Of a stretch of DNA of 62,526 nucleotides, positions 1 through 62,526 are shown one piece after another. The notes beneath the pieces were generated by a model. It made no database searches. It saw only the letters and a list, made by a program, of their open reading frames with translations, and was not told where the DNA came from. The stretch spans positions 1 through 62,526 of IMG/VR virus record IMGVR_UViG_3300019763_000009; one strand, given 5' to 3'. This stretch comes from a virus. Position 1 is the first letter of the stretch. Every line of letters starts with the position of its first letter. A program made the position numbers and the translations under genes.

Positions 1-1
1 A

Positions 2-55
2 CAGACAGCTAAAGATTCTATTCCGAAAACACCTACACCACCATCATTTTTTTAA
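2..55 (+). CDS. C-terminal end of an upstream gene (partial)
   Basis: An open frame runs from the window edge to TAA at 53-55 and encodes a Pro/Thr-rich C-terminus ending PPSFF. It sits just before the gp25-like gene, where T4-type phages usually have baseplate hub or spike genes, but 17 residues are too few to assign a family. The protein start is outside the window. Confidence 0.5.
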   Translation, partial: QTAKDSIPKTPTPPSFF

Positions 56-61
56 TAAATA
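54..61 (+). promoter_or_regulatory. Weak candidate late promoter
   Basis: AATAAATA differs by one base from the T4 late consensus TATAAATA and ends 15 bases before the gp25-like start codon. It overlaps the stop codon of the preceding gene. A single match of this kind in AT-rich DNA is weak evidence. Confidence 0.25.
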
Positions 62-76
62 TAGTAGAGGTATTAA

Positions 77-466
77 ATGACAACAACTTACTGGAAAGAT
101 ATAGATATAAAATTAGAAAAGAAAAATAATGGCGACGTTGTTGATATGACAAACAATAATGCAATCGTTAATTCACTGACCAACATCTTCCAAACAATGC
201 AGGGAAGTAGGAGAATGAAACCTGAATTTGCTCTCCCGATATACAATTTATTATTTGAACCTATTGACGAATATACTGCTGGTAGATTGGCGGAAATGAT
301 TTGGTCTGCAATAGAACGATGGGAAACACGTATAATCATAGAAGGTCTGGAAGTTGTTGCCGACGAAGATAACAATTCGTATGAAGTGAATTTGAACTAC
401 TATGTCGGTAATACAGGTAATGCTGATAGTCTACAAACAATAACTAACATTATAAGGGCGAAATAA
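77..466 (+). CDS. 25: Baseplate wedge subunit, gp25/GpW family
   Basis: 129 aa, the usual size of gp25-like proteins. The family pattern is visible: RRMKPEF at residues 45-51, then LLFEP at 58-62 and ERWETRI at 80-86 in the C-terminal half. In contractile tails this protein sits in the baseplate wedge next to the first tail-sheath ring and takes part in triggering sheath contraction. Despite its old name 'lysozyme-like', it is structural. An AGAGG ribosome site (65-69) precedes the ATG. The gp6-like gene follows two bases after the stop, the normal T4-type order. Confidence 0.9.
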   Translation: MTTTYWKDIDIKLEKKNNGDVVDMTNNNAIVNSLTNIFQTMQGSRRMKPEFALPIYNLLFEPIDEYTAGRLAEMIWSAIERWETRIIIEGLEVVADEDNNSYEVNLNYYVGNTGNADSLQTITNIIRAK

Positions 467-468
467 TT

Positions 469-2736
469 ATGAGTGACTTTGGATTAGTACCAAAATATAC
501 AGAAGCCGATTTTGAAACACTGGTTACCAGATTGAAATCTATTCTTAGTAAAACAGCCACGTTCAAGGATTATGATTTTGAAGGTGCGAACATTACATTG
601 TTGATGGAATTGTTGTCATATGTAGGAGATCTTAATACATATTACACAAATAGATTGGCGCAAAATATTCATTTAGAAACAGCTAATATATATGAGGTTG
701 TTCATTCACTTACAAGACAACAAGGATATGTTCCTTCTGGTCTTGTGTCATCGGAGGTTACGTTGACTGTGAGGGTGAGAAGAAGAAATGATGATCAAAC
801 TATAGGATATTTTGAACAAGGAAGTCAACTATATATACCGAAATGGTTTAAAATTAATACCGGTCTATCTGATGATGACGGAAACAGTATATATTACTGT
901 TTACCAGAAGATTTTATATATGATGTCACTGATACAAATCTCCGCACAGACTATGACGAAGAACTTGAGACTACATATGAGTATGTTGAATTTGATATTG
1001 TAATGAAACAAGGTGTTCCATTACAAGAACCATTGACGTATACAGGTGAGGATGTGATTTCAAACCAGATCGTATTACCATTGGTTGACTATGATATGGG
1101 TGTTTATCCATACGAAGACACCCTTGATTCATTATTGGTTACTGTCGGGTCAGAAGAAACTGCATGGATAAGAATATCAGACTTCTTTGATGACATTTCA
1201 GGTCTTAGTGGTGACGAAGAGAATGTGTATGTATTATATTATGACAAGTATAAGAGAACAGTTATTTCATTTTCTTCAAATAGAAATGTCCCAACAGATG
1301 ATGAGGTTATAAAGATATATCCAATAAAAACTTTGGGTTTGAATGGAAAAGTGGCAAAACTTGTTTTCGGTGATTCAAATAAACCAGTAGTTGACACCAT
1401 ATTGGGAGTAGATGATGTTGCATTCTTGTCAAATATTTCTACTGCGGAACCAACAGTGATACCAGAGGATAGATATACTGTTGTTAATTATAATGCTTCT
1501 GTTGGTGGATCAAACGCACAGGTACTAAGTGAACTGAAAGAGGCTGGTCAATCATACTCACACTCACAACTTAGAAATGTTACAAAAAAAGATTACAAAG
1601 GAAACCTTGAGTCGAGAGGTGATATAACCGTTGCTAATGTATGGGGTGAACACGAACAAAATTATGATGATGTAAACTCTATATATTACAATAGGGCATA
1701 TGTTGCATTGATACCCACGGAATGGGATACTGGTGTTAGTGGAAATATCAACTTGGTTGATGTTGATGTTAGTGATGATTTCAGTGGTAACCTAACAACA
1801 ACATTAAAAACTTTGGAGTATCCAATAGAAACCTACGACACTGATGTAGAAACTTTTGGGGATAAATCATTCGCCAAAACCGGTCTGGATACTCTGATTG
1901 ATGGAACCTATGACAATGTTGTTACGGTAACAGATGGTTTGGGTGTTGGGTGTACAGTACAAGTTGTGGTTTTAAATGGTAACGCAGAAATAACAGCCGT
2001 ATCAGAAGGTGGTAGTGGGTATTTGGTAGGAGATTACCTGTGGGTTACTGGTGATATGGTTGAATGGGTTGGTGGTGATACTGGTGGTGTTACCGTTAAG
2101 GTTGGTGCTTGGGTTGAAACGGTGGGTAGTTCAGTATATAATCCGTTATGGCAGTCACAGATTTTGGAATATTTAGAGCCACGTAAGATGTTGGGTATAT
2201 GGGAGGAGTTTGTTTTACCTGAATTAATCTACTTCCGATTTGATATCGGTTTGAGGGTAAACAGAACTTATAGTTTTGTAAAAGTCAAAGAAGTTGTGAA
2301 GAATAAATTAATATACTACTTCCAGAACAGTAACAGGTCATTTGGTGAAACTATTGACTTTAGGGATGTTTACAATTATATAATGGATACTAATAATGTT
2401 TCATCTACAGACAATTTTGATATGATTAGAGGTATTTCAAGTTTGGTCATTAGAGATATTCTAATTTACCGTGACCCATCTACACTGGAAACTATAGACA
2501 CCGAGTCAAGATGTGTATATTTTGGTGGTACTTGGGATGAGACATGTTCTATCGTACCAGATGAAATGTATATATATCCAGAGAACGTGGCGGGATATTT
2601 CCCACATTACGAAAACACTGGATACGGAAAGAATACAATAGATACAACGTATAATACATTACAACCAATAGCGTTAGGGTACAATCAATTTCCACAGTTG
2701 GCTTCGGACTTCTGTACATTCACTAACGAAGGATAA
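469..2736 (+). CDS. 6: Baseplate wedge subunit, gp6/GpJ family
   Basis: 755 aa. The N-terminal 100 residues have the typical gp6/baseplate-J arrangement: a helical start (DFETLVTRLKSIL), a segment around ANITLLMELLSYVGDLNTYY, then the conserved SLTRQQGYVPSG stretch leading into a beta-rich domain. gp6 forms the inner ring of the baseplate with gp7 and gp25. A glycine-rich, beta-only stretch at roughly residues 480-550 may be an inserted domain. It lies directly between gp25-like and gpI-like wedge genes, which supports the call. Confidence 0.88.
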   Translation: MSDFGLVPKYTEADFETLVTRLKSILSKTATFKDYDFEGANITLLMELLSYVGDLNTYYTNRLAQNIHLETANIYEVVHSLTRQQGYVPSGLVSSEVTLTVRVRRRNDDQTIGYFEQGSQLYIPKWFKINTGLSDDDGNSIYYCLPEDFIYDVTDTNLRTDYDEELETTYEYVEFDIVMKQGVPLQEPLTYTGEDVISNQIVLPLVDYDMGVYPYEDTLDSLLVTVGSEETAWIRISDFFDDISGLSGDEENVYVLYYDKYKRTVISFSSNRNVPTDDEVIKIYPIKTLGLNGKVAKLVFGDSNKPVVDTILGVDDVAFLSNISTAEPTVIPEDRYTVVNYNASVGGSNAQVLSELKEAGQSYSHSQLRNVTKKDYKGNLESRGDITVANVWGEHEQNYDDVNSIYYNRAYVALIPTEWDTGVSGNINLVDVDVSDDFSGNLTTTLKTLEYPIETYDTDVETFGDKSFAKTGLDTLIDGTYDNVVTVTDGLGVGCTVQVVVLNGNAEITAVSEGGSGYLVGDYLWVTGDMVEWVGGDTGGVTVKVGAWVETVGSSVYNPLWQSQILEYLEPRKMLGIWEEFVLPELIYFRFDIGLRVNRTYSFVKVKEVVKNKLIYYFQNSNRSFGETIDFRDVYNYIMDTNNVSSTDNFDMIRGISSLVIRDILIYRDPSTLETIDTESRCVYFGGTWDETCSIVPDEMYIYPENVAGYFPHYENTGYGKNTIDTTYNTLQPIALGYNQFPQLASDFCTFTNEG

Positions 2737-2739
2737 TAT

Positions 2740-5139
2740 ATGAGTAGATTTTCAGATTCTCCCTATTTTATACTAAAAGACTTCATGAAAGTAATTACTT
2801 CTCCAGCAGACACAGAGTACATACTTCCAGATGTTGTAAATATGTACACCAGAGTTTCGTTTACAGATGTCATTTGGGTTGGTGGTGAGACAAGCATAGA
2901 GACAAGTACACAACTTACAAATACGTTGGATAGACACACAGAATTTGATTCTGTTACCGATGATGCTATTAAGTTTGAAGGTAATGATGTTGTGTGGAAT
3001 GCTTGGATGGATAGGTCACCAGTATCAATGTACTATTCTGATACATCATTGCCTCATGCTGGATTGTTGAGAGGTGGTGATAACTACGGTCAAATCGTTG
3101 TTGATGGTGGATCATATGTAAATATGTATGCCAAACTTGATGAATACGGTTTTGTTCCTGTTAGACTAAAACCATTATACGAAGATCCAGAGGAAAAGAA
3201 GTACTTTAGGTTTGATTTAGTTGAAGTTAGTACTATTACAATGGATGGTTCTGATACTACAGTATATGATTCTGATGATGGAGCTGATGAACCATATTAT
3301 GACAGTGAGTTTGTTAGTATCCAGACAAAAGATTATGAATTTGATATAAGCCCTATTAAATGGGGTAATTTGCAGATTGATGATATCCTCCAAAATGGTG
3401 TTGAATTATATTTCAGAAAGGATAGTTCATTCCACGATTGGATGAAAGAATTTGCTGAGGATTATTACGAGACAGAATATGAAATCGATTTTGTTGTTAG
3501 AAACTATGTCAATACAGACAAGAGATTTTTGTATTTCGGGGAAGTTTTTACTTCACCAAAGGATAATGTATCTGACCCAAACAGATACCATGTCGTTTTT
3601 AATGGATTGAAGGATTGGGTTCAGGCGGCACTACCTGAAAATAACAGAACACCTAATTTGGTTGAATTTTTAGATACGTATTTTGATCAAGTATATGGAG
3701 AGGGTTATCAATTACTTAAAGATATTTGGTCGTTGCGTGATGGTAGAGAGTGTGATCCTAAATATCTTGGTTACATTCCTACACTGTATGATGCACCAAA
3801 GACAGACATTATACCAGCATGGTTTGTTGATGCCTATAGAGAATATGCCGATGAGTTGATATGGTTGATGAAACGTAAAGGTACTTATGCTTCAATGTAT
3901 ATTATTTACAGTGTTTTTTGTGGAAACTCACAAAATATATTTAATGTGTTGGAAAGATGGCATGATGATGTGGCTCCAATAACAACTGGTAGTGAGGGGT
4001 TTGAGTTGATGCAAACATTTGATAACCCTGCTGATGTTGATACTGACTATTTTGGTGTAGACATTGATGTTTCTTCATTATATACCATAAGTGGTGCCGA
4101 AGGTGACGATCAAGATGCATATAATTCTGGTAGAGCGTATATTTTCTCAAATGAAACAGGAGAAACTTTACATACATTAATTAACCCGAATGGATATGAC
4201 ACACCTGATCGTGACGAATTTGGTCATAGTGTTGCTATAACTGACACACATGCCGCAGTCGGTGCGTGGATGGAAGATGATGCCGATGGTTCATATGCAG
4301 GTAAAGTATATGTATTTAATCCATCAACAGGGGAATTATTGTATACGTTAGATGATCCCAATATGTTTGATACAAGTGATTCAGATGAGTTTGGTACAAG
4401 TGTTGCGTTATCAGAGAATTATTTGATCGTTGGTGCATACGAAGAAAGTCAGTTGAATCATTGGTATGTTGGGGCGGCATATATATTTGATGTCAATACT
4501 GGTACATTGTTGTGGTCACTTGAAGATCCAAGAGGTAGTTCAGGGTATGAATATGATTATTTTGGTTGGAGTGTTGGAATAACAGATAATTATGCAATAG
4601 TTGGTGCGTATAGAGAAGGTTTGACTTCTGGTTATGTTTACATTTATGACACTAAAACAGGTGCATTATTACATTCAATTGAAAATCCAAACGACCAAGA
4701 CACACCAAATTATGATGAATTTGGGTGGTCTGTTGATATATCAGACACATATGCGATAGTTGGTGCTCACTATGAAGAAGGGGTTGGTGATTCATATAAT
4801 GCAGGAGCAGCGTATATATTTGATGTTGTTACTGGTTTGTTGGTACAGACAATACAAAATACAAACATACAGGGTACATACAAAGATTATTTTGGATCAT
4901 CTGTTGCAATATCAGATACACATGCGATAATTGGTTCCCCAGATGCATATACAAGTAATTATGATCATAGAGGTAAAGCATATGTTTATGACACATCTAC
5001 ATGGGAACTGATCATGGTTATAGAAGATACTGATGACAATGACTTTGATACGGAACTGGCGGGTCAGGTTGCGATATCAAACACTTTCTTTGGATTTACA
5101 CACAACATATCCGAGTCAACTGGACCTGTTCCATTATAG
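2740..5139 (+). CDS. Baseplate wedge protein (gpI/gp7-type) fused to a 7-repeat beta-propeller
   Basis: 799 aa in two parts. The N-terminal half (to about residue 410) includes a tail-protein-I-like segment (EFLDTYFDQVYGEGYQLLKDIW, shown here only as start EFLDTYFDQ, then YLGYIPTLYDA and LMKRKGTYAS), which is the wedge part. From about residue 415 to the end there are six full and one partial FG-GAP-like repeats of about 57 residues, each with a core like DYFGWSVAISDTYAIVGA followed by AYIFDTTTG. Seven repeats match one integrin-type seven-bladed propeller. The same repeat fills the fibre gene at 6919, so the propeller probably sits on the baseplate surface, perhaps to bind a ligand or the fibre. 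Confidence 0.7.
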   Translation: MSRFSDSPYFILKDFMKVITSPADTEYILPDVVNMYTRVSFTDVIWVGGETSIETSTQLTNTLDRHTEFDSVTDDAIKFEGNDVVWNAWMDRSPVSMYYSDTSLPHAGLLRGGDNYGQIVVDGGSYVNMYAKLDEYGFVPVRLKPLYEDPEEKKYFRFDLVEVSTITMDGSDTTVYDSDDGADEPYYDSEFVSIQTKDYEFDISPIKWGNLQIDDILQNGVELYFRKDSSFHDWMKEFAEDYYETEYEIDFVVRNYVNTDKRFLYFGEVFTSPKDNVSDPNRYHVVFNGLKDWVQAALPENNRTPNLVEFLDTYFDQVYGEGYQLLKDIWSLRDGRECDPKYLGYIPTLYDAPKTDIIPAWFVDAYREYADELIWLMKRKGTYASMYIIYSVFCGNSQNIFNVLERWHDDVAPITTGSEGFELMQTFDNPADVDTDYFGVDIDVSSLYTISGAEGDDQDAYNSGRAYIFSNETGETLHTLINPNGYDTPDRDEFGHSVAITDTHAAVGAWMEDDADGSYAGKVYVFNPSTGELLYTLDDPNMFDTSDSDEFGTSVALSENYLIVGAYEESQLNHWYVGAAYIFDVNTGTLLWSLEDPRGSSGYEYDYFGWSVGITDNYAIVGAYREGLTSGYVYIYDTKTGALLHSIENPNDQDTPNYDEFGWSVDISDTYAIVGAHYEEGVGDSYNAGAAYIFDVVTGLLVQTIQNTNIQGTYKDYFGSSVAISDTHAIIGSPDAYTSNYDHRGKAYVYDTSTWELIMVIEDTDDNDFDTELAGQVAISNTFFGFTHNISESTGPVPL

Positions 5140-5171
5140 TTTTATATGAAATAAACGGGAGAATATTATAA

Positions 5172-6905
5172 ATGTCAAGTAGTGTAAAAATTTATTCATT
5201 ACCATCAATGGAAACATATACACCAGAAGTTGTATTTGAGGATTATATCTATTATGGATTGTATGGTAAAACTGGACCTGATGGGTCTAAAGGTGCTGGT
5301 GACTTCTGGTATTCGAAATATAACTCAGCCAACTATCCAGAAGGATATCTTGCCGCTGATGGTAAAATGTTGTCTCCACATTTCAAGGCAGAACTTGATT
5401 TAAGTGTTGAACCATTCACTACATTTGAGATACTTCCTAAAGAAATGTCTATTGCTTTGTATAAGAATTGGGAACAACAACGACCAGTAAATAGACATGC
5501 GGAATATAATATAATTTATTCTCCTTATTGTGATTTAACTGGAAAGGTGTATACATTATATGAACGACCAAATACAACACAAAGTCTTTCGTATTCAAAT
5601 GTAAACTTAAAATTTGATAGTGAAAGTTTTATACACATTCAACGAGAAGAATTTGATAGTTGGTCTGTTAGACATACATTGTTTACAGAAGACCTTATTA
5701 TCACATCATATGATCAGAACTTTAACAAACAAGTACCATCGTTTGTGCAAGTTATAGATAAAAATACTGTGTTGGTTAGGTTTGATAGACCAACAAACGG
5801 TGTAGTGTTATTATCCAAATCAACACCAAGTGGGGTTTATGTGTCACCTACTTCCATACGAATGAGACATGGTTTGAATCGTAGAGAGGTGATTACACAA
5901 GTACGTGACGAAGAAAATACCGTGTATTTCCCACAAGATGGTATAAGTATTGACGTTAATACAAACCAAATCGACGGTGTTTATCCAAATTCACAGGCAT
6001 ATGTACATGAGGCTTTAACATTAACATATTATGATGATGCTGATGATGATGGTGTTAATGATGTTGAGGTAACAGAGGAAGTCTGGATATTCGATGATGT
6101 TTCAAAGATAACAACAGATTATGTATATGAAGGTCAGGAATGGATTGCATGGCAAATTGATCACCCATTAGATTCTAATATATTTCAGGTGAATTGTTAC
6201 AACCCAGACAATGATTTGGTTCAACCAACACATGTTCTGTTGGATGAATTGGATGATCTTGGATTACCACAGGTCACAATCCTTTGGTGTCCAACAGACA
6301 ATGTTAATCCTTTGGGTGAATCACTTGATATTGATGATTTGTTGATACCATTTCTTGGATTTGCCGCAATAAGTCCAGTTGGTGATGTTGTGTCATTCTT
6401 TGGTATTTGTCCGATAGGTGCCGATGGTGTCATGATGGATGTTGAGTGGAGACTATCAATAGAGACAGATGATGAAGTTTTCACAAGTCTTGTTGAAGGT
6501 TCAAAAGACGCAATCGCAATGATGGTTGGTAAAGAGGATAAAACAATACATTACTTTGATCCATATAACCCAGATTATAGACCATTTGTGTCAGGTACCA
6601 CTGATCTTGAGGAAATGGATGACAAGAATTATTATTATACATTTACGGCTACCTCAGAAGCTATTGAACAATTAGGTATCCGAGATTACAAAATAATCGG
6701 TGTGGAATTGATAAATAATCGTGTAAAAAGAATTAATAGAACAAGGATAGTTTACAGCAAACTTAGTGGTATTTACAAACCAGAGGGTATGAATTTTGTG
6801 ACCCATTTTAGGATTAAGAAGGAAGCTAAAATACTAGATGGTATATTATTAGACCATACAGGTGAACCACTAATAGATAACATAGAAGAATATCTATACG
6901 ATTAA
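5172..6905 (+). CDS. Structural protein of the baseplate cluster, possibly gp8-like
   Basis: 577 aa, acidic and beta-rich, with no motif that fixes a family. Its place after the gp25, gp6 and gpI-like genes and before the fibres is where T4-type phages carry the outer wedge protein gp8, and the N-terminal half contains the kind of mixed beta segments expected for it, but this is positional inference. The start ATG at 5172 follows a GGGAG site (5158-5162) in a 32-base gap. Confidence 0.4.
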   Translation: MSSSVKIYSLPSMETYTPEVVFEDYIYYGLYGKTGPDGSKGAGDFWYSKYNSANYPEGYLAADGKMLSPHFKAELDLSVEPFTTFEILPKEMSIALYKNWEQQRPVNRHAEYNIIYSPYCDLTGKVYTLYERPNTTQSLSYSNVNLKFDSESFIHIQREEFDSWSVRHTLFTEDLIITSYDQNFNKQVPSFVQVIDKNTVLVRFDRPTNGVVLLSKSTPSGVYVSPTSIRMRHGLNRREVITQVRDEENTVYFPQDGISIDVNTNQIDGVYPNSQAYVHEALTLTYYDDADDDGVNDVEVTEEVWIFDDVSKITTDYVYEGQEWIAWQIDHPLDSNIFQVNCYNPDNDLVQPTHVLLDELDDLGLPQVTILWCPTDNVNPLGESLDIDDLLIPFLGFAAISPVGDVVSFFGICPIGADGVMMDVEWRLSIETDDEVFTSLVEGSKDAIAMMVGKEDKTIHYFDPYNPDYRPFVSGTTDLEEMDDKNYYYTFTATSEAIEQLGIRDYKIIGVELINNRVKRINRTRIVYSKLSGIYKPEGMNFVTHFRIKKEAKILDGILLDHTGEPLIDNIEEYLYD

Positions 6906-6918
6906 TTGGAGATATATA

Positions 6919-9900
6919 ATGGCAAAGTTTTATGATAGAAACACTTACGCTGAGACAGATGTATTACTTGGTGAAGAGAGTTTCATGATATACCAAGATG
7001 ATGTGACAAAAGTTGTCACAGTTGACCAAATAGTTTCTGATGTAGTTGTACCGATGTTGGACGGACTATCTATTAGTAATTTCTATGATGTAACGGTTGT
7101 AACCCCATCTTACGGTGATATATTGTTGTTTGATGGTAGTGTTTATACAAACGGTGAATCATCCATTGGAAAATTAGGGGTTGTTGTTGGTGATGTATCA
7201 ATACACACACCAACAGATGGACAGACATTAATATGGAACGGTTATGATTGGGTAAACGGAAACGATCCAATTCTATGTGGTTCTACCGAAGTTGAGTATA
7301 CCATTCCTGTTACAACAGGAACGTATGAGATAGATCTAAACAACGGTAACGTACAAAATGTTGTTTCGTCTGGTGGACTGACGTTACGACTTCCATCATT
7401 ACCACCAATAAACGAGCATTGGGGATTCGCTGTAAAGGTTGTGTGTAATTCATCAACTATCCCAACATTTGAGTCTATAGATGGTACACTTATGTGGTCA
7501 AGAGGTATTTTACCTACGATCACAACAGAAAGAGATAACACATTGATATACACATTTTTATCTGATGCATTTTTGGATAATGTGTATGGATCACTTGCTT
7601 GGATTTCTGGTAATGAGAAAATAACAGAATTTGATTATATCTATTCTAACACAGATTCATTGAAATATTATTCGTCAACTAGAGATTCTTTTGGTGCTGC
7701 TGTTGGATTTTCTAGTAGTTATATCATATCGGGTGCATGGGAAGAAGATATTGTTAGTGCGTCAAGTGCAAATTCATCTGGAATGGCTTATATATTTGAT
7801 TCTACAACAGGTGAATTATTACATTCATTGTCTGACCCAAATATATATAACACACCATATGCTGATTATTTTGGTTACTCTGTTGGAATATCTGAATTAT
7901 ATGCGATAGTAGGTGCTTATGGAGAAGATGGTTCTGGTGGTACGTATACAGGAGCCGTTTATGTTTACAGTACAACGACAGGTGAACTACTACACAATCT
8001 GGTTAATCCAAATGCATATGGTACGACATCAGGTGATTATTATGGATATGCCGTTGCAATATCAGATACATATTGTGCAGTTGGTGCGAAATATGAAGAT
8101 GAATCAGGTGGGACAAGTTCAGGTAAAGTATATATTTTTGACAATTTAACCGGTAATTTAGTACATACATTAGATAATCCAAATGCCTATGGAACCGTTG
8201 CTGGTGATCAGTTTGGTGTTTCGGTGTCAATAACAGACACATATTGTATAGTTGGTGCGATTTTCGAAGATGATGCGGGTGGAACCAGCGCAGGTAAAGC
8301 ATATATATTTGATACAGTTACAGGTGGATTCCTTCACACATTAGATAACCCAACTTCTTATGGTACGAGTTATGGTGATGATTTTGGGAAACAAGTTTCT
8401 ATAAGTGATTCTTATAGTATAGTTGGCACCAATCAAGAAAGAGATGCAACTGGATATGAGTCAGGTGTGGCGTATGTATTTGATAATGTAACAGGTAATT
8501 TGTTACATACACTCACTAACCCAAATCTATATAACACACCAAGTGGTGATTTTTATGGAACTTCGGTTGCAATATCTGATACATATGCTGTAGTAGGTGC
8601 TCCATATGAAGATAGTATTGACGGAACAAGTTCTGGGGCTGTTTACATATTTGATGTAGTGACAGGTAATTTGTCACATTCTTTAGAAAATCCTAATACA
8701 AACTTTACTATGGACGGTGATCTTTTTGGTTGGTCTGTTGGTCTGGTAGGTGACCAAATTATTTCTGGTGCAAAGTATGAAGACGATGCACAAGGTGAGT
8801 ATTCTGGTGTTGTTTATAAAATTGATGCTGTGACAGGTGACACTTTACTTACAATAGCAAATCCAAATGAAGGTGGTTTGGCTAATATTGATTCAAATGC
8901 ATATGGAACATCTATTGCGATAAATGATGATTATACTTTGGTCGGTGCTCCAACAGAAAATGACGAATTGGAAGAGAAATCTGGTAGCGTTTTTGTTTAT
9001 GACACCACAACAGGTGATCTGTTGGTTAGATTAGAAAATCCTAGTCCATACGGAACCCATTATTATGATCATTTTGGTTGGAGTGTCGCATTATCAGATT
9101 CATATGCTGTGTGTAGTGCTTATCGAGAAGATGATATTGATGGATCATCATCGGGTAAAGTGTATGTATATTCAACATCTACATGGGAGTTATTACACAC
9201 GATAGATAATCCAAATCCATACGGAACAAGCACAAATGATGAATTTGGGTATTCGGTTAGTTGCACTGATTTATACACATTAGTTAGTGCTTGGAGTGAG
9301 GATGATGTTGGTCAATCTGATACAGGAAAAGCGTATATATTTGATACATCAACGGGTGGATTACTACATACATTAGATAATCCTAATGTATTATCCCAGA
9401 GTCAATATGACAGATTTGGTGAGTCGGTTGTTGTGTCAGATGATTATGCTGTTGTTTGTTGTCCTAATGCAGACGAACCAGAAAGTAGTTCTGGTAAGGT
9501 ATATGTGTTTAGTACGACAACAGGTTTGTTGTTACATACATTGATTAATCCCAATGCATATGATGTGAGTCTATACGATTCTTTCGGTAGGTCAGTTTCG
9601 ATGTCAGGTGATTACTGTGTAATTGGATCAGAAGAGAGTGATGCTGGTGGTGATGAGTCAGGTAAAGCGTTTATTTATTCTACCTCTACGTGGGAGTTGT
9701 TACATACATTAGATAATCCAAATGCATACGGAACAAGTGATGGTGATTACTTTGGTGGGTCAGTTAGTTGTAATAATTTATATACAGTAGTTGGTGCCTC
9801 GTACGAGGATGATTCTTCCTATAACACAGTAGGAAAGGCTTATCTATTTGACAACTTGACAGGAGAATTGATAAAAACAATAGATTCTCCAAATGAATAT

Positions 9901-10053
9901 AGTACCAGTTATTATGATTGGTTTGGTTCTGCTGTTGCTATGTCTGATAATTATTTTGTTGTTTCCGCTGAAGGGGAAGAGGTTATAACTGGTGAAATGA
10001 TCTTTGGTACATATGGTGTTGTGTATACATATTCTATAACAGTTTTGGATTAA
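6919..10053 (+). CDS. Tail fibre with 14 FG-GAP-like propeller repeats
   Basis: 1044 aa. Residues 1-230 are an attachment module (MAKFYDRNTYAETD start; DVTVVTPSYGDILLFDG and GQTLIWNGYDWVNG motifs, the common fibre pattern LxDVTxxTPxxGxxLxxxxxxW) shared with the next two genes. The rest is 14 consecutive repeats of about 57 residues with the core DPNxYxTxxxDYFGxSV and AYIFDTTTGELLHTL. Fourteen is exactly two seven-bladed propellers. FG-GAP propellers in other proteins bind cell-surface or metal-dependent ligands, so a receptor-binding role is likely but not proven. Confidence 0.75.
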   Translation: MAKFYDRNTYAETDVLLGEESFMIYQDDVTKVVTVDQIVSDVVVPMLDGLSISNFYDVTVVTPSYGDILLFDGSVYTNGESSIGKLGVVVGDVSIHTPTDGQTLIWNGYDWVNGNDPILCGSTEVEYTIPVTTGTYEIDLNNGNVQNVVSSGGLTLRLPSLPPINEHWGFAVKVVCNSSTIPTFESIDGTLMWSRGILPTITTERDNTLIYTFLSDAFLDNVYGSLAWISGNEKITEFDYIYSNTDSLKYYSSTRDSFGAAVGFSSSYIISGAWEEDIVSASSANSSGMAYIFDSTTGELLHSLSDPNIYNTPYADYFGYSVGISELYAIVGAYGEDGSGGTYTGAVYVYSTTTGELLHNLVNPNAYGTTSGDYYGYAVAISDTYCAVGAKYEDESGGTSSGKVYIFDNLTGNLVHTLDNPNAYGTVAGDQFGVSVSITDTYCIVGAIFEDDAGGTSAGKAYIFDTVTGGFLHTLDNPTSYGTSYGDDFGKQVSISDSYSIVGTNQERDATGYESGVAYVFDNVTGNLLHTLTNPNLYNTPSGDFYGTSVAISDTYAVVGAPYEDSIDGTSSGAVYIFDVVTGNLSHSLENPNTNFTMDGDLFGWSVGLVGDQIISGAKYEDDAQGEYSGVVYKIDAVTGDTLLTIANPNEGGLANIDSNAYGTSIAINDDYTLVGAPTENDELEEKSGSVFVYDTTTGDLLVRLENPSPYGTHYYDHFGWSVALSDSYAVCSAYREDDIDGSSSGKVYVYSTSTWELLHTIDNPNPYGTSTNDEFGYSVSCTDLYTLVSAWSEDDVGQSDTGKAYIFDTSTGGLLHTLDNPNVLSQSQYDRFGESVVVSDDYAVVCCPNADEPESSSGKVYVFSTTTGLLLHTLINPNAYDVSLYDSFGRSVSMSGDYCVIGSEESDAGGDESGKAFIYSTSTWELLHTLDNPNAYGTSDGDYFGGSVSCNNLYTVVGASYEDDSSYNTVGKAYLFDNLTGELIKTIDSPNEYSTSYYDWFGSAVAMSDNYFVVSAEGEEVITGEMIFGTYGVVYTYSITVLD

Positions 10054-10065
10054 TAGGGAGCAAAA

Positions 10066-10761
10066 ATGGCTAAATTTTATGATCAAACAGAATATCCTTT
10101 AACTGACGAATTAGTTGGTGATGAGTATTTTATTATACATAAAGAAGATACGTGTAGAACAACAAATTTCTCGTCGATAGTTGGTAGTATATTATCAACT
10201 TTGTTGTCAGAAATGAGTATATCAGAATTATCAGATGTTACAATTACCAATATATCAAGAGGTGATGTGTTGATTTATTCTGGTGATGTGTGGGTAAACA
10301 ATAAAATCGTTTTGGAAAGTATAAACGAACTACAAGATGTTACAACTGTTACTCCATCAAAGGGTCAAATCTTGGTTGTGAACGATGATCTATGGTCTAA
10401 TAGTAATAGTCTCCTACTCAAAGGGTATAAGGAAACAGAGACGAATTTGGGAATGCACTCTGGTACATATTCTATAGATCTATCGTTGGGTAATGTACAA
10501 CGATTGCAGATCACAGGAGGGTTGGATATTACCCTTCCTCCATTACCAGAAGATGGTTATAGTTGGACGTTAGTTTTGAAAGTGTTGTTTGATGGATCTA
10601 ATATACCAACTTTCAGTTCTGATGATGGAGAGTTGATTTGGTATAAGAGAATATCACCAACTGATATGGGTGAAAATGGAGATTTGACTATATTCAGGTT
10701 TACTTCTGATGTCTCTTCGTCTCAGGTATATGGGACGTTTGATTTAATAGAATCAATTTAA
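10066..10761 (+). CDS. Short fibre-associated protein sharing the fibre N-terminal module
   Basis: 231 aa and homologous along its whole length to the N-terminal module of the preceding fibre: MAKFYDQTEYPLTDELVGDE start, two DVTxxTPxxG-type motifs, and a C-terminal jelly-roll-like segment (GGLDITLPPLP, FDGSNIPTF, RFTSD). It carries no propeller repeats. It looks like a stand-alone copy of the attachment or trimer module, either a cofactor that competes for the same docking site or a shortened fibre. SD GGGAG at 10055-10059. Confidence 0.6.
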   Translation: MAKFYDQTEYPLTDELVGDEYFIIHKEDTCRTTNFSSIVGSILSTLLSEMSISELSDVTITNISRGDVLIYSGDVWVNNKIVLESINELQDVTTVTPSKGQILVVNDDLWSNSNSLLLKGYKETETNLGMHSGTYSIDLSLGNVQRLQITGGLDITLPPLPEDGYSWTLVLKVLFDGSNIPTFSSDDGELIWYKRISPTDMGENGDLTIFRFTSDVSSSQVYGTFDLIESI

Positions 10762-10778
10762 CATTGTAGGGAGGAATA

Positions 10779-11471
10779 ATGGCTAAGTTTTATGACATAA
10801 CAGAATATACACCAGCAGGAACATTGGTTGGTGATGAGATTTTTATAGTAAGACAAGAAGGTATTAGTAAAACATCAACATTTGATCACGTAAAAACAGG
10901 TGTTATTCTACCTTTATTGAATGGTCTGTCTGTTGGTGATCTATTAGATGTTACTTTGGAAAGTGAAGTCGAAAATCAATTACTTGTGTATACCGGTAGT
11001 GTTTGGGAAAACACATTAGAATATATATTAAGTATTACCGATATAGGAGACGTGACAACAACAAATCCTGTTGTTGGACAATCATTGGTGTTTGATACTG
11101 TTAACTGGATAGACGATAATAATATGTCTATAGGTGGTTATACAGAAACAGAACACGATTTGGGGTCTGTTAGTGGTGATGTTCCTATATACATATCACA
11201 AGGAAATGTACAAAGACTAACAATGTCAGGTGACGTTAATATACAATTACCAGATACATCACCAACAGATTTGAATTGGGTGTTGATATTAAAAATAGTT
11301 CATAATGGAATAAATGCTCCAGTATTTAGTATGAATGGTGGTGAGATAAGAATACCTGATGGAACCGATATATCGTATTATGGTGATGATGGTATGATGT
11401 ACATTTATAGATTTACATCTGATTGTGCGGTCAGTGAAGTATATGGATCTATCGTTTGGGGTGAGTATTAA
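10779..11471 (+). CDS. Second short fibre-module protein
   Basis: 230 aa, a third copy of the same module (MAKFYDITEYTPAGTLVGDE; LLDVT, GDVTTTNPVVGQ, QLPDTSPTDLNW). Its last codons (11461-11471) overlap the start of the next gene (TAATG) and are also where the 5.6-kb tandem duplication begins: the end of this gene is repeated at 17093. Three adjacent copies of one module point to local duplication of fibre parts. Confidence 0.6.
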   Translation: MAKFYDITEYTPAGTLVGDEIFIVRQEGISKTSTFDHVKTGVILPLLNGLSVGDLLDVTLESEVENQLLVYTGSVWENTLEYILSITDIGDVTTTNPVVGQSLVFDTVNWIDDNNMSIGGYTETEHDLGSVSGDVPIYISQGNVQRLTMSGDVNIQLPDTSPTDLNWVLILKIVHNGINAPVFSMNGGEIRIPDGTDISYYGDDGMMYIYRFTSDCAVSEVYGSIVWGEY

Positions 11472-12535
11472 TGTTATATAAAAGATTAACAAAAGACCTA
11501 TTCAAAGACCTTAGTGATGCAGGAATCATATATTCATTATTAGAATGGTCGGATACCAATGAAACTATAGTTTTTATTGAAAAAGATAACTCTATATACT
11601 CAACAATATATTCAAATGACAGTGATACATTTACTGATGCGTTTATACTGGTTGACGGTACAAGTGCTTCCCCTACACGTGATGGTGATTATGTAGTATT
11701 GGAGTATATATTTAATGAGAAGTCACAACAAGTTGATGTTCTGTATACTGATGTTGTTCTTGGTATTAAACAACAAGAAGTTGATTTGTGGGATGGTTTA
11801 TTGCCATGGGAAACATCAAGTGTTGATATTGATTTGGATCGTGGTTTGTATTCTCCTGATGGAGTTAAACATTCTTCTGGTGGTGATTCATTATTTACAT
11901 ATTCACCTCTAACCAGAAGACCACCACCATCCGGTTTCGTTGTTGAGGGTATAGAGTTTAAGTGGGTTGCCACAACAACATCACTAACAGCCGTAGACTA
12001 TGGAACATCATATAAAATATACGAAGAAGGTATTTTAATAGGTGAAACTGATGATTTATTATTATTATATCTGGATGTAAAACCTGATACAGAGTATACA
12101 ATAACCGGAAATTATGCTGTAGTGTTTCCTCCACACGAAAAACTTGAGAGTATTGGTGTTACTATAAATTCTGGTTATCAGACTACTGGTATAGATTATC
12201 ATCCTTTTGTTACGTCAGGAATTGATAGTAGTGTAGATTATGTTAGGTATAACACAAGACCTGTGTTTTTACAACCATTCCCGAATGACAGTGTAACAAA
12301 TTCTTTTTCTTCTGTTGATCCAATAAACATAAATACAACTGTTACAAGTACAAGTTCGGATTTTGGATTGACTGCATATAACACAAGGGTTGAGGTAATA
12401 TCGTTCTTTACTGAATTGTATACATCGGAAATTGAATCACCATCTTTGGTTACAAGTAGTGATTTTGGTTATTTGATATCAAACGAAGACACGGAATTAA
12501 TAATAGTAAATTACTACGGAAACTTTATACTTTAA
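11471..12535 (+). CDS. Fibre cassette protein A, copy 1
   Basis: 354 aa, family not recognised. The first about 110 residues are nearly identical to the protein at 17103 (start MLYKRLTKDLFKDLSDAG), while the middle differs and the C-terminus (FGNFI-type ending) is again similar. That pattern, conserved docking end and divergent centre, is usual for fibre or chaperone proteins under host-range selection. Start codon overlaps the stop of the gene before it; it is followed 12 bases later by its partner gene. Confidence 0.55.
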   Translation: MLYKRLTKDLFKDLSDAGIIYSLLEWSDTNETIVFIEKDNSIYSTIYSNDSDTFTDAFILVDGTSASPTRDGDYVVLEYIFNEKSQQVDVLYTDVVLGIKQQEVDLWDGLLPWETSSVDIDLDRGLYSPDGVKHSSGGDSLFTYSPLTRRPPPSGFVVEGIEFKWVATTTSLTAVDYGTSYKIYEEGILIGETDDLLLLYLDVKPDTEYTITGNYAVVFPPHEKLESIGVTINSGYQTTGIDYHPFVTSGIDSSVDYVRYNTRPVFLQPFPNDSVTNSFSSVDPININTTVTSTSSDFGLTAYNTRVEVISFFTELYTSEIESPSLVTSSDFGYLISNEDTELIIVNYYGNFIL

Positions 12536-12547
12536 AGGAGAAAATAT

Positions 12548-15500
12548 ATGATAGATAATTTTGATAATATAACAACACAAATGTCACCAAGTATGAGAGG
12601 TGAGGTTGAATTTAAAGTAGTAGATGAACTAACGGGTGAGGAAATATATAGTCACAAACAGTCTAATATGTGGTTTGACCAAGGACTAACTAATTTCATT
12701 AATGGGTTAGGTGCATCCATGATTCTAGTTAACGATGAGGTTACTGAATATACATACAGAACCACTGCCATTGATGTTGGTCGTGTCACTTCAACAACAC
12801 CGTCGAGAACATGGGAATCGGCATATAATAGACATAAATTTGGTGGTGTATTTGCATCGGCAAACAGAACTTTTAATAGAATAGGTTTGGCTGCAAGTAG
12901 TACGGGAACATCTGCGTATTGTTGTACGACATTAACAGAACCATACACCCAATTAGAAGGTCAGATACTATATGTTTATTACTATGTGTATGTTGATGTT
13001 GGATTTTCTACTGGAATATCATCATATGAGGTGGATAGATGGAAAGAGTTTGTTCCATTTCAAACCAAAAATTCTGTATATAATGGACAAAACGATTATT
13101 ATACTCTATGTAGAGATAATATACTCACAGTGTTGAATACAAAAAATAGAGGAGAATTGCTTGGGTATTATGGTTATACCGGAGATTGTATAAATTTGTC
13201 AAGTAACTGGTCTGATCCAACAATATCACCAACAAAATATAGAAGACATGTCAAAAATCAATCTTTGGGGGATTCTGGTAGTCTGAGCTCATATGCATAT
13301 AGTGCGATAACAGGGATAGGTGTATACAATTGGGGTGGATGGACAAAGTTTAAAGGTAAATATGCGGGAAGAACATGGATAAAAAATCGTTGGTCATCTG
13401 CGGCATATTTTGATAGTTCACTTGAAGCGATACCTTCTGGTTGGTGGCAGGCAGTTGATTTGAGATCAACAACTTCAGATGATTTTAGTTGGAAGGCTTC
13501 AAATAAAATTTCTATTTATCCTATAGATGGTGGTGATATAACTAATTCATCATATGTATATGGACAATCAGGGGCGTATGATTTTATGTTGGCTGAGTCT
13601 GGTAGTTCAAATTACCACAATAATGGAACAAGAAATCTTGAGACTATGGTTCGATTTGGTAGGAAGTTGTTGGTGAGAGGATCAAGTTCAACGTATAAAT
13701 ATGCACCACCAAGTGGGTTGTTGATGTATGATCTTGATTCTGATGAATATAATAACATTGGTGATGTTAACAGAGGTGGGTATGTTATACATGATGATAT
13801 AACTGATTATGTGTGTCAGGTACATGAAGGGCATCCTTACTACAACTCAAGATATTTAGTTGAAATATTTGAATTCGATGATGTAAATAATATGTACTCT
13901 GATTATACAACATATGAAGTTGATACCCCAGATCAACGTGATGTTTATCATGCACAAATGATAGATTACAATGGGTCACCAAAAATATTAACCCAACTTG
14001 ACAGTTCTTCACCACAATACAAAATGTTGGATATGACAACAAAGTTATGGGAAGATTGGTGGATTACCGATTTTGGTAAACAACTTGGTACAAATGTTCA
14101 ATCAAATACTAATGTTGTATGGGGTAATTATAACAAATCAACTGATAGTTTCATATTGGTGTCTGATGATTGTACCCAAATAATGTCAATTGATGGATTA
14201 ACTGATGTTAATAATGTAGTTGTTGATGGAGTTACTGGTGATGTTGATATATACTCATCTTATAGATGTTGGTCAAAAACCAGACAGTTAAATGGGTCAA
14301 AGTATGTAAAGGGTGTTGATTCACTAAAATTAAGTTCTTGTAGTAGATTACTGTCATCCACAGGAGGATTTTTGGATTCATCATCAACATTGTATGGATT
14401 TATGATAGAAGATGGTGAGTTTGACATAGAAATTGAGTTAGATAACATTAAACCATTTTTAAGTGGTCAGTCAATAGGATTGTCTGTAATGGACACATCT
14501 GATATTTACGATGAATCACCAATATTATCAGGACATTTACCCGGAAGATATATAGGATTTACCACATCATCTGATGTTGATTCTGTAGAATGGGCGGGTA
14601 ATGTTGATAATATAACATCAACTTATGTACTGGAATCGTTTGATATTAATCCCGTCACAGGGTCTAGTTTTTCTGATGGTGATGTTATTGATGTTAATAA
14701 CCCAAATGAAGCATCATGGACATATGATTCTGGTGTTATGACAGGAACAGAAATTAAATTGTATAATAGTTGGAGTACACCACAATGGCAGATGGGTGTT
14801 GATGGAGAGAGAACGTATATTCAGAATAATGTCACATCCCTTTATCATTATGATGTATATGACTATTCGTATGTGGAGATAGAGTTTCCTCCCTCTGAGG
14901 AATTTAGATTTTTTTCATATGATTACAAACATAACATTCTTGATAGTGGTAATGATGATAATAATTATGCATATACTTATGTACAGGGTGTTTCAAGGTT
15001 TAGTTGGCGTCCATTATATAATGATACTGTTTGGCATACATCACCGTATATTGGCATACCACCTAATGTAACAAATATTAGAATTGTATATCGAACAGAA
15101 AATGACAATAATACTGAAATAGATTCATATATTGCATATAGTAATTTCACGTTTCATGAAACAGATATACATTCATTTGATTATGATAGTATAAATGAAG
15201 ATATTTCTACATATGATTTTAATGTTGAAAGTTATGATATTAGTAATGTAGATCCTTATGACACTATCAACCCAACTTCTACAACACTTGTACATGTTAC
15301 TGATATCGACGAAACAAAACCACACGGTAAGTTAAAAGTTGTAAGAAATGCGTTAAATGAAATACAAACATATTATGCTACATGGAATGGTGTTAGTTGG
15401 TCAGTATGGATAGAACTTAATTCAGGGATTTCAAGTAATGTGATCACAGGTAATGCATATGTCGCATTGTATATGAAGAATGGTGATGGTAATTTGAAAT

Positions 15501-17047
15501 CATTCACAACAGATTTATTAAACTATACCATAAATTCAGGTACAATTGACAGAAAAGTATTGGCGTTACCTAAGATGGTAGAGATTACAGATGAACATAT
15601 TCATGACTATGGTGTGTTTGGAGATGCATATTCGACATCAAAAGATGGTATGGCATGTTATACTGATAAGAATGAGATATATGTGTTATATAGGTATATG
15701 TGTCGTGTTTATGACGCAACTACATTTGAGTTGAAAAGAAATGAGGTTTTCTTACCAGAGACAAATAGTTTTAATGGGTTGCCTCGTGATTATAATGAAG
15801 GGTATATAAAGTTCGATGATTTTGATCTTACTGGTGATGCATTAGGTGGGATAGTATTGTATGCTAATAATTACCCAAGAAGGTTTTATACTTCGGGGTA
15901 CACAGATAATACAAAACGAAGCAATAAGCATGTTCGTGACGACCAAGCATACCACTATATACAGTCGTTATTTAAGATTTTTACTATAGATCCGGTTAAT
16001 GGTTCTGTTGTTGATACATCATACAATATTCCGACTTACTCACCATATAATTCTCAAGAGGATACCCTCGACAATTATTCGGCTGCAATACCTTATAAAA
16101 AAGGATGGATTATGATGCATGGTGTATGTTGGTCTTCAACAACTACTATAACGGAAAATTTTAGAACTATGACTAATTTCAAATTTTCGTGGGATTCTGG
16201 TCTGAGTAAATGGGTGTTAAGACCAACATATGGATTAAACAGTAAAAATTACGATACATTGTTAGACACCAGAATTAGAGACGATGTTGATTATGATATG
16301 ACATCTTTGATTACACCAAAACCATCACATGCAGATTTTCAGGAATTACACCCATTCTCTGCTGATATACAGGTTAGGTTTAATGAATTGTCATCTAGTC
16401 CATCGAATACGTTATCACCAGATGATTACTATACCACTTATTTCACACAGGATGGTATTTCAAAGGATAATCAACAATATATCACTGGATTCAGTCATAT
16501 AATGTATTGGACAAGAGCAGAAAGGCACAATGATGTATTTACGCCAGCAGCAACACACGAAGTAAGTGAAACTGCTGATATCAAATTTCACTCTATTGAT
16601 AACGGTGACCCTTTGATGTATAAGTTTTTCTACAAAGACAACATCACAGATAGACACAAGTATTTTGATGTGGTCGTTGAATTTGATGCTGGTGATACTA
16701 TAACAACAACTGATGGTGGTATTACATTAAAAATAGAAAATGATTTATTAGATCCAACTTATGATATCTACAAAGGCAAGCACTTGAGATATCTTGGTGA
16801 AACAAGGACAATACTTGAATATGATCATTTCTACAAGACATTTGTATTGGATTCCGCGTTCACATTAACACCGACAACAGGAAATGGTGTGGAACTCGTA
16901 GTAGAACAACCAGCAACATTGGTTACTGAGTTTGTTGGTGATAATGAATTCATGTTAGATGACGAAACAGGTATTATAACACCATCACCTGATGGTGTTA
17001 GTCACAAAGTTGACTTTACATACATTGCAATATATAGAACATGGTAA
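12548..17047 (+). CDS. Large fibre/adhesin-like protein B, copy 1
   Basis: 1499 aa, a probable virion fibre or adhesin. The N-terminal 60 residues (MSPSMRGEVEFKVVDEL, QSNMWFDQGLTNFING) are close to identical in the copy at 18200 and look like the attachment part. The C-terminal about 120 residues (PATLVTEFVGDNEF to IAIYRTW) are also nearly identical, while long central stretches diverge. No enzyme motif seen. Function is inferred from size, beta-rich composition and the tail-gene neighbourhood. SD AAAGGAG (12534-12540). Confidence 0.6.
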   Translation: MIDNFDNITTQMSPSMRGEVEFKVVDELTGEEIYSHKQSNMWFDQGLTNFINGLGASMILVNDEVTEYTYRTTAIDVGRVTSTTPSRTWESAYNRHKFGGVFASANRTFNRIGLAASSTGTSAYCCTTLTEPYTQLEGQILYVYYYVYVDVGFSTGISSYEVDRWKEFVPFQTKNSVYNGQNDYYTLCRDNILTVLNTKNRGELLGYYGYTGDCINLSSNWSDPTISPTKYRRHVKNQSLGDSGSLSSYAYSAITGIGVYNWGGWTKFKGKYAGRTWIKNRWSSAAYFDSSLEAIPSGWWQAVDLRSTTSDDFSWKASNKISIYPIDGGDITNSSYVYGQSGAYDFMLAESGSSNYHNNGTRNLETMVRFGRKLLVRGSSSTYKYAPPSGLLMYDLDSDEYNNIGDVNRGGYVIHDDITDYVCQVHEGHPYYNSRYLVEIFEFDDVNNMYSDYTTYEVDTPDQRDVYHAQMIDYNGSPKILTQLDSSSPQYKMLDMTTKLWEDWWITDFGKQLGTNVQSNTNVVWGNYNKSTDSFILVSDDCTQIMSIDGLTDVNNVVVDGVTGDVDIYSSYRCWSKTRQLNGSKYVKGVDSLKLSSCSRLLSSTGGFLDSSSTLYGFMIEDGEFDIEIELDNIKPFLSGQSIGLSVMDTSDIYDESPILSGHLPGRYIGFTTSSDVDSVEWAGNVDNITSTYVLESFDINPVTGSSFSDGDVIDVNNPNEASWTYDSGVMTGTEIKLYNSWSTPQWQMGVDGERTYIQNNVTSLYHYDVYDYSYVEIEFPPSEEFRFFSYDYKHNILDSGNDDNNYAYTYVQGVSRFSWRPLYNDTVWHTSPYIGIPPNVTNIRIVYRTENDNNTEIDSYIAYSNFTFHETDIHSFDYDSINEDISTYDFNVESYDISNVDPYDTINPTSTTLVHVTDIDETKPHGKLKVVRNALNEIQTYYATWNGVSWSVWIELNSGISSNVITGNAYVALYMKNGDGNLKSFTTDLLNYTINSGTIDRKVLALPKMVEITDEHIHDYGVFGDAYSTSKDGMACYTDKNEIYVLYRYMCRVYDATTFELKRNEVFLPETNSFNGLPRDYNEGYIKFDDFDLTGDALGGIVLYANNYPRRFYTSGYTDNTKRSNKHVRDDQAYHYIQSLFKIFTIDPVNGSVVDTSYNIPTYSPYNSQEDTLDNYSAAIPYKKGWIMMHGVCWSSTTTITENFRTMTNFKFSWDSGLSKWVLRPTYGLNSKNYDTLLDTRIRDDVDYDMTSLITPKPSHADFQELHPFSADIQVRFNELSSSPSNTLSPDDYYTTYFTQDGISKDNQQYITGFSHIMYWTRAERHNDVFTPAATHEVSETADIKFHSIDNGDPLMYKFFYKDNITDRHKYFDVVVEFDAGDTITTTDGGITLKIENDLLDPTYDIYKGKHLRYLGETRTILEYDHFYKTFVLDSAFTLTPTTGNGVELVVEQPATLVTEFVGDNEFMLDDETGIITPSPDGVSHKVDFTYIAIYRTW

Positions 17048-17102
17048 TAAAATATGGGTTGGAGGGGGTTAACGTCTCCTCCAACTATTAATGTGAGTAT
17101 TA
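17048..17102 (+). other. Duplication junction with a hairpin
   Basis: The gap between the two cassette copies holds a relic of the downstream gene's start (ATGGG at 17054-17058), then a perfect 8-bp inverted repeat GTTGGAGG/CCTCCAAC (17058-17065 and 17078-17085), then a relic of the upstream gene's last codons (GTGAGTATTAA, 17093-17103). The hairpin has no T-run, so it is not a standard terminator; it could be an RNA processing site or a scar from the joining event. Confidence 0.6.
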
Positions 17103-18188
17103 ATGTTATATAAAAGATTAACAAAAGACCTATTCAAAGACCTTAGTGATGCAGGAATTATATATTCATTATTGGAATGGACAGAAACTAATGAAACTAT
17201 CGTCTTTATTGAAAAAGATAACTCTATATACTCAACCATATACTCAAATGATAGTGATACATTTACTGATGCGTTTGTGTTGGTTGACGGTACAAGTGCT
17301 TCCCCAACACGTGATGGTGATTATGTAGTATTGGAGTATATATTTAATGAGAAGTCACAACAATTGGATGTTCTGTATACTGATATCGTAACTGGTATAA
17401 AACAACAACCAGTTGACCTATGGGATGGTATTCTGAATTGGGAATTTTCACCAATACACAAAGAAATCAACGTAACCCCCATTAATAAGAATGGTGATTA
17501 TTATACTAATAATGAATTAGGGTCAGGTCTTAGAGTTTATGACCAACAACAGATACCACCAGCACCGATAAATTTCATCGCGGAAGGTATGGAATTTGAT
17601 TGGAATGTTCCAACTATAGTAGCTTCTACATTAAACCCTGATACAATAAAATATAGAATTTATGAAGATGATATTTTCATATTAGAAGTTGACAGAGACA
17701 CACTTGCTATTTATGACTTAAAGGCGAACAAAACATATTCAATAGAGGCTATATTTGAACATATATGGAGTCCTTCTGATACATTTATAAGTACTCGTCG
17801 TGATTACTTTTCTGGAAATCAGTCATATGGTGTTGATACAATACCACAAACAGTTTCGTTGTTTATTCCTGATGTTGGTGATGATAGTGCCAATAACACA
17901 TTTAGTTTTTATGACACAAGACCAATATATACACCGTTTCAATATGATTATTCTACCTTTATACCAGTAACAACACAAACCATAATTATAAATACTAATG
18001 AGTCTGGTTGCTATTCTAATTTTGGTTTGGTGTCTGTTGATACAAGAATAGATATAATACCAGTATTTACTGAGTTGTATACCGATGAAATAGAATATAT
18101 AGAGAGTGAAGTGAGCACCAATTTTGTTGTTAGTATCGAACCTGACACATTTGTATACACAGATTATTTTGGTAACTTTATAGTTTAA
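17103..18188 (+). CDS. Fibre cassette protein A, copy 2
   Basis: 361 aa paralogue of the protein at 11471. The two agree closely through about residue 115, including LVDGTSASPTRDGDYVVLEY, then diverge, and share only short motifs later (PxPxxFxxEGxEF, TELYT-EIE). A start codon in the same context as copy 1 (GAGTATTAATG) is retained although the upstream gene it once overlapped is no longer there. Family and exact role unknown. Confidence 0.55.
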   Translation: MLYKRLTKDLFKDLSDAGIIYSLLEWTETNETIVFIEKDNSIYSTIYSNDSDTFTDAFVLVDGTSASPTRDGDYVVLEYIFNEKSQQLDVLYTDIVTGIKQQPVDLWDGILNWEFSPIHKEINVTPINKNGDYYTNNELGSGLRVYDQQQIPPAPINFIAEGMEFDWNVPTIVASTLNPDTIKYRIYEDDIFILEVDRDTLAIYDLKANKTYSIEAIFEHIWSPSDTFISTRRDYFSGNQSYGVDTIPQTVSLFIPDVGDDSANNTFSFYDTRPIYTPFQYDYSTFIPVTTQTIIINTNESGCYSNFGLVSVDTRIDIIPVFTELYTDEIEYIESEVSTNFVVSIEPDTFVYTDYFGNFIV

Positions 18189-18199
18189 GGAGAATATGT

Positions 18200-21100
18200 A
18201 TGATAGATAGATTCAATGATATAACAACACAAATGTCACCAAGTATGAGGGGTGAGGTTGAATTTACAGTAGTAGATGAATTGACAGGCGAAGAAATATA
18301 TAGTCACAAACAGTCTAATATGTGGTTTGACCAAGGACTAACTAATTTCATTAATGGTCATGGTGTATATATGGTTCTGGTTAATGATGAAATCACTGAA
18401 TATACATACAAAACAACAGATATTAGTACAGGGTATGTTACAAATATTTCACCTACTAGGACATACGAAGAAGAATACAGTAGACATAAATTTGGTGGTG
18501 TATTTCAATCGGCAGATAGAACTTTTAATAGAATAGGTTTGTCTTATGGAAGTACTGGTACATCTGCGTATTGTTGTACTACATTAACCGAACCATATGT
18601 TCAGTTAGAAGGGCAGATTATTTATATATATTATTATGTGTATGTTGATTTTGGTTTTTCAAGTGGTATATCAAAATATGAGGCTGATAGATGGAAAGAG
18701 TTTGTTCCATTTCAGGGTAAAAATTCTACATGTAATGGCCAAAATGATACCTATGGTTATTATAAGAACCTCATCCCCACAATATCAAATACGAAGTATG
18801 TTAGTCCAGTAGATAACTACTCCGTTGTTGCAGGTGGATGTTCCACTGATACTAACTGGCCAGGGACAGGGTTGGAAATATCAAGTACGAAATATAGAAG
18901 GTTTATAAAAAACCAATCTTTTGGTTCGTCGGGTGATTTATCTGGATATACTTCTCCTGCGATAACAGGTATTTCCGTGGCTTATTGGGGAGGAGTGACA
19001 AAGTTTTCTGGTAAATTCATCGGAAGAACATGGATTAAAAATCGTTGGTCAACGGCTGATTGGTTTGATAGTTCAATAGAAGCAATTCCTTCGGGTTGGT
19101 GGAAGTCGGTTAATTTTAGATCTGTAACAGATGATGATTTTCACTGGAAGTCGTCAAACAAATTTTCAATTTATCCGTTGGTTAGTGGTGGTTTAGGTGT
19201 TTCAAACTATGTTTATTCTACAGAATTGAACACACTGTTTTTAACCGCTGGAGAAATTTTGAACACCGGTAATCCGAGTGGTTACGGTAACGGTGACAAC
19301 AAAAATATTGAAGTAATGGAGAAATTTGGTCGTACTTTGGTTATTAAGAGTGCTCGAAGAACAGATAGTAACGATCCTTCGGGGTATGATACTGCTCTGT
19401 CTACGGTGATGTATGATTTGGAGTCTGATGAGTATGCTGCTGTAGGTCCTATGTTTGGTGGTGGATACATTTGTCATGATGATGGTATTGCTCCAAAATA
19501 TCTTTGTCAGTTGTGTGACGCGTACCCATCGACAATTGATCGTTACAAGTTTTTAATATTTGAGTTTGAAGATGATACCGATTTTTGGTCAGATTACACA
19601 ACACACGAAGTTGATACTGTTGACCATAAACATCCAGTTCACGCACAAGTAATTGATTACAATGGTAGTGCAAAGATATTAACACAAATACCAGATTTGG
19701 GTTCAACTCAATTTCAAATGATTGATATGGAAACAAAGTTATGGGAAGATTGGTGGATTACCGATTTTGGTAAACAACTTGGTGTGAATAATAACACCAA
19801 TTTAGTTACATGGGGTAGTTATCACAGACCAACGGATAGTATCATATTGGTTTCAACTGATTGTGCTCAAATAATGTCAATAGATGGTTTAACTGATGTT
19901 AATAATGTTGTCGTGGATGGAGTTACAGGTGATGTTGACCTGTATTCATCTTATACATGTTGGTCTTATCTCAAGAATGGTGGTGTTGGTGGATCATATA
20001 CAAAAGATGATACACTAAACACCCTAACTCTAAAGTCACCCATTTATAGTAGTTCCACGGTTAAATCTGGTGGTGAATCGACACAAACAACTTCATTATG
20101 TGGGTTTGTGATGGAGTCAGGTGAGTTTGATGTTGAGATAGAATTGGACAACATCAAACCGTTCTTATATGGTCATATTGTTGGATTATCTGTAATGGAT
20201 ACATCTGATATGTATGATGAATCTACGACATTAGATGGTATGTTACCCGGAAGATATATAGGATTTACCACATCATCAACGGAAACATCAACTATCGGAT
20301 CTACTGGTGGAGAATCATTTGATGTGGATGTTTTAACTGGTGATCCAATAGTTGATGGGTCATATGTTAATCCATCAACACCAGACCAAGCCACATGGAC
20401 ATTAGATTCTGGTCTTATGTCAGGAACAACAATTTCAATGTATCACAGTGATGGTGCGGTAACGAACGGTTCTACGTGGAAATATTTGACTGATGGAGGT
20501 GGTCGCACAAACGTAATTCGGTTTGGTGTATTCGACTACACTCAATATATTCATGATAATTTTGGATATATCTCACTTGATATTCCAGTTCAAACAGAAC
20601 CATTAGTTTTAACGTTAGATTATTACCTGTATATTGTTAATGGCAATAATTATGCATCCAATCTTACTGTGTATGTTGATGGGACATCGATGTTTGATTT
20701 CAGACCTTCGGTGTATATTGATTATGGATGGAAAACTACAGATGGGATACCAATTCCTGTTGGAACCCAAAACATAACAATAAGGTTTGGTCTTGACACT
20801 AATAGTTATTCAGACGCATCGGGAAAATATCTAATAGACAATATTTTATTCAGTTCAGATTTTGATTATAATAGTATAAACGAAGACATTTCTGTGTATG
20901 ATTTTAATGTGAGAGGCTTTGATATTGATATTAATGAAACATATGACACAATAAATTCATTTGATACAACACTGGTAAATGTTACTGATATTGATATCAC
21001 AAAACCTCACGGTAAGTTAAAAGTGGTGAGAAATGTGTTAGATGAAATACAAACATATTATTCTATGTTTAATGGTATTACTTGGTCATCATGGGTTGAA

Positions 21101-22711
21101 GTTAATTCAGGGATTTCAAGTAATGTTATAACAGGTAATGCATTAGTTGCCATATATACTAATAGCGGTGAGGTATACCAATCGTTTACAACAGATTTGT
21201 TGAAATATACCATAAATTCTGGCACAATTGATAGGAAAGTGTTGGCTTTACCTAAAATGATAGAATCTGATGATTCATTTGAACCTGAGATTGGTCAGTT
21301 TGAAGATCCATTCTCTACATCAAAAGATGGTATGGCATGTTATACAGACAAGAATGAGATATTTGTATTGTATAAGTATATGTGTCGTGTATATGATGCA
21401 ACCACATTAGAGTTGAAAAGAAATGAGTGGTTTTTACCAAAAGGAGATACATATAAGTCAACTATACTTGACCACGATTATAATCAAGCATATATTAAGT
21501 TTGATGATCTTGACCTATCAGGTGATGCTCTTGGTGGGGTTGTGTTATATAGTAACAGTTGGCCAGCTTCTTACACAACGGATTATTCCTATGATAGAAG
21601 GAGTAATGTGTATAAACGTCTTTCTGGTGGACAACCATTAACATCATATTTCAGTATATGTCCAGTGTCAGGAGAGGTGGTTGACACATCTCACAACACC
21701 CCTGAATTCATGTATTCATCTATTGCACAGAAACCTGAATGGATTACTTGTGTAACTCCGTGGAATAAACAATGGATAGGTGCTATTAGTTACGGGTCAC
21801 GTGAATTTTTGTCTGACCACTTTATTAGACTTTCGAAATTCAATTACACGTGGGATACAGAGTTGTCATCATGGAAACTGGTACCAAATTATGTTATTGG
21901 ATCGGATAATGTTAAAGTTGATATGGATTATAGATTACGTGATAGTGAGGGGTATGAAATAGTAGAAACTTTGATTACAGGTAAACCAACACATAGTACA
22001 TTTGATAGTCTTCATCCATTTTCTGCTGATGTACAGGTTAGATTTAATGAATTGACTACAAGTCCATCAAATACACTATCAACGGATGATTATTATACTT
22101 GTTATATTAATCAAGATTCTATTGCAAATGACAACCAACAATATGTAACAGGGTTTAGTCATTTAATGTATTGGACAAGAGCAGAGAAACACAATGATGT
22201 ATTTACACCAGCATCAACACATGAAGTAAGTGAAACTGCTGATATCAAATTTCACTCTGTTGATGATGGATACCCAGAATTGTATAAATTGTATTACAAG
22301 AACAATACAACAGACAGTTATATTTATTTTGATGATATTTTAACATTCACTGTTGACGAAACAATAACAACAACTGATGGTGGCATAACACTTAAAATAG
22401 ATTCAGATCAACTTGCTATAACTTATGATTATTATAAAGGTAAGTATTTGAGATACTTGGGTGAAAATAGAAAGATACTTAGATTTGATGACTACAATAA
22501 AACATTTGAATTAGAGTCTTCGTTTACATTGACACCATCAACTGGTAGTGGTGTGACATTATCCTCAGAACAACCAGCAACATTAGTAACAGAGTTTGTT
22601 GGTGACAATGAATTTATGTTGGATGACGAAACAGGTATTATAACACCATCACCTGCTGGTGTTAGTCACAAAGTTGACTTTACATATATTGCAATCTATA
22701 GGACATGGTAA
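18200..22711 (+). CDS. Large fibre/adhesin-like protein B, copy 2
   Basis: 1503 aa paralogue of the protein at 12548, with the same conserved ends and diverged central segments. Shared internal landmarks include a WFDQGLTNFING start region, KNRWS with SxEAIPSGWW, LPGRYIGFTTSS and KDGMACYTDKNEI. Two complete, intact copies suggest that both are used, either as two different fibres or as alternative specificities on the same docking site. SD AAGGAG (18187-18192). Confidence 0.6.
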   Translation: MIDRFNDITTQMSPSMRGEVEFTVVDELTGEEIYSHKQSNMWFDQGLTNFINGHGVYMVLVNDEITEYTYKTTDISTGYVTNISPTRTYEEEYSRHKFGGVFQSADRTFNRIGLSYGSTGTSAYCCTTLTEPYVQLEGQIIYIYYYVYVDFGFSSGISKYEADRWKEFVPFQGKNSTCNGQNDTYGYYKNLIPTISNTKYVSPVDNYSVVAGGCSTDTNWPGTGLEISSTKYRRFIKNQSFGSSGDLSGYTSPAITGISVAYWGGVTKFSGKFIGRTWIKNRWSTADWFDSSIEAIPSGWWKSVNFRSVTDDDFHWKSSNKFSIYPLVSGGLGVSNYVYSTELNTLFLTAGEILNTGNPSGYGNGDNKNIEVMEKFGRTLVIKSARRTDSNDPSGYDTALSTVMYDLESDEYAAVGPMFGGGYICHDDGIAPKYLCQLCDAYPSTIDRYKFLIFEFEDDTDFWSDYTTHEVDTVDHKHPVHAQVIDYNGSAKILTQIPDLGSTQFQMIDMETKLWEDWWITDFGKQLGVNNNTNLVTWGSYHRPTDSIILVSTDCAQIMSIDGLTDVNNVVVDGVTGDVDLYSSYTCWSYLKNGGVGGSYTKDDTLNTLTLKSPIYSSSTVKSGGESTQTTSLCGFVMESGEFDVEIELDNIKPFLYGHIVGLSVMDTSDMYDESTTLDGMLPGRYIGFTTSSTETSTIGSTGGESFDVDVLTGDPIVDGSYVNPSTPDQATWTLDSGLMSGTTISMYHSDGAVTNGSTWKYLTDGGGRTNVIRFGVFDYTQYIHDNFGYISLDIPVQTEPLVLTLDYYLYIVNGNNYASNLTVYVDGTSMFDFRPSVYIDYGWKTTDGIPIPVGTQNITIRFGLDTNSYSDASGKYLIDNILFSSDFDYNSINEDISVYDFNVRGFDIDINETYDTINSFDTTLVNVTDIDITKPHGKLKVVRNVLDEIQTYYSMFNGITWSSWVEVNSGISSNVITGNALVAIYTNSGEVYQSFTTDLLKYTINSGTIDRKVLALPKMIESDDSFEPEIGQFEDPFSTSKDGMACYTDKNEIFVLYKYMCRVYDATTLELKRNEWFLPKGDTYKSTILDHDYNQAYIKFDDLDLSGDALGGVVLYSNSWPASYTTDYSYDRRSNVYKRLSGGQPLTSYFSICPVSGEVVDTSHNTPEFMYSSIAQKPEWITCVTPWNKQWIGAISYGSREFLSDHFIRLSKFNYTWDTELSSWKLVPNYVIGSDNVKVDMDYRLRDSEGYEIVETLITGKPTHSTFDSLHPFSADVQVRFNELTTSPSNTLSTDDYYTCYINQDSIANDNQQYVTGFSHLMYWTRAEKHNDVFTPASTHEVSETADIKFHSVDDGYPELYKLYYKNNTTDSYIYFDDILTFTVDETITTTDGGITLKIDSDQLAITYDYYKGKYLRYLGENRKILRFDDYNKTFELESSFTLTPSTGSGVTLSSEQPATLVTEFVGDNEFMLDDETGIITPSPAGVSHKVDFTYIAIYRTW

Positions 22712-22717
22712 TTAATT

Positions 22718-23311
22718 ATGGGATTTAATAAAAGAATATCATATAAAGGAATTTCACAGGGGATATTGAAAGGTATCCCCTACAATGAACTAATGTGTTT
22801 TTGGGTTGATTATATTGGAGAAGGTAAATATTTATTCAATATGCACGAACTCAATTACGACCTAATCGACGATGTAGAGTTTGAGGATGGGATAGGTGGT
22901 GCGATTGAAATATTTTGGTTTGAGGGGGTATATGATGGGTTCAGTGTATCACATACCACAGGAAAGTATAATGTCGTGACGATAGAGAACGATGAACTGA
23001 CAGTAAGACATTTTGATGACAAAACGTATGAGATAATATCAACGGATGTTATAAGGTCTAACATTAGATCTTATTCACCTAAATTATTTTACAATAACAC
23101 AAACAATGATGAGATATTGATCGTTGTTACAAGAGATAATGGTATATATGATTGTTTCAAGACAACTGATTGGTTGACATTAGATAGGATAAATTTGCTT
23201 ACAATAGAAGATTTATGGGGTGATTATACATTATCCACATCAACAAATGTCACATTAAAAGAATATATGGAATTAGGTAAAAAGATAATAGATATATATG
23301 AGTCATTGTAA
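22718..23311 (+). CDS. Hypothetical protein after the fibre cassette
   Basis: 197 aa, not recognised. Rich in aromatic and acidic residues with no membrane segment. It starts MGFNKRISYKGISQGILKGI. A relic of its start codon region is present at the cassette junction, showing that this gene bordered the cassette before duplication. Probably a small virion or fibre-assembly protein from its position. Confidence 0.45.
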   Translation: MGFNKRISYKGISQGILKGIPYNELMCFWVDYIGEGKYLFNMHELNYDLIDDVEFEDGIGGAIEIFWFEGVYDGFSVSHTTGKYNVVTIENDELTVRHFDDKTYEIISTDVIRSNIRSYSPKLFYNNTNNDEILIVVTRDNGIYDCFKTTDWLTLDRINLLTIEDLWGDYTLSTSTNVTLKEYMELGKKIIDIYESL

Positions 23312-23321
23312 CAGATTAAAT

Positions 23322-23329
23322 CATAAATA
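23322..23329 (+). promoter_or_regulatory. Late promoter (CATAAATA)
   Basis: CATAAATA, one base from the T4 late consensus, stands alone in a 47-base gap and would start transcription about 25 bases before the ATG at 23359. No sigma70-type -35 box is present. A gp55-type sigma factor that would read it is encoded at 24898. Confidence 0.5.
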
Positions 23330-23358
23330 CAAGAGACATTAAAAAACGGGAGATATTT

Positions 23359-24474
23359 ATGGCAAGAAGACATTATTGGCAGTTTTTGGTTACTGATGAA
23401 GGTAATCCAATAGAAAATGCTGAAATTACGGTTTATATAGCTGGTACAGAAGACACTGCAAATGTTTATCTGGATGAAATTGGTGGTAGTGCTACTAGGA
23501 CTGCCCCACAAACAAGAACCAGTAGAAAAGGTTATTTTGAGTTTTGGATAGCTGATACTACCGAAGATGATGGGTATTTTTACAATCAAAAGTTCAAGAT
23601 TGCTTGGCAATCTCCCGGAGTTTCCGCTGGATTCATTGATTATATTGATGTTTTTTCTACATCGGTTGCTGAGGTTGATGAGACAAGCACTGATACATTG
23701 AGAAATAAGGCGGTTTCCAACTTCCTAGCAAAAGGGTGGGAGGACCACAAGAATCTTGTATTGTTTGAAGACAGTGTATTAGAAATTCATGGGATAACAA
23801 TTGTCGATGAATTCATGTATGACGACACAGTATTAGAGAACACAAAATATAATAAGTTGATTAGTAACGTTATTGCTAATGGATGGGCATCACACCGAGG
23901 GTCATATTATAATTCTGATACAAATTCTTGGTATTATACTGTTGATGGTCATAATACATATCCAGTTTTGCCTGAGATTGATGGGGCACCCGGAAATCCC
24001 CACGGAATAGACTTTGTTGATGTATCAAGTACTGATAGTGGAACGAATCGTCTAATATCAAATGCACTAGCAAAACAATGGCATGACCACAGAACAAACA
24101 CCGCACTTGATGAACACACTCAATATAGTCATTTGGATGGTAGACGTGATTATACCGCAGGTGTTGGTTATTCTAATGGAAGTATCGTATTAACTGTTGG
24201 AGATGATGATTTTGTTACCAAAGAATACCAAGATGGACAGAGAATTGAAGTAACTATTCCAACAGGATCGTGGACACTTGATGCTAGTGGTTCGTATAGA
24301 TATGATATACCGATGAATCTTAGTCCAATTACACATGCAACCCCACCAACAGTTACGGTATGGCAATCAAATTCTGAGATCATGCCACTTGAATCTGTAT
24401 ATACAGGTGTAGAGGTTGAAATCCATTTATACACAGATCCCGCTGTCAGTACATTTGTGAGATTGAGTTGGTAA
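23359..24474 (+). CDS. Tail fibre/appendage protein with an N-terminal Ig-like domain
   Basis: 371 aa. Residues 1-100 look like a carboxypeptidase-regulatory or Ig-like fold (LVTDEGNPIENAEITVYI, RKGYFEFWI), common at the bases of phage appendages. A middle part contains three DHK/SHR/DHR-type repeats (GWEDHKN, GWASHRG, QWHDHRT) and the fibre motif DEHTQYSHLDGRR, also found in the gene at 25409. The C-terminus is beta-rich. It follows a late promoter. Confidence 0.6.
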   Translation: MARRHYWQFLVTDEGNPIENAEITVYIAGTEDTANVYLDEIGGSATRTAPQTRTSRKGYFEFWIADTTEDDGYFYNQKFKIAWQSPGVSAGFIDYIDVFSTSVAEVDETSTDTLRNKAVSNFLAKGWEDHKNLVLFEDSVLEIHGITIVDEFMYDDTVLENTKYNKLISNVIANGWASHRGSYYNSDTNSWYYTVDGHNTYPVLPEIDGAPGNPHGIDFVDVSSTDSGTNRLISNALAKQWHDHRTNTALDEHTQYSHLDGRRDYTAGVGYSNGSIVLTVGDDDFVTKEYQDGQRIEVTIPTGSWTLDASGSYRYDIPMNLSPITHATPPTVTVWQSNSEIMPLESVYTGVEVEIHLYTDPAVSTFVRLSW

Positions 24475-24475
24475 T

Positions 24476-24847
24476 ATGAGATTATATAATTTTTTATCAA
24501 TATCTAGTGGTGATAACGAAGAGAGTGTATTTCGTTCACTGAACCTTGACTTGGTTGAGTCTGATACAGGAAATTCTGATTTGGTTAGACGAATAACAGA
24601 AAAGTATATGTTGGATGATACAGCAATGATGCTTCTTGAGAAGGCAAACAAGGAGTTAAAGGAAATGTATAGAGGTAAATTAAGATTTGATTTTTGTTTA
24701 GAAGAACAGGGAAAGTCCTTACAAGACACAAAAATGGGACGAAAGAAGATTGGACAATTAAAAGAAAAATGGTTTAAGTTCAATGATGAATTGTCTAACA
24801 TACAGATATCTTTTGAGAAATGTATGAGAAAGGGTTTACAAAAGTAG
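24476..24847 (+). CDS. Hypothetical helical protein before the late sigma gene
   Basis: 123 aa, mostly helical and charged, with Lys/Glu-rich segments (ANKELKEMYRGK, GRKKIGQLKEKW). Start ATG lies one base after the upstream stop, so translation is probably coupled. Not recognised. T4 keeps small late-transcription cofactors near gene 55, but nothing in the sequence shows that role here. Confidence 0.5.
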   Translation: MRLYNFLSISSGDNEESVFRSLNLDLVESDTGNSDLVRRITEKYMLDDTAMMLLEKANKELKEMYRGKLRFDFCLEEQGKSLQDTKMGRKKIGQLKEKWFKFNDELSNIQISFEKCMRKGLQK

Positions 24848-24897
24848 TTTTTAATTGTAATATATAATACATTATATAGTTACAATGGAGGAATTAC

Positions 24898-25389
24898 ATG
24901 GTAGAACAGAAAACGGGTGATACGACAGTAATTGAGATAATAAAAGGTGTCGATCCCGAATCACCTGTATATTACGTTAGGAACAAAGATCTTATTCCAG
25001 AGATAGAAACCATGAGGTTAAATGATGGGTTGATGTCTGAGGAATTAGGGAGAATGTTGTTGTTGATAGCAAAGAATCTATCTAATAAAGGAAATTTTAT
25101 AAATTATACATGGAAAGAGGATATGATTCAAGAGGCGGTATTGACTTGTTGTAAATACCTCAAAAACTTTGATTTGGAAAAGTCAAGGAATCCGTTTGCG
25201 TACATAACAACAATCTGTAATCATTCTTTTGTGAATTACATCAATAGACAGAAAAGACATAGTGATATCAAGGATAGTTGTTTCAATAACAGAACATATC
25301 TTGTTGAAGACGAAACGTTGTCATTGTCAACCAAGGCGATTGATTATACCATTATGTCAACAGAGAAAAAGAAGAAAAAGAAGAAATAG
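24898..25389 (+). CDS. 55: Late-transcription sigma factor, gp55 family
   Basis: 163 aa (T4 gp55 is about 185). The region-2-like core is clear: YVRNKDLIPEIE near residue 25, then LLLIAKNLSNKGNF, WKEDMIQEAVLTCCKYLKNF and NPFAYITTICNHSFVNYI at about 60-125. It directs RNA polymerase to late promoters of the TATAAATA type, several of which are present here. T4 gp55 ends in a sliding-clamp-binding peptide; this one instead ends in a run of seven lysines encoded by AAA/AAG codons. SD GGAGG (24887-24891). Confidence 0.88.
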   Translation: MVEQKTGDTTVIEIIKGVDPESPVYYVRNKDLIPEIETMRLNDGLMSEELGRMLLLIAKNLSNKGNFINYTWKEDMIQEAVLTCCKYLKNFDLEKSRNPFAYITTICNHSFVNYINRQKRHSDIKDSCFNNRTYLVEDETLSLSTKAIDYTIMSTEKKKKKKK

Positions 25390-25408
25390 TTTCAATTTGG
25401 AGGAATAA

Positions 25409-28400
25409 ATGGCTGTTAATAGAATATTTGGTGCGATATCTACAAGTGGTGGGTCATCAGGTGCGTTAGATGATATTAGTATTTCTGTTATAACTGATGG
25501 TGATATTGCTATTGCTATGGATAACACACTGAAATCAATACACTTTTACAAATATAGTAGTAGCTCAAGTTTATCAGAGGATTATCCAACAGTAATAGTA
25601 CCTGATGATGTTGTCACAACAGGTCGTTGGTTAATGGTGTCACAGTCACATTTTATGGAAGACGTTGTAATAGAGTCTGGAAATAAAATATTGGTTAATG
25701 ATGTCGTTGGTAATGGGTCGGGTCTACAAATAGGATATGAATCAGGATCGATTGATATTTCTATTGGATCAACAAAAATTACTCTAACAAAAGAATTATA
25801 TACAAACGAACCGATAACGTCAATAGTTAGTACAGGAACGGCACCAATAACAGTTTCTAGTACGACTATGTGTACAGGACTAAATGCTAACTATATTGGT
25901 GGTAAATTATCAGAAGATATTATTGTTCGTGATGGATCAACACTATTCACATCATTACCTTCTGTTACAAATACAGGTGGGGTTCCTGATGTAATACCTT
26001 CTGATGATTGGAATCTAACAACAAAGAAATATGTTGATTCGTTAGTTGGGGAGACAGAGGAACATGATTCCTTGGTAGGAGCGGCAGAGTCTCGTATTCA
26101 CACTGACTATATTTTTATTGATGGAACACGACCATTTACTGGTGCTATCGGTGGGGTTGATCCCGTTAGTTCAAGTCATTTGACAACCAAAAATTATGTA
26201 GATACTGAGATATTAAACAAAGCCACAAATGTTCATATAAGGAAAGATGCCACGATTTTATTCACAGGTATTCCGGGATTTGTTAATACAGGTGGTGTCC
26301 CTGATATCACACCAACACTACCATATCACATAACATCAAAGAAATATGTTGATGGTGTAGTTTCGGATAACAATGATCATGGTGGATTTGATGGATTAGG
26401 TGATGATGACCACACCCAATATATTTTGGTTGACGGTACTAGAAATTTCACACAACCAATAGGGTATGACAACGGAACTATTGTTGATTCTGCGATTGGT
26501 GATGATTTTGTAACAAAGACATATATTGAATCAGTAATAACTGATGTCACTGACATTCATATTGTAAAAGATGGTTCTATTGCGTTTACAGGTATGCCAC
26601 AAGTAGCAAGTACTGATGGCGATCCTGACATTGGACCTTCTGAGTCATATCATCTGGTAACAGTTGAGTATGTTTCTAGTTTATTATTGGGTGGTTCAAT
26701 TGACCACGGTGAGTTATCAGGACTATCTGTTGATGACCACACACAATATATATTAGTTGATGGTACCAGATCATTTACTGGTAAAATTGGTGGTGTTGCG
26801 ACAGTAGATAGTGACACCGATGATATATTAACAACTAAAGGTTATGTTGATAGTTTGATTCCTTCTACATACCATTCAGATTTGGATGGATTGGATGGTG
26901 ATGACCACACACAATATAGTCATGTTGATGGTAGACGTCCCTTTGACATAACTTCGTATTTTCCAAGAGTATCAAATAATGGTATCGTCCCTGATGGATC
27001 ACCTTCTGATCTATGGGATTTAACAACTAAACAGTATGTTGACAGTGTAGTTTCATCACAGTCTTCTGTCGAACTACTAGACTACGTTGATATTTATGGT
27101 AGACACTCAATGAATTCGGATCAATATTACCAACCAATATCCGAATTAGATCCATTCATTGAGTCAACTGGTAATTTATTGGTAAACAAAGATTATGTTG
27201 ACTCAAACTTTAAACGATTTTGTGTATCAAGTGGCGATGGTTTACTTGAATATTTTGATACGAAAATTGAGACAAATGATTTATTGACAACAACCTCTAT
27301 TTGTAATGGTGTTGACACAGGGGTTGATGTTGATAAGACAACAGAACTCTATGGTTTGATTTCAAGAGTTGAGGTTGTTGATGGTGGAGTTGGTTTCTTT
27401 GTATTTGATACAAGTGGTGATACATGGACACCATCAACATTTGATACTGATGTATTTGATGTAAGTGGTACAGGTGGTCAAAGTATCACAGAAACAGTGA
27501 TGTATCCACCTAATGATGGTGCTGGGTCTAGTGTTGACATTCGTGTATCTTCTGTTCAAGGTAATGTGTCATACTTTCAGATAATAGACCAAACACTTTC
27601 TGGGACTACTGATGGTACATACGAATTTATAGTTAATGGTAATGTACCAGATTTAAATAGATCCGTGTGGTCGGTTACCGTTGTATCCGATGTTATAACA
27701 AGTATACAACAAGTTAGTGCTGTTGTTGGTTTAGGGTATTCAGTTGCATATGATGTAACTTCAATTAGTGGTGTAGTTGGTACGTTCACATTAAGACCTT
27801 ACATTACAGGAACAATCAAGGGGTTTGATTTTTATGATGGTGATTTCGGTACAGGATATGCATTAACTGAATACACACTAACAGAGGCAACAAAGGCATC
27901 ATTTACTGTTTCTGGAACTGGAACAACCGATTTGGGTACTACGGAATTGATATTCCATAATCCAATAAATGAGAAATTAAAATTCTCACATCATATTTCA
28001 CCAACAACACCTGTTGCGTTATATGATGATGATTTTACAGTGTCTATAGGAAATGTGATTTCTGGTATAACTTTTGATAAATGGGGTCATATAACCCAAA
28101 TAACTGAGTCGGCACAGCCAAGTGATGTATGGGAAGTTTGGGTGTCTGGTGATTTGGAATTCAATAAATCATATTTTGTTGATGCCACGGCAGGTCCAGT
28201 CACATTGGTTCTAGGATCAACACCTGTTATCGGTGATACAATTGTGGTAGATGATTATATGAAACAATCATCTATAAACAACATCACTATTCAGGGTGCT
28301 GGTGGAGCAAACACACTTACTATTGAGGGTGTTACTTCACAAGACATGATTATTAATATAAGTTCTGGACAAGTTACGATGGTGTATGTTGACGAGACTT

Positions 28401-28426
28401 ATGGATGGAGAATAAAGGTAAATTAA
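25409..28426 (+). CDS. Long tail fibre with repeated DDHTQY modules
   Basis: 1005 aa. The first 550 residues hold five or six modules of the type familiar from phage fibres: a LTTKxYVDS-like heptad segment, then GDDDHTQYILVDGTRxFTG. Variants occur at about residues 300-360, 400-470 and 480-530. The C-terminal 400 residues are beta-rich and end with a compact domain (TVTLVLGSTPVIGDTIVVDD-like stretch near residue 940). Probably a trimeric fibre read from late transcripts. SD GGAGG at 25398-25402. Confidence 0.75.
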   Translation: MAVNRIFGAISTSGGSSGALDDISISVITDGDIAIAMDNTLKSIHFYKYSSSSSLSEDYPTVIVPDDVVTTGRWLMVSQSHFMEDVVIESGNKILVNDVVGNGSGLQIGYESGSIDISIGSTKITLTKELYTNEPITSIVSTGTAPITVSSTTMCTGLNANYIGGKLSEDIIVRDGSTLFTSLPSVTNTGGVPDVIPSDDWNLTTKKYVDSLVGETEEHDSLVGAAESRIHTDYIFIDGTRPFTGAIGGVDPVSSSHLTTKNYVDTEILNKATNVHIRKDATILFTGIPGFVNTGGVPDITPTLPYHITSKKYVDGVVSDNNDHGGFDGLGDDDHTQYILVDGTRNFTQPIGYDNGTIVDSAIGDDFVTKTYIESVITDVTDIHIVKDGSIAFTGMPQVASTDGDPDIGPSESYHLVTVEYVSSLLLGGSIDHGELSGLSVDDHTQYILVDGTRSFTGKIGGVATVDSDTDDILTTKGYVDSLIPSTYHSDLDGLDGDDHTQYSHVDGRRPFDITSYFPRVSNNGIVPDGSPSDLWDLTTKQYVDSVVSSQSSVELLDYVDIYGRHSMNSDQYYQPISELDPFIESTGNLLVNKDYVDSNFKRFCVSSGDGLLEYFDTKIETNDLLTTTSICNGVDTGVDVDKTTELYGLISRVEVVDGGVGFFVFDTSGDTWTPSTFDTDVFDVSGTGGQSITETVMYPPNDGAGSSVDIRVSSVQGNVSYFQIIDQTLSGTTDGTYEFIVNGNVPDLNRSVWSVTVVSDVITSIQQVSAVVGLGYSVAYDVTSISGVVGTFTLRPYITGTIKGFDFYDGDFGTGYALTEYTLTEATKASFTVSGTGTTDLGTTELIFHNPINEKLKFSHHISPTTPVALYDDDFTVSIGNVISGITFDKWGHITQITESAQPSDVWEVWVSGDLEFNKSYFVDATAGPVTLVLGSTPVIGDTIVVDDYMKQSSINNITIQGAGGANTLTIEGVTSQDMIINISSGQVTMVYVDETYGWRIKVN

Positions 28427-28438
28427 TGGAGAATAATA

Positions 28439-29176
28439 ATGACATTACTATCTGATATATATAAGAATTTTTGTATACAGGCAAGATTAAGAATGATAAC
28501 ATCTGATGACATTTCATTTACATCAACTAGCACCATAACATCTGGTGGGAAGGTTGATTTTAATGAGTATTTTGATGTTGGTGAAACTATATCCGTGAGG
28601 GTTGATGATGGAGTTGGTACTAATGATGGTGATTACACGGTAGCAACAATAACTACAGTAACAAATCCCGGAGACACAATTACAACAACCGAGACTACGA
28701 TTGTAACTGACTTGGATGACAAAAAAGTTACGGTGTCAAGTCCCAGAAGTAGAACCTTTGCTGACCCTGCTGATACATTTCAAGACCTTGATTTCGCTTT
28801 AAGTTATTATGCAAGAAGTGACTGTGGGTGGTCATATGACGATACGACAAAAGTGTTTTCGTATGATATTGATTATCCTAAAAGTCACACACTTAATTGG
28901 GGGATTTCTGTTGCTGCTGATGGTTCCCCTGCTGGAGAGATAATGGAAATTGGGATAAAAGTTTCCAAAGATGGTGGGTTGACATATAATGTTATAGAGG
29001 AATCAAGAAGTTATCGTGAGTTTGAGGGGTTAACTGTTGGATATTTTTCGTCATCGTTCAGATACGTAGTTGAAGTTGGTGATAAGTTCAAGATGAATGT
29101 TCGTGTGAATGGTGGTTTGTCTATAGTTATAGAAAATCTTACGATGTCATTTCACAGTGATAGTCCTGTTCTGTAA
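28439..29176 (+). CDS. Virion protein with a 'GDTIxVxG' beta module
   Basis: 245 aa. Residues about 20-100 contain a beta module (FDVGETISVRVDD, NDGDYTVATI, ITTTETTIVT) that occurs twice more in the protein at 48854. The C-terminal half has no recognised motif. It is the last gene of the first structural block; a terminator follows 30 bases later. Confidence 0.5.
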   Translation: MTLLSDIYKNFCIQARLRMITSDDISFTSTSTITSGGKVDFNEYFDVGETISVRVDDGVGTNDGDYTVATITTVTNPGDTITTTETTIVTDLDDKKVTVSSPRSRTFADPADTFQDLDFALSYYARSDCGWSYDDTTKVFSYDIDYPKSHTLNWGISVAADGSPAGEIMEIGIKVSKDGGLTYNVIEESRSYREFEGLTVGYFSSSFRYVVEVGDKFKMNVRVNGGLSIVIENLTMSFHSDSPVL

Positions 29177-29178
29177 AG

Positions 29179-29207
29179 TTTACATATACAATATAATGTA
29201 ATATACT
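29179..29207 (+). promoter_or_regulatory. Sigma70-type promoter for the gp47-gp46 operon
   Basis: TTTACA (29179-29184), 17-base spacer, TATACT (29202-29207). The predicted start near 29214 lies inside the following terminator hairpin, so transcripts from this promoter lack the hairpin's left arm. Confidence 0.75.
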
Positions 29208-29240
29208 CCTTGTATGGAATAATCTATACAGGGAGTTTTT
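29206..29240 (+). terminator. Rho-independent terminator ending the late structural block
   Basis: CTCCTTGTAT (29206-29215) pairs with ATACAGGGAG (29226-29235) over 10 bp with one G-U pair, followed by TTTTT. The GGGAG in the right arm is also the ribosome site for the GTG start at 29245. Confidence 0.8.
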
Positions 29241-29244
29241 ATTT

Positions 29245-30276
29245 GTGAAATATATTTTAGTAACAGACACACATTTAGGTATAAAAAAAGCCAATGATTT
29301 TTATCTTGAAACAGTCAACCAATTGTTTGAGGATATCGCTGATTATGCCGAAGAGAACGAAATCAAAGAACTGATCCACCTTGGTGATTTCTTTGATAAT
29401 CGAAAGAATATGTCACTAAAGACATTATTCTATGCACGAAGAATCGGTTCAACCTTACAGAAGAGATTTGATTGTAGTTACATGATATTAGGTAACCATG
29501 ACATTTTCTACAAAGACCGATACCTGCCCAATTCAAATCAAGTTTTTGGATCAATGGATAATATAATTGTTGTAGATGAACCAACACAGGTTAATAACTG
29601 TCTACTTGTGCCTTGGATGATTGAAGACGAAGATGTTGTTCAAGGTTACAAACAACGGATGAAAGATTCTACAGCCGAGTATTGTCTTGGTCATTGGGAG
29701 ATTAATGGTGCTGCAATGAACCAATCAGGTCAGGTAGTATCTGATGGTGAATGGTCTAATAGTGACTTCTCAAAATTCAAGAAGACATTTTCTGGACACT
29801 TCCATACAAAAGGTGATTACCCCAACAATGTTCAATACTTAGGTGCCCCGTATCATATGACATTCAATGACAATGGTACACGTGGGTTCTATGTATTTGA
29901 TGGTGAAACAGGAGAACTTGAATTCATTGAATGGAACGGATACCCTAAGTTCTTTCAATGGGTTGCTGTGCCAGACTATGTTTTTGGTGAAGAATTCAAA
30001 GGTCAAGTTGTTAAGATAGTTTTTGAAGAAGATTTCGGAACAACTATCAACAACCAAATAATTCATGATGCACAGAATACCGAACCACATCAATTATTTG
30101 TAGAATATAAGTTTACACATTCTATGACAGGTGATAATGTAGATGATAGTGTTGAATTAATGGGACCTGTTGAGATCCATAAGGATTTTGTTAAGAATGG
30201 AGAGATTCCTCAACATTTAAAGAGGGTGGTATTAGATAAAATCATTGATCAGTTGTATGAGGAAATAGATGGGTAA
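29245..30276 (+). CDS. 47: Recombination nuclease subunit gp47 (SbcD/Mre11 type)
   Basis: 343 aa. All metallophosphatase motifs are visible: DTH at residues 8-10, GDFFD at 47-51, GNHD at 83-86, GHW at 149-151 and GHFH at 184-187. With gp46 it forms the nuclease that resects DNA ends for recombination-dependent replication and host DNA breakdown. The GTG start follows GGGAG with a 9-base gap. The gp46 partner is encoded 1.4 kb downstream, separated by four small genes, in contrast to the tighter T4 arrangement. Confidence 0.93.
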   Translation: MKYILVTDTHLGIKKANDFYLETVNQLFEDIADYAEENEIKELIHLGDFFDNRKNMSLKTLFYARRIGSTLQKRFDCSYMILGNHDIFYKDRYLPNSNQVFGSMDNIIVVDEPTQVNNCLLVPWMIEDEDVVQGYKQRMKDSTAEYCLGHWEINGAAMNQSGQVVSDGEWSNSDFSKFKKTFSGHFHTKGDYPNNVQYLGAPYHMTFNDNGTRGFYVFDGETGELEFIEWNGYPKFFQWVAVPDYVFGEEFKGQVVKIVFEEDFGTTINNQIIHDAQNTEPHQLFVEYKFTHSMTGDNVDDSVELMGPVEIHKDFVKNGEIPQHLKRVVLDKIIDQLYEEIDG

Positions 30277-30640
30277 CGATATATCAGATTATATTGATGA
30301 TTATTTGGAGGTAAATATACACCAAGAAACTACCCAAATATCAACATTAAGTTTTCGATATGATGTAACAACAAATCGTGTCATAGAGGGTGTGTTAGTT
30401 GTTGGGGAAAATGATTTTGGTTATAAATTGGAAGATTTTATATCTGATATTGGTCGAAATAAATTTGATACGAAGAAATACAAAGGATGTTATTTGAAGA
30501 GTTGTGATGTTGATTATGACTATTTCTATCCTAAGTGGCATCTGGTCTTTAGTATAGATCATATTGTGGATTATCCACCGAACTTTGTTGTATATCCTAA
30601 ACCGAAAACACACTTTGATGACGAGTTATTTAGTATATGA
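30269..30640 (+). CDS. Small acidic protein with LFxI C-terminal tail
   Basis: 123 aa, family not recognised. It overlaps the gp47 gene by 8 bases and is probably coupled to it. The C-terminus reads HFDDELFSI, one of eight such tails in this window. The next gene starts in the ATGA that ends this one. The body is rich in Asp and Tyr and has no membrane segment. Confidence 0.6.
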   Translation: MGNDISDYIDDYLEVNIHQETTQISTLSFRYDVTTNRVIEGVLVVGENDFGYKLEDFISDIGRNKFDTKKYKGCYLKSCDVDYDYFYPKWHLVFSIDHIVDYPPNFVVYPKPKTHFDDELFSI

Positions 30641-31152
30641 AAACCTATATAGTACAACACCAAAACACAAGTCTACCAAAACAGGAGATTCGTGGACCTT
30701 ATGATACGGATTTGAATGAAAGATTGAGGGATGATTACCATGCGGTTCGGGTGGCACAACCAATGACAATGAATTATGCTTCTGGTTTGAATTATGGATC
30801 GACTGATTATGTTGTAGATCAGATAGTATTTGAATCACATCGTTTGGTTACAATGTATTGGGTGGAAGAGTATGAAAGAGGTGGAAGATCGTTTGGGTAT
30901 TACAATAGATTCATAAGTTATTTTCAGGTGTTACAAGGCACTGATATGAGTGGTATGTTTGGAGTATCAGAAGGTGAAGAATTTTACTCACGGTTGAACA
31001 CAAGATCGATGGATGGAAGAGATTATTATGAATCAATGCATCATATGGAAAGTCTTATTATACGAACACCACCAAATGTAGATATAAAAGAACTTGTAGA
31101 AGAAAAGAAACCAGTACAACATTTTGATGAAAAAATATTTGAGATAGACTAA
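30637..31152 (+). CDS. Hypothetical protein with IFxI-type tail
   Basis: 171 aa, not recognised. It starts in the ATGA shared with the previous stop. Aromatic-rich body (MYWVEEYERGGRSFGYYNRF around residue 75-95) and a C-terminal HFDEKIFEID, a slightly longer version of the LFxI tail. Gene order between gp47 and gp46 suggests a role with the nuclease or replication complex, but this is inference. Confidence 0.6.
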   Translation: MKTYIVQHQNTSLPKQEIRGPYDTDLNERLRDDYHAVRVAQPMTMNYASGLNYGSTDYVVDQIVFESHRLVTMYWVEEYERGGRSFGYYNRFISYFQVLQGTDMSGMFGVSEGEEFYSRLNTRSMDGRDYYESMHHMESLIIRTPPNVDIKELVEEKKPVQHFDEKIFEID

Positions 31153-31161
31153 GGAGATAAA

Positions 31162-31488
31162 ATGGAAGATAAATGTGATGTTTGTGGTATTACCGAAGGT
31201 GTTCAATGTGAGGTTTTTACAAAGGGAGAAGTGATTGACAGAGTTTATCATTTATGTCCAGAACATTGGACAGAAGTTTATCGTAGAACATTGGATGATT
31301 TTGTTGAGAGTAATGAGTATAAGGTACATTCTTATATTAAGATGTCTGCTGACAAACTTATTGCTGACGCTACTACCAGTAGGAAGTTGTTAGATTACGA
31401 AGACGAAGATGGTAATCTTGATTCTGAACAAATTAAGGCTATTGAGATTCGTTCAATACAACCATATTCAGGTGGGGATGATGATTGA
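31162..31488 (+). CDS. Small zinc-binding protein
   Basis: 108 aa. CDVCG near the N-terminus (C5, C8) and LCPEHW at about residues 31-36 give a C-x2-C...C-x2-H set that could bind one zinc ion. The rest is helical and acidic, ending GGDDD. Good SD (AAGGAG, 31151-31156). Function unknown. Confidence 0.55.
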   Translation: MEDKCDVCGITEGVQCEVFTKGEVIDRVYHLCPEHWTEVYRRTLDDFVESNEYKVHSYIKMSADKLIADATTSRKLLDYEDEDGNLDSEQIKAIEIRSIQPYSGGDDD

Positions 31489-31654
31489 TAGAGAGTCTGA
31501 AGCTGAAAGGTTGTTACGAAAACTTGATTTGTGTCTTAAAGTAGTGCATTTGGATATGAGTGGTAAACACCGATATTCGATTGGTCACAAAGGACATGAT
31601 GTGGTTAATGAGATAAAATCGTATCTTTACGGTGATGGAGAAACAAATGAGTAA
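31478..31654 (+). CDS. Very small protein overlapping the gp46 start
   Basis: 58 aa (MMIDRESEAERLLRKLDL...). I chose the ATG at 31478 (or 31481) because a GGTGGGG stretch lies just upstream and the ATG overlaps the previous stop; an upstream in-frame start at 31409 lies deep inside the previous gene. Helical and charged, unknown function. It overlaps gp46 by 8 bases. Confidence 0.5.
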   Translation: MMIDRESEAERLLRKLDLCLKVVHLDMSGKHRYSIGHKGHDVVNEIKSYLYGDGETNE

Positions 31655-33872
31655 AATTATATGTAAGAAGTTGGAATTAAAGAACTTTTTCTCTTATGGG
31701 GGTCAATGGCAAACGATCAATCTGGAAGAAGGGGTTAACTTAGTCTTAGGTCACGATAAGGACAAAGACCGTTCAAATGGTGCAGGAAAGACAAGTTTTC
31801 TTGAAGCCATACCTTTTGCATTGTTTGGTCAGACCAGTAAAGGCGTTCCTCTACCAAAAATCATAAATTGGAAGAATGGTAAACAGTGTGAAGTGAAGTT
31901 TCATTTTGAGAAGGATGGAATTTCATATATGATCCACCGAGGTATTAAACCGGGAATATTAGAACTTGTTAAAGATGGTGTTCCAGTTCCAAAATTGTCA
32001 GATAAACGTGTGTTTCAAATGGAACTGGAACACGACCTTATAGGTATGGACTTCAAGGCGGCTCAAGCAATCTTGTTTCAGAATGCTAATAATATGGTGT
32101 CTATCTTCAATACACCTAAAGCAGAAAAACGAAAGTTCATTGAAAAATTCTTTAATCTTGAGATTTATTCTAAGATGACAGAACATACCAACACAAAACT
32201 TGGTGGTGTGACAAAACGATTATCTGAGATTGATATGGAGATCGGGTTCAAACAAAAACGTGTAGAAGAACTTGAAATGATAATCTCAGAGAGTGTTGTC
32301 CCAAACATGTCTGAATATAAGAACTCTGTAGACGAAGCGAATCTGAAATTGTGTCAGTTGAATGTAGATAACGAGCAGTTATTCACAGAGGGTCCGATAC
32401 TTGAGAGTCAGATTGGTGATAAAAAGACCGAACGACAAGGGTTGATGGATAAAAAAACAGAACTGACTACAAAAATAGGTCAGGTGACACAAAAAATAAG
32501 TCTGTTACAGGGTGAGATCACATCATTAGAGAAACGTAATGAAACCATTGGTGACCTTACAGAACAGCGTGAGAAGTTGGTTAAGATCCAAAAGGTTCTT
32601 GAAAAACTTGACAATATTGAAAATATGTCAACAGAACTGACTGAAAACATTGATGTTTTGAAAGAAACAGGTAGTAAGTTGATGGGTGAGTATGTGACAT
32701 TTACCAATGAAATGTCACGATTGGAGAAGGAGTTGTCTAAATGGACAGATCATACTGTAACCGAAGAGACAACATGTCCCACCTGTTTTCAAGAGGTTGA
32801 TCCTGAACACATCAAAGACCACATCGACAAATTGGTTGGAGAACTAACCGAACAGATCAATTTGGTTAAGGTAAATCGTGGTGAATTGGAAGATTTGATC
32901 GCAACGAACAAGAATGATAGAGAAGAGTTTGAGGTGTCGTTAAAAACAATCAATGAAAAGATTGTTAAGAAACGACAACTTGAGAAACATCTTGTTGCCC
33001 TTTCTGGTGTGGAAGAGAAACAGAAAGAATTTGATGAGAACGACAAGCGAATTGAAGGTATAAAATTCGTTGAGATACCAGAGATTGAAAAAGAACTTGA
33101 AGAATTGGACAATGACAAGTATGTAATTGAATCTGATATTAGTATTGTTCAGAGTGTGATTGATGAGAAACAGTCAATGTATGATCAGTACAAGGATCTA
33201 CAGAGAGATAAAGAACGATTAACGACCAAGTTTGAAACAGAAACACGAATTTATAACAGTCAGAAGGAAATTTGTGATAGGATTGAACTTGAATACGAAA
33301 CTAATGTCACAACAAAGACACAATTAGAGTCAGAAGTATCTGTATTTAATGGTGAAACAAAGAAATTGAATGTGATGAAGGATTACCTTGAGTATATTAA
33401 AGAGACATTGAAAGATACTAATGTCAAACAATATGCTATCGGTAATATAATTCCTTTCCTACAACAACAGACGAATCATTATCTGAGTGAAACAGGTCAT
33501 AATTATTACATTGAGCTTGATGCATGGTTAGATGGAACAATCAAGGGATATGGAGTAGGAGACTGTGAGTTTGGTAATATGTCAGGTGGAGAGGGTAAGT
33601 CTATAGATTTGGCATTAAAGTTCGCCATGATGGATGTGGCGAGGCGACAAGCTGGTTCCTATCTTGACATCCTAGTGTTGGATGAGTTGTTGGATAGTTC
33701 CATTGATTCACATGGTATTGAAAAGACATTTGATATTATCCGAATGAAACAACGAGAAGATAATTTGAAGGTGTTTGTTGTGTCACATAGAGAAGAAGTT
33801 GCTGACTTTGGTGTTGATGGGACATACAAAGTTACGAAGGAAGATGGTTTCAGTACAATAGAGGTGGTGTGA
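31647..33872 (+). CDS. 46: Recombination nuclease ATPase gp46 (SbcC/Rad50 type)
   Basis: 741 aa from the ATG at 31647, which has GGAG six bases upstream; a GTG and ATG slightly upstream have poorer sites. Walker A ends SNGAGKT (residues 43-49). Long coiled coils run from about 165 to 590 around a zinc hook CPTC near 377. The ABC signature MSGGEGKS is near 645 and Walker B LDILVLDE near 670. It is the SMC-like ATPase that works with gp47 in DNA-end resection. Confidence 0.93.
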   Translation: MSKIICKKLELKNFFSYGGQWQTINLEEGVNLVLGHDKDKDRSNGAGKTSFLEAIPFALFGQTSKGVPLPKIINWKNGKQCEVKFHFEKDGISYMIHRGIKPGILELVKDGVPVPKLSDKRVFQMELEHDLIGMDFKAAQAILFQNANNMVSIFNTPKAEKRKFIEKFFNLEIYSKMTEHTNTKLGGVTKRLSEIDMEIGFKQKRVEELEMIISESVVPNMSEYKNSVDEANLKLCQLNVDNEQLFTEGPILESQIGDKKTERQGLMDKKTELTTKIGQVTQKISLLQGEITSLEKRNETIGDLTEQREKLVKIQKVLEKLDNIENMSTELTENIDVLKETGSKLMGEYVTFTNEMSRLEKELSKWTDHTVTEETTCPTCFQEVDPEHIKDHIDKLVGELTEQINLVKVNRGELEDLIATNKNDREEFEVSLKTINEKIVKKRQLEKHLVALSGVEEKQKEFDENDKRIEGIKFVEIPEIEKELEELDNDKYVIESDISIVQSVIDEKQSMYDQYKDLQRDKERLTTKFETETRIYNSQKEICDRIELEYETNVTTKTQLESEVSVFNGETKKLNVMKDYLEYIKETLKDTNVKQYAIGNIIPFLQQQTNHYLSETGHNYYIELDAWLDGTIKGYGVGDCEFGNMSGGEGKSIDLALKFAMMDVARRQAGSYLDILVLDELLDSSIDSHGIEKTFDIIRMKQREDNLKVFVVSHREEVADFGVDGTYKVTKEDGFSTIEVV

Positions 33873-34063
33873 TGGACGAGTTTGATCTTTATGGAACAGA
33901 TCACTTGTATGATATGTATCCAACTATTATGACAGAAATTACTTCAGTACAACCAATTTCTGGTGATGTATTGTCAGGTATGTTTGGTCAGAAATCAACA
34001 ATACCAGAAGAACCTATTGTACCAGAACATTTTGAAGATGAAGAGGATCTATTTCAGATATGA
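33872..34063 (+). CDS. 63-aa acidic protein with LFxI tail
   Basis: Starts at the ATG overlapping the gp46 stop (TGATG). Sequence is strongly acidic with a central SGMFG motif, also present in the protein at 30637, and ends EHFEDEEDLFQI. Essentially a short linker carrying the LFxI tail; a docking peptide or adaptor is plausible. No fold recognised. Confidence 0.6.
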   Translation: MDEFDLYGTDHLYDMYPTIMTEITSVQPISGDVLSGMFGQKSTIPEEPIVPEHFEDEEDLFQI

Positions 34064-34347
34064 TGGCGGGTGATAGGTATTTCAATACTTTTGACGGAAA
34101 AATGTTTGACGGAAAAATGTATATTGTTGATAATGATGGGGAAATTATCAATGTTGGAGAAAATCCTTGTAGGGAGGTAGTTCTTGAGTGTGGTGGTATG
34201 TCAGATTTTGGTTTACCTGAAACATCACCATTTAGATCTGGTGGTTGGTTTCATGCCATATATGACGATATTGATAGTGGTTTACCTTTACCTATTACGA
34301 CATCAGATGACCATTTTAAAGAAGATAAGGATCTATTTGAAATATGA
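34060..34347 (+). CDS. Small protein with HFKEDKDLFEI tail
   Basis: 95 aa. Begins in ATGATG overlapping the previous stop and ends in the ATGA that starts the next gene. It holds an internal short duplication (FDGKMFDGKM). The C-terminal HFKEDKDLFEI is almost identical to the tail of the L12-like protein at 55019, 21 kb away, though the bodies are unrelated. Function unknown. Confidence 0.6.
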   Translation: MMAGDRYFNTFDGKMFDGKMYIVDNDGEIINVGENPCREVVLECGGMSDFGLPETSPFRSGGWFHAIYDDIDSGLPLPITTSDDHFKEDKDLFEI

Positions 34348-34763
34348 AATGTATAATTGCTGGTAGTAGAGATCTTGGATTAAAAACAGTAAATAACCAA
34401 AAAGTTCAGATGACCTTGGATGAGTGTAAACTAATAGATGACATGTTTACGTCATGTGAATGGTGTGGTAAGATTACTGAAATCGTAAGTGGAACAGCAA
34501 GAGGTGTTGATACTATTGGTGAACAATTAGCAGAGAAGTATGGTTTGAAATTGACCAAATTTCCTGCTGATTGGGATCGACATGGTAAACGAGCAGGTCA
34601 TCTTAGAAATGGTGATATGGCAAAATACACTGATATTGCAATGGTCTTTATGAGTTGTGGTGGAACTGCTGGATCAAAGAATATGATACAACAAATGGAT
34701 AAGTTAAAGAAACCGTGTTTGGTGTTTGAAGAGACATTGGAGGGAAACTTAATTGGCAAATGA
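34344..34763 (+). CDS. SLOG-domain protein (DUF2493-like)
   Basis: 139 aa. Rossmann-like start KCIIAGSRD, then SGTARGVDTIGEQLA at about residues 49-63 and FPADWDRHGKRAGHLRNGDM at 72-91, the usual DUF2493 pattern; MSCGGTAGSKNM follows. SLOG proteins bind nucleotides or nucleotide derivatives and several act in phage-host conflict or nucleotide sensing. The ligand here is unknown. Coupled to the LFxI-tailed gene upstream. Confidence 0.75.
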   Translation: MKCIIAGSRDLGLKTVNNQKVQMTLDECKLIDDMFTSCEWCGKITEIVSGTARGVDTIGEQLAEKYGLKLTKFPADWDRHGKRAGHLRNGDMAKYTDIAMVFMSCGGTAGSKNMIQQMDKLKKPCLVFEETLEGNLIGK

Positions 34764-34905
34764 AAATGAAATCAAAGATGTAAAACTACGAGAACTGTAT
34801 GATTTTTTTAAACAATTCAATGGGGTGGAAGAGTTTTATGTTGGTGATATAATTGAGTATATTGAAATAGCGGATAAGGGGAAACTTAATTGTCAAATGA
34901 AATAG
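34753..34905 (+). CDS. 50-aa protein with TTG start
   Basis: An in-frame TTG at 34753 lies eight bases after a strong GGAGGG site; the frame runs 50 codons to TAG at 34905 (start LANENEIKDVKL, end KGKLNCQMK). It overlaps the genes on both sides. The initiation region (GGGAAACTTAATTG then CAAATGAAA) recurs almost exactly before the next gene, which argues that both TTG starts are real. Confidence 0.5.
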   Translation: MANENEIKDVKLRELYDFFKQFNGVEEFYVGDIIEYIEIADKGKLNCQMK

Positions 34906-35255
34906 AGAAAATTAGTAAACTTGGTGATGACAATGTATGGAGAACATCCTGTGCTTGTATGGGTGATGATGCACTTACATTTCAGGTGTGTACTGACAAA
35001 GAATGTAAAGATATCTATTTAGAGGTCTGGATTGGTTGTAGGTCAGTATATGAAGTATGGGATACCCCTAGATGGAATAGACGATTACGGACAATATGGC
35101 GACGAATAAAGGGTGCTTTTAGGGTTCTATTCCGTGGAGATATTGAAGTGGAAGGAGCCTTTATTTTTCGTGGAGAAGATCAGATAGATGCTTTTGTGCA
35201 AACATTACAAATTGAAAAAGAACGATTAAAAAATATAAAACAGGAGAAGAGATAA
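34890..35255 (+). CDS. Hypothetical protein with TTG start
   Basis: 121 aa. The TTG at 34890 follows AAGGGG by eight bases. Contains a Cys-rich N-terminal part (TSCACMGDD, CTDKECKDI, IGCRS) followed by a basic Trp/Arg segment (RWNRRLRTIWRRIKGAFRVLF) that could bind nucleic acid or membrane. Family not recognised. Confidence 0.55.
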   Translation: MSNEIEKISKLGDDNVWRTSCACMGDDALTFQVCTDKECKDIYLEVWIGCRSVYEVWDTPRWNRRLRTIWRRIKGAFRVLFRGDIEVEGAFIFRGEDQIDAFVQTLQIEKERLKNIKQEKR

Positions 35256-35256
35256 A

Positions 35257-35547
35257 ATGGCTACTGAAAAAAGTGAATTCAAGTTAAATCCTACACCAGC
35301 ATCCTCAGAAATTATTGAGTTTGTTGGTTCAATTAATAAAGAAGATGTAGAGAATGGTAGCGTGTTAATTTTTCGGATTAACACTCAATCGTATCCAAGT
35401 AATATTTTGAACGAGGTTACTGCTAGTATTAAAAGTGCTGTGAAGGATTTATTTGATGGTCAAGTAAAAGCAATTATTATACCTGATACTATTGAAGTTA
35501 CAATTCTAAAAGATTTATTGAAAGATCATGTAGAAGGAGGAGAATAG
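35257..35547 (+). CDS. Hypothetical 96-aa protein
   Basis: No known motif. Alternating hydrophobic stretches (VLIFRINTQ, VKAIIIPDTIEVTIL) suggest a small alpha/beta fold, possibly ferredoxin-like. AGGAG site at 35242-35246, start ATG at 35257. The metallopeptidase-like gene follows three bases after the stop. Confidence 0.5.
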   Translation: MATEKSEFKLNPTPASSEIIEFVGSINKEDVENGSVLIFRINTQSYPSNILNEVTASIKSAVKDLFDGQVKAIIIPDTIEVTILKDLLKDHVEGGE

Positions 35548-35549
35548 GT

Positions 35550-36017
35550 ATGGCATCAAGATTTGAGGAAGCACCATCACAAGTAGTAAATAAGGTTAAA
35601 GAGGTAATCAGAGACAAGTTCCCTGTACTTAATGGATGTAACATTGAAGTTGTAATGGATTTGAAGAAACGAAAATCAGGTGGAACCTATACATTGGTAA
35701 AACTTGATAAAGCGTCACCTATCCTACGGCATATTTCTGCTGACAATACCAATCCAGAAGGTGTGGACTATATTCTGTATTTGGATAAGACTGTTTATGA
35801 TGAAATGATTGATCGTGATAAAGTAAGGATTATTTCACATGGATTGCATCATGCAGATTGTGACTTTGAAAAGGAAATGCCTTATGGTGTAAGAAAACCG
35901 ACAGTACAAACATTTTATGAAGAAATCAGTGAAAATGCTGATGATGACCGTTGGTCTGAACGGTTAGATCTGATGGCAGAGTCAATCTATGACCGTGATG
36001 AGTCTACTAATGGATAA
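35550..36017 (+). CDS. Putative phage metallopeptidase
   Basis: 155 aa. The segment RIISHGLHHADCDFE near residues 92-106 resembles the zinc site of small putative phage metallopeptidases, normally HExxH; here the glutamate position reads G (HGLHH). The upstream YILYLDKTVYDEM strand-helix also fits that family. If the glutamate is truly missing, the protein may bind zinc without peptidase activity. SD GGAGGAG (35537-35543). Confidence 0.55.
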   Translation: MASRFEEAPSQVVNKVKEVIRDKFPVLNGCNIEVVMDLKKRKSGGTYTLVKLDKASPILRHISADNTNPEGVDYILYLDKTVYDEMIDRDKVRIISHGLHHADCDFEKEMPYGVRKPTVQTFYEEISENADDDRWSERLDLMAESIYDRDESTNG

Positions 36018-36486
36018 GGAAGAGGTACCACAAGTAGTTCATGAATCTACTCCAATTTCACCCTCAGATTTCAAAAAGATACAAGAAGAAATGTATAGTG
36101 AGTTGGACGATGGGATGTTAAGTGATGAAGCTTTTGATCTATTAACAACCAAACAAGAAGAAATTGAACGACATATGGTTTTGAATGATAGTATGGGTGA
36201 TGAATTACCTAATAATACCGATAGTATTATTACTAACTTCAAACCAGACGAACTAATGTTGATAAAAGAAGTTCTTGTGAAACATTGTACTGATGGTAAC
36301 CAGACACTTGATTATTGTAGTGGTATTATGGGTGAAGACGATAGATTTAAACAACAAGGGATCATACGAGAGTTGATAGAAACTATTGATATGAATTTGG
36401 ATAATTATGTAAAACTTCGCCCTTATAGTCCATTCTTTGTTTCTTGGGTGAAGAAGGTTGGTAAAAAAGATGTCATTAAAATGTAA
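36010..36486 (+). CDS. Hypothetical acidic helical protein
   Basis: 158 aa from ATG 36010, which overlaps the upstream stop. In-frame ATGs at 35989 and 35998 are possible; none has a clear SD. The protein is acidic with heptad-like stretches (FKKIQEEMYSELDDGML, TTKQEEIERHMVL) and a C-terminal basic patch (WVKKVGKKDVIKM). Unknown function. Confidence 0.5.
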   Translation: MDKEEVPQVVHESTPISPSDFKKIQEEMYSELDDGMLSDEAFDLLTTKQEEIERHMVLNDSMGDELPNNTDSIITNFKPDELMLIKEVLVKHCTDGNQTLDYCSGIMGEDDRFKQQGIIRELIETIDMNLDNYVKLRPYSPFFVSWVKKVGKKDVIKM

Positions 36487-36676
36487 GTATTTTGGACACG
36501 ACTTTGTGCCATACAGACACAGATGGGTTGAATTTATACCCAATAGTAACAAACCAAACATCAATCGGGATGGAGTATATACACTGATACAGGTTTATTG
36601 TAAAAGGTGTGGTTTGGTGAGGGAGGTTTCTAATGAGTCAGGAGACAGAATTAAGTATAGAGAATTTAATCCGTAA
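36470..36676 (+). CDS. Small zinc-ribbon-like protein
   Basis: 68 aa from ATG 36470. KCKYFGH near the start and YCKRCG at about residue 50 provide two pairs of possible zinc ligands. It overlaps the next gene by 44 bases. Unknown function; the size and ligand pattern fit a small nucleic-acid- or protein-binding zinc ribbon. Confidence 0.5.
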   Translation: MSLKCKYFGHDFVPYRHRWVEFIPNSNKPNINRDGVYTLIQVYCKRCGLVREVSNESGDRIKYREFNP

Positions 36677-37211
36677 TAACGAACATGGTCTTGAAAATGT
36701 TGCTACTAGACCTTATACTGAAATGTGGGATAGATATTTAGAAGAGACTGATAATCTGTGTATATGGTCACCAAGAATGTCAGGTAAAACATATGCACTG
36801 GTTAATAAATTTATTGAGACTCCAAATTCTGTATATATAACACCTCATCGTATGATGACATTAACAGTACAACTAATGTGCCAACGTATAGTAGGACGTG
36901 ATACACAAAGGTTTTCGAGGGATATATTTTCAAGTAACACATCGTATAGAATGGATGGTAGACGTGTTGACCGTATTTTTATTGATGAGATTAGTTCTTT
37001 TTCGGGGTCATTGAATGAAATGTGGGATAACATCTTACCATCCGTGTCACCAAATGGTATTATAACTATGGTATCAACACCAAACACAAGTTCTGATGTT
37101 GAGAACACACCAAGTTTATTTAGATCTGTTATGTTACCAGATGATTATATTGAGGAAAATAAGATTGCAATAGTGGAAAAATATTTTGACGAAGGATTGT
37201 TTAGAATATGA
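36633..37211 (+). CDS. Compact terminase-like P-loop ATPase with LFxI tail
   Basis: 192 aa. Walker A SPRMSGKT (46-53), Walker B RIFIDEIS (114-121) and a coupling-type STPN motif (148-151) are spaced as in the ATPase half of phage large terminases, but no nuclease domain follows. It ends YFDEGLFRI. A strong GGGAGG site precedes ATG 36633. It could be a DNA-translocating accessory ATPase or a relic made useful by its tail; the exact job is not known. Confidence 0.65.
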   Translation: MSQETELSIENLIRNNEHGLENVATRPYTEMWDRYLEETDNLCIWSPRMSGKTYALVNKFIETPNSVYITPHRMMTLTVQLMCQRIVGRDTQRFSRDIFSSNTSYRMDGRRVDRIFIDEISSFSGSLNEMWDNILPSVSPNGIITMVSTPNTSSDVENTPSLFRSVMLPDDYIEENKIAIVEKYFDEGLFRI

Positions 37212-37372
37212 AGATTTTTGGATGGATTTATGATTTGATTTCTGGAAAGGATGATCCAGTAAGACAGTGTATTGTGTATAAGAGTATTGGTTGTATTCAT
37301 GTTGACGGTTTTCTGTGTGATATGAACACGTGTGGAATGTTATCAAACTTAAAGGAGATAGAGAATGGCTAG
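37208..37372 (+). CDS. 54-aa Cys-containing protein
   Basis: Starts in the ATGA that ends the preceding ATPase gene and runs to TAG at 37372, overlapping the next start. Sequence MKIFGWIYDLISGKDD, then three Cys-containing stretches (QCIVYKSIGC, FLCDMNTC). Codon-level overlap at both ends supports a real gene. Unknown function. Confidence 0.5.
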   Translation: MKIFGWIYDLISGKDDPVRQCIVYKSIGCIHVDGFLCDMNTCGMLSNLKEIENG

Positions 37373-37808
37373 AAAAACTTGTGAGTGTGGTGGTAAAGAA
37401 GTGATATCAGAACGAGTAAAACAATGGCGTGAATATGCTGATGCAGTGGAAGATCATTTGAATGATTATACAGTTCCTCAGTATGGTGATGTTGGGTCAG
37501 ATGAGATCACTGATTATAGTGTAGAAACCTGTGTTGAACAAGTCAAGAAGTATAGTAAACGATATGGAACACAAAGTCGTAGTGGTCAACAAGAATTAGA
37601 TTTCTTGAAGATGGGTCATTATAGTCAATGTGCATGGGAAAAGTATAAGAACCAACCAGTTGCCGTTGAAATTGGTATTCTTGGTCGGATGGTTGTCGTT
37701 GACAGTGAAGAGGATATTGAAATTGTCAAGTCGGGTAGTATGGAATTAGATAGTATTTTATCAGATGGTATGGGAAATGATTTCCACTTCTGGAAGGAGA
37801 AACAATAA
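37365..37808 (+). CDS. Hypothetical protein with N-terminal CECGG
   Basis: 147 aa. A short N-terminal CECGG could bind metal. The middle is helical (VKQWREYADAVEDHLNDY). SD GGAG at 37353-37356. Followed without gap by the next gene. No family recognised. Confidence 0.5.
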   Translation: MARKTCECGGKEVISERVKQWREYADAVEDHLNDYTVPQYGDVGSDEITDYSVETCVEQVKKYSKRYGTQSRSGQQELDFLKMGHYSQCAWEKYKNQPVAVEIGILGRMVVVDSEEDIEIVKSGSMELDSILSDGMGNDFHFWKEKQ

Positions 37809-38653
37809 TGGTACAAACAGTTATGAAAAAACAAATGGAAGGGGAAACTTTAGTTTACCCATATTCGTCACTATCCCCTGAGAATGGTAACGTAACATTC
37901 AATATTCAGGGTCAAACAGGTGAAAGATCGTATGAAGATCGTGAGGTGTATCTTAATATTAATGATATTACCATGTGGTTACGGGGTGAAAATGCCATTC
38001 AGTTGGGACAAAAACTCATTGACCACGGAACATTCGCATTAACATCTAACCGTATTAATCATCAGCATATCCACCAGATGAATCAATATAAAAGATACTT
38101 ATCAGAAGGTATTGTAGAGGGTGTTGAACTCGTAGTTGTTGATGAAAATCCTGTTAATTATGGTGCTGGTTTCAGGACATACCGTATCACTCCATCATGG
38201 ATTGAAGGTAAGGAACCAGAATACAATGAAGATTTTAGTTTTGAAACCGTCATTTACTGGTCACCTTTTGAAGATGAATATCATGATCAGTTGGATTATT
38301 ACACAGAGGGTCTTTCGTATTCCATTCTTGGGTATGATAGACTGGCAGAAGTTAATGCGTTCAAGGATGTAATGGAAGAGAACCAAGAATCTGTTGGAGA
38401 ACAACCAGTAACAGAAGAACAAGGTGAATCACTACTAACAGATGTGTTTCAGTCTATGTTGAAAGATGTATTTGATCAACTCAATGAATTACAAACACCT
38501 TCTGAAACGCCATCACCAGATGTGTTTAAGTCTATGTTGAACGATGTGATTAGTCAACTTAACGTGGAACCAACACCTGAACCATCCGTATCAGAACAAG
38601 AAATTGAATTATTTGTCAAAGAATTACTAAAGGTGATGGGTCGTGGTAAGTAA
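37808..38653 (+). CDS. Hypothetical protein with C-terminal tandem repeat
   Basis: 281 aa. The N-terminal 190 residues are alpha/beta with no recognised motif. The C-terminal part has two copies of a helix-linker unit (DVFQSMLKDVFDQLNE then PSETPSP; DVFKSMLNDVISQLNV then PTPEPS), suggesting a dimerising or docking tail. Starts directly at the stop of the previous gene and overlaps the next by 11 bases. Confidence 0.55.
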   Translation: MVQTVMKKQMEGETLVYPYSSLSPENGNVTFNIQGQTGERSYEDREVYLNINDITMWLRGENAIQLGQKLIDHGTFALTSNRINHQHIHQMNQYKRYLSEGIVEGVELVVVDENPVNYGAGFRTYRITPSWIEGKEPEYNEDFSFETVIYWSPFEDEYHDQLDYYTEGLSYSILGYDRLAEVNAFKDVMEENQESVGEQPVTEEQGESLLTDVFQSMLKDVFDQLNELQTPSETPSPDVFKSMLNDVISQLNVEPTPEPSVSEQEIELFVKELLKVMGRGK

Positions 38654-39404
38654 TTACAAAGTTGGTATTATAGGAATGGGTGTTATAGGTAATGCTGTAT
38701 ATCATTCGTTTAGTTCTGTTATACCAGACTTAGTAATGTATGATCCAGAAAAGATACCAACATCTACTCTTGATGTTATGTATGACAGAGATTTCATATT
38801 CTTGTGTTTACCCAATCAAACGGTATTGGAAGAAGTGATATCATTAGTTGTAAATGAATCTGGTAGGGATGACATTAATTTTATAATTAAAACAACCGTC
38901 CCTATCGGATTCACCGAACACATTCAGACTATTTATGGTAATAATTTTTGTTTTAATCCAGAGTTTTTGACGGATAGGACAGCCGTAAATGATTTTATGA
39001 ATCAAGAGAGGATTATACTAGGTGGTGAGTTTGTAGATAGTATAGAAGAACTATATAGATGTAGATTTCCCTATGTTCCTATACAAATCACCACATCAAA
39101 GACCGCAGAATTTGTCAAACTTATGATAAATCTATATTTCACAACAAAAATATCTTTTATGAATGAAATGAGAGATATGACAGAGGTAGGTGGTTTGGAT
39201 TGGAACGAGACTGTCAAACTATTTTCAGGTGATAGTAGGATAAGTAATAGTCATTTAGAAGTTCCGGGTCCTGATGGAAAAAGAGGATTTGGTGGTAAAT
39301 GTTTCCCTGATAACCTTGAAATGATGATTGAATGGTTGTCTGAGAAGGGATGTAAGTCAGAAATGTTAGAAGGTGTGAAAAATACAAATAATAAATATAG
39401 GTAG
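38643..39404 (+). CDS. Short nucleotide-sugar (UDP-glucose-type) dehydrogenase
   Basis: 253 aa with GTG start. Rossmann motif GIIGMGVIGNAV at 8-19, the substrate-lysine helix FVKLMINLYFTTKISFMNEM near 160-180, and the catalytic cysteine in GFGGKCFPDN near 220. The family oxidises UDP-glucose or similar to the uronic acid. Usual members are 390-450 aa; this one stops after the central dimerisation part and lacks the C-terminal nucleotide-sugar-binding domain. It could modify DNA-linked sugar precursors or host surface sugars; neither is shown. Confidence 0.78.
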   Translation: MVSNYKVGIIGMGVIGNAVYHSFSSVIPDLVMYDPEKIPTSTLDVMYDRDFIFLCLPNQTVLEEVISLVVNESGRDDINFIIKTTVPIGFTEHIQTIYGNNFCFNPEFLTDRTAVNDFMNQERIILGGEFVDSIEELYRCRFPYVPIQITTSKTAEFVKLMINLYFTTKISFMNEMRDMTEVGGLDWNETVKLFSGDSRISNSHLEVPGPDGKRGFGGKCFPDNLEMMIEWLSEKGCKSEMLEGVKNTNNKYR

Positions 39405-39405
39405 G

Positions 39406-39434
39406 TTTACATAACTACCTTAATTTGTTATATT
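39406..39434 (+). promoter_or_regulatory. Sigma70-type promoter for the uvsX operon
   Basis: TTTACA (39406-39411), 17-base spacer, TATATT (39429-39434), in the only gap (49 bases) between 30.2 and 40.8 kb. It starts about 15 bases before the ribosome site of the next gene. Confidence 0.7.
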
Positions 39435-39453
39435 AAAAATGTGAGGGAATAAT

Positions 39454-39738
39454 ATGAAAAATGACGTATATAGTGGGTCACCACACACGGAACATGTGTT
39501 ATCGGAAAAACAGCCTGTATTTTCAGAACTTATTAGTGGTAAATTGGATCAGATTAATGCGACTGTTAATCAAATCAATTCAAAGACCGTTAGTTTGTCT
39601 GGTTATGCTCTTGTGTCTAATGACGTGGAAGAAAAACAAACAGATCCACAGAATTATTCGGAATATTTGGTCAGAAAACTGGATGAGTTGGAGTATCGTC
39701 TGAATACTATTAACGATGACTTGTCGAGGTTTATCTAA
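39454..39738 (+). CDS. Small protein upstream of UvsX
   Basis: 94 aa, probable helical/coiled-coil character (LISGKLDQINATVNQINSK, YLVRKLDELEYRLNTINDDL). It is coupled to uvsX through TAATG. First gene after a promoter, hence made early together with UvsX. No family recognised. Confidence 0.55.
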   Translation: MKNDVYSGSPHTEHVLSEKQPVFSELISGKLDQINATVNQINSKTVSLSGYALVSNDVEEKQTDPQNYSEYLVRKLDELEYRLNTINDDLSRFI

Positions 39739-40832
39739 TGAGTGCCTTTGACGATATAAAGGCGAAACTTTGTTCATCATCAAAAGGTTCACGGATGATG
39801 GTGTTGAGTGAATCAGAGGTATCCAATATCCAAAATTGGTTATTTACACCAACTTATGATTTGAATAGAATTCTAAGTGGATCATTGTATAGAGGTGTTG
39901 CTGAAAAGACCCATACATTGTTGGTTGGACCAGAGGCATCAGGTAAGAGTTCATTCATGTGTTTGAACCTAGCCGCCGCACAACAAGAAGGTTACACACC
40001 AGTTATCATTGATGCGGAAGGTGCATGGACAGGAGAATTCGTAACTCGTTGGGGTATCGATCCAACAAAGGCAATAATTATCACCACACCTTGGGTAGAG
40101 GATATTATGGTAGAACTTGCTAATATCATTGACTCAGGTTGCACAAAGATGGCAATTGCACTTGATAGTATTGGTGCATTAGAATCTCGTAAGATGTTAG
40201 ATGATGGTAAGAAAGGTGATGTTAAGGCAGACCAAGGAACACTTCAAAAGAAAATCAAACGAATAATGAAAATGTTAGTTGGTATTGTTAAGATTCAAGA
40301 CAGTATAGCATTTTCTGCTGGTCACTACTATGGTAACCCTACAGGTTATGGTGATGCTGATCAGATTGGTGGTGGTAAATATCCAAAACTCGCTGCTGAT
40401 TATCTATTAACTCTAAAGAAATCAAGTATTTACGAGAACCCAAATGCAAAGAAAGCCGCTGACCGAGGAAAGGTAATGGGTACCAGAATCTATGCTGCAA
40501 CATTGAAGAATAGATTCAGTCCACCCTTCCAAGAGGCAGTATTTGAGATTGATTATAAACGAGGGGTTAATATGACCGCTGGTGTAGTTGATTTAGGTCT
40601 TGAAATGGGATTCATTAAGCAATCAGGAGCTTGGTATGCTTGTGAGTTACTTGATATGAAAGTACAGGGTGAGTCGAATTTTTATGATGCCTTGATTGAT
40701 ATTGATATTGAACCATTATTAAAAGAGATTGAAAAAGTATTACAACAAAGTGGGTATTCATCCGTAAATGCCGAACTAACAGGACTTATTACAGATGAAG
40801 ATGAAACTTTGGATACAATTGGAACTAATTAG
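39738..40832 (+). CDS. uvsX: RecA-like recombinase UvsX
   Basis: 364 aa. Walker A GPEASGKSS at 64-72, the VIIDAEGAWTGEF segment near 84-97, Walker B-like AIALDSIGALE near 137-147, and a loop-rich region before GGGKYPKLAADY as in UvsX/RecA. It forms filaments on single-stranded DNA for strand exchange in recombination-dependent replication and repair, downstream of gp46/gp47. The C-terminus is acidic, as is usual in recombinases. Confidence 0.92.
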   Translation: MSAFDDIKAKLCSSSKGSRMMVLSESEVSNIQNWLFTPTYDLNRILSGSLYRGVAEKTHTLLVGPEASGKSSFMCLNLAAAQQEGYTPVIIDAEGAWTGEFVTRWGIDPTKAIIITTPWVEDIMVELANIIDSGCTKMAIALDSIGALESRKMLDDGKKGDVKADQGTLQKKIKRIMKMLVGIVKIQDSIAFSAGHYYGNPTGYGDADQIGGGKYPKLAADYLLTLKKSSIYENPNAKKAADRGKVMGTRIYAATLKNRFSPPFQEAVFEIDYKRGVNMTAGVVDLGLEMGFIKQSGAWYACELLDMKVQGESNFYDALIDIDIEPLLKEIEKVLQQSGYSSVNAELTGLITDEDETLDTIGTN

Positions 40833-40887
40833 AGTCGGTGGAACCCATAATAAAAAGAATTGTGATTGATTTCACAGGGGGATATGA

Positions 40888-41076
40888 ATGGCTCACGAAC
40901 AGATACAACTGTTAACAAGAACGTTGGAATTAAAGAGGAAAAGTAAGGTACAGAAAAAGCTATTACAAGAAGTTTATGTCATTGTTGATGAATATAATAC
41001 ATTTGTAGTATCGATGGATAAACGATTGGATGATATAGTATTAAGATTGGAGAAACTTACCGAGGATGAATATTAG
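40888..41076 (+). CDS. 62-aa coiled-coil protein
   Basis: Almost entirely helical with a heptad pattern (LLTRTLELKRKSKVQKKLL, DKRLDDIVLRLEKL). SD GGGGG at 40877-40881. It overlaps the next gene by 11 bases. Unknown. Confidence 0.5.
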   Translation: MAHEQIQLLTRTLELKRKSKVQKKLLQEVYVIVDEYNTFVVSMDKRLDDIVLRLEKLTEDEY

Positions 41077-41299
41077 AGATTTTCACGAAATACAATGCAC
41101 ACCTTGTCTCACCGACATGGTAAATCCAGAACTACACACCAAGTTCCTTTATGGTGGTAGAATGATTGACCAAAAAGAAACAAAAAATTTGGGTCAAGAG
41201 GTGTCATGGTATGAAGTTATTAAAACAGATAATAAAGGAAATTTTGAATATATCACCAGATATGGTAGGTTAACCAACGAAAACGGAGGAAAAGAATGA
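41066..41299 (+). CDS. Hypothetical 77-aa protein
   Basis: No motif recognised; single CTPC near the N-terminus. Overlaps both neighbours by a few bases, indicating coupled translation in the uvsX operon. Confidence 0.5.
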   Translation: MNIRDFHEIQCTPCLTDMVNPELHTKFLYGGRMIDQKETKNLGQEVSWYEVIKTDNKGNFEYITRYGRLTNENGGKE

Positions 41300-41691
41300 C
41301 ATTACAAGTGTTTGTGATTAGCTACGAGACAAAAGATGCAACATGGAAGTTATATCTATTGGCAGAATCAAGAGAGGATGCTATGGGATATTTGATGCAA
41401 GAGGTTGGTAATAAAGCCGAAGGATTTAAGATCAATAATTTTGATGTACGTGAGTCAATTCATGCGATTACATCAAAGGCGTTAGATGGGATTCGTGGTC
41501 CGAAACAAGAGGAAAAGGTTGTTGAGTTACCACCAAAACTACTTTGTCCTTGGTGTGAATCAACTGATTATGAGACAAATCATGCATTGAAGATGCATAT
41601 TGTTAAATCTCATGGTGTAAAATCAAAGAAGGTGCCACAGAAGTCACCGAAAGCAGAAGAAACTGAACCAGTAGATCCAGAAGTGGGTTAG
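41296..41691 (+). CDS. C2H2 zinc-finger protein
   Basis: 131 aa. Residues about 84-110 read CPWC-x13-H-x4-H (LLCPWCESTDYETN then HALKMHIVKSH), close to the classical C2H2 finger with the expected aromatic and Leu positions. The N-terminal 60 residues are alpha/beta (LQVFVISYETKDATWKLYL). Proline/lysine-rich tail. Possible DNA- or RNA-binding regulator. Last gene before a terminator. Confidence 0.6.
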   Translation: MTLQVFVISYETKDATWKLYLLAESREDAMGYLMQEVGNKAEGFKINNFDVRESIHAITSKALDGIRGPKQEEKVVELPPKLLCPWCESTDYETNHALKMHIVKSHGVKSKKVPQKSPKAEETEPVDPEVG

Positions 41692-41698
41692 TAGAGAA

Positions 41699-41736
41699 AG
41701 ATGGGGGTTGTGTGAGAATACAATCCCCATCTTTTT
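41699..41736 (+). terminator. Rho-independent terminator after the uvsX operon
   Basis: AGATGGGGGTTGT (41699-41711) pairs with ACAATCCCCATCT (41720-41732) over 13 bp with one G-U pair, 8-base loop, followed by TTTTT. Confidence 0.88.
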
Positions 41737-41741
41737 ATCCA

Positions 41742-41769
41742 TTGACATATGATTGAATGTGTCTATAAT
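41742..41769 (+). promoter_or_regulatory. Sigma70-type promoter
   Basis: TTGACA (41742-41747), 16-base spacer, TATAAT (41764-41769): both boxes match consensus. It directly follows a terminator and drives the gene at 41797. Confidence 0.8.
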
Positions 41770-41796
41770 GGAGTTACTTAAACGAAAGGAAATCAA

Positions 41797-42264
41797 ATGG
41801 AAATCAGTTTTACAGATCTAGTCAAGTTAATCCATCCTGATACAAACCCTAACATAACAAATCCGTCTGAAAAGATGAGTATAGTTTTACGAAATAGAAG
41901 TAATAAAAAGGCATTATACAATTTAGCTGTTCAATGGGGGGTAGTTCAAGGAACTATCAATCAAGGTGTTGTTATTCAAGGTGATGTTACATTACAAGTT
42001 CGTACAACTGTTGATCCTTGGGATACAGGTCAAAGACCAGTAAGACGGCAAGAACCTATGATGACACGAAGGGAATGGGAACGTATTCGTCGTGTTATGG
42101 AAGTTCAGATACAACAACAACTTCGTCGTAGGGAAGCACAACGGAGAAATAGATCAGAACAAAATGTATGGGATGTGAATAGTTTTCAAGAACCACAACC
42201 ACAACCACAACCACAACCACAACCACAACCACAAAGAGGTCGTTGGTGGCAAAATATAATTTAA
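41797..42264 (+). CDS. J-domain-like protein with Pro-Gln repeat tail
   Basis: 155 aa. The N-terminus FTDLVKLIHPDTNPN carries the HPD tripeptide of J-domains, followed by a helix as in short phage J-like proteins; the N-terminal helix of a full J-domain is short or missing. The middle is Arg-rich, and the C-terminus has seven Pro-Gln units then RGRWWQNII. A J-like protein beside a phage ClpB homologue could recruit host DnaK, but the pairing is inference. Confidence 0.5.
   Translation: MEISFTDLVKLIHPDTNPNITNPSEKMSIVLRNRSNKKALYNLAVQWGVVQGTINQGVVIQGDVTLQVRTTVDPWDTGQRPVRRQEPMMTRREWERIRRVMEVQIQQQLRRREAQRRNRSEQNVWDVNSFQEPQPQPQPQPQPQPQRGRWWQNII
42193..42234 (+). repeat. Hexamer repeat CCACAA x7
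   Basis: Seven exact copies of CCACAA in frame, encoding (Pro-Gln)7. A coding microsatellite likely to change length by slippage. Confidence 0.95.
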
Positions 42265-42276
42265 ACGGAGTAAAAT

Positions 42277-42486
42277 ATGAATATGATGTACAAACGGTAT
42301 GTATTAGAAAAGATTAAGAGGAACCCAAGATATCTTGAGTTTTTTGAGAAATATGGATATGTTAAAAAGACGGGATGTAAATCAAAAACTCATAAAATGG
42401 AGCCAACAGTTACATTAATGTTACCAGTTGAAATGACTGACCAAGAACTTTGGGAAAACTTTAAAGAGTGGGAGAAAGGTGAGTAA
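42277..42486 (+). CDS. Small basic protein
   Basis: 69 aa, Lys-rich and aromatic (YKRYVLEKIKRNPRYLEFF), unknown. Weak SD (CGGAG, 42266-42270). Confidence 0.45.
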   Translation: MNMMYKRYVLEKIKRNPRYLEFFEKYGYVKKTGCKSKTHKMEPTVTLMLPVEMTDQELWENFKEWEKGE

Positions 42487-42488
42487 TA

Positions 42489-42794
42489 ATGGAATGGCAA
42501 CAGTCTATATCAGGTAACGATGTGTTGGTTATTGATAGTAAAACCTATTTGAATTTTGGTGTCGGTGATATGATAAAATGGATTCATTTGTCATATGTAG
42601 ATGCTACAGGTGTAAAACGAGGTGAAATGTTGCCAGTTACACTAGGTCATGTACAAAACGAATTTAGTAAAAGGATTGGTAAAAAAGAGTTGAGGAAACT
42701 TCGTGGTATGATTCAATCACGATTAGATGGAGATCAATTATCGCGAAAGAGTTTCCTTGAGATCGGTACCGAGATTAATTCTGAAATGACATAA
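42489..42794 (+). CDS. Hypothetical 101-aa protein
   Basis: No motif recognised. Mixed alpha/beta, with a helical Lys/Arg-rich C-terminal half (RIGKKELRKLRGMIQSRL). Two bases after the preceding stop. Confidence 0.45.
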   Translation: MEWQQSISGNDVLVIDSKTYLNFGVGDMIKWIHLSYVDATGVKRGEMLPVTLGHVQNEFSKRIGKKELRKLRGMIQSRLDGDQLSRKSFLEIGTEINSEMT

Positions 42795-42799
42795 AAATC

Positions 42800-42828
42800 T
42801 TGACTATGGTTGGTGATGGGTCTATACT
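42800..42828 (+). promoter_or_regulatory. Sigma70-type promoter
   Basis: TTGACT (42800-42805), 17-base spacer, TATACT (42823-42828), in an 83-base gap before the gene at 42878. Confidence 0.72.
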
Positions 42829-42877
42829 GGATTCTCTTCTGGTGACAAACTTATTACACTGTTGAAAGGTAATTATT

Positions 42878-43228
42878 ATGACTTACACATATGACGAACA
42901 AACATTCTCTGATCTTTACAAAGATGTTAATGGTTTTCGTCCACGGAGTCACGAATTCTATACTGCCACACCAGATCGTAAACAAGTAATTTGGGAAAGT
43001 TTGATTGAAGATCTTGAATCTGAGAATAATCGGATTCAAGATCGACGCAACAAATCCGTAACCCTATTTGAGAGTTTAGTTGATAAAACTATCTCTATGG
43101 GTGCAACAGATCGTAAGACGGCAGTTCAGTGGTTGGTTGATGCGGAAGACGATGATTTCTACGATTATGGTTATATGGAATTTAAATATGACCTTCCTTG
43201 TGGTTACATTCAAAGTCAAATGACATAA
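42878..43228 (+). CDS. Hypothetical 116-aa protein
   Basis: Acidic protein beginning MTYTYDEQTFSDLYKDVNGF, a start seen in several uncharacterised phage proteins; C-terminal half with AEDDDFYDYGYMEF. It has its own promoter and is followed by another promoter, so it is transcribed as a single-gene unit. Function unknown. Confidence 0.55.
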   Translation: MTYTYDEQTFSDLYKDVNGFRPRSHEFYTATPDRKQVIWESLIEDLESENNRIQDRRNKSVTLFESLVDKTISMGATDRKTAVQWLVDAEDDDFYDYGYMEFKYDLPCGYIQSQMT

Positions 43229-43233
43229 AGCCA

Positions 43234-43262
43234 TTGACTCCTGTAACCCCACCTGTTATTAT
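43234..43262 (+). promoter_or_regulatory. Sigma70-type promoter for the clpB-like gene
   Basis: TTGACT (43234-43239), 17-base spacer, TATTAT (43257-43262), start expected near 43269; GAAAGGA ribosome site follows before the ATG at 43303. Confidence 0.72.
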
Positions 43263-43302
43263 ATAACTTCACTGACAACAAACACTTTGAAAGGAAAAAT
43301 AA

Positions 43303-45525
43303 ATGACTGCATGGAACACAACCCCACCAATCGATGATGCGATTCGTATGAGAGTTGAACGACCTGATTATACTCCACAGGTTGAAGAAGAAGAAATTGA
43401 TGATCGTTTGATTAATGACGATTTATTAAAATATGGTCGTGATCTTGTTGAAGAAGCACGACAAGGAGAACTTGATCCTGTAGTTGGTCGTGACTCTGAG
43501 ATTCGACGTATGGTTCAAATTTTATGTCGTAAAACTAAGAATAACCCTGTTCTGATTGGAGAACCGGGAGTAGGTAAAACTGCGGTTGTTGAAGGTTTAT
43601 CACAACGAATCGTCTCTGGTGACGTTCCTGATTCACTTAAAGAAAAGGTTATCTATTCAATTGACCTTGGTGCATTGATGGCAGGAACCAAAATGCAGGG
43701 AGAACTTGAGGAACGAGTGAAGTTCATTCTTGACTATGTTCAATCAAAAGATGGTCAAATCATGTTATTTATTGATGAGATCCATAATATGGTTGGTATG
43801 GGTGCAAGTAATGGTGTAGATGTTGGAAATCAACTAAAACCATTATTAGCTCGTGGTGTTCTTCGTTGTATTGGTGCTACCACCCTTGATGAGTATCGTG
43901 AGAACATTGAGAAAGATTCTGCATTAGAGCGTCGTTTCCAATCAATTTTGGTAGAACAACCAACTGTAGAGGATACGATTTCAATTCTTCGTGGTTTGAA
44001 AGAAACATACGAGGTTTATCACGGAATTACTGTTCGTGATTCAGCATTAGTATCTGCGGCAAAGTTATCACATCGTTATATTGCTGACCGATTCTTACCA
44101 GACAAAGCGATTGATTTGGTTGATGAGGCGTGTTCAATGGTTCGTACAGAACTTGATAGTTTACCAGCATCATTGGATTCAATTACACGACGAATTCAAC
44201 AACTTGAAATTGAAGAATCTGCTTTGAAAAAAGAGGTTGATCAGAATTCACAGATCCGTGTTGATGTTATTACAAGTGAGTTGGTAGAACTTCGTGTTGA
44301 ATGTGATGACCTGATGACTCAATGGAACACCGAAAAGAACGCAATCAAAGGTGTTGCAAATCTTCGTGAACTACTTGAAAACGCCAAGAATGAGTTGGAA
44401 GTTTGTGAACGAAAAAATGTATTGGAACGTGCTGGAGAGTTGAAATACGGTATCATTCCAAAAATGGAGACAGAACTTGATATCCACGAAAAAACTCTAT
44501 TAGAATTCAATGGTGGTAGTATGTTACACGATGCTATTGATGAAGATGAGATCGCTGCAGTAGTTAGTCGTTGGACAGGTATTCCAGTGACTCGTTTAAC
44601 CGAAGGTGAGTCAGAAAAGATTCTTAAAATTGGTGATGAGATTCACAAACGATTGATTGGTCAAGAAGAGGCGGTCACACTGGTATCACAGGCAGTTATT
44701 CGTAGTCGGTCTGGTATCAAAGATCCAAACCGTCCAATCGGATCATTCATTTTCTTGGGACCAACTGGTGTCGGTAAAACTGAGTTGGCTAAAGCACTTG
44801 CTGAGTCAATGTTTGATGACGAGAACAACATTATCCGTATTGATATGTCAGAATATGGGGAAAAACATAGTGTTTCCAGACTGATAGGAGCACCTCCCGG
44901 TTATGTTGGTTATGAAGATGGTGGTCAGTTAACAGAGGCAGTTCGTCGTAAACCATTTTCAGTTATCCTATTTGATGAGATTGAAAAGGCACACCCTGAT
45001 GTGTTCAATACTTTCCTTCAAATTCTTGATGATGGTCGTGTCACAGATGGTCACGGTCGGACAGTTAGTTTCAAGAATACTGTAATCATTATGACTTCTA
45101 ACATTGGTAGTCAATACCTGTTAAGTGGTATCGGTCAAGATGGTCAAGTAACAGATGCGGCAAAAGATAAGGTGATGTCAGAACTACAAAAGGGATTCCG
45201 TCCAGAATTCTTGAATCGTGTTGATGATATTGTTACCTTTAAACCTTTAACTCGTAATGAAACAACTGAAATCGTTAAACTTTGTCTCAATGACATTAAG
45301 AAACGGTTGGCAGAACGGAACATTGGTCTGGAAATCACAGATGAAGCTGCAGAACACGTCGCAACGGTATCATATGACCCTGTATATGGTGCTAGACCTC
45401 TGAAACGATACTTAACAGGTCGTTTGGAAACAGAGATTGGTACAATGTTGTTGAAAGGTTCTGTTGAAGAAGGTCAAACCATTCTGGTAGACCTAAAAGA
45501 TAATGATTTGTTTGTAACTGTATAG
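43303..45525 (+). CDS. clpB: ClpB-type AAA+ disaggregase lacking the N-domain
   Basis: 740 aa (E. coli ClpB 857). Walker A1 GEPGVGKT (86-93), Walker [10 protein letters not shown], a middle coiled-coil domain from about 285 to 405 ([34 protein letters not shown]), then the [15 protein letters not shown] linker, Walker A2 GPTGVGKT (486-493), and the typical C-domain ([25 protein letters not shown]). The M-domain marks ClpB rather than ClpA/C, and no ClpP-binding loop is seen. The normal N-domain is replaced by about 40 acidic residues. Likely a protein-remodelling chaperone for phage development. Confidence 0.9.
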
Positions 45526-45550
45526 AATCATTACATATACCAAAAACATT

Positions 45551-45589
45551 ACCCTGTTAAGTTTTTAGTAGACTTAACGGGGTAGTTTT
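45551..45589 (+). terminator. Terminator after the clpB-like gene
   Basis: ACCCTGTTAAGT (45551-45562) pairs with ACTTAACGGGGT (45572-45583), 12 bp with one G-U pair and a 9-base loop, then a short T-rich stretch AGTTTTG. Confidence 0.75.
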
Positions 45590-45597
45590 GTTATTAT
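45569..45597 (+). promoter_or_regulatory. Sigma70-type promoter overlapping the terminator
   Basis: TAGACT (45569-45574), 17-base spacer, TATTAT (45592-45597). Its start near 45604 lies beyond the terminator, the same nested layout as at 29179-29240. Confidence 0.5.
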
Positions 45598-45645
45598 CTT
45601 TCTGTGTCGAGAACGAAACAATTCATTCTAAACAGGAGATTATAT

Positions 45646-46500
45646 ATGACTACTCAAATCAATCCATTTTACCCTGTACTTCGTAACCAATTATCAACCC
45701 AATTTATCACTGATGAAGGTGTCACAGAAGATGTTGATGTTGAACGTGATGTATTATTGAACGGTGAAAATGGTCAGTTACTTGGTACGGTAGGTCGTAT
45801 TTATAAGTTGATCACTAACCAAGAAGTTGAGGATGTTTTTTCCGAGGCATTTTCTGATTTACCTATCACAGAAATTGATGACCATCTTAGTTGGAAACAG
45901 AACAAGTGGCAACGAGATTATATTCTTGACGGTGATGATTTCAATATCGTTGTTGGTGGTGAAGTTGTTCAAACCAAGATTTCAATCTGGAATGGTTATG
46001 ATGGAAAATCTGCTGTTGGTTTCTCAGTTTCCGCCTATCGTCGTCGTAATAACACCACTTTGTTGAGTAAAATGTTCGGTAAGACCTACTCTCACGTTCA
46101 TTGTGAATTAGTTGATCGTATTCGTGATGATTTTACTACTCAACTTCGTAAATTTCAGGATATGACCGCACTATTTGATCAGTGGAGTCGTGAGGTTATG
46201 ACCCAACAAACTTTTGAGTCATTCATTCGTAGTAACATCAAGACCGACGCTGTTGGTAATACAGGGTTTTTGTCTGAACGACAGGCAGATGCTATCATTG
46301 ATTCTTATGAGGGTCACTTGATCCGTTGTGGTGTTGGTAATACACGGTGGGGTGCATATAACGTTCTTGCTTCAATCGCTGCTAATGATGTTACTGGTCG
46401 TGGTGGTAGTTCAAATGTCTTCACTCAAGGATACAAACGTATGGAACGGTTATCTAAGAATTTCTTTGAGTTTGACGGAGAGGATCTATTTACAATCTAA
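45646..46500 (+). CDS. DUF932-like protein with LFxI tail
   Basis: 284 aa from ATG 45646 (AGGAG at 45635-45639; the in-frame GTG at 45604 coincides with the predicted transcript start). The pattern VGRIYKLITNQEV and the C-terminal TRWGAYNVLASIAAND resemble DUF932 plasmid/phage proteins of unknown biochemistry. It ends FDGEDLFTI, sharing the LFxI tail. A single-gene unit between its own promoter and a strong terminator. Confidence 0.65.
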   Translation: MTTQINPFYPVLRNQLSTQFITDEGVTEDVDVERDVLLNGENGQLLGTVGRIYKLITNQEVEDVFSEAFSDLPITEIDDHLSWKQNKWQRDYILDGDDFNIVVGGEVVQTKISIWNGYDGKSAVGFSVSAYRRRNNTTLLSKMFGKTYSHVHCELVDRIRDDFTTQLRKFQDMTALFDQWSREVMTQQTFESFIRSNIKTDAVGNTGFLSERQADAIIDSYEGHLIRCGVGNTRWGAYNVLASIAANDVTGRGGSSNVFTQGYKRMERLSKNFFEFDGEDLFTI

Positions 46501-46522
46501 ACAACTAAATATATAAAAGAAA

Positions 46523-46559
46523 AAAAACCCCCTTAACTTTTTTGGTTAAGGGGGTTTTT
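46523..46559 (+). terminator. Strong rho-independent terminator
   Basis: AAAAACCCCCTTAAC (46523-46537) and GTTAAGGGGGTTTTT (46545-46559) form a perfect 15-bp hairpin with a 7-base loop ending in T5. Perfect symmetry means it may work in both directions. Confidence 0.93.
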
Positions 46560-46573
46560 GTTGTGGTTAATTG

Positions 46574-46581
46574 TATAAATA
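46574..46581 (+). promoter_or_regulatory. Late promoter (TATAAATA)
   Basis: Exact T4-type late consensus just after a terminator and 40 bases before the GTG start at 46621; no -35 box. Confidence 0.7.
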
Positions 46582-46620
46582 CTTTTATGGGATAGATTTT
46601 TTTATAATAAGGAGAAAATA

Positions 46621-47016
46621 GTGTATATATATTTGTGTTTGAACCCTGATGATATTGTTACCGATATAATGGTGACAGAGTATCAAATGATTCATACTGA
46701 AAGAATCCAGTATGATGTTGCTGATTATTCTTTGATAGGCAAACTATATGATAGAGAACTAGGAACATTTACTGATGTTCCTGTATATGTTTCAAATGAG
46801 GTAACTAAATTATGTTTTCGACAAAGATTCACATTATCGGAACTAACATCTATATATAATTCTCGTGGTGATGATATCGTAATTGACATTTTTCTTGATA
46901 ATCTTGCTGTTAGTGAATATGTAGATCTTAATGATCCTGATACACAAAATGGTATTGGATATTTATATAATACGGGACATCTAACATACGAAAGAATGTT
47001 AGAAATATTGGAGTAA
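46621..47016 (+). CDS. Hypothetical late protein
   Basis: 131 aa, GTG start with AAGGAG seven bases upstream (46609-46614). Acidic, alpha/beta, no known motif. First gene of the second structural block. Confidence 0.5.
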   Translation: MYIYLCLNPDDIVTDIMVTEYQMIHTERIQYDVADYSLIGKLYDRELGTFTDVPVYVSNEVTKLCFRQRFTLSELTSIYNSRGDDIVIDIFLDNLAVSEYVDLNDPDTQNGIGYLYNTGHLTYERMLEILE

Positions 47017-47019
47017 TAT

Positions 47020-48603
47020 ATGGCAGTACCTTCATATACGACAGACTTATTAACTTTTGATGACGCTTCAACAGCTACCAATTGGTTAGAATTTACTGGA
47101 TATACTGCTTCAGCGCCACCAGACGTTGATACTGACTACGCTATCTATGGTTCGTCAAGTATTACTGCTGACAGAGCAAAAACTGGATTAAGTAGTATTG
47201 GTAGTACTGCTACAACGGTTACCCTCCCTACTAACGGTGCATTTTTTGTTTGGAGTAAATTCCTTGCACCTAACTCTCTGGCTACTATTGCAAGTGGTGG
47301 TATCAGAGTTGGTATCGGTAGTAGTTCAGGAAACTTTGATCTTTGGTATGTTGGTGGTTCGGACACTTATGCGTATGGTGGTTGGAAAAATTACGCAGTT
47401 GATCCGTTAATAGGTTCTCCTGATGACACACAAGGTACTCCAACTGGGACATATTCTGCAGTTTGTATGGCTTGGAATTTACCTACTCAGGCACCATCAA
47501 AGGGTAATCCATTCAGTGTTGATATTATTCGTTATGGAAGAGGTGAATCAATATTTACAGGTGGTGAAACATCTGATTATGCTACATTTTTAGGTTATTC
47601 AACTGTTAATGATAACTCAACTGGTGGAAGATTTGGATTAATTCAGGCTGTTGCTGGTGGTTATCTTTATAAAGGTTTAATGAGTTTAGGTACCACTGCC
47701 ACCGCTGTTGATATGCGAGATTCCAACGTTTCTATCACAATTGATGATACTTTAACAGTTTCAAGTGTATTTAATAGAATTGAAGTTAACAACGCTTCTT
47801 CTAATATTGAATGGACAAGTGTATTAATTACAAAGGTTGGATTAATATCAAAGGGTCAATTTGAAATGATTGACAATGCTACAGTCACTAAAACTGGATG
47901 TACATTTACTGATATGGATACTTTCATTTATCAAAATAACGCCACTATAGATGGTGGTACTACATATCGTAGGTGTGGTCTGGTAACACAGGGTGGGTCA
48001 ACAATTACCGATTGTAATTTTGATAGTTCTACGTCAACAATTGCTCTTCTTGTTGATAATAATGATGTTGTTTCATATTGTAGTTTCACAAGTTCTGGTA
48101 CAGGACATGCTGTTCAAGGATTTGATGTTGCTGGTGATTATACTTTAGTGGAATGGTCTTTTGATGGGTATGCGGCAACTAATGGAACAACAGGTAATGA
48201 GGCAATTTATGTCACAGCAACCACAGGAATAGTTAATCTTTATCTTACAGGTGGAACATCACCTACTATTAGAACTGCTGGTGCAACAGTAAACGTTATC
48301 CAATCCTCTACATTAACAATTGGTAGGGTTTTGTCTGCATCTGATGTGTATGTTTATAGAAAGGATGACAAAACTCTTCTTTCTAGTGCTGATCCTATTT
48401 CCGCATTAGATGTTCTGGTTAATGGAGTACAGTACTACAAATTAGTTTATTCATATAATGCGGCAGTATTATCAGGTGTTGAGGTTCAAATAAAAGTATT
48501 TAATCTTGGATACGTGAATATCAGACAGGATTACACATTAACAAGTTCTGATTCACGTGTAGAGGTTCAACAAAGAATTGATAGAAATTACCTTAACCCG
48601 TAA
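47020..48603 (+). CDS. Beta-helix-type virion protein
   Basis: 527 aa, Thr/Ser/Gly-rich. From about residue 200 to 430 the sequence alternates short strands and turns (NNASSNIEWTSVLITKVG; DNATVTKTGCTFTD; CDF/CSFTSSG patterns), like a right-handed beta-helix. The C-terminus ends DRNYLNP, similar to the ERNYSNPA end of the protein at 48854. A capsid or tail decoration or fibre is likely. Confidence 0.6.
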   Translation: MAVPSYTTDLLTFDDASTATNWLEFTGYTASAPPDVDTDYAIYGSSSITADRAKTGLSSIGSTATTVTLPTNGAFFVWSKFLAPNSLATIASGGIRVGIGSSSGNFDLWYVGGSDTYAYGGWKNYAVDPLIGSPDDTQGTPTGTYSAVCMAWNLPTQAPSKGNPFSVDIIRYGRGESIFTGGETSDYATFLGYSTVNDNSTGGRFGLIQAVAGGYLYKGLMSLGTTATAVDMRDSNVSITIDDTLTVSSVFNRIEVNNASSNIEWTSVLITKVGLISKGQFEMIDNATVTKTGCTFTDMDTFIYQNNATIDGGTTYRRCGLVTQGGSTITDCNFDSSTSTIALLVDNNDVVSYCSFTSSGTGHAVQGFDVAGDYTLVEWSFDGYAATNGTTGNEAIYVTATTGIVNLYLTGGTSPTIRTAGATVNVIQSSTLTIGRVLSASDVYVYRKDDKTLLSSADPISALDVLVNGVQYYKLVYSYNAAVLSGVEVQIKVFNLGYVNIRQDYTLTSSDSRVEVQQRIDRNYLNP

Positions 48604-48621
48604 TAAGTTAAGGTAAAATAA

Positions 48622-48629
48622 CATAAATA
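48622..48629 (+). promoter_or_regulatory. Late promoter (CATAAATA)
   Basis: One base from consensus in a 38-base gap. An 8-bp hairpin ACCTTAAC/GTTAAGGT (48590-48597, 48607-48614) immediately precedes it without a T-run. Confidence 0.5.
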
Positions 48630-48641
48630 AAAGGTGAGACT

Positions 48642-48842
48642 ATGATTTACAAAATTGTGTATTTTTCTGAAGCGGAATTCCCTGACACTTCGGTTATACA
48701 AATTCAAGACGAATTAATTCAAGGGGATAAGGTTTTTATAAATCGTGAACACACATTGACAATAGAACATTTTATTGAAAGTGGTGAAGACCTTACAATA
48801 CTAGACGGAGAAAAGATATTAAAATTAAAGTTAAACATTTAG
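48642..48842 (+). CDS. Hypothetical 66-aa protein
   Basis: Alternating hydrophobic and acidic residues, no known motif. Lies between two virion genes directly behind a late promoter. Confidence 0.5.
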   Translation: MIYKIVYFSEAEFPDTSVIQIQDELIQGDKVFINREHTLTIEHFIESGEDLTILDGEKILKLKLNI

Positions 48843-48853
48843 GAGGATAACAA

Positions 48854-51034
48854 ATGGCTTTTATAGTAAACACAATCGTCGATCCAGATGATATTAACAC
48901 ATCATGGACGGCAGGAACAGGAAATTTGGATGGTCACTATTATACGGATGAGATACACATTAACTGTGTTGACAAGACTTTCCACTTTAAAGGAACAGGA
49001 AATATGGATACGTCTGGTGATGGTATTACGGGTCAGACATTATATTCATTTTTTAAAGACAGATGGCAAGATACTGCATCAATCACTAAATTTGACTTTC
49101 CAATGCTATCAATCACGAATGAGCAGTTTGAATTCATTGATGCTTGGATTCCAGATGATGGTGCTTCGGCTACAGTAACAGACTTGACTTTTGCAGATGG
49201 TAACCCAGATACAATTACAACTGCTGGTGCAGTTGATTTTACGGATTATTATAAATCAGGTGATACATTAAATGTAAGTGGTTCGTCATCAAATGACGGT
49301 ATTTATACTATTGATAGTGTAACGTCTACTGTAATCACATTAGTTGCAACAGATACATTAGTAGCTGAAGGAACTGCTGATGTTACTGCAACATTGACAT
49401 CAAATGTTGTAACACAGGGTATATTTGAGACAACAACCAGTAAATTGATCAGATCTGCTGGATGGTCAGAAGTTCTTGCTGATAATACAGTTAACAAAAG
49501 GGTATCAGGTATTGTATCATTGGGTACTTTGGTTGATAATACTGACCAACCATATTTCGCACAGGATAGTTCATTTACCGCTGGAACATCTAATACAGAG
49601 TATACTGGACCTGTTAATGAGGGTGTACGTATCTACTCACAAGTTGTAGGATCAAGTGATATTTCATTTGATGGTGTTAATGGTATTACATCAACAGGAC
49701 CGAGATTAGACGTGTTCCAAGTTGGAGATTCAATTACAGTAACAGGAACAACATTAAATGAAGATACATATACAGTTGCAAGTATTGTTAGTCCTTATGA
49801 GATAACAATCGTTGAAACTGGTGCATCTGAGGCATCACAATCAGCAACATTAGTTACTGATTTATCAGCTTATTTCAAAATGTATGTTCGTGAGCGTGGT
49901 AAGGTTTATGCTGATTCTAATCTAACCGATATCGGTGTTACTACTATGACATATATCGTGTATCGTTTCCCTGTTAGTAATGCAACAGACCTTAACCTTG
50001 AAACAACTGCTGATACACAAATTGATTCAAATACAGATGGTACTGCCGATGTATCACCATATGATGTTATTGATATCACATATCTACCTAATCCACAGTC
50101 AGGTACAGGTGTTGTAAATATTACAGGTGATTGGGCAACAGGTACAACATATCTATTAGGTGATGTAGCGTATGATGCAACAAACTCACTATCTAATGTA
50201 GATGGTGCTCGTTGGTACTACGTTAGTTCAACAACTGGTGATTCAGACAACACAGATATGAATACTGATACTGGTAATACATGGACAATCTGGGACAAAT
50301 CATCAGGTGGCGGAGAGCGTTTTGTAAAAGATGGTTTCTATGCTTATAGTGTTATTATTGACGCTAATAATATTGTTACTTCTGGTGATGAGAAAGTTGA
50401 TTCACCTTATACTCACACATCTGGTGGTGATAAAGAAAATGTTTATGACTTCTGTCAGTGGTCACTACGTCAAGAAACAACTATTGATGTTGATACAAGT
50501 CGTAATGGTAATGTTGCTGACTTGTTATCAGAGTTTGTTGGTGCTACACTAGAGACAAGTGATGGTGTTTTCATTGACGATTTGAAACCAATTGATACTA
50601 ACAATGTTGTTTTCAATGATTATTCTGGTATTGCTCGTACATATCCATTGGTTGTTACAGTTACAATCAACTTTAACAATAACTTGTCTACTGATTCAGA
50701 TGCCGTATTCTACGCATATTACAAATCAGTTGCATCGGGTGACTTCGGTACAACAAATGCATTTCAAGTTATTAAATCACCTTCTGGTGAGGTTGGATCT
50801 GATGTTACTAATAATGTACCTGATGGTGCATCTGGTTCATCATATCAGTTCTCATATGCATATGATGGTGATGAAACAGGTGGTCGTGTAGCTTCAACAG
50901 AAACCGATATTGTTGTTGTTGCTATCGGATTAAGCACTGGTCAATATGTTCAAGCGGAAGGAACAATTACTAACACTGGAGCATCTGTATCTTTGGTTGC
51001 TCCACTTGAAAGAAATTACTCTAACCCAGCTTAA
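48854..51034 (+). CDS. Large virion protein with two 'GDTLxVxG' beta modules
   Basis: 726 aa. Two copies of a beta module (SGDTLNVSGSSSNDGIYTID near residue 135; VGDSITVTGTTLNEDTYTVA near 290) related to one in the protein at 28439. The C-terminal third (RTYPLVVTVTINFNNNL, ERNYSNPA end) is typical of phage appendage proteins. No enzymatic motif. Good SD (AGGAGG, 48841-48846). Confidence 0.6.
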   Translation: MAFIVNTIVDPDDINTSWTAGTGNLDGHYYTDEIHINCVDKTFHFKGTGNMDTSGDGITGQTLYSFFKDRWQDTASITKFDFPMLSITNEQFEFIDAWIPDDGASATVTDLTFADGNPDTITTAGAVDFTDYYKSGDTLNVSGSSSNDGIYTIDSVTSTVITLVATDTLVAEGTADVTATLTSNVVTQGIFETTTSKLIRSAGWSEVLADNTVNKRVSGIVSLGTLVDNTDQPYFAQDSSFTAGTSNTEYTGPVNEGVRIYSQVVGSSDISFDGVNGITSTGPRLDVFQVGDSITVTGTTLNEDTYTVASIVSPYEITIVETGASEASQSATLVTDLSAYFKMYVRERGKVYADSNLTDIGVTTMTYIVYRFPVSNATDLNLETTADTQIDSNTDGTADVSPYDVIDITYLPNPQSGTGVVNITGDWATGTTYLLGDVAYDATNSLSNVDGARWYYVSSTTGDSDNTDMNTDTGNTWTIWDKSSGGGERFVKDGFYAYSVIIDANNIVTSGDEKVDSPYTHTSGGDKENVYDFCQWSLRQETTIDVDTSRNGNVADLLSEFVGATLETSDGVFIDDLKPIDTNNVVFNDYSGIARTYPLVVTVTINFNNNLSTDSDAVFYAYYKSVASGDFGTTNAFQVIKSPSGEVGSDVTNNVPDGASGSSYQFSYAYDGDETGGRVASTETDIVVVAIGLSTGQYVQAEGTITNTGASVSLVAPLERNYSNPA

Positions 51035-51056
51035 CATAATGGTTTAATTATTGTAT

Positions 51057-51085
51057 TATAGGGGGTAGGTCAACTACCCCCTATA
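51057..51085 (+). terminator. Perfect hairpin abutting a late promoter
   Basis: TATAGGGGGTAG (51057-51068) and CTACCCCCTATA (51074-51085) form 12 perfect bp with a 5-base loop. No T-run follows; instead TATAAATA begins inside the right arm. It may be a processing or partial-termination site at the gene boundary. Confidence 0.6.
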
Positions 51086-51089
51086 AATA
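51082..51089 (+). promoter_or_regulatory. Late promoter (TATAAATA)
   Basis: Exact consensus 38 bases before the ATG at 51127; shares four bases with the hairpin upstream. Confidence 0.7.
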
Positions 51090-51126
51090 CATGTACGTTA
51101 TGAAAGTTAAGGAGAACTTTATATAG

Positions 51127-52734
51127 ATGAGTGAATTAAATTATATACAAATGCCACCTGATGGAACAGGAAAAAAATCCAAACAGACTGTAACTGTGAC
51201 TATTTATTACACTAATGGAAGTAATAGTTTTAGTGTTGGAGATAAAGTCTTAACAGATGATGGATTTGACGGTGATGTGTTAATCGTCGCTGGTGATCAA
51301 TTCAGCGGACATCTTCATATCGTTGTTTCAATGGAATCTATACTGAACAGTGTGGAGTCTGGAACATCATTGAAAGTTGGTGGTGTTACATTCGCCACTT
51401 CAACAGGTACCACCAACGAACTATACACACAAGATATTGTTATAACAGGTGGTAATGATCCAACAAACAAGGCATCAGTTGATGTAAGAGGTGCGTTAAC
51501 AACAACCTTTGAATCTGGTGATCCTAGTTTTGATGCGTTTGGTAAACTACAAACATCGGAAACTACAACTATTCGTGAGTATCAACCCGTTCACAATTCT
51601 ATGTCTGACGAATTTACAGAAACAGAAGAACTTGGTGCTACAGTTTCGTGGGATGAAACAAGACATCTTGTAGTAATGGAAAATCCTACTACAAATGGCG
51701 CTAGAAGTATGAGAAGAACTAACCTTTATCACAAATACCAAACAGGTGTTGCGACCACAGTAATGTTTTCTGCATTTTCTGGCGGTGATTATATTAATGT
51801 TGTTCGAAGAATGGGTATTTTTGATGACAGTGATGGATTATACTACAAAATGACAGATGGTGTCATTAGTGTGTGTGTCCGTTCGTCATGTAATGGATCA
51901 ATAGAAGAGGTTTGTGTTCCTCAGTCCGAATGGAATATAGATAGACTAGATGGATCAGATGATGCTAATAATGTTAGTGGTAAATCACTAGTTCCGGGTA
52001 TGTCACAGATAATGATTATTGACTTTCAGTGGTTAGGTGCTGGTCGTGTTAGATTCAGTTTTGTTATTGACGGTATTCCTATTGTTTGTCACGAATTTAA
52101 TCATGCGGGATACCTTGCAAATCCATACATGAGAACAGGTACACTTCCTTTTACAATGGAACAGGAAAATGTAGGTGCGTTGGGTAACCCAGCATTCCTG
52201 TATGGTATTGCTGCAAAAGTTGCATGTGAAGGAAAGTTTGCTCCACCAGAGAAACTTTACGGTGGTTCCATCGATGAACCTGTAACTGTGGATGATGATG
52301 TTGATTGGGTTCATATAGCATCTTTTAGGTCCAGAAAACAGTATGGGTCACCACTCACCGATAATAGGTCAGTTGTCATACCAACTATGGTTACTCTTTC
52401 TGAATTAACAAGCACAGGTAATCCTTGGTTACTAGAATTAGTTAAAAATGATACATTAGATACACCAATGTGGGACAATGGAGTATCATATCCTCAATCA
52501 GCATTAGAAGTTGCTAGTGCATCTGGTTCAATTGACGGTAAGGTTGTTATGTCATGGATAGTAACAGGTGATGAACACATCAGTTTGTCCGATTTTTTTA
52601 GTATGTTGACAGAAATTATTATAAGAAAATCTGATATTGAGTTGGAACCAGACCACTATACTTTGAGGGCAAAACTTTACAATACAGTACCAATTGAAGT
52701 AGTGGTTGCCTTCAATTGGAAAGAGATTAGATAA
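51127..52734 (+). CDS. Virion protein with DAFGKLQTSE motif
   Basis: 535 aa. The segment SFDAFGKLQTSETTTIREYQ near residue 140 matches a motif common at the start of lectin-like domains in phage structural proteins (xDAFGRLRVS). The following 250 residues are beta-rich (MGIFDDSDGLYYKM, WLGAGRVRFSFVIDG), suggesting a concanavalin-like fold. Likely an external virion protein. Coupled to the next gene by TAATG. Confidence 0.6.
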   Translation: MSELNYIQMPPDGTGKKSKQTVTVTIYYTNGSNSFSVGDKVLTDDGFDGDVLIVAGDQFSGHLHIVVSMESILNSVESGTSLKVGGVTFATSTGTTNELYTQDIVITGGNDPTNKASVDVRGALTTTFESGDPSFDAFGKLQTSETTTIREYQPVHNSMSDEFTETEELGATVSWDETRHLVVMENPTTNGARSMRRTNLYHKYQTGVATTVMFSAFSGGDYINVVRRMGIFDDSDGLYYKMTDGVISVCVRSSCNGSIEEVCVPQSEWNIDRLDGSDDANNVSGKSLVPGMSQIMIIDFQWLGAGRVRFSFVIDGIPIVCHEFNHAGYLANPYMRTGTLPFTMEQENVGALGNPAFLYGIAAKVACEGKFAPPEKLYGGSIDEPVTVDDDVDWVHIASFRSRKQYGSPLTDNRSVVIPTMVTLSELTSTGNPWLLELVKNDTLDTPMWDNGVSYPQSALEVASASGSIDGKVVMSWIVTGDEHISLSDFFSMLTEIIIRKSDIELEPDHYTLRAKLYNTVPIEVVVAFNWKEIR

Positions 52735-53468
52735 TGTTGCAAGGTGGATGGGCAGGACAGTGGGAATATTGGGATAAGTTTAATAATGATCCTGTTACCC
52801 TTGATCATGTTGTAATGTTTGACGGACCATCAAAAACCATTTGGATTCTTTCTGATGTGTCAGAAGTTGATGTTAAACAACAATTGTATAGTGATTGGAA
52901 GGAATGGATATCATTATATGATAATTCTAAGTATTTACAAGCATTTGGTACTGAGGGTGGAAGACCAATTTCTGATACAGAGAAATTAGGTGATACATAT
53001 TTTCTTTTAAATGACTGGATTATACGACAACGAGACGCTACGACTACTACAAACATTATAGGTAATCTGTATGCATATGATCTTAATGACAATCCAAAAG
53101 ATCCTTATGGATTTGATCCAGACGGACTGAAGTCTATAAGTTCCCAAACTTCATTGTTGGTTAGTACAGTTGTTCAGACAAAAGAAGTTGTTGTAGAAGT
53201 TCCTGTATACGTTGAAGTAGAAGTTCCAGCACAAGGTCTGACATCATCACAAGAAACCACCTTGAATCTTGCTTATGAAGAGGCGAGACGTGGTAGGGCG
53301 ATGCAAACTAACAAAGTTGGAATATCAACCGTTGGTACAGGTGTAAGTGCTCTTGATACGATACAAGTATTTGATGATGATGGAGTAACTTTATTGTATA
53401 CGATTGTTGTTACAGGAGAGAATGCTGACAACCGACAAGTAACATATATTAAACCATATCCATCATAA
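52734..53468 (+). CDS. Virion-associated protein
   Basis: 244 aa. The N-terminal half (FDGPSKTIWI, QQLYSDWKEW, DNSKYLQAFGTEGGRPI, GDTYFLLNDWIIR) is a pattern found in many phage genomes next to tail genes, with unknown role. A VVVEVPVYVEVEVPA stretch near 145-160 links to a C-terminal segment. Start overlaps the upstream stop. Confidence 0.6.
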   Translation: MLQGGWAGQWEYWDKFNNDPVTLDHVVMFDGPSKTIWILSDVSEVDVKQQLYSDWKEWISLYDNSKYLQAFGTEGGRPISDTEKLGDTYFLLNDWIIRQRDATTTTNIIGNLYAYDLNDNPKDPYGFDPDGLKSISSQTSLLVSTVVQTKEVVVEVPVYVEVEVPAQGLTSSQETTLNLAYEEARRGRAMQTNKVGISTVGTGVSALDTIQVFDDDGVTLLYTIVVTGENADNRQVTYIKPYPS

Positions 53469-53478
53469 GGAGTATTAA

Positions 53479-53709
53479 ATGAGTGTATATCCTAAATGGA
53501 TGGGTAAACGTAATAGACAGATAACTGTTGAAATACCAGTACCAGATTATTCAAGTGGTGGTGGTAGTGGTGGTGGAGTATCAATAGTTAGGGTACAACA
53601 ACCGATACCAACTGTAAAAATTAAAAAAGTAGTTGTTCTTGATGACTATGAAAATATAAATATAACTGTATTACAGGTCATTGACCTTTCATTGAATGGA
53701 GGAACGTAA
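53479..53709 (+). CDS. Small hypothetical virion-block protein
   Basis: 76 aa with a glycine-serine linker (SSGGGSGGG) in the middle, suggesting two short ordered ends joined by a flexible segment. Coupled by TAATG to the next gene. Confidence 0.5.
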   Translation: MSVYPKWMGKRNRQITVEIPVPDYSSGGGSGGGVSIVRVQQPIPTVKIKKVVVLDDYENINITVLQVIDLSLNGGT

Positions 53710-54182
53710 TGTTAACGTTTGAAATGAGGAAGACAAAATCATTATCTATGCCAGTATTGGTAGAGGGTATACAACAAGAAATGTTACGTTTTAAGTTTGT
53801 TGTTGAAGTTAATGGTATTGATTACGGATTTAAAGCTAAAACTGGTGGGGATAATGTACAATTCGCTATTCCACCTTTAGAAACTGTCATAGAAGGACTT
53901 GAAGACGGTGTATATAATGCTAAATTGGAAGTATCGGCTATCACTGAGGGTGACAGAGGGTTCTTTATGCAACCTTGGAATGAACAGGTTAGAGTTAAAC
54001 AGTCTGTGAACATTGAAGTTGCTCCAGTAGAAGAGGAAATAAAAGAAGAACCAGTGACAGAAAAAATTAAATTAAAGATTACATCAATCTTCACTGAATC
54101 TGATGATGATGTTGAAATTGAAGAAGAATGTGCAACAGAAAAGATTAATAAAAACAATAAGTTACGAGATAAATTTAAATAA
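53709..54182 (+). CDS. Hypothetical protein with acidic tail
   Basis: 157 aa. N-terminal about 100 residues are beta-rich (LRFKFVVEVNGIDYGF, VQFAIPPLETVIEG), followed by a highly charged Glu/Lys tail. Last gene of the second structural block. Confidence 0.5.
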   Translation: MLTFEMRKTKSLSMPVLVEGIQQEMLRFKFVVEVNGIDYGFKAKTGGDNVQFAIPPLETVIEGLEDGVYNAKLEVSAITEGDRGFFMQPWNEQVRVKQSVNIEVAPVEEEIKEEPVTEKIKLKITSIFTESDDDVEIEEECATEKINKNNKLRDKFK

Positions 54183-54203
54183 TGAAAAAAAGTTTCAAAA
54201 AAG

Positions 54204-54232
54204 TTGACAAAAAAGCATAAATAACTTATAGT
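54204..54232 (+). promoter_or_regulatory. Sigma70 promoter for the tRNA array, with embedded late motif
   Basis: TTGACA (54204-54209), 17-base spacer, TATAGT (54227-54232); start expected near 54239. The spacer contains CATAAATA (54216-54223), a near-consensus late promoter, so the array could be transcribed both early and late. Confidence 0.8.
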
Positions 54233-54263
54233 AGAAGAAAAAATTAAACAAGGAATCACAAAA

Positions 54264-54395
54264 ATGACTACACAACTCACAACAAATCTAACGATGACTC
54301 ATTCGAAATCAGAGAATTTCGAAATGATAGCGTTACGTCCGATTTGTAATCAGTGGTTTGATTATAGTGTGGGCAGAGTGAGAGACAGAATGTGA
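54264..54395 (+). CDS. 43-codon leader ORF of the tRNA array
   Basis: ATG 54264 follows AAGGA by nine bases; the frame (MTTQLTTNLTMTHS start, VRDRM end) stops at TGA 54393-54395. It lies between the promoter and a terminator, and its stop codon sits inside the first arm of an alternative hairpin. Threonine-rich start, otherwise no striking codon run. It may act as a leader peptide whose translation controls read-through rather than as a functional protein. Confidence 0.55.
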   Translation: MTTQLTTNLTMTHSKSENFEMIALRPICNQWFDYSVGRVRDRM

Positions 54396-54466
54396 CCTTG
54401 TAAGAAAGTTTTACATAACCTATCCGAAAGGGTCACACTCTATATAAGAATGTGACCCTTTTTTGT
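54387..54466 (+). terminator. Attenuator-like competing hairpins before the first tRNA
   Basis: Terminator: AAAGGGTCACA (54427-54437) pairs perfectly with TGTGACCCTTT (54451-54461), then TTTTG. The same left arm can instead pair with TGTGACC at 54391-54397, part of an 11-base direct repeat AGAATGTGACC (54387 and 54447). The two pairings exclude each other. Confidence 0.75.
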
Positions 54467-54483
54467 TCTTTGAAAATTGAATA
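54464..54483 (+). promoter_or_regulatory. boxA-like antitermination element 1
   Basis: TGTTCTTTGAAAATTGAATA closely resembles boxA of bacterial rRNA leaders (E. coli TGCTCTTTAACA; Bacillus TGTTCTTTGAAAACT). It lies right after the attenuator and 39 bases before the first tRNA. Confidence 0.6.
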
Positions 54484-54521
54484 TTGACTAAATGAAAAAC
54501 AAATGATAAAGTATTGTATGT

Positions 54522-54594
54522 ACCCTATCCGTGGGAAACGGTGGTCGGTTTACGAAACCAGCTTACGGAGGTTCGACTCCTCCATAGGGTGCCA
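54522..54594 (+). tRNA. tRNA-Arg(ACG), irregular
   Basis: Acceptor ACCCTAT/ATAGGGT, discriminator G, encoded CCA; T-arm GGAGG-TTCGACT-CCTCC. The likely anticodon loop TTACGAA gives ACG, but the anticodon stem has a mismatch (C28-A42) and the D-arm is shortened (CCGT-GGGAA-ACGG is the best stem). Identity is therefore less sure than for the other tRNAs. Confidence 0.6.
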
Positions 54595-54616
54595 ATATAT
54601 AATACGGAGATTTAAT

Positions 54617-54925
54617 ATGAAAATATGTTTTTGGTGTAGAAAGTCAAAAGATGATATTGTGGATGACAAACCAGAATTTTTTGACTATGAACCTTGTGAT
54701 ACTTGTCAAGGATGGTGGGACAAAGGGATTCTTGTTGTGGAAGTTGTAACAGAACCTAATGGAAACCCTCAAATAATTGATGAATTGTACCCAACAGGAT
54801 TCAGTGCTGTTGTAGGTGAAGATAATGTAAAAGAAATATTGACAACCTATCCTTCACTTGATATGATCTTGAAATCAAGAACGATGTATTTAAACAAAAC
54901 AGATTGGGATAAGTTTTTCCCATAA
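54617..54925 (+). CDS. Small zinc-ribbon-like protein
   Basis: 102 aa from ATG 54617 (GGAG upstream); an earlier in-frame start would lie inside the tRNA. CFWC (residues 4-7) and CDTC (27-30) could bind one zinc ion. The remainder is acidic alpha/beta. Unknown role. Confidence 0.55.
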   Translation: MKICFWCRKSKDDIVDDKPEFFDYEPCDTCQGWWDKGILVVEVVTEPNGNPQIIDELYPTGFSAVVGEDNVKEILTTYPSLDMILKSRTMYLNKTDWDKFFP

Positions 54926-54928
54926 TAT

Positions 54929-55002
54929 AGGGGATTGGTGAAATGGAATCATACTAGATTTTGAATCTAGCGTCGAAGGATCGATACCTTCATCCCCCGC
55001 CA
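54929..55002 (+). tRNA. tRNA-Gln(TTG)
   Basis: Anticodon arm CTAGA-TTTTGAA-TCTAG, T-arm GAAGG-ATCGATA-CCTTC, discriminator G, encoded CCA. Acceptor AGGGGAT/ATCCCCC has an A1-C72 mismatch; E. coli Gln likewise has a weak first pair. Confidence 0.88.
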
Positions 55003-55018
55003 ATTTAAAGGTAACATT

Positions 55019-55303
55019 ATGAAAAAATCATATTATGTGCATATTGGTAAACAACTTAAAGCCAGAGCCAGAACTGGTAATGGTAATGGTAAGATTCATT
55101 TGATCAAAGCATTTCGTAATAGTACAGGTTTTGGTTTAAGATCGTCACTTGATTATATTAGTGAAATGATGGATACTGGAAATCCAATACAAATTGATAG
55201 ATTAGATGTTCCGACAATAGAAAGATTGTTAGAGACAGGATTTATAGTTACAGGGTATACTGATGACCACTTCAAAGAAGATGATGGTTTATTTGAGATA
55301 TGA
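55019..55303 (+). CDS. Ribosomal L7/L12 C-terminal-domain-like protein with LFxI tail
   Basis: 94 aa. KIHLIKAFRNSTGFGL at about 25-40 follows the L12 C-domain pattern KxxVIKxxRxxTGLGL, with helices and a final strand (IERLLETGFIV) in the right order. L12 CTD binds translation factors; viral bL12 copies are known. There is no L12 N-terminal stalk-binding part. The C-terminus HFKEDDGLFEI is one of the shared LFxI tails. Confidence 0.65.
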   Translation: MKKSYYVHIGKQLKARARTGNGNGKIHLIKAFRNSTGFGLRSSLDYISEMMDTGNPIQIDRLDVPTIERLLETGFIVTGYTDDHFKEDDGLFEI

Positions 55304-55536
55304 AAAATTCATTTTTTGTATACAAGTATATTTATGGTGATGGTAAGATTGAGTATATTCATCAGACCATTGATACAAACCCAAGTAGAACGATTCCAGT
55401 TAGAAAAATGTATGATGCTGTTTATATTAAGAATATAACAACGGGTCAGGTATTAAAAGACCGATATACTGGTTCAGTAGGAAAAGAATTACCAGAAACA
55501 CAAGAAATATTAGACAATAGTTTATTTCAAATTTAA
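55300..55536 (+). CDS. Hypothetical protein with LFQI tail
   Basis: 78 aa starting in the ATGA that ends the L12-like gene. Body of alternating strands with Lys/Tyr; C-terminus ILDNSLFQI belongs to the LFxI group though without the acidic HF part. Unknown function. Confidence 0.55.
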   Translation: MKNSFFVYKYIYGDGKIEYIHQTIDTNPSRTIPVRKMYDAVYIKNITTGQVLKDRYTGSVGKELPETQEILDNSLFQI

Positions 55537-55537
55537 T

Positions 55538-55609
55538 GGGTATGTTCGATGGTTCGGTGTATCGTCTGCAAAACGATGAACGAGGGTTCAATTCCCTCCA
55601 TACCCTCCA
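55538..55609 (+). tRNA. tRNA-Cys(GCA)
   Basis: Acceptor GGGTATG/CATACCC, discriminator T, encoded CCA; anticodon arm ATCGT-CTGCAAA-ACGAT; T-arm GAGGG-TTCAATT-CCCTC. Starts one base after the previous stop codon. Confidence 0.9.
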
Positions 55610-55622
55610 TTAAAGGATTTGT

Positions 55623-55829
55623 ATGATAAGAAAACAGTTGACAGGAAGTAGAATTACCTATATGTTTGAGATATACAAAGCAATCAATGAAATATTTGAT
55701 GAAGACACAACTGGAATGAATGAAGTTCCTTATAACACAGTTTTTAAGGGTGTGATGCAGAAAACACGTGGTCTAGTAAATCCCAAATTGGTTGAAGAAG
55801 AATTATTGAAACTAAAAGAAAGTGGTTGA
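55623..55829 (+). CDS. Hypothetical 68-aa protein
   Basis: Helical, charged (YMFEIYKAINEIFDE; PKLVEEELLKLKESG). SD AAAGGA (55613-55618). Unknown. Confidence 0.5.
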   Translation: MIRKQLTGSRITYMFEIYKAINEIFDEDTTGMNEVPYNTVFKGVMQKTRGLVNPKLVEEELLKLKESG

Positions 55830-55854
55830 CGATAGGAAAGAGATTTGGTAAGAT
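55826..55854 (+). promoter_or_regulatory. Candidate sigma70 promoter 2 of the tRNA array
   Basis: TTGACG (55826-55831), 17-base spacer, TAAGAT (55849-55854). Followed 32 bases later by a boxA-like element and then tRNA-Tyr. Confidence 0.5.
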
Positions 55855-55885
55855 GATCTCACGTTAAACGAAACAACGGAAACAC

Positions 55886-55905
55886 TGATCTTTGACAATT
55901 GAATG
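55886..55905 (+). promoter_or_regulatory. boxA-like antitermination element 2
   Basis: TGATCTTTGACAATTGAATG, close to E. coli rrn boxA TGCTCTTTAACAATT and to element 1 of this array. 24 bases before tRNA-Tyr. Confidence 0.55.
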
Positions 55906-55928
55906 TTTTTTGAAAAAGTAAAAAATAT

Positions 55929-56011
55929 GGGAGGTGAAAGCTAGTGGCTCTAGCAAGTGGTCTGTAAAACCATTCCTTCGGGGAGAAGTTCGAATCTTCC
56001 GCCTCCCACCA
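55929..56011 (+). tRNA. tRNA-Tyr(GTA)
   Basis: Acceptor GGGAGGT/GCCTCCC, discriminator A, CCA; anticodon arm GTGGT-CTGTAAA-ACCAT; short extra arm CC-TTCG-GG as expected for a type II tRNA; T-arm loop TTCGAAT. Confidence 0.9.
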
Positions 56012-56019
56012 AAATTTAT

Positions 56020-56059
56020 AAACATCTTGACAGTTGAGAACACTCCTGATAAGATGTTT
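56020..56059 (+). promoter_or_regulatory. Promoter inside an inverted repeat, before tRNA-Pro
   Basis: TTGACA (56027-56032), 17-base spacer, TAAGAT (56050-56055). The two boxes overlap the arms of a perfect 9-bp inverted repeat AAACATCTT/AAGATGTTT (56020-56028, 56051-56059), which could be an operator. Confidence 0.5.
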
Positions 56060-56068
56060 TAAGAATTA

Positions 56069-56142
56069 CGGAGAGTAAGAGAATGGTACTCACCCTTCCT
56101 TGGACGAAGGTAACGTTGGTTCGATTCCAACCTTTCCGACCA
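56069..56142 (+). tRNA. tRNA-Pro(TGG)
   Basis: Acceptor CGGAGAG/CTTTCCG, discriminator A, CCA; anticodon arm CCTTC-CTTGGAC-GAAGG; T-arm GTTGG-TTCGATT-CCAAC. Confidence 0.92.
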
Positions 56143-56402
56143 TTAATACGAAAGAAAGAGGGTTCACGGTGATCATTAATTTGATGTAGACCCGTCCTGA
56201 GAGGCGAAAACCGTGACAAGTTTAGGTCACAGAGGCATATTCCTAACCAGTTGATTGTTATGTGACCGTGGTGAAAAGGATACCGTAGTAAATTGGCTTG
56301 GTCGCTGATGGAAATGGAATCCCGATTAACCAGAATTTACGGGTAACCAATCACGGCGACTACCTCGACAAGTCTAAGGGATACGGTGCGGTTACCAAAC
56401 CT
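56143..56402 (+). other. Gene-free stretch with short inverted repeats
   Basis: No ORF with a ribosome site and no tRNA. Several 7-bp inverted repeats occur back to back; the best is a rod-like pairing GTAAATT/AATTTAC (56288-56294, 56334-56340) extended by TACC/GGTA, and GGTAACC/GGTTACC (56342-56348, 56390-56396). Seven-base repeats at this spacing are expected by chance several times in the region, so RNA status is uncertain. Confidence 0.3.
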
Positions 56403-56466
56403 TTTAGTGGATATCCACACAGGACGTGGATAGTAAATCAGGGCATACACTCCTTGTTCCACTAAA
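56403..56466 (+). ncRNA. Structured element P (nested 9-bp and 7-bp stems)
   Basis: TTTAGTGGA/TCCACTAAA closes a 64-base unit, and directly inside it TATCCAC-ACAGGAC-GTGGATA forms a perfect 7-bp stem with a 7-base loop like an anticodon arm. No T-loop or CCA. A possible small stable RNA of the kind found in the T4 tRNA cluster. Confidence 0.4.
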
Positions 56467-56477
56467 TTAAAGAAAAT

Positions 56478-56553
56478 GCCTTATGGTCCATCTGGGAATG
56501 GAGCTTGATTGTCGATCAAGTTGTTGCGGTTTCGAATACCGTATGAGGCGCCA
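56478..56553 (+). tRNA. tRNA-Asp(GTC)
   Basis: Acceptor GCCTTAT/ATGAGGC, discriminator G, CCA; anticodon arm CTTGA-TTGTCGA-TCAAG; T-loop TTCGAAT. Confidence 0.92.
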
Positions 56554-56555
56554 AG

Positions 56556-56653
56556 TTTGAACGGTGAAACATCTTGAGTTCCCCCCTTCCTCGTAAAGTT
56601 GATATGGGAAGACTTTACATTGGAATATCCTCTCGGTAAAGTAACCGTTTAAA
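56556..56653 (+). ncRNA. Structured element K
   Basis: TTTGAACGGT/ACCGTTTAAA (10 bp, one G-U) closes a 98-base gene-free segment with an internal 7-bp hairpin GTAAAGT/ACTTTAC (56593-56599, 56612-56618). It exactly fills the space between tRNA-Asp and tRNA-Glu. Confidence 0.4.
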
Positions 56654-56673
56654 ATTTAATTTACAAAGAATAT

Positions 56674-56749
56674 GGTGCTGTCATCTAATGGTTAGGATCT
56701 CAGATTTTCAATCTGATCACGGTGGGTTCAATTCCCCCCAGCACTACCA
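56674..56749 (+). tRNA. tRNA-Glu(TTC)
   Basis: Acceptor GGTGCTG/CAGCACT, discriminator A, CCA; anticodon arm TCAGA-TTTTCAA-TCTGA; T-loop TTCAATT. Confidence 0.92.
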
Positions 56750-56753
56750 AATT

Positions 56754-56796
56754 ATCTCTCTGAAACTAATGTGGGTTTAAATCCCACCAGAGAGAT
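56754..56796 (+). ncRNA. Acceptor/T-arm minihelix without D and anticodon arms
   Basis: ATCTCTCTG/CAGAGAGAT (9 bp) stacks directly on a perfect T-arm GTGGG-TTTAAAT-CCCAC, with only 8 bases (56763-56770) where D and anticodon arms should be. The 3' end is CAG, not CCA. It looks like a deleted tRNA or a tRNA-like minihelix. Confidence 0.55.
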
Positions 56797-56804
56797 CAGT
56801 AATT

Positions 56805-56916
56805 TCTGTTATAGATGTATAGCATAAACCTTTATTAGTGTGGAGTACACTTATCACTTAATTCACCTGCAATGTGAAAGGAAAGAGCTAATATAATATG
56901 CAATAACAGATTTTTT
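56805..56916 (+). ncRNA. Structured element B ending in T6
   Basis: TCTGTTAT/ATAACAGA (8 bp) closes a 106-base unit followed by TTTTTT. Inside are AGTGT-GGAGT-ACACT and TTCAC-CTGCAAT-GTGAA, the latter shaped like an anticodon arm (GCA). No T-arm. Could be a small RNA with its own terminator. Confidence 0.35.
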
Positions 56917-56918
56917 AT

Positions 56919-56992
56919 AGGGATATCGTATAATGGTAATACAGGGGCTTCCAACACCTCTAATCAGCGTTCGATTCGTTGTATCCCTGCCA
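56919..56992 (+). tRNA. tRNA-Trp(CCA)
   Basis: Acceptor AGGGATA/TATCCCT with A1-U72 and G73, the E. coli Trp identity set, encoded CCA; D-arm GTAT-AATGGTA-ATAC; anticodon loop TTCCAAC (stem has a C31-A39 mismatch). A Gly(TCC) reading is possible if the loop is shifted by one base, but D-arm spacing favours Trp. Confidence 0.78.
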
Positions 56993-57029
56993 ATTAACTC
57001 CAAACAACAGTTGATAGTTTGGAAACTTT

Positions 57030-57037
57030 TATAAATA
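57030..57037 (+). promoter_or_regulatory. Late promoter for HNH gene 1
   Basis: TATAAATA within AAACTTTTATAAATACT, a 17-base string repeated exactly before the second HNH gene (58192-58208). Confidence 0.75.
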
Positions 57038-57055
57038 CTTTCATAGGAGATTATT

Positions 57056-57466
57056 ATGAAGGTGTGTAGTAGGTGTAAACAAGAAAAATCTTTGTCTGAG
57101 TTCAACAAGAATAAGTCGAAGAATGATGGGTATCAGTATTATTGTAAGGTATGTCAAGCAATATCAACTAAGAAACACTACGAAGATAATAAAGAGAAGT
57201 ATGTTGAAAGTAGTAGGAGATCACAAAAAAAGTTATCTTTATGGTTTGCTGATTACAAGAAAACCCTGAAATGTTCTAATTGTGGGGAAGATAGATACTA
57301 TTGTTTAGACTTTCATCATTTAGATCCTACTAAAAAGGTAAAGGGTGTTAGTAAAATGGTGGCGGATGGTATGAACAAGGAAAAGATAATAATTGAAATT
57401 GACAAGTGTGTTGTTTTGTGTAAGAATTGTCACTCAGAAATACACTACATGGAAAAAAATAAATAG
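57056..57466 (+). CDS. HNH homing endonuclease 1
   Basis: 136 aa. N-terminal zinc site CSRC...YYCKVC (residues 4-7 and about 30-33), then the HNH core: CSNCGEDRYYCLDFHHLDP and VVLCKNCHSEIH near the C-terminus. Such free-standing HNH enzymes cut recipient phage DNA near their own site and spread by repair. It is wedged between tRNA-Trp and a tRNA 3' fragment, with its own late promoter. SD AGGAG (57045-57049). Confidence 0.85.
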   Translation: MKVCSRCKQEKSLSEFNKNKSKNDGYQYYCKVCQAISTKKHYEDNKEKYVESSRRSQKKLSLWFADYKKTLKCSNCGEDRYYCLDFHHLDPTKKVKGVSKMVADGMNKEKIIIEIDKCVVLCKNCHSEIHYMEKNK

Positions 57467-57502
57467 GTTTGGATGTGGGTTCGATCCCTACTATCCCTGC
57501 CA
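57467..57502 (+). pseudogene. 3' fragment of a tRNA (Trp-type acceptor)
   Basis: Directly after the HNH stop codon lie a T-arm GTGGG-TTCGATC-CCTAC and TATCCCT-G-CCA, the same acceptor strand and discriminator as tRNA-Trp at 56919. No 5' half is present. Probably a scar of HNH gene insertion into or beside the tRNA gene. Confidence 0.8.
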
Positions 57503-57508
57503 AATTAC

Positions 57509-57584
57509 GGAACTATGGTGTAGATGGTCTGCACGTCTGATTGAAGTCCAGAAGGTCAAGGATCGTTACCTTGTGGTTCCACCA
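57509..57584 (+). tRNA. tRNA-Phe(GAA)
   Basis: Acceptor GGAACTA/TGGTTCC, discriminator A, CCA; anticodon loop TTGAAGT in stem TCTGA/CCAGA (A31-C39 mismatch); T-arm CAAGG-ATCGTTA-CCTTG. Confidence 0.85.
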
Positions 57585-57594
57585 AATTTACGAA

Positions 57595-57706
57595 ATGATT
57601 GTATGACTATCTAAGGCGATTTAAGACACGTCTATACGATATACTTGGTTCGAACCGAATATATTGGAAACGTCCAGAGGAAATTAGTCATTCCTTGTAC
57701 AATCAT
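57595..57706 (+). ncRNA. Structured element H
   Basis: ATGATTGTA/TACAATCAT (9 bp) continues without gap on the 5' side into TGACTA/TAGTCA (6 bp), with a 7-base bulge TTCCTTG on the 3' side. Inside, ATATACTTGG-TTCGAA-CCGAATATAT forms a hairpin with nine of ten positions paired. 15 near-continuous bp are unlikely by chance. Confidence 0.5.
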
Positions 57707-57707
57707 A

Positions 57708-57769
57708 AAACTTGATAACCAAGGATCACAAGTTCTGGGGTTACAATCTGGGGTAGTCAGATCAAGTTT
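57708..57769 (+). ncRNA. Structured element I
   Basis: AAACTTGAT/ATCAAGTTT (9 bp) encloses TAACC/GGTTA and TCTG-GGGTAGT-CAGA, a three-way junction filling the space before tRNA-Leu(TAG). Confidence 0.4.
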
Positions 57770-57777
57770 AATTTTAT

Positions 57778-57855
57778 GGCTCGTTACCCCACGTTGGCAG
57801 AGGGAGCAGTTTTAGAAACTGTAAAGGGAGGGTTCAACACCCTCACGGGCTACCA
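57778..57855 (+). tRNA. tRNA-Leu(TAG), short variable loop
   Basis: Acceptor GGCTCGT/ACGGGCT, discriminator A, CCA; anticodon arm GCAGT-TTTAGAA-ACTGT; T-arm GAGGG-TTCAACA-CCCTC. The variable loop is only AAAGG, whereas bacterial tRNA-Leu normally has a long variable arm. Identical to the tRNA at 59170 outside the anticodon arm. Confidence 0.88.
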
Positions 57856-57868
57856 TTTAGTAAGAAAT

Positions 57869-57947
57869 GCGGGTATCGCTCAGTTACATGGTGTGACAGT
57901 GGGTTTCCAACCCATCGCAAGGTGTTCGATTCACCATATCCGCTCCA
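57869..57947 (+). tRNA. tRNA-Gly(TCC)
   Basis: Acceptor GCGGGTA/TATCCGC, discriminator T (as in E. coli Gly), CCA; anticodon arm GTGGG-TTTCCAA-CCCAT; T-loop TTCGATT. Slightly enlarged D-loop. Confidence 0.88.
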
Positions 57948-57952
57948 AGTTT

Positions 57953-58018
57953 AATGGTTGAACAGGTTGAGGTGACTCCTCTGGTTCTTTATGGTCTTCG
58001 TCGGACCAACCATTTTTT
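57953..58018 (+). ncRNA. Structured element J or terminator
   Basis: AATGGTTG/AACCATT closes hairpins GAGG-TGACT-CCTC and GGTC-TTCGTCG-GACC and is followed by TTTTTT (58013-58018). Could end transcription within the array or be a small RNA. Confidence 0.4.
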
Positions 58019-58026
58019 AGTTATAT

Positions 58027-58100
58027 GCCTCTTTAGCACAACGGTAGCGCAGACGGCTGATAATCGTTTGATGGTGGTTCGATTCCACCAAGAGGCACCA
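58027..58100 (+). tRNA. tRNA-Ile(GAT)
   Basis: Acceptor GCCTCTT/AAGAGGC, discriminator A, CCA; anticodon loop CTGATAA; T-arm GGTGG-TTCGATT-CCACC. Confidence 0.92.
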
Positions 58101-58108
58101 TTATTTAT

Positions 58109-58183
58109 TCCGAAGTAGCTCAGCGGTAGAGCAGGAAGCTGTTAACTTCAAGGTCGTAGGTTCGATCCCTACCTTCGGAGCCA
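58109..58183 (+). tRNA. tRNA-Asn(GTT)
   Basis: Acceptor TCCGAAG/CTTCGGA, discriminator G, CCA; anticodon loop CTGTTAA; T-arm GTAGG-TTCGATC-CCTAC. Confidence 0.92.
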
Positions 58184-58199
58184 AATTAATACAAACTTT

Positions 58200-58207
58200 T
58201 ATAAATA
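58200..58207 (+). promoter_or_regulatory. Late promoter for HNH gene 2
   Basis: TATAAATA in the same 17-base context as before HNH gene 1. A hairpin TATTAACA/TGTTAATA follows at once (58207-58227) in the untranslated leader. Confidence 0.75.
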
Positions 58208-58247
58208 CTATTAACAGGTATTGTTAATATCAAATTGGAGGTTTGTT

Positions 58248-58778
58248 GTGAGTAAACAATCAGACGCAGTAAAAAAGTGGAGAAGTTCTACAAAATCACG
58301 AATAGTTGAATCAATGGGTGGTTGTTGTCAAATATGTAGTTATGATAAGTGTAACAACGCATTAGAATTACATCACATTGATCCAGAAGAAAAGGAATTG
58401 TCATTTGGTAATGTAATGGCTAATCCAAAATCGTGGGACAATATAGTTAAAGAACTAAGGAAATGTATTCTTTTATGTTCAAATTGTCACAAAGAAGTTC
58501 ATAGTGGTATAACAGAATTACCAGAGACACATAATACTTTTGATGAAGATTTTGTGATTTACATACAAACAGAAGTAACGTATTGTCCTGTTTGTGGTAA
58601 AGAAAAACCAAAAACATATACAACATGTTCAAAGAAATGTGCTGGATCACTTAGAGGTAAAGTTGATTGGTCAAAGTTTGACTTAGTTGAAATGAAAAAA
58701 ACTTTGACTAACTCAAGAATTGCTGAGATAATTGGTGTATCTGAGACTATGATACGAAAGAAGTTAAAAATTACATAG
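58248..58778 (+). CDS. HNH homing endonuclease 2 with C-terminal HTH
   Basis: 176 aa from GTG 58248 (GGAGG six bases upstream). HNH core: CCQICSYDKCNNALELHHID and CILLCSNCHKEVH at about 25-90; a second zinc site CPVC...TCSKKC near 115-135; C-terminal helix-turn-helix NSRIAEIIGVSETMIRKKL, likely the DNA-binding part. Related in core to HNH 1 but longer and without its N-terminal zinc site. An ATAATCG/CGATTAT hairpin follows the stop. Confidence 0.85.
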   Translation: MSKQSDAVKKWRSSTKSRIVESMGGCCQICSYDKCNNALELHHIDPEEKELSFGNVMANPKSWDNIVKELRKCILLCSNCHKEVHSGITELPETHNTFDEDFVIYIQTEVTYCPVCGKEKPKTYTTCSKKCAGSLRGKVDWSKFDLVEMKKTLTNSRIAEIIGVSETMIRKKLKIT

Positions 58779-58815
58779 ATAATCGGAATTAAATCGATTA
58801 TGTATGAAAAATCAT

Positions 58816-58891
58816 GGGAGAAGGCATTGGGGTTGCGACTCTGTTTTGCATACAGAGGGTCTTTAGGGTTCGATTCCCTTTTCTTCCACCA
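58816..58891 (+). tRNA. tRNA-Ala(TGC)
   Basis: Acceptor GGGAGAA/TTCTTCC, discriminator A, CCA; anticodon arm TCTGT-TTTGCAT-ACAGA; T-loop TTCGATT. Confidence 0.88.
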
Positions 58892-58899
58892 AATATTAT

Positions 58900-59038
58900 G
58901 GGTAGTCGGACATCAACGGTGAAAGTGGTACCACAGAAACCTTAGATGTGAACCGTGTAAACAAAAGAAACCACTTGGAGACGGTACCGTTGAGAGTGGG
59001 GACCAAGGAAGATGAGGTCGATACTCATCCTACCCTCC
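58900..59038 (+). ncRNA. Long tRNA-like element C
   Basis: GGGTAG...CTACCC encloses a T-arm-like GATGAG-GTCGATA-CTCATC in the normal acceptor-adjacent place, but the middle is replaced by a long helix: TCAACGGT/ACCGTTGA (58913-58920, 58986-58993) containing AAGTGGT/ACCACTT (58923-58929, 58970-58976). 3' end TCC, no CCA. 139 bases. Confidence 0.5.
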
Positions 59039-59041
59039 TTT

Positions 59042-59107
59042 TTACTGTAGGATGCGATTGAGCAAGACCTTTTAGACAAATGTTGGTTTGACTCCAACCT
59101 CAGTAAG
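59042..59107 (+). pseudogene. Degenerate tRNA-like gene D without CCA
   Basis: TTACTGT/TCAGTAA (6 of 7 paired) and a perfect T-arm GTTGG-TTTGACT-CCAAC in correct order, but only about 32 bases for D and anticodon arms, no convincing anticodon stem, and GTAA where the discriminator-CCA should be. Confidence 0.5.
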
Positions 59108-59114
59108 TAATTAG

Positions 59115-59155
59115 TTGACAATGTTTATATGATAGGTTACTATGTAAAAACATTG
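59115..59155 (+). promoter_or_regulatory. Promoter overlapping an inverted repeat, before tRNA-Leu(CAA)
   Basis: TTGACA (59115-59120), 17-base spacer, TACTAT (59138-59143). CAATGTTT/AAACATTG (59119-59126, 59148-59155) overlaps the -35 end and flanks the -10, the same layout as at 56020. Confidence 0.5.
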
Positions 59156-59169
59156 AGACAGAAAGTTAT

Positions 59170-59247
59170 GGCTCGTTACCCCACGTTGGCAGAGGGAGCA
59201 TCTTCAAACGGTGTAAAGGGAGGGTTCAACACCCTCACGGGCTACCA
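59170..59247 (+). tRNA. tRNA-Leu(CAA), short variable loop
   Basis: Same body as the tRNA at 57778; only an 11-base window in the anticodon arm differs, giving GCATC-TTCAAAC-GGTGT and anticodon CAA. Encoded CCA, discriminator A, short variable loop. Confidence 0.88.
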
Positions 59248-59265
59248 TAAGATAATAGCTGATTT

Positions 59266-59370
59266 ATTCGTGTCAATCGGATAATGAATCTGTAGAGAAG
59301 GAAAACCTATTTAGCGGTAGGTAATGTGGAACACACGAATACTATATTCCTCGGTAGATGTCTATAGTAT
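59266..59370 (+). ncRNA. Structured elements G
   Basis: ATTCGTGT/ACACGAAT (59266-59273, 59333-59340) with internal ACCTA/TAGGT, followed at once by ATACTATA/TATAGTAT (59339-59346, 59363-59370). Eight-bp repeats at such distances can be chance; listed because the stretch has no gene. Confidence 0.3.
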
Positions 59371-59422
59371 AGTATAAACCACTCAGAGACTTCCAGACGG
59401 TAAATTGGCGACGTTACAACAT

Positions 59423-59496
59423 ACTCCTATAGTACAATGGTAGTACGACTGGCTTACATCCAGACAACGGTGGTTCGATTCCATCTAGGAGTACCA
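59423..59496 (+). tRNA. tRNA-Val(TAC)
   Basis: Acceptor ACTCCTA/TAGGAGT, discriminator A, CCA; anticodon loop CTTACAT; T-loop TTCGATT. Confidence 0.9.
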
Positions 59497-59504
59497 AAAA
59501 ATTA

Positions 59505-59590
59505 TACTCAGTTAGATCAAACGGATATCCCTAGACGGATTAGATCACTACCTCGACGGAGAGATGAGGGTTCAATTCCCTCACTGAGTA
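59505..59590 (+). pseudogene. tRNA-like gene E without CCA, with D-loop insertion
   Basis: Acceptor TACTCAGT/ACTGAGTA, perfect T-arm GAGGG-TTCAATT-CCCTC and D-stem GATC/GATC, but the D-loop is 24 bases with a direct repeat ACGGA, as if 14 bases were duplicated in. The anticodon stem (TCACT/AGAGA, one mismatch) has a 10-base loop. TTA follows the discriminator instead of CCA. Confidence 0.55.
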
Positions 59591-59600
59591 TTACAAATCA

Positions 59601-59677
59601 TCAGGAGTTAAGATAAATGGTTAATCGCATAGATTGTGACTCTGTGTATATCGGATCGTACCCGATACTCCTGACCA
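59601..59677 (+). tRNA. tRNA-His(GTG)
   Basis: Acceptor CAGGAGT/ACTCCTG with an additional T(-1)-A73 pair, consistent with the 8-bp acceptor of tRNA-His; CCA; anticodon arm ATAGA-TTGTGAC-TCTGT; T-arm ATCGG-ATCGTAC-CCGAT. Confidence 0.85.
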
Positions 59678-59683
59678 AATTTA

Positions 59684-59788
59684 TGTAATATCACTTTTGC
59701 AAGACGAAAGAAAGAGGGTTCGATTCCCTCCTCGGCTTGACTGTCGGTGGGGCAAATATGGTGAAGCATTCGTTAAAGTGATATTACA
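59684..59788 (+). ncRNA. Candidate circularly permuted tRNA-like gene (Cys, GCA)
   Basis: A perfect 14-bp repeat TGTAATATCACTTT/AAAGTGATATTACA (59684-59697, 59775-59788) encloses, in order: TGCAAG, ACGAA, 5-base variable region, T-arm GAGGG-TTCGATT-CCCTC, a linking hairpin TCGGC-TTGACT-GTCGG, a D-arm-like GC-AAATATGGTGAA-GC, then A, TTCGT and T. Joining the ends gives TTCGT-TTGCAAG-ACGAA: a 5-bp anticodon stem, 7-base loop with T33, anticodon GCA. Acceptor pairing is only about 5 bp, the D-stem is weak and no CCA is encoded. Confidence 0.5.
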
Positions 59789-59796
59789 AGTTACAT

Positions 59797-59873
59797 GTCT
59801 CCGTAGCTCAGCGGAATAGAGCAGTAGCCTTCTAAGCTATTAGTCATAGGTTCGAATCCTATCGGGGACACCA
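59797..59873 (+). tRNA. tRNA-Arg(TCT)
   Basis: Acceptor GTCTCCG/CGGGGAC, discriminator A, CCA; anticodon arm GTAGC-CTTCTAA-GCTAT; T-arm ATAGG-TTCGAAT-CCTAT. Confidence 0.93.
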
Positions 59874-59877
59874 TTTT

Positions 59878-59953
59878 GGATCTTTAGCTCAATTGGTAGA
59901 GCAGCGTCCTCATAAGACGTATTATCACGGTTCAAGTCCGTGGAGATCCACCA
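59878..59953 (+). tRNA. tRNA-Met(CAT) (elongator; Ile2 not excluded)
   Basis: Acceptor GGATCTT/GAGATCC, discriminator A, CCA; anticodon arm GCGTC-CTCATAA-GACGT; T-arm CACGG-TTCAAGT-CCGTG. G1-C72 rules out an initiator. T-loop TTCAAGT resembles E. coli Ile2, but a separate Ile(TAT) gene follows, so Met is more likely. Confidence 0.88.
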
Positions 59954-59960
59954 GTTACAC

Positions 59961-60038
59961 GTTCCTGTAGTTAAAATGGTCTATAACGGTTGCCTTATAA
60001 GCGATTATTGTCGGGTTCGAATCCCACTAGGAACACCA
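59961..60038 (+). tRNA. tRNA-Ile(TAT)
   Basis: Acceptor GTTCCTG/TAGGAAC, discriminator A, CCA; anticodon arm GTTGC-CTTATAA-GCGAT; T-loop TTCGAAT. Reads ATA, a frequent codon in this AT-rich genome but rare in many hosts. Confidence 0.9.
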
Positions 60039-60056
60039 ATTTAGACGGAGATTGAT

Positions 60057-60245
60057 ATGGTAAGGGCGAGATTACATGTTATATGTGGAAACTGTGGGTG
60101 TAATGATTCATTTACATACTCAATCGATCCAGAAGGTCATGATATGTCAGATGAAGAAGTTGTCTTTGATCCATCAGTAAATATTTATTGTGATAATTGT
60201 GGGACAATCCATGATTTAAGTGATACAGTAGAAGAAAAGAAATAG
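60057..60245 (+). CDS. Small zinc-ribbon protein
   Basis: 62 aa with CGNCG (10-14) and CDNCG (about 45-49), a clear four-cysteine zinc ribbon with a disordered acidic tail. SD CGGAG. Role unknown; could be nucleic-acid binding. Confidence 0.6.
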   Translation: MVRARLHVICGNCGCNDSFTYSIDPEGHDMSDEEVVFDPSVNIYCDNCGTIHDLSDTVEEKK

Positions 60246-60448
60246 TTGTTGATAAACATGTAAGTCATGTAGTCTGTAATCGAACATGGACTTTAAAGAG
60301 ACTGTATTACCTGAAATCATTGGTTCGTAATAGGTAATTAGGAGACACCCTATAAACGGGGAAGTGCAGGTGTAACCTGTTCCAATACACAGCGAGTAAC
60401 CGTGGAAATCGGAAGAATTAGTGGGGTAACGACCACTATCAACAACTA
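60243..60448 (+). ncRNA. Large multibranched RNA candidate Q
   Basis: TAGTTGTTGATA/TATCAACAACTA (12 perfect bp, 60243-60254 and 60437-60448) encloses ACATG/CATGT, AGTCT/AGACT, ATTACCT/AGGTAAT (60306-60312, 60332-60338), GGAA-CAGGT/ACCTG-TTCC (60360-60383) and TAGTGG/CCACTA. 206 bases without a gene; the closing stem starts in the stop codon of the previous gene. Confidence 0.55.
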
Positions 60449-60457
60449 AGTTTATAT

Positions 60458-60535
60458 GGGAGTATAGACCAATTGGCAGAGTCAGTGTCTTTAAACGGCA
60501 TAAAGTGATGGGTTCGAATCCCTCTACTCCTACCA
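60458..60535 (+). tRNA. tRNA-Leu(TAA), short variable loop
   Basis: Acceptor GGGAGTA/TACTCCT, discriminator A, CCA; anticodon arm GTGTC-TTTAAAC-GGCAT; T-loop TTCGAAT. Variable loop short, as in the other two Leu tRNAs here. T-stem has two weak pairs. Confidence 0.85.
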
Positions 60536-60550
60536 TTTTTAAAAAGATAG

Positions 60551-60579
60551 TTTACATTATTGAAACAGAGTGTTATTAT
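60551..60579 (+). promoter_or_regulatory. Sigma70-type promoter
   Basis: TTTACA (60551-60556), 17-base spacer, TATTAT (60574-60579), 34 bases before the ATG at 60613. Confidence 0.72.
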
Positions 60580-60612
60580 TATTGAAATTAACCACTAACA
60601 GAAGGAAACGAA

Positions 60613-60768
60613 ATGGCTAAGAAAATCAGAGGAACAACAGCAAACGACAAATCGATTAATGGTAGAAAGATGGTGACCACGATTGGCGGTGGTAAATGTT
60701 CACGACCAGAAAAGAAAAAACGGAATAAGAAACGTGGTGTCAAACGATATCGTGGTCAAGGTAGGTAA
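60613..60768 (+). CDS. 51-aa highly basic protein
   Basis: MAKKIRGTTANDKS start, then IGGGKCSRPEKKKRNKKRG and KRYRGQGR end; close to 40% Lys+Arg. AGAAGGA site upstream and its own promoter. Size and charge resemble small ribosomal or nucleic-acid-binding proteins; no family recognised. Confidence 0.65.
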   Translation: MAKKIRGTTANDKSINGRKMVTTIGGGKCSRPEKKKRNKKRGVKRYRGQGR

Positions 60769-60777
60769 GAGTCGTAA

Positions 60778-60877
60778 AACTTCACGCTGAGGTGTGGAGA
60801 ACGAAAAGAGGGATTCTTCCACGTAGAAGGTCTAAGTTAGTGGGAGCGTAGTCGATACCACTTAGGATTTTGAAGTT
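60778..60877 (+). ncRNA. Structured element R (three-way junction)
   Basis: AACTTCA/TGAAGTT closes GTGGAGAA paired with TTCTTCCAC (8 bp, one bulge) and CTA..AGTGG paired with CCACTTAG (8 bp, bulge). It fills the gap between the basic-protein gene and the next ORF. Confidence 0.4.
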
Positions 60878-60910
60878 GGGGAGAGATCGGCATCCAATAA
60901 AGGAATTTGT

Positions 60911-61135
60911 ATGGATAATGAAACACTACTTGGAAAAGGTATATTATTAAAGAGTATTGACAATGAAGGTTACTATTTTATGTTAAAGGATGTGACCAAA
61001 TCTTTCCAGAATGTAAAAACTGGATGGTGTTATCCACAAATACACTTAAAGAGTCTTACACAGACATCAGCAATTGAAGAGTTGGAATCGTTAACGGATA
61101 TTGAAATCGTTGATGACATTTATTTCCAGTGTTAA
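60911..61135 (+). CDS. Hypothetical 74-aa protein
   Basis: MDNETLLGKGILLKSIDNEG start; small mixed fold, ends YFQC. SD AAAGGA (60899-60904). No family recognised. Confidence 0.5.
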   Translation: MDNETLLGKGILLKSIDNEGYYFMLKDVTKSFQNVKTGWCYPQIHLKSLTQTSAIEELESLTDIEIVDDIYFQC

Positions 61136-61153
61136 TAAACGAAAGGTGTGAGT

Positions 61154-61435
61154 ATGAAGGAATGGGTATACAAGTTTTTTACGATTAATGGTACACTTCC
61201 AAAGACACCAAGACCTAAACTGCCAGATATTTGGGTTTTGACGATTAGATTCAACCGTGAAAGTAATTTGTCGGTTAGACAGTTGACAAACACCGATTAC
61301 AGAGAACTTTATAAAATTTATAGTTGGTTCTTGACAAGGGATAGTGAAAAGTATAATATTACACATAAGTTTGGAACTTATGTTATTTTAAGAAAATATG
61401 TTACAGAAATGAATTTAGTTATTGACAAAAAATAA
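61154..61435 (+). CDS. Hypothetical 93-aa protein
   Basis: ATG 61154 chosen over GTG 61148 because AAAGG lies seven bases before the ATG. Basic, with two helices around DYRELYKIYSWFL. Unknown function. Confidence 0.5.
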   Translation: MKEWVYKFFTINGTLPKTPRPKLPDIWVLTIRFNRESNLSVRQLTNTDYRELYKIYSWFLTRDSEKYNITHKFGTYVILRKYVTEMNLVIDKK

Positions 61436-61535
61436 ACAGGAGATTAACGATGAAACGAAAACAAGATAAACTCATCGTGTTCTTGGGATAAGAGATTAAC
61501 ACACTCCCACGGACACGTAAAACAAATGTGTCTGT
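61436..61535 (+). other. Spacer with an 11-bp hairpin before tRNA-Lys
   Basis: CCCACGGACAC (61506-61516) pairs with GTGTCTGTGGG (61528-61538; one G-U). The right arm overlaps the first three bases of tRNA-Lys, so the hairpin and the tRNA acceptor stem compete. A 13-codon ORF at 61450 is too short to support. Confidence 0.4.
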
Positions 61536-61612
61536 GGGGATGTAGTAAAAATTGGTTTTACAACGGGCTTTTAACTCGTACAATGCAGGTTCGATTCCTG
61601 TCATCCCTACCA
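61536..61612 (+). tRNA. tRNA-Lys(TTT) 1
   Basis: Acceptor GGGGATG/CATCCCT, discriminator A, CCA; anticodon arm ACGGG-CTTTTAA-CTCGT; T-arm GCAGG-TTCGATT-CCTGT; unusually strong D-stem GTAAAA/TTTTAC. Confidence 0.88.
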
Positions 61613-61623
61613 TTAAAAACTGA

Positions 61624-61699
61624 GCGGGTATAACTCAGTTGGTAGAGTAACGGTCTTTTAAATCGTACGTCGTAGGTTCAAACCCTACTACCCGCACCA
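61624..61699 (+). tRNA. tRNA-Lys(TTT) 2
   Basis: Acceptor GCGGGTA/TACCCGC, discriminator A, CCA; anticodon arm ACGGT-CTTTTAA-ATCGT; T-arm GTAGG-TTCAAAC-CCTAC. Same anticodon loop as the gene just upstream but a different body. Confidence 0.92.
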
Positions 61700-61720
61700 A
61701 AATTAAAATTAAAAAGGTGG

Positions 61721-61749
61721 TTTACAAAGACAGAACAAGTTGTTATAGT
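61721..61749 (+). promoter_or_regulatory. Sigma70-type promoter 3 of the RNA region
   Basis: TTTACA (61721-61726), 17-base spacer, TATAGT (61744-61749). A boxA-like element starts 21 bases after the -10. Confidence 0.75.
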
Positions 61750-61769
61750 AGACAAACATTGAAACAGAA

Positions 61770-61790
61770 CGATCTTTGAAAATATAAAAT
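61770..61790 (+). promoter_or_regulatory. boxA-like antitermination element 3
   Basis: CGATCTTTGAAAATATAAAA, sharing the ATCTTTGAAAAT core with the elements at 54464 and 55886 and again lying between a promoter and an RNA unit. Confidence 0.5.
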
Positions 61791-61795
61791 TGGCA

Positions 61796-61882
61796 GTTTG
61801 GTGTCAACAAATAAATTACGGAAACGTAACGAAAGGGGTAAGTTCTATCACTTCCCCGCCATTTTCGAATGGATAACCAAAC
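61796..61882 (+). ncRNA. Four-stem cloverleaf-like RNA T with tetraloops
   Basis: GTTTGGT/ACCAAAC closes three hairpins: TTACG-GAAA-CGTAA, GGGG(t)AAGT-TCTATC-ACTTCCCC and CCATT-TTCG-AATGG. GNRA and UUCG tetraloops are typical of stable RNAs. No T-loop or CCA, so not a tRNA. Transcribed from the promoter-boxA unit just upstream. Confidence 0.6.
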
Positions 61883-62228
61883 AAGTCTCATCTTCCCGTA
61901 AAGGGTGTTCACTGTAGTAGGTGGACATAAGTAATGACGGATGTGTAGGAAAAAGTTTAGGTGGGTAACACTGGTCTAAACGAGTTTCGGGTGGTACCGA
62001 AATACTACATACCAAACATTCCATTTATGAAAGATAAGGGATAATGAACATAGTCTGAGAGTAGTGTCAAGGGCGGTTCGTAGTTTGATAGGTATTGGGT
62101 GTCTTTGTGAGGAGGCAGACAAAATCTTGAAAAACCATTGAGTACCGATACAAAAGGGAAAGATATATGGTGTGTGGTATTTTGTAATCGCAAGGTTATG
62201 AATCCACAGGGGTCACACATCATGGATA
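61883..62228 (+). other. Gene-free stretch with several hairpins
   Basis: No supported ORF or tRNA. Hairpins include GTTTAG/CTAAAC, TTTCGG-GTGGTA-CCGAAA, TGTTCAC/GTGGACA and, at the end, ATGGTGTGTG/CACACATCAT (62167-62176, 62214-62223; 10 bp, one G-U). More structured RNA is likely, but individual boundaries are unclear. Confidence 0.4.
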
Positions 62229-62301
62229 GTTCAATCTGACAAAGGTTGTCAATCAGAATTCTAATCTGACATTTATTGGTTCAATTCCAATATTGTAAAC
62301 G
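62229..62301 (+). pseudogene. tRNA-like gene X, Arg(TCT) anticodon, no CCA
   Basis: D-arm TGAC-AAAGGTT-GTCA, anticodon arm TCAGA-ATTCTAA-TCTGA (TCT) and T-arm ATTGG-TTCAATT-CCAAT are all perfect and correctly spaced. The acceptor GTTCAAT pairs with ATTG..AAC only with a 2-base bulge, and GCAA follows instead of CCA. A second, intact Arg(TCT) gene is at 59797. Confidence 0.6.
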
Positions 62302-62526
62302 CAAAGTTGGCCCCGCTGTAAGTTGAAAGTGGCTTAATCCCCAACATGTATTGTGAATTGGGGCACTCAAAGACCGCAAGTTGGAGAGTGTTGATAGGGA
62401 GTCGCACTTAGGGAATTAATTACTCACTAGGGTAGACAAAGTATTGAATAGACTTACAGGACAAGAGAAAAACCACTCTTTAAAAAAGGTAGTCACGTTG
62501 GAATACACATTGGAATGATGTGTGGA
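62302..62526 (+). other. Gene-free end of window with alternative hairpins
   Basis: CCCCAA/TTGGGG (near 62340-62366), an alternative GGCCCC/GGGGC pairing of the same right arm, CACTC/GAGTG and, at the window edge, ACACAT/ATGTGT. No ORF or tRNA seen; the segment continues beyond the window. Confidence 0.3.

What the first reader, a model, noticed from the sequence alone, without database searches (positions are those of the whole stretch)
59684..59788. A tRNA-like gene with its halves in swapped order (candidate circularly permuted tRNA)
The T-arm half lies upstream of the D-arm half, and the outer ends are held by 14 perfect base pairs, which by a rough count has well under a 1% chance of occurring at this spacing in the region. 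If that helix is removed and the ends joined, the result is a 5-bp anticodon stem with a 7-base loop TTGCAAG (U33, anticodon GCA) and a normal 5-base variable region. Permuted tRNA genes are known from some algae and archaea, where flanking pairing precedes circularisation; I know of no phage example. Weak points: acceptor only about 5 bp, short D-stem, no CCA, and bacteria lack the splicing endonuclease used in the known cases. Element H (57595-57706) has a similar outer helix with exactly seven unpaired bases before an inner stem, but no good T-arm.
Basis: partly seen in the sequence, partly recalled or inferred. Interest (0 to 1): 0.85.

Follow-up and report, generated by a model that had tools for sequence, protein, structure and literature searches.

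The report
Phage tRNA-mimic RNA with swapped halves
Between two tRNA genes of an uncultured T4-like phage lies a real tRNA-derived element whose two halves are in reversed order and whose ends form a long stem; it most resembles the 'Y RNA' tRNA mimics known from bacteria and other phages, and there is no evidence that its ends are cut and joined into a working tRNA.

Summary
59684-59697/59775-59788 is a perfect 14-bp terminal helix (0 of 3000 shuffles). A covariance model of tRNA permuted at 32|33, built only from ordinary tRNAs, hits exactly 59698-59774 (29.7 bits, E=5e-7). Given the 3' half, a comparable D-arm plus 5-bp anticodon stem arises in about 1e-5 of shuffles. The 3' half and anticodon arm best match the phage's own tRNA-Cys.

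A functional permuted tRNA gene is not supported. The acceptor is 5 bp (two wobbles, predicted pairing probability 0.02), there is no CCA and no BHB motif, and no tRNA endonuclease or RNA ligase was found on this fragment. The closest relative has a promoter-like sequence in the same tRNA-His/tRNA-Arg spacer instead.

The layout is that of bacterial Y RNAs (YrlA): paired ends, T-arm, closed acceptor, D-arm. The same model hits Y RNAs beside a Ro60 gene in Streptomyces phage BRock, and an unannotated, covarying family in jumbo and Enterococcus phages that encode a Ro60-like protein (phrog_850).

The candidate most likely works as a linear Y-RNA-type tRNA mimic. Membership in YrlA is not established: Rfam's YrlA model does not hit it and no Ro60-like gene lies on this fragment. 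Decay of a permuted tRNA copy remains a serious rival.

The parts
59684..59697 (+). 5' arm of the 14-bp terminal helix (TGTAATATCACTTT)
   Evidence: Perfect complement of 59775-59788; pairing probability about 0.95-1.0 except the last pair; 0 of 3000 shuffles
59698..59703 (+). TGCAAG: anticodon-loop positions 33-38 if the ends were joined (anticodon GCA at 59699-59701)
   Evidence: Sequence; covariance alignment with model R1
59704..59708 (+). 3' strand of the anticodon stem (ACGAA), pairs with 59769-59773
   Evidence: against the phage tRNA-Cys stem the 27-43 pair is changed on both sides (A-T to T-A)
59709..59713 (+). 5-nt variable region AGAAA
59714..59730 (+). T-arm GAGGG TTCGATT CCCTC
   Evidence: Pairing probability about 0.97-0.99
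59732..59747 (+). Closed acceptor-like hairpin TCGGC-TTGACT-GTCGG (5 bp incl. two wobbles, 6-nt loop)
   Evidence: Sequence; weak (probability 0.02 in the predicted ensemble)
59748..59768 (+). D-arm-like segment TGGGGCAAATATGGTGAAGCA
   Evidence: D-arm score equal to the median of real tRNAs, P=2.8e-5; the D-stem itself has only 2 pairs
59769..59774 (+). 5' strand of the anticodon stem TTCGT and first loop base T
59775..59788 (+). 3' arm of the terminal helix (AAAGTGATATTACA)
59602..59677 (+). Upstream neighbour tRNA-His(gtg)
59797..59873 (+). Downstream neighbour tRNA-Arg(tct)
55538..55609 (+). The phage's ordinary tRNA-Cys(gca), best match of the candidate's 3' half
   Evidence: alignment score 23, next best 17

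Best explanation
The element is a tRNA-Cys-derived RNA with its halves permuted at the anticodon loop, and it most likely works as a linear tRNA mimic of the bacterial Y RNA (YrlA) type. Transcribed with the tRNA array, its 5' and 3' ends pair into a 14-bp stem. On that stem sits a tRNA-like body in the order anticodon-stem strand, T-arm, closed acceptor hairpin, D-arm, anticodon-stem strand. No cutting and joining is needed. The T- and D-arms would imitate the tRNA elbow, so that proteins that handle tRNA (a Ro60-like protein, PNPase, modification enzymes or an anticodon nuclease) are tethered or distracted. Shown: sequence, layout, statistical support, and the same layout conserved in other phages. 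Inferred: transcription, persistence as a linear RNA, protein partner, function.
For: A permuted-tRNA model made only from ordinary tRNAs hits exactly 59698-59774. D-arm, stem and terminal helix exceed shuffles. Rfam's YrlA consensus has the same order of parts: terminal stem, inner stem, T-arm, closed hairpin, GUAGCUCA..GGUAGAGC D-arm, inner stem, terminal stem. PMC8394870 describes YrlA as a stem of paired 5' and 3' ends plus a tRNA-like domain. The same model hits two YrlA-like modules (57.2 and 50.6 bits) next to a TROVE/Ro60 gene inside the tRNA array of Streptomyces phage BRock. It also hits an unannotated element among the tRNA genes of Cronobacter phage GAP32 (59.9 bits; YrlA 44.7 bits), which has homologues in other jumbo phages and Enterococcus phages. 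In an alignment of 8 of these, 29 proposed pairs are 99.6% paired, 12 with changes on both sides, including 4 of 9 terminal-helix and 4 of 7 acceptor pairs. A model built from these phage elements ranks the whole candidate 59683-59791 third in the array, below two tRNA-tRNA junctions (16.6 bits, E=0.028).
Against: Rfam's YrlA model does not match the candidate even at E<=10, and the phage Y-RNA model matches only weakly. The terminal helix lacks the YrlA stem consensus (gCgaAUGC..UuGucGc). No TROVE, DUF2828 or phrog_850 gene was found on this 62.5-kb fragment or in relatives, though all are fragments. The acceptor hairpin and D-stem are weak. No expression data exist.
Confidence: 0.55

Rival explanations
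1. A relic: a tRNA-Cys gene was duplicated in tandem, the outer halves were lost, and the remaining permuted copy is decaying in a fast-changing array. It has no function.
For: Acceptor 5 bp with two wobbles and predicted probability 0.02; D-stem of 2 bp; missing from the syntenic His-Arg spacer of the closest relative and from two other related arrays; the array holds other tRNA fragments and a 21-nt repeat shared with 56145-56165.
Against: The 14-bp terminal helix is perfect and flush with the tRNA part. The anticodon stem is intact, with a two-sided change against the phage tRNA-Cys. T-arm and D-arm conserved positions are kept at the level of live tRNAs. Spacer energy is low, 0 of 200 shuffles.
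Confidence: 0.27
2. A true circularly permuted tRNA-Cys gene: an unknown nuclease frees the ends at the base of the outer helix, a ligase joins 59774 to 59698, and RNase P plus 3' processing open the acceptor to give a decoding tRNA-Cys.
For: Joining gives a 5-bp stem and a 7-nt loop with U33 and GCA, and U73 of tRNA-Cys. The best sequence match is the phage tRNA-Cys. Known permuted tRNAs can have intervening sequences as short as 1 nt (PMC3978253, PMC3218864). T4 is known to repair tRNA cut in the anticodon loop with its own ligase (PMC10264068).
Against: No BHB motif; acceptor 5 of 7 with two wobbles and no CCA; ARAGORN reports a tRNA in most rejoined forms only with help from added or altered flanks; no RtcB or tRNA endonuclease gene in the fragments (the T4 ligase search had no positive control); the phage already has an ordinary tRNA-Cys.
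Confidence: 0.1
3. A two-piece tRNA-like RNA, as in permuted tmRNA: the acceptor loop is cut out, the halves stay paired and are never joined.
For: Bacteria and aquatic phages make two-piece tmRNA from permuted genes without ligation (PMC3978253, PMC9004378); a 5+14-bp helix would hold the pieces together.
Against: The acceptor hairpin is too weak to be a good RNase P substrate; tmRNA and permuted-tmRNA models match only the T-arm (11.7 and 8.6 bits); no tag-coding part fits in the element.
Confidence: 0.05
4. Chance: a T-arm hairpin in one of many structured spacers, read as a tRNA after the fact.
For: Several spacers in this array are structured and have terminal helices.
Against: Joint chance of D-arm and stem about 1e-5 given the 3' half, and helix in 0 of 3000 shuffles.
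Confidence: 0.03

Closest known systems
Bacterial Y RNA, YrlA family (Rfam RF02553)
   Same: Order of parts: paired 5'/3' ends, inner stem, T-arm, closed acceptor-like hairpin, D-arm; about 105 nt; linear RNA that mimics tRNA
   Different: No Rfam match; terminal stem lacks the YrlA consensus; inner loop is an intact 7-base anticodon loop (TTGCAAG); weaker acceptor hairpin; no Ro60-like gene found on the fragment
Unannotated phage elements in GAP32/BF/XbC2/Kaldavass and Enterococcus Schiekvirus phages (this study)
   Same: Permuted tRNA layout with covarying terminal helix; in GAP32 it lies among the tRNA genes
   Different: Those have strong 7-bp acceptor hairpins, a large inner loop with AACAGCAA, no U33 anticodon loop, and the phages checked encode phrog_850
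Circularly permuted tRNA genes of algae and Thermofilum (type II, anticodon loop)
   Same: 3' half upstream of 5' half, short intervening sequence, ends held together by pairing
   Different: No BHB motif, defective acceptor; bacteria lack the tRNA-splicing endonuclease used in the known cases (established knowledge)
T4 stable RNA species 1 (rnaC)
   Same: Stable small RNA in a T4-like tRNA array carrying a T-arm (CCGGG TTCGAAT CCCGG)
   Different: T-arm lies near the 3' end, as in ordinary tRNA order; no permutation
Two-piece (permuted) tmRNA
   Same: Permuted gene order of a tRNA-like domain; known in phages (PMC9004378)
   Different: No tag-coding part; models match only the T-arm

Membership tests
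YrlA-type bacterial Y RNA | tRNA-like domain in the order T-arm, closed hairpin, D-arm on a stem of paired ends | tested here: met
   R1 hit 59698-59774 flush with the 14-bp helix; the same model hits YrlA-like modules of BRock
YrlA-type bacterial Y RNA | Match to the Rfam YrlA covariance model | tested here: not met
   No YrlA match at E<=10
YrlA-type bacterial Y RNA | Conserved Ro60/Rsr-binding sequence in the terminal stem | tested here: not met
   Outer helix TGTAATATCACTTT/AAAGTGATATTACA lacks the consensus gCgaAUGC..UuGucGc seen; a GACGAAAG string at 59703-59710 lies in the inner stem, not the terminal one
YrlA-type bacterial Y RNA | Partner Ro60/Rsr-like protein encoded nearby or in the genome | tested here: inconclusive
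   No TROVE, DUF2828 or phrog_850 on the fragment or relatives; two thirds or more of the genome is probably missing and the host is unknown
Conserved phage Y-RNA-like family of GAP32/Enterococcus phages | Match to model R2 built from that family | tested here: inconclusive
   Whole element hit 59683-59791 at 16.6 bits, E=0.028, below two tRNA-tRNA junctions
Circularly permuted tRNA gene | 3' half upstream of 5' half of the same tRNA | tested here: met
Circularly permuted tRNA gene | BHB (bulge-helix-bulge) or relaxed BHB at the junction | tested here: not met
   Inner loop is 6 nt against 1 nt, no 3-nt bulge next to a 4-bp helix (sequence)
Circularly permuted tRNA gene | Functional acceptor stem after joining | tested here: not met
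   5 bp with two wobbles, top two pairs mismatched, probability 0.02
Circularly permuted tRNA gene | Circular or joined RNA intermediate | not testable with these tools
   Needs RNA from infected cells
tmRNA / permuted tmRNA | Match to tmRNA models with a tag-coding region | tested here: not met
   Only the T-arm matches, 11.7 and 8.6 bits; no tmRNA from ARAGORN

The most novel reading that the evidence does not exclude
A phage of bacteria encodes a circularly permuted tRNA-Cys that is matured by cleavage at the base of the outer helix and ligation in the anticodon loop, for instance by a T4-type tRNA-repair ligase, giving the first permuted tRNA gene in a bacterial system.
Probability: 0.08. 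Interest if true: 0.85.

Novelty: new variant of a known kind. Interest (0 to 1): 0.5.

Why it matters
If it works as proposed, it extends Y-RNA-type tRNA mimicry to T4-like phage tRNA arrays and suggests a simple route by which such mimics arise: a tRNA gene permuted at the anticodon loop and closed by a stem. The comparison also turned up a conserved, unannotated RNA in jumbo enterobacterial phages and Enterococcus phages with strong covariation, in phages that encode a Ro60-like protein (phrog_850: TROVE or DUF2828). That makes phage Ro60/Y RNA particles directly testable in cultured phages such as GAP32, BF or EfV12-phi1.

Tried and rejected
Search for close relatives of the element by DNA pattern and similarity in phages and IMG/VR: none; L005 was a chance match. 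L004 is 100% identical to 51655-59234 but ends before the element. ARAGORN on rejoined sequence: positive in most cases only when added or altered flanks help the acceptor, so not used as evidence. tmRNA, group I intron and other Rfam families: none at the element. BHB-type permuted tRNA: motif absent. The GACGAAAG string resembling a Y RNA protein-binding motif (motif recalled from memory) sits in the wrong stem; chance about 4%, not used. Element H as a second permuted tRNA: no support. Escherichia phage BYEP02 looked like a further homologue but is two ordinary tandem tRNAs. Covariation of the candidate itself could not be tested because no homologue was found.

Full report
What the window is. 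The 62,526-base contig is an IMG/VR virus record with T4-like genes: gp25, the gp6-like baseplate wedge, SbcC and UvsX and SbcD. Its last 8 kb is a tRNA array with 22 tRNAs found by ARAGORN. Several spacers hold structured elements. The candidate fills the 119-nt spacer between tRNA-His and tRNA-Arg(tct).

The outer helix is 14 perfect pairs (59684-59697/59775-59788) and the inner 77 nt carry, in order, TGCAAG, ACGAA, AGAAA, a T-arm, a short hairpin, a D-arm-like stretch and TTCGT-T. Folding gives high probability to the outer helix, inner stem and T-arm but 0.02 to the acceptor hairpin, which costs about 3 kcal/mol against the best fold.

It is more than chance. I permuted 25 ordinary phage tRNAs in silico at 32|33, aligned them and built a covariance model (R1); the candidate was not in it. 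R1 hits exactly 59698-59774, flush with the outer helix, at 29.7 bits, E=5e-7. Most other strong hits in the window join the 3' half of one tRNA gene to the 5' half of the next, and a lone 3' half can reach 25 bits, so R1 alone is not proof. Two tests isolate the 5' half. A D-arm profile scores the candidate at the median of real tRNAs, P=2.8e-5 (the array-spacer null in that call was poorly masked and is not used). Shuffling 59731-59774 gives stem plus D-arm with P about 1e-5. The 14-bp helix was not approached in 3000 shuffles.

Origin. The 3' half aligns best to the phage's own tRNA-Cys at 55538-55609 (score 23, next 17). The anticodon stems differ only at pair 27-43, changed on both sides (ATCGT/ACGAT to TTCGT/ACGAA). 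A tandem duplication with loss of the outer halves is the usual model for permuted RNA genes (PMC3978253); that it happened here is inference.

Conservation. No homologue of the element was found in phages or IMG/VR. The closest relative, a 50.7-kb contig (UvsX 74% identical), has a syntenic array ending His-spacer-Arg(tct). Its spacer has no permuted element but a TTGACA-17-TATAAT sequence. Two more distant relatives with arrays (SbcC 54%) also lack it. So the element is lineage-specific and its own covariation cannot be tested.

Not a functional permuted tRNA as far as can be seen. The acceptor has 5 pairs with two wobbles and mismatched top pairs, there is no CCA, and the junction is a 6/1 inner loop, not a BHB. 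No tRNA endonuclease or RtcB was found in the fragments; the T4 RNA ligase search found nothing but had no positive control. The window and relatives are incomplete, so absence is weak evidence.

What it works like. Scanning the array with relaxed thresholds, Rfam's YrlA model (bacterial Y RNA) matched the junctions of tandem tRNAs. The alignment shows why: YrlA itself has the permuted order, terminal stem, inner stem, T-arm, closed hairpin, D-arm, inner stem, terminal stem. The literature describes YrlA as a stem of paired ends carrying a tRNA-like domain, bound by a Ro60-like protein and PNPase (PMC8394870), and suggests it may compete for an anticodon nuclease (PMC7790460). As a positive control, R1 hits two YrlA-like modules in the tRNA array of Streptomyces phage BRock at 57.2 and 50.6 bits, just upstream of a TROVE (Ro60) gene.

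A conserved phage family with the same layout. The best R1 hit in ten surveyed loci was an unannotated element of Cronobacter phage GAP32 (59.9 bits; YrlA 44.7 bits, below Rfam's cut-off). BLAST found homologues in Erwinia, Serratia, Xanthomonas and Pectobacterium jumbo phages and in Enterococcus Schiekvirus phages. Eight aligned sequences give 99.6% paired cells and 12 of 29 pairs with two-sided changes; slid controls give 24-45% and at most 2. The sequences fall into a few related groups, so the number of independent events is smaller than the cell counts. GAP32, BF, CBB and Bop encode DUF2828 proteins; the Bop gene lies directly downstream of the element. The GAP32 DUF2828 protein and the BRock TROVE protein both fall in phrog_850.

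Membership of the candidate. It shares the layout but fails Rfam's YrlA model, lacks the YrlA terminal-stem consensus, and is hit only weakly by the phage-family model (16.6 bits, E=0.028). No phrog_850 gene lies on the fragment. I therefore say that it works like a Y RNA, not that it is a YrlA.

Verdict. The swapped order is real (about 0.95). The most likely function is a linear tRNA mimic (0.55); a decaying permuted copy is the main rival (0.27); a matured permuted tRNA is possible but unlikely (about 0.1). All functional steps are inference.

Noticed in passing
L008 1909-2030 (GAP32), L050-L058: Unannotated, covarying Y-RNA-like permuted tRNA element in jumbo enterobacterial phages and Enterococcus Schiekvirus phages; GAP32, BF, CBB and Bop encode phrog_850 (DUF2828), directly downstream of the element in Bop.
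   Followed up: yes
window 62167-62526: 3'-truncated GOLLD RNA (127.9 bits, E=2.7e-34) with the tRNA call 62230-62298 inside it; relative L042 has a complete one at 7322-7751 (177.2 bits).
   Followed up: partly
window 56348-56394 and L010 18389-18435: 47-nt stretch 96% identical between two phages whose tRNAs are only about 75-83% alike, closed by different complementary arms (GGTAACC/GGTTACC against ATAATATA/TATATTAT): a conserved RNA motif of unknown kind. An exact 26-nt core occurs in no other IMG/VR contig and in no bacterial genome contig.
   Followed up: partly
window 56919-57506: An ORF at 57056-57466 that looks like an HNH endonuclease (no Pfam match) sits between tRNA-Gly and a second tRNA-Gly-like 3' end (57472-57504, 97% identical to L010 19494-19526), as if a homing element had inserted into the tRNA gene.
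   Followed up: no
window 56754-56797 and 58899-59037: Acceptor-plus-T-arm minihelix (TCTCTCTG..GTGGGTTTAAATCCCAC..CAGAGAGA) and a tRNA-like element with a large central insertion.
   Followed up: no
window 56145-56165 and 59701-59721: 21-nt repeat (20 of 21 identical) shared by the candidate and the start of another structured spacer.
   Followed up: no
window 57869-57944 and 59507-59590: tRNA-like genes missed by ARAGORN: a Gly-like one (28.9 bits, just under Rfam's cut-off) and a Ser-like one with a long variable region.
   Followed up: no
L010 20379-20470: TTGACA-17-TATAAT promoter-like sequence in the His-Arg spacer of the relative, where the window has the candidate.
   Followed up: no
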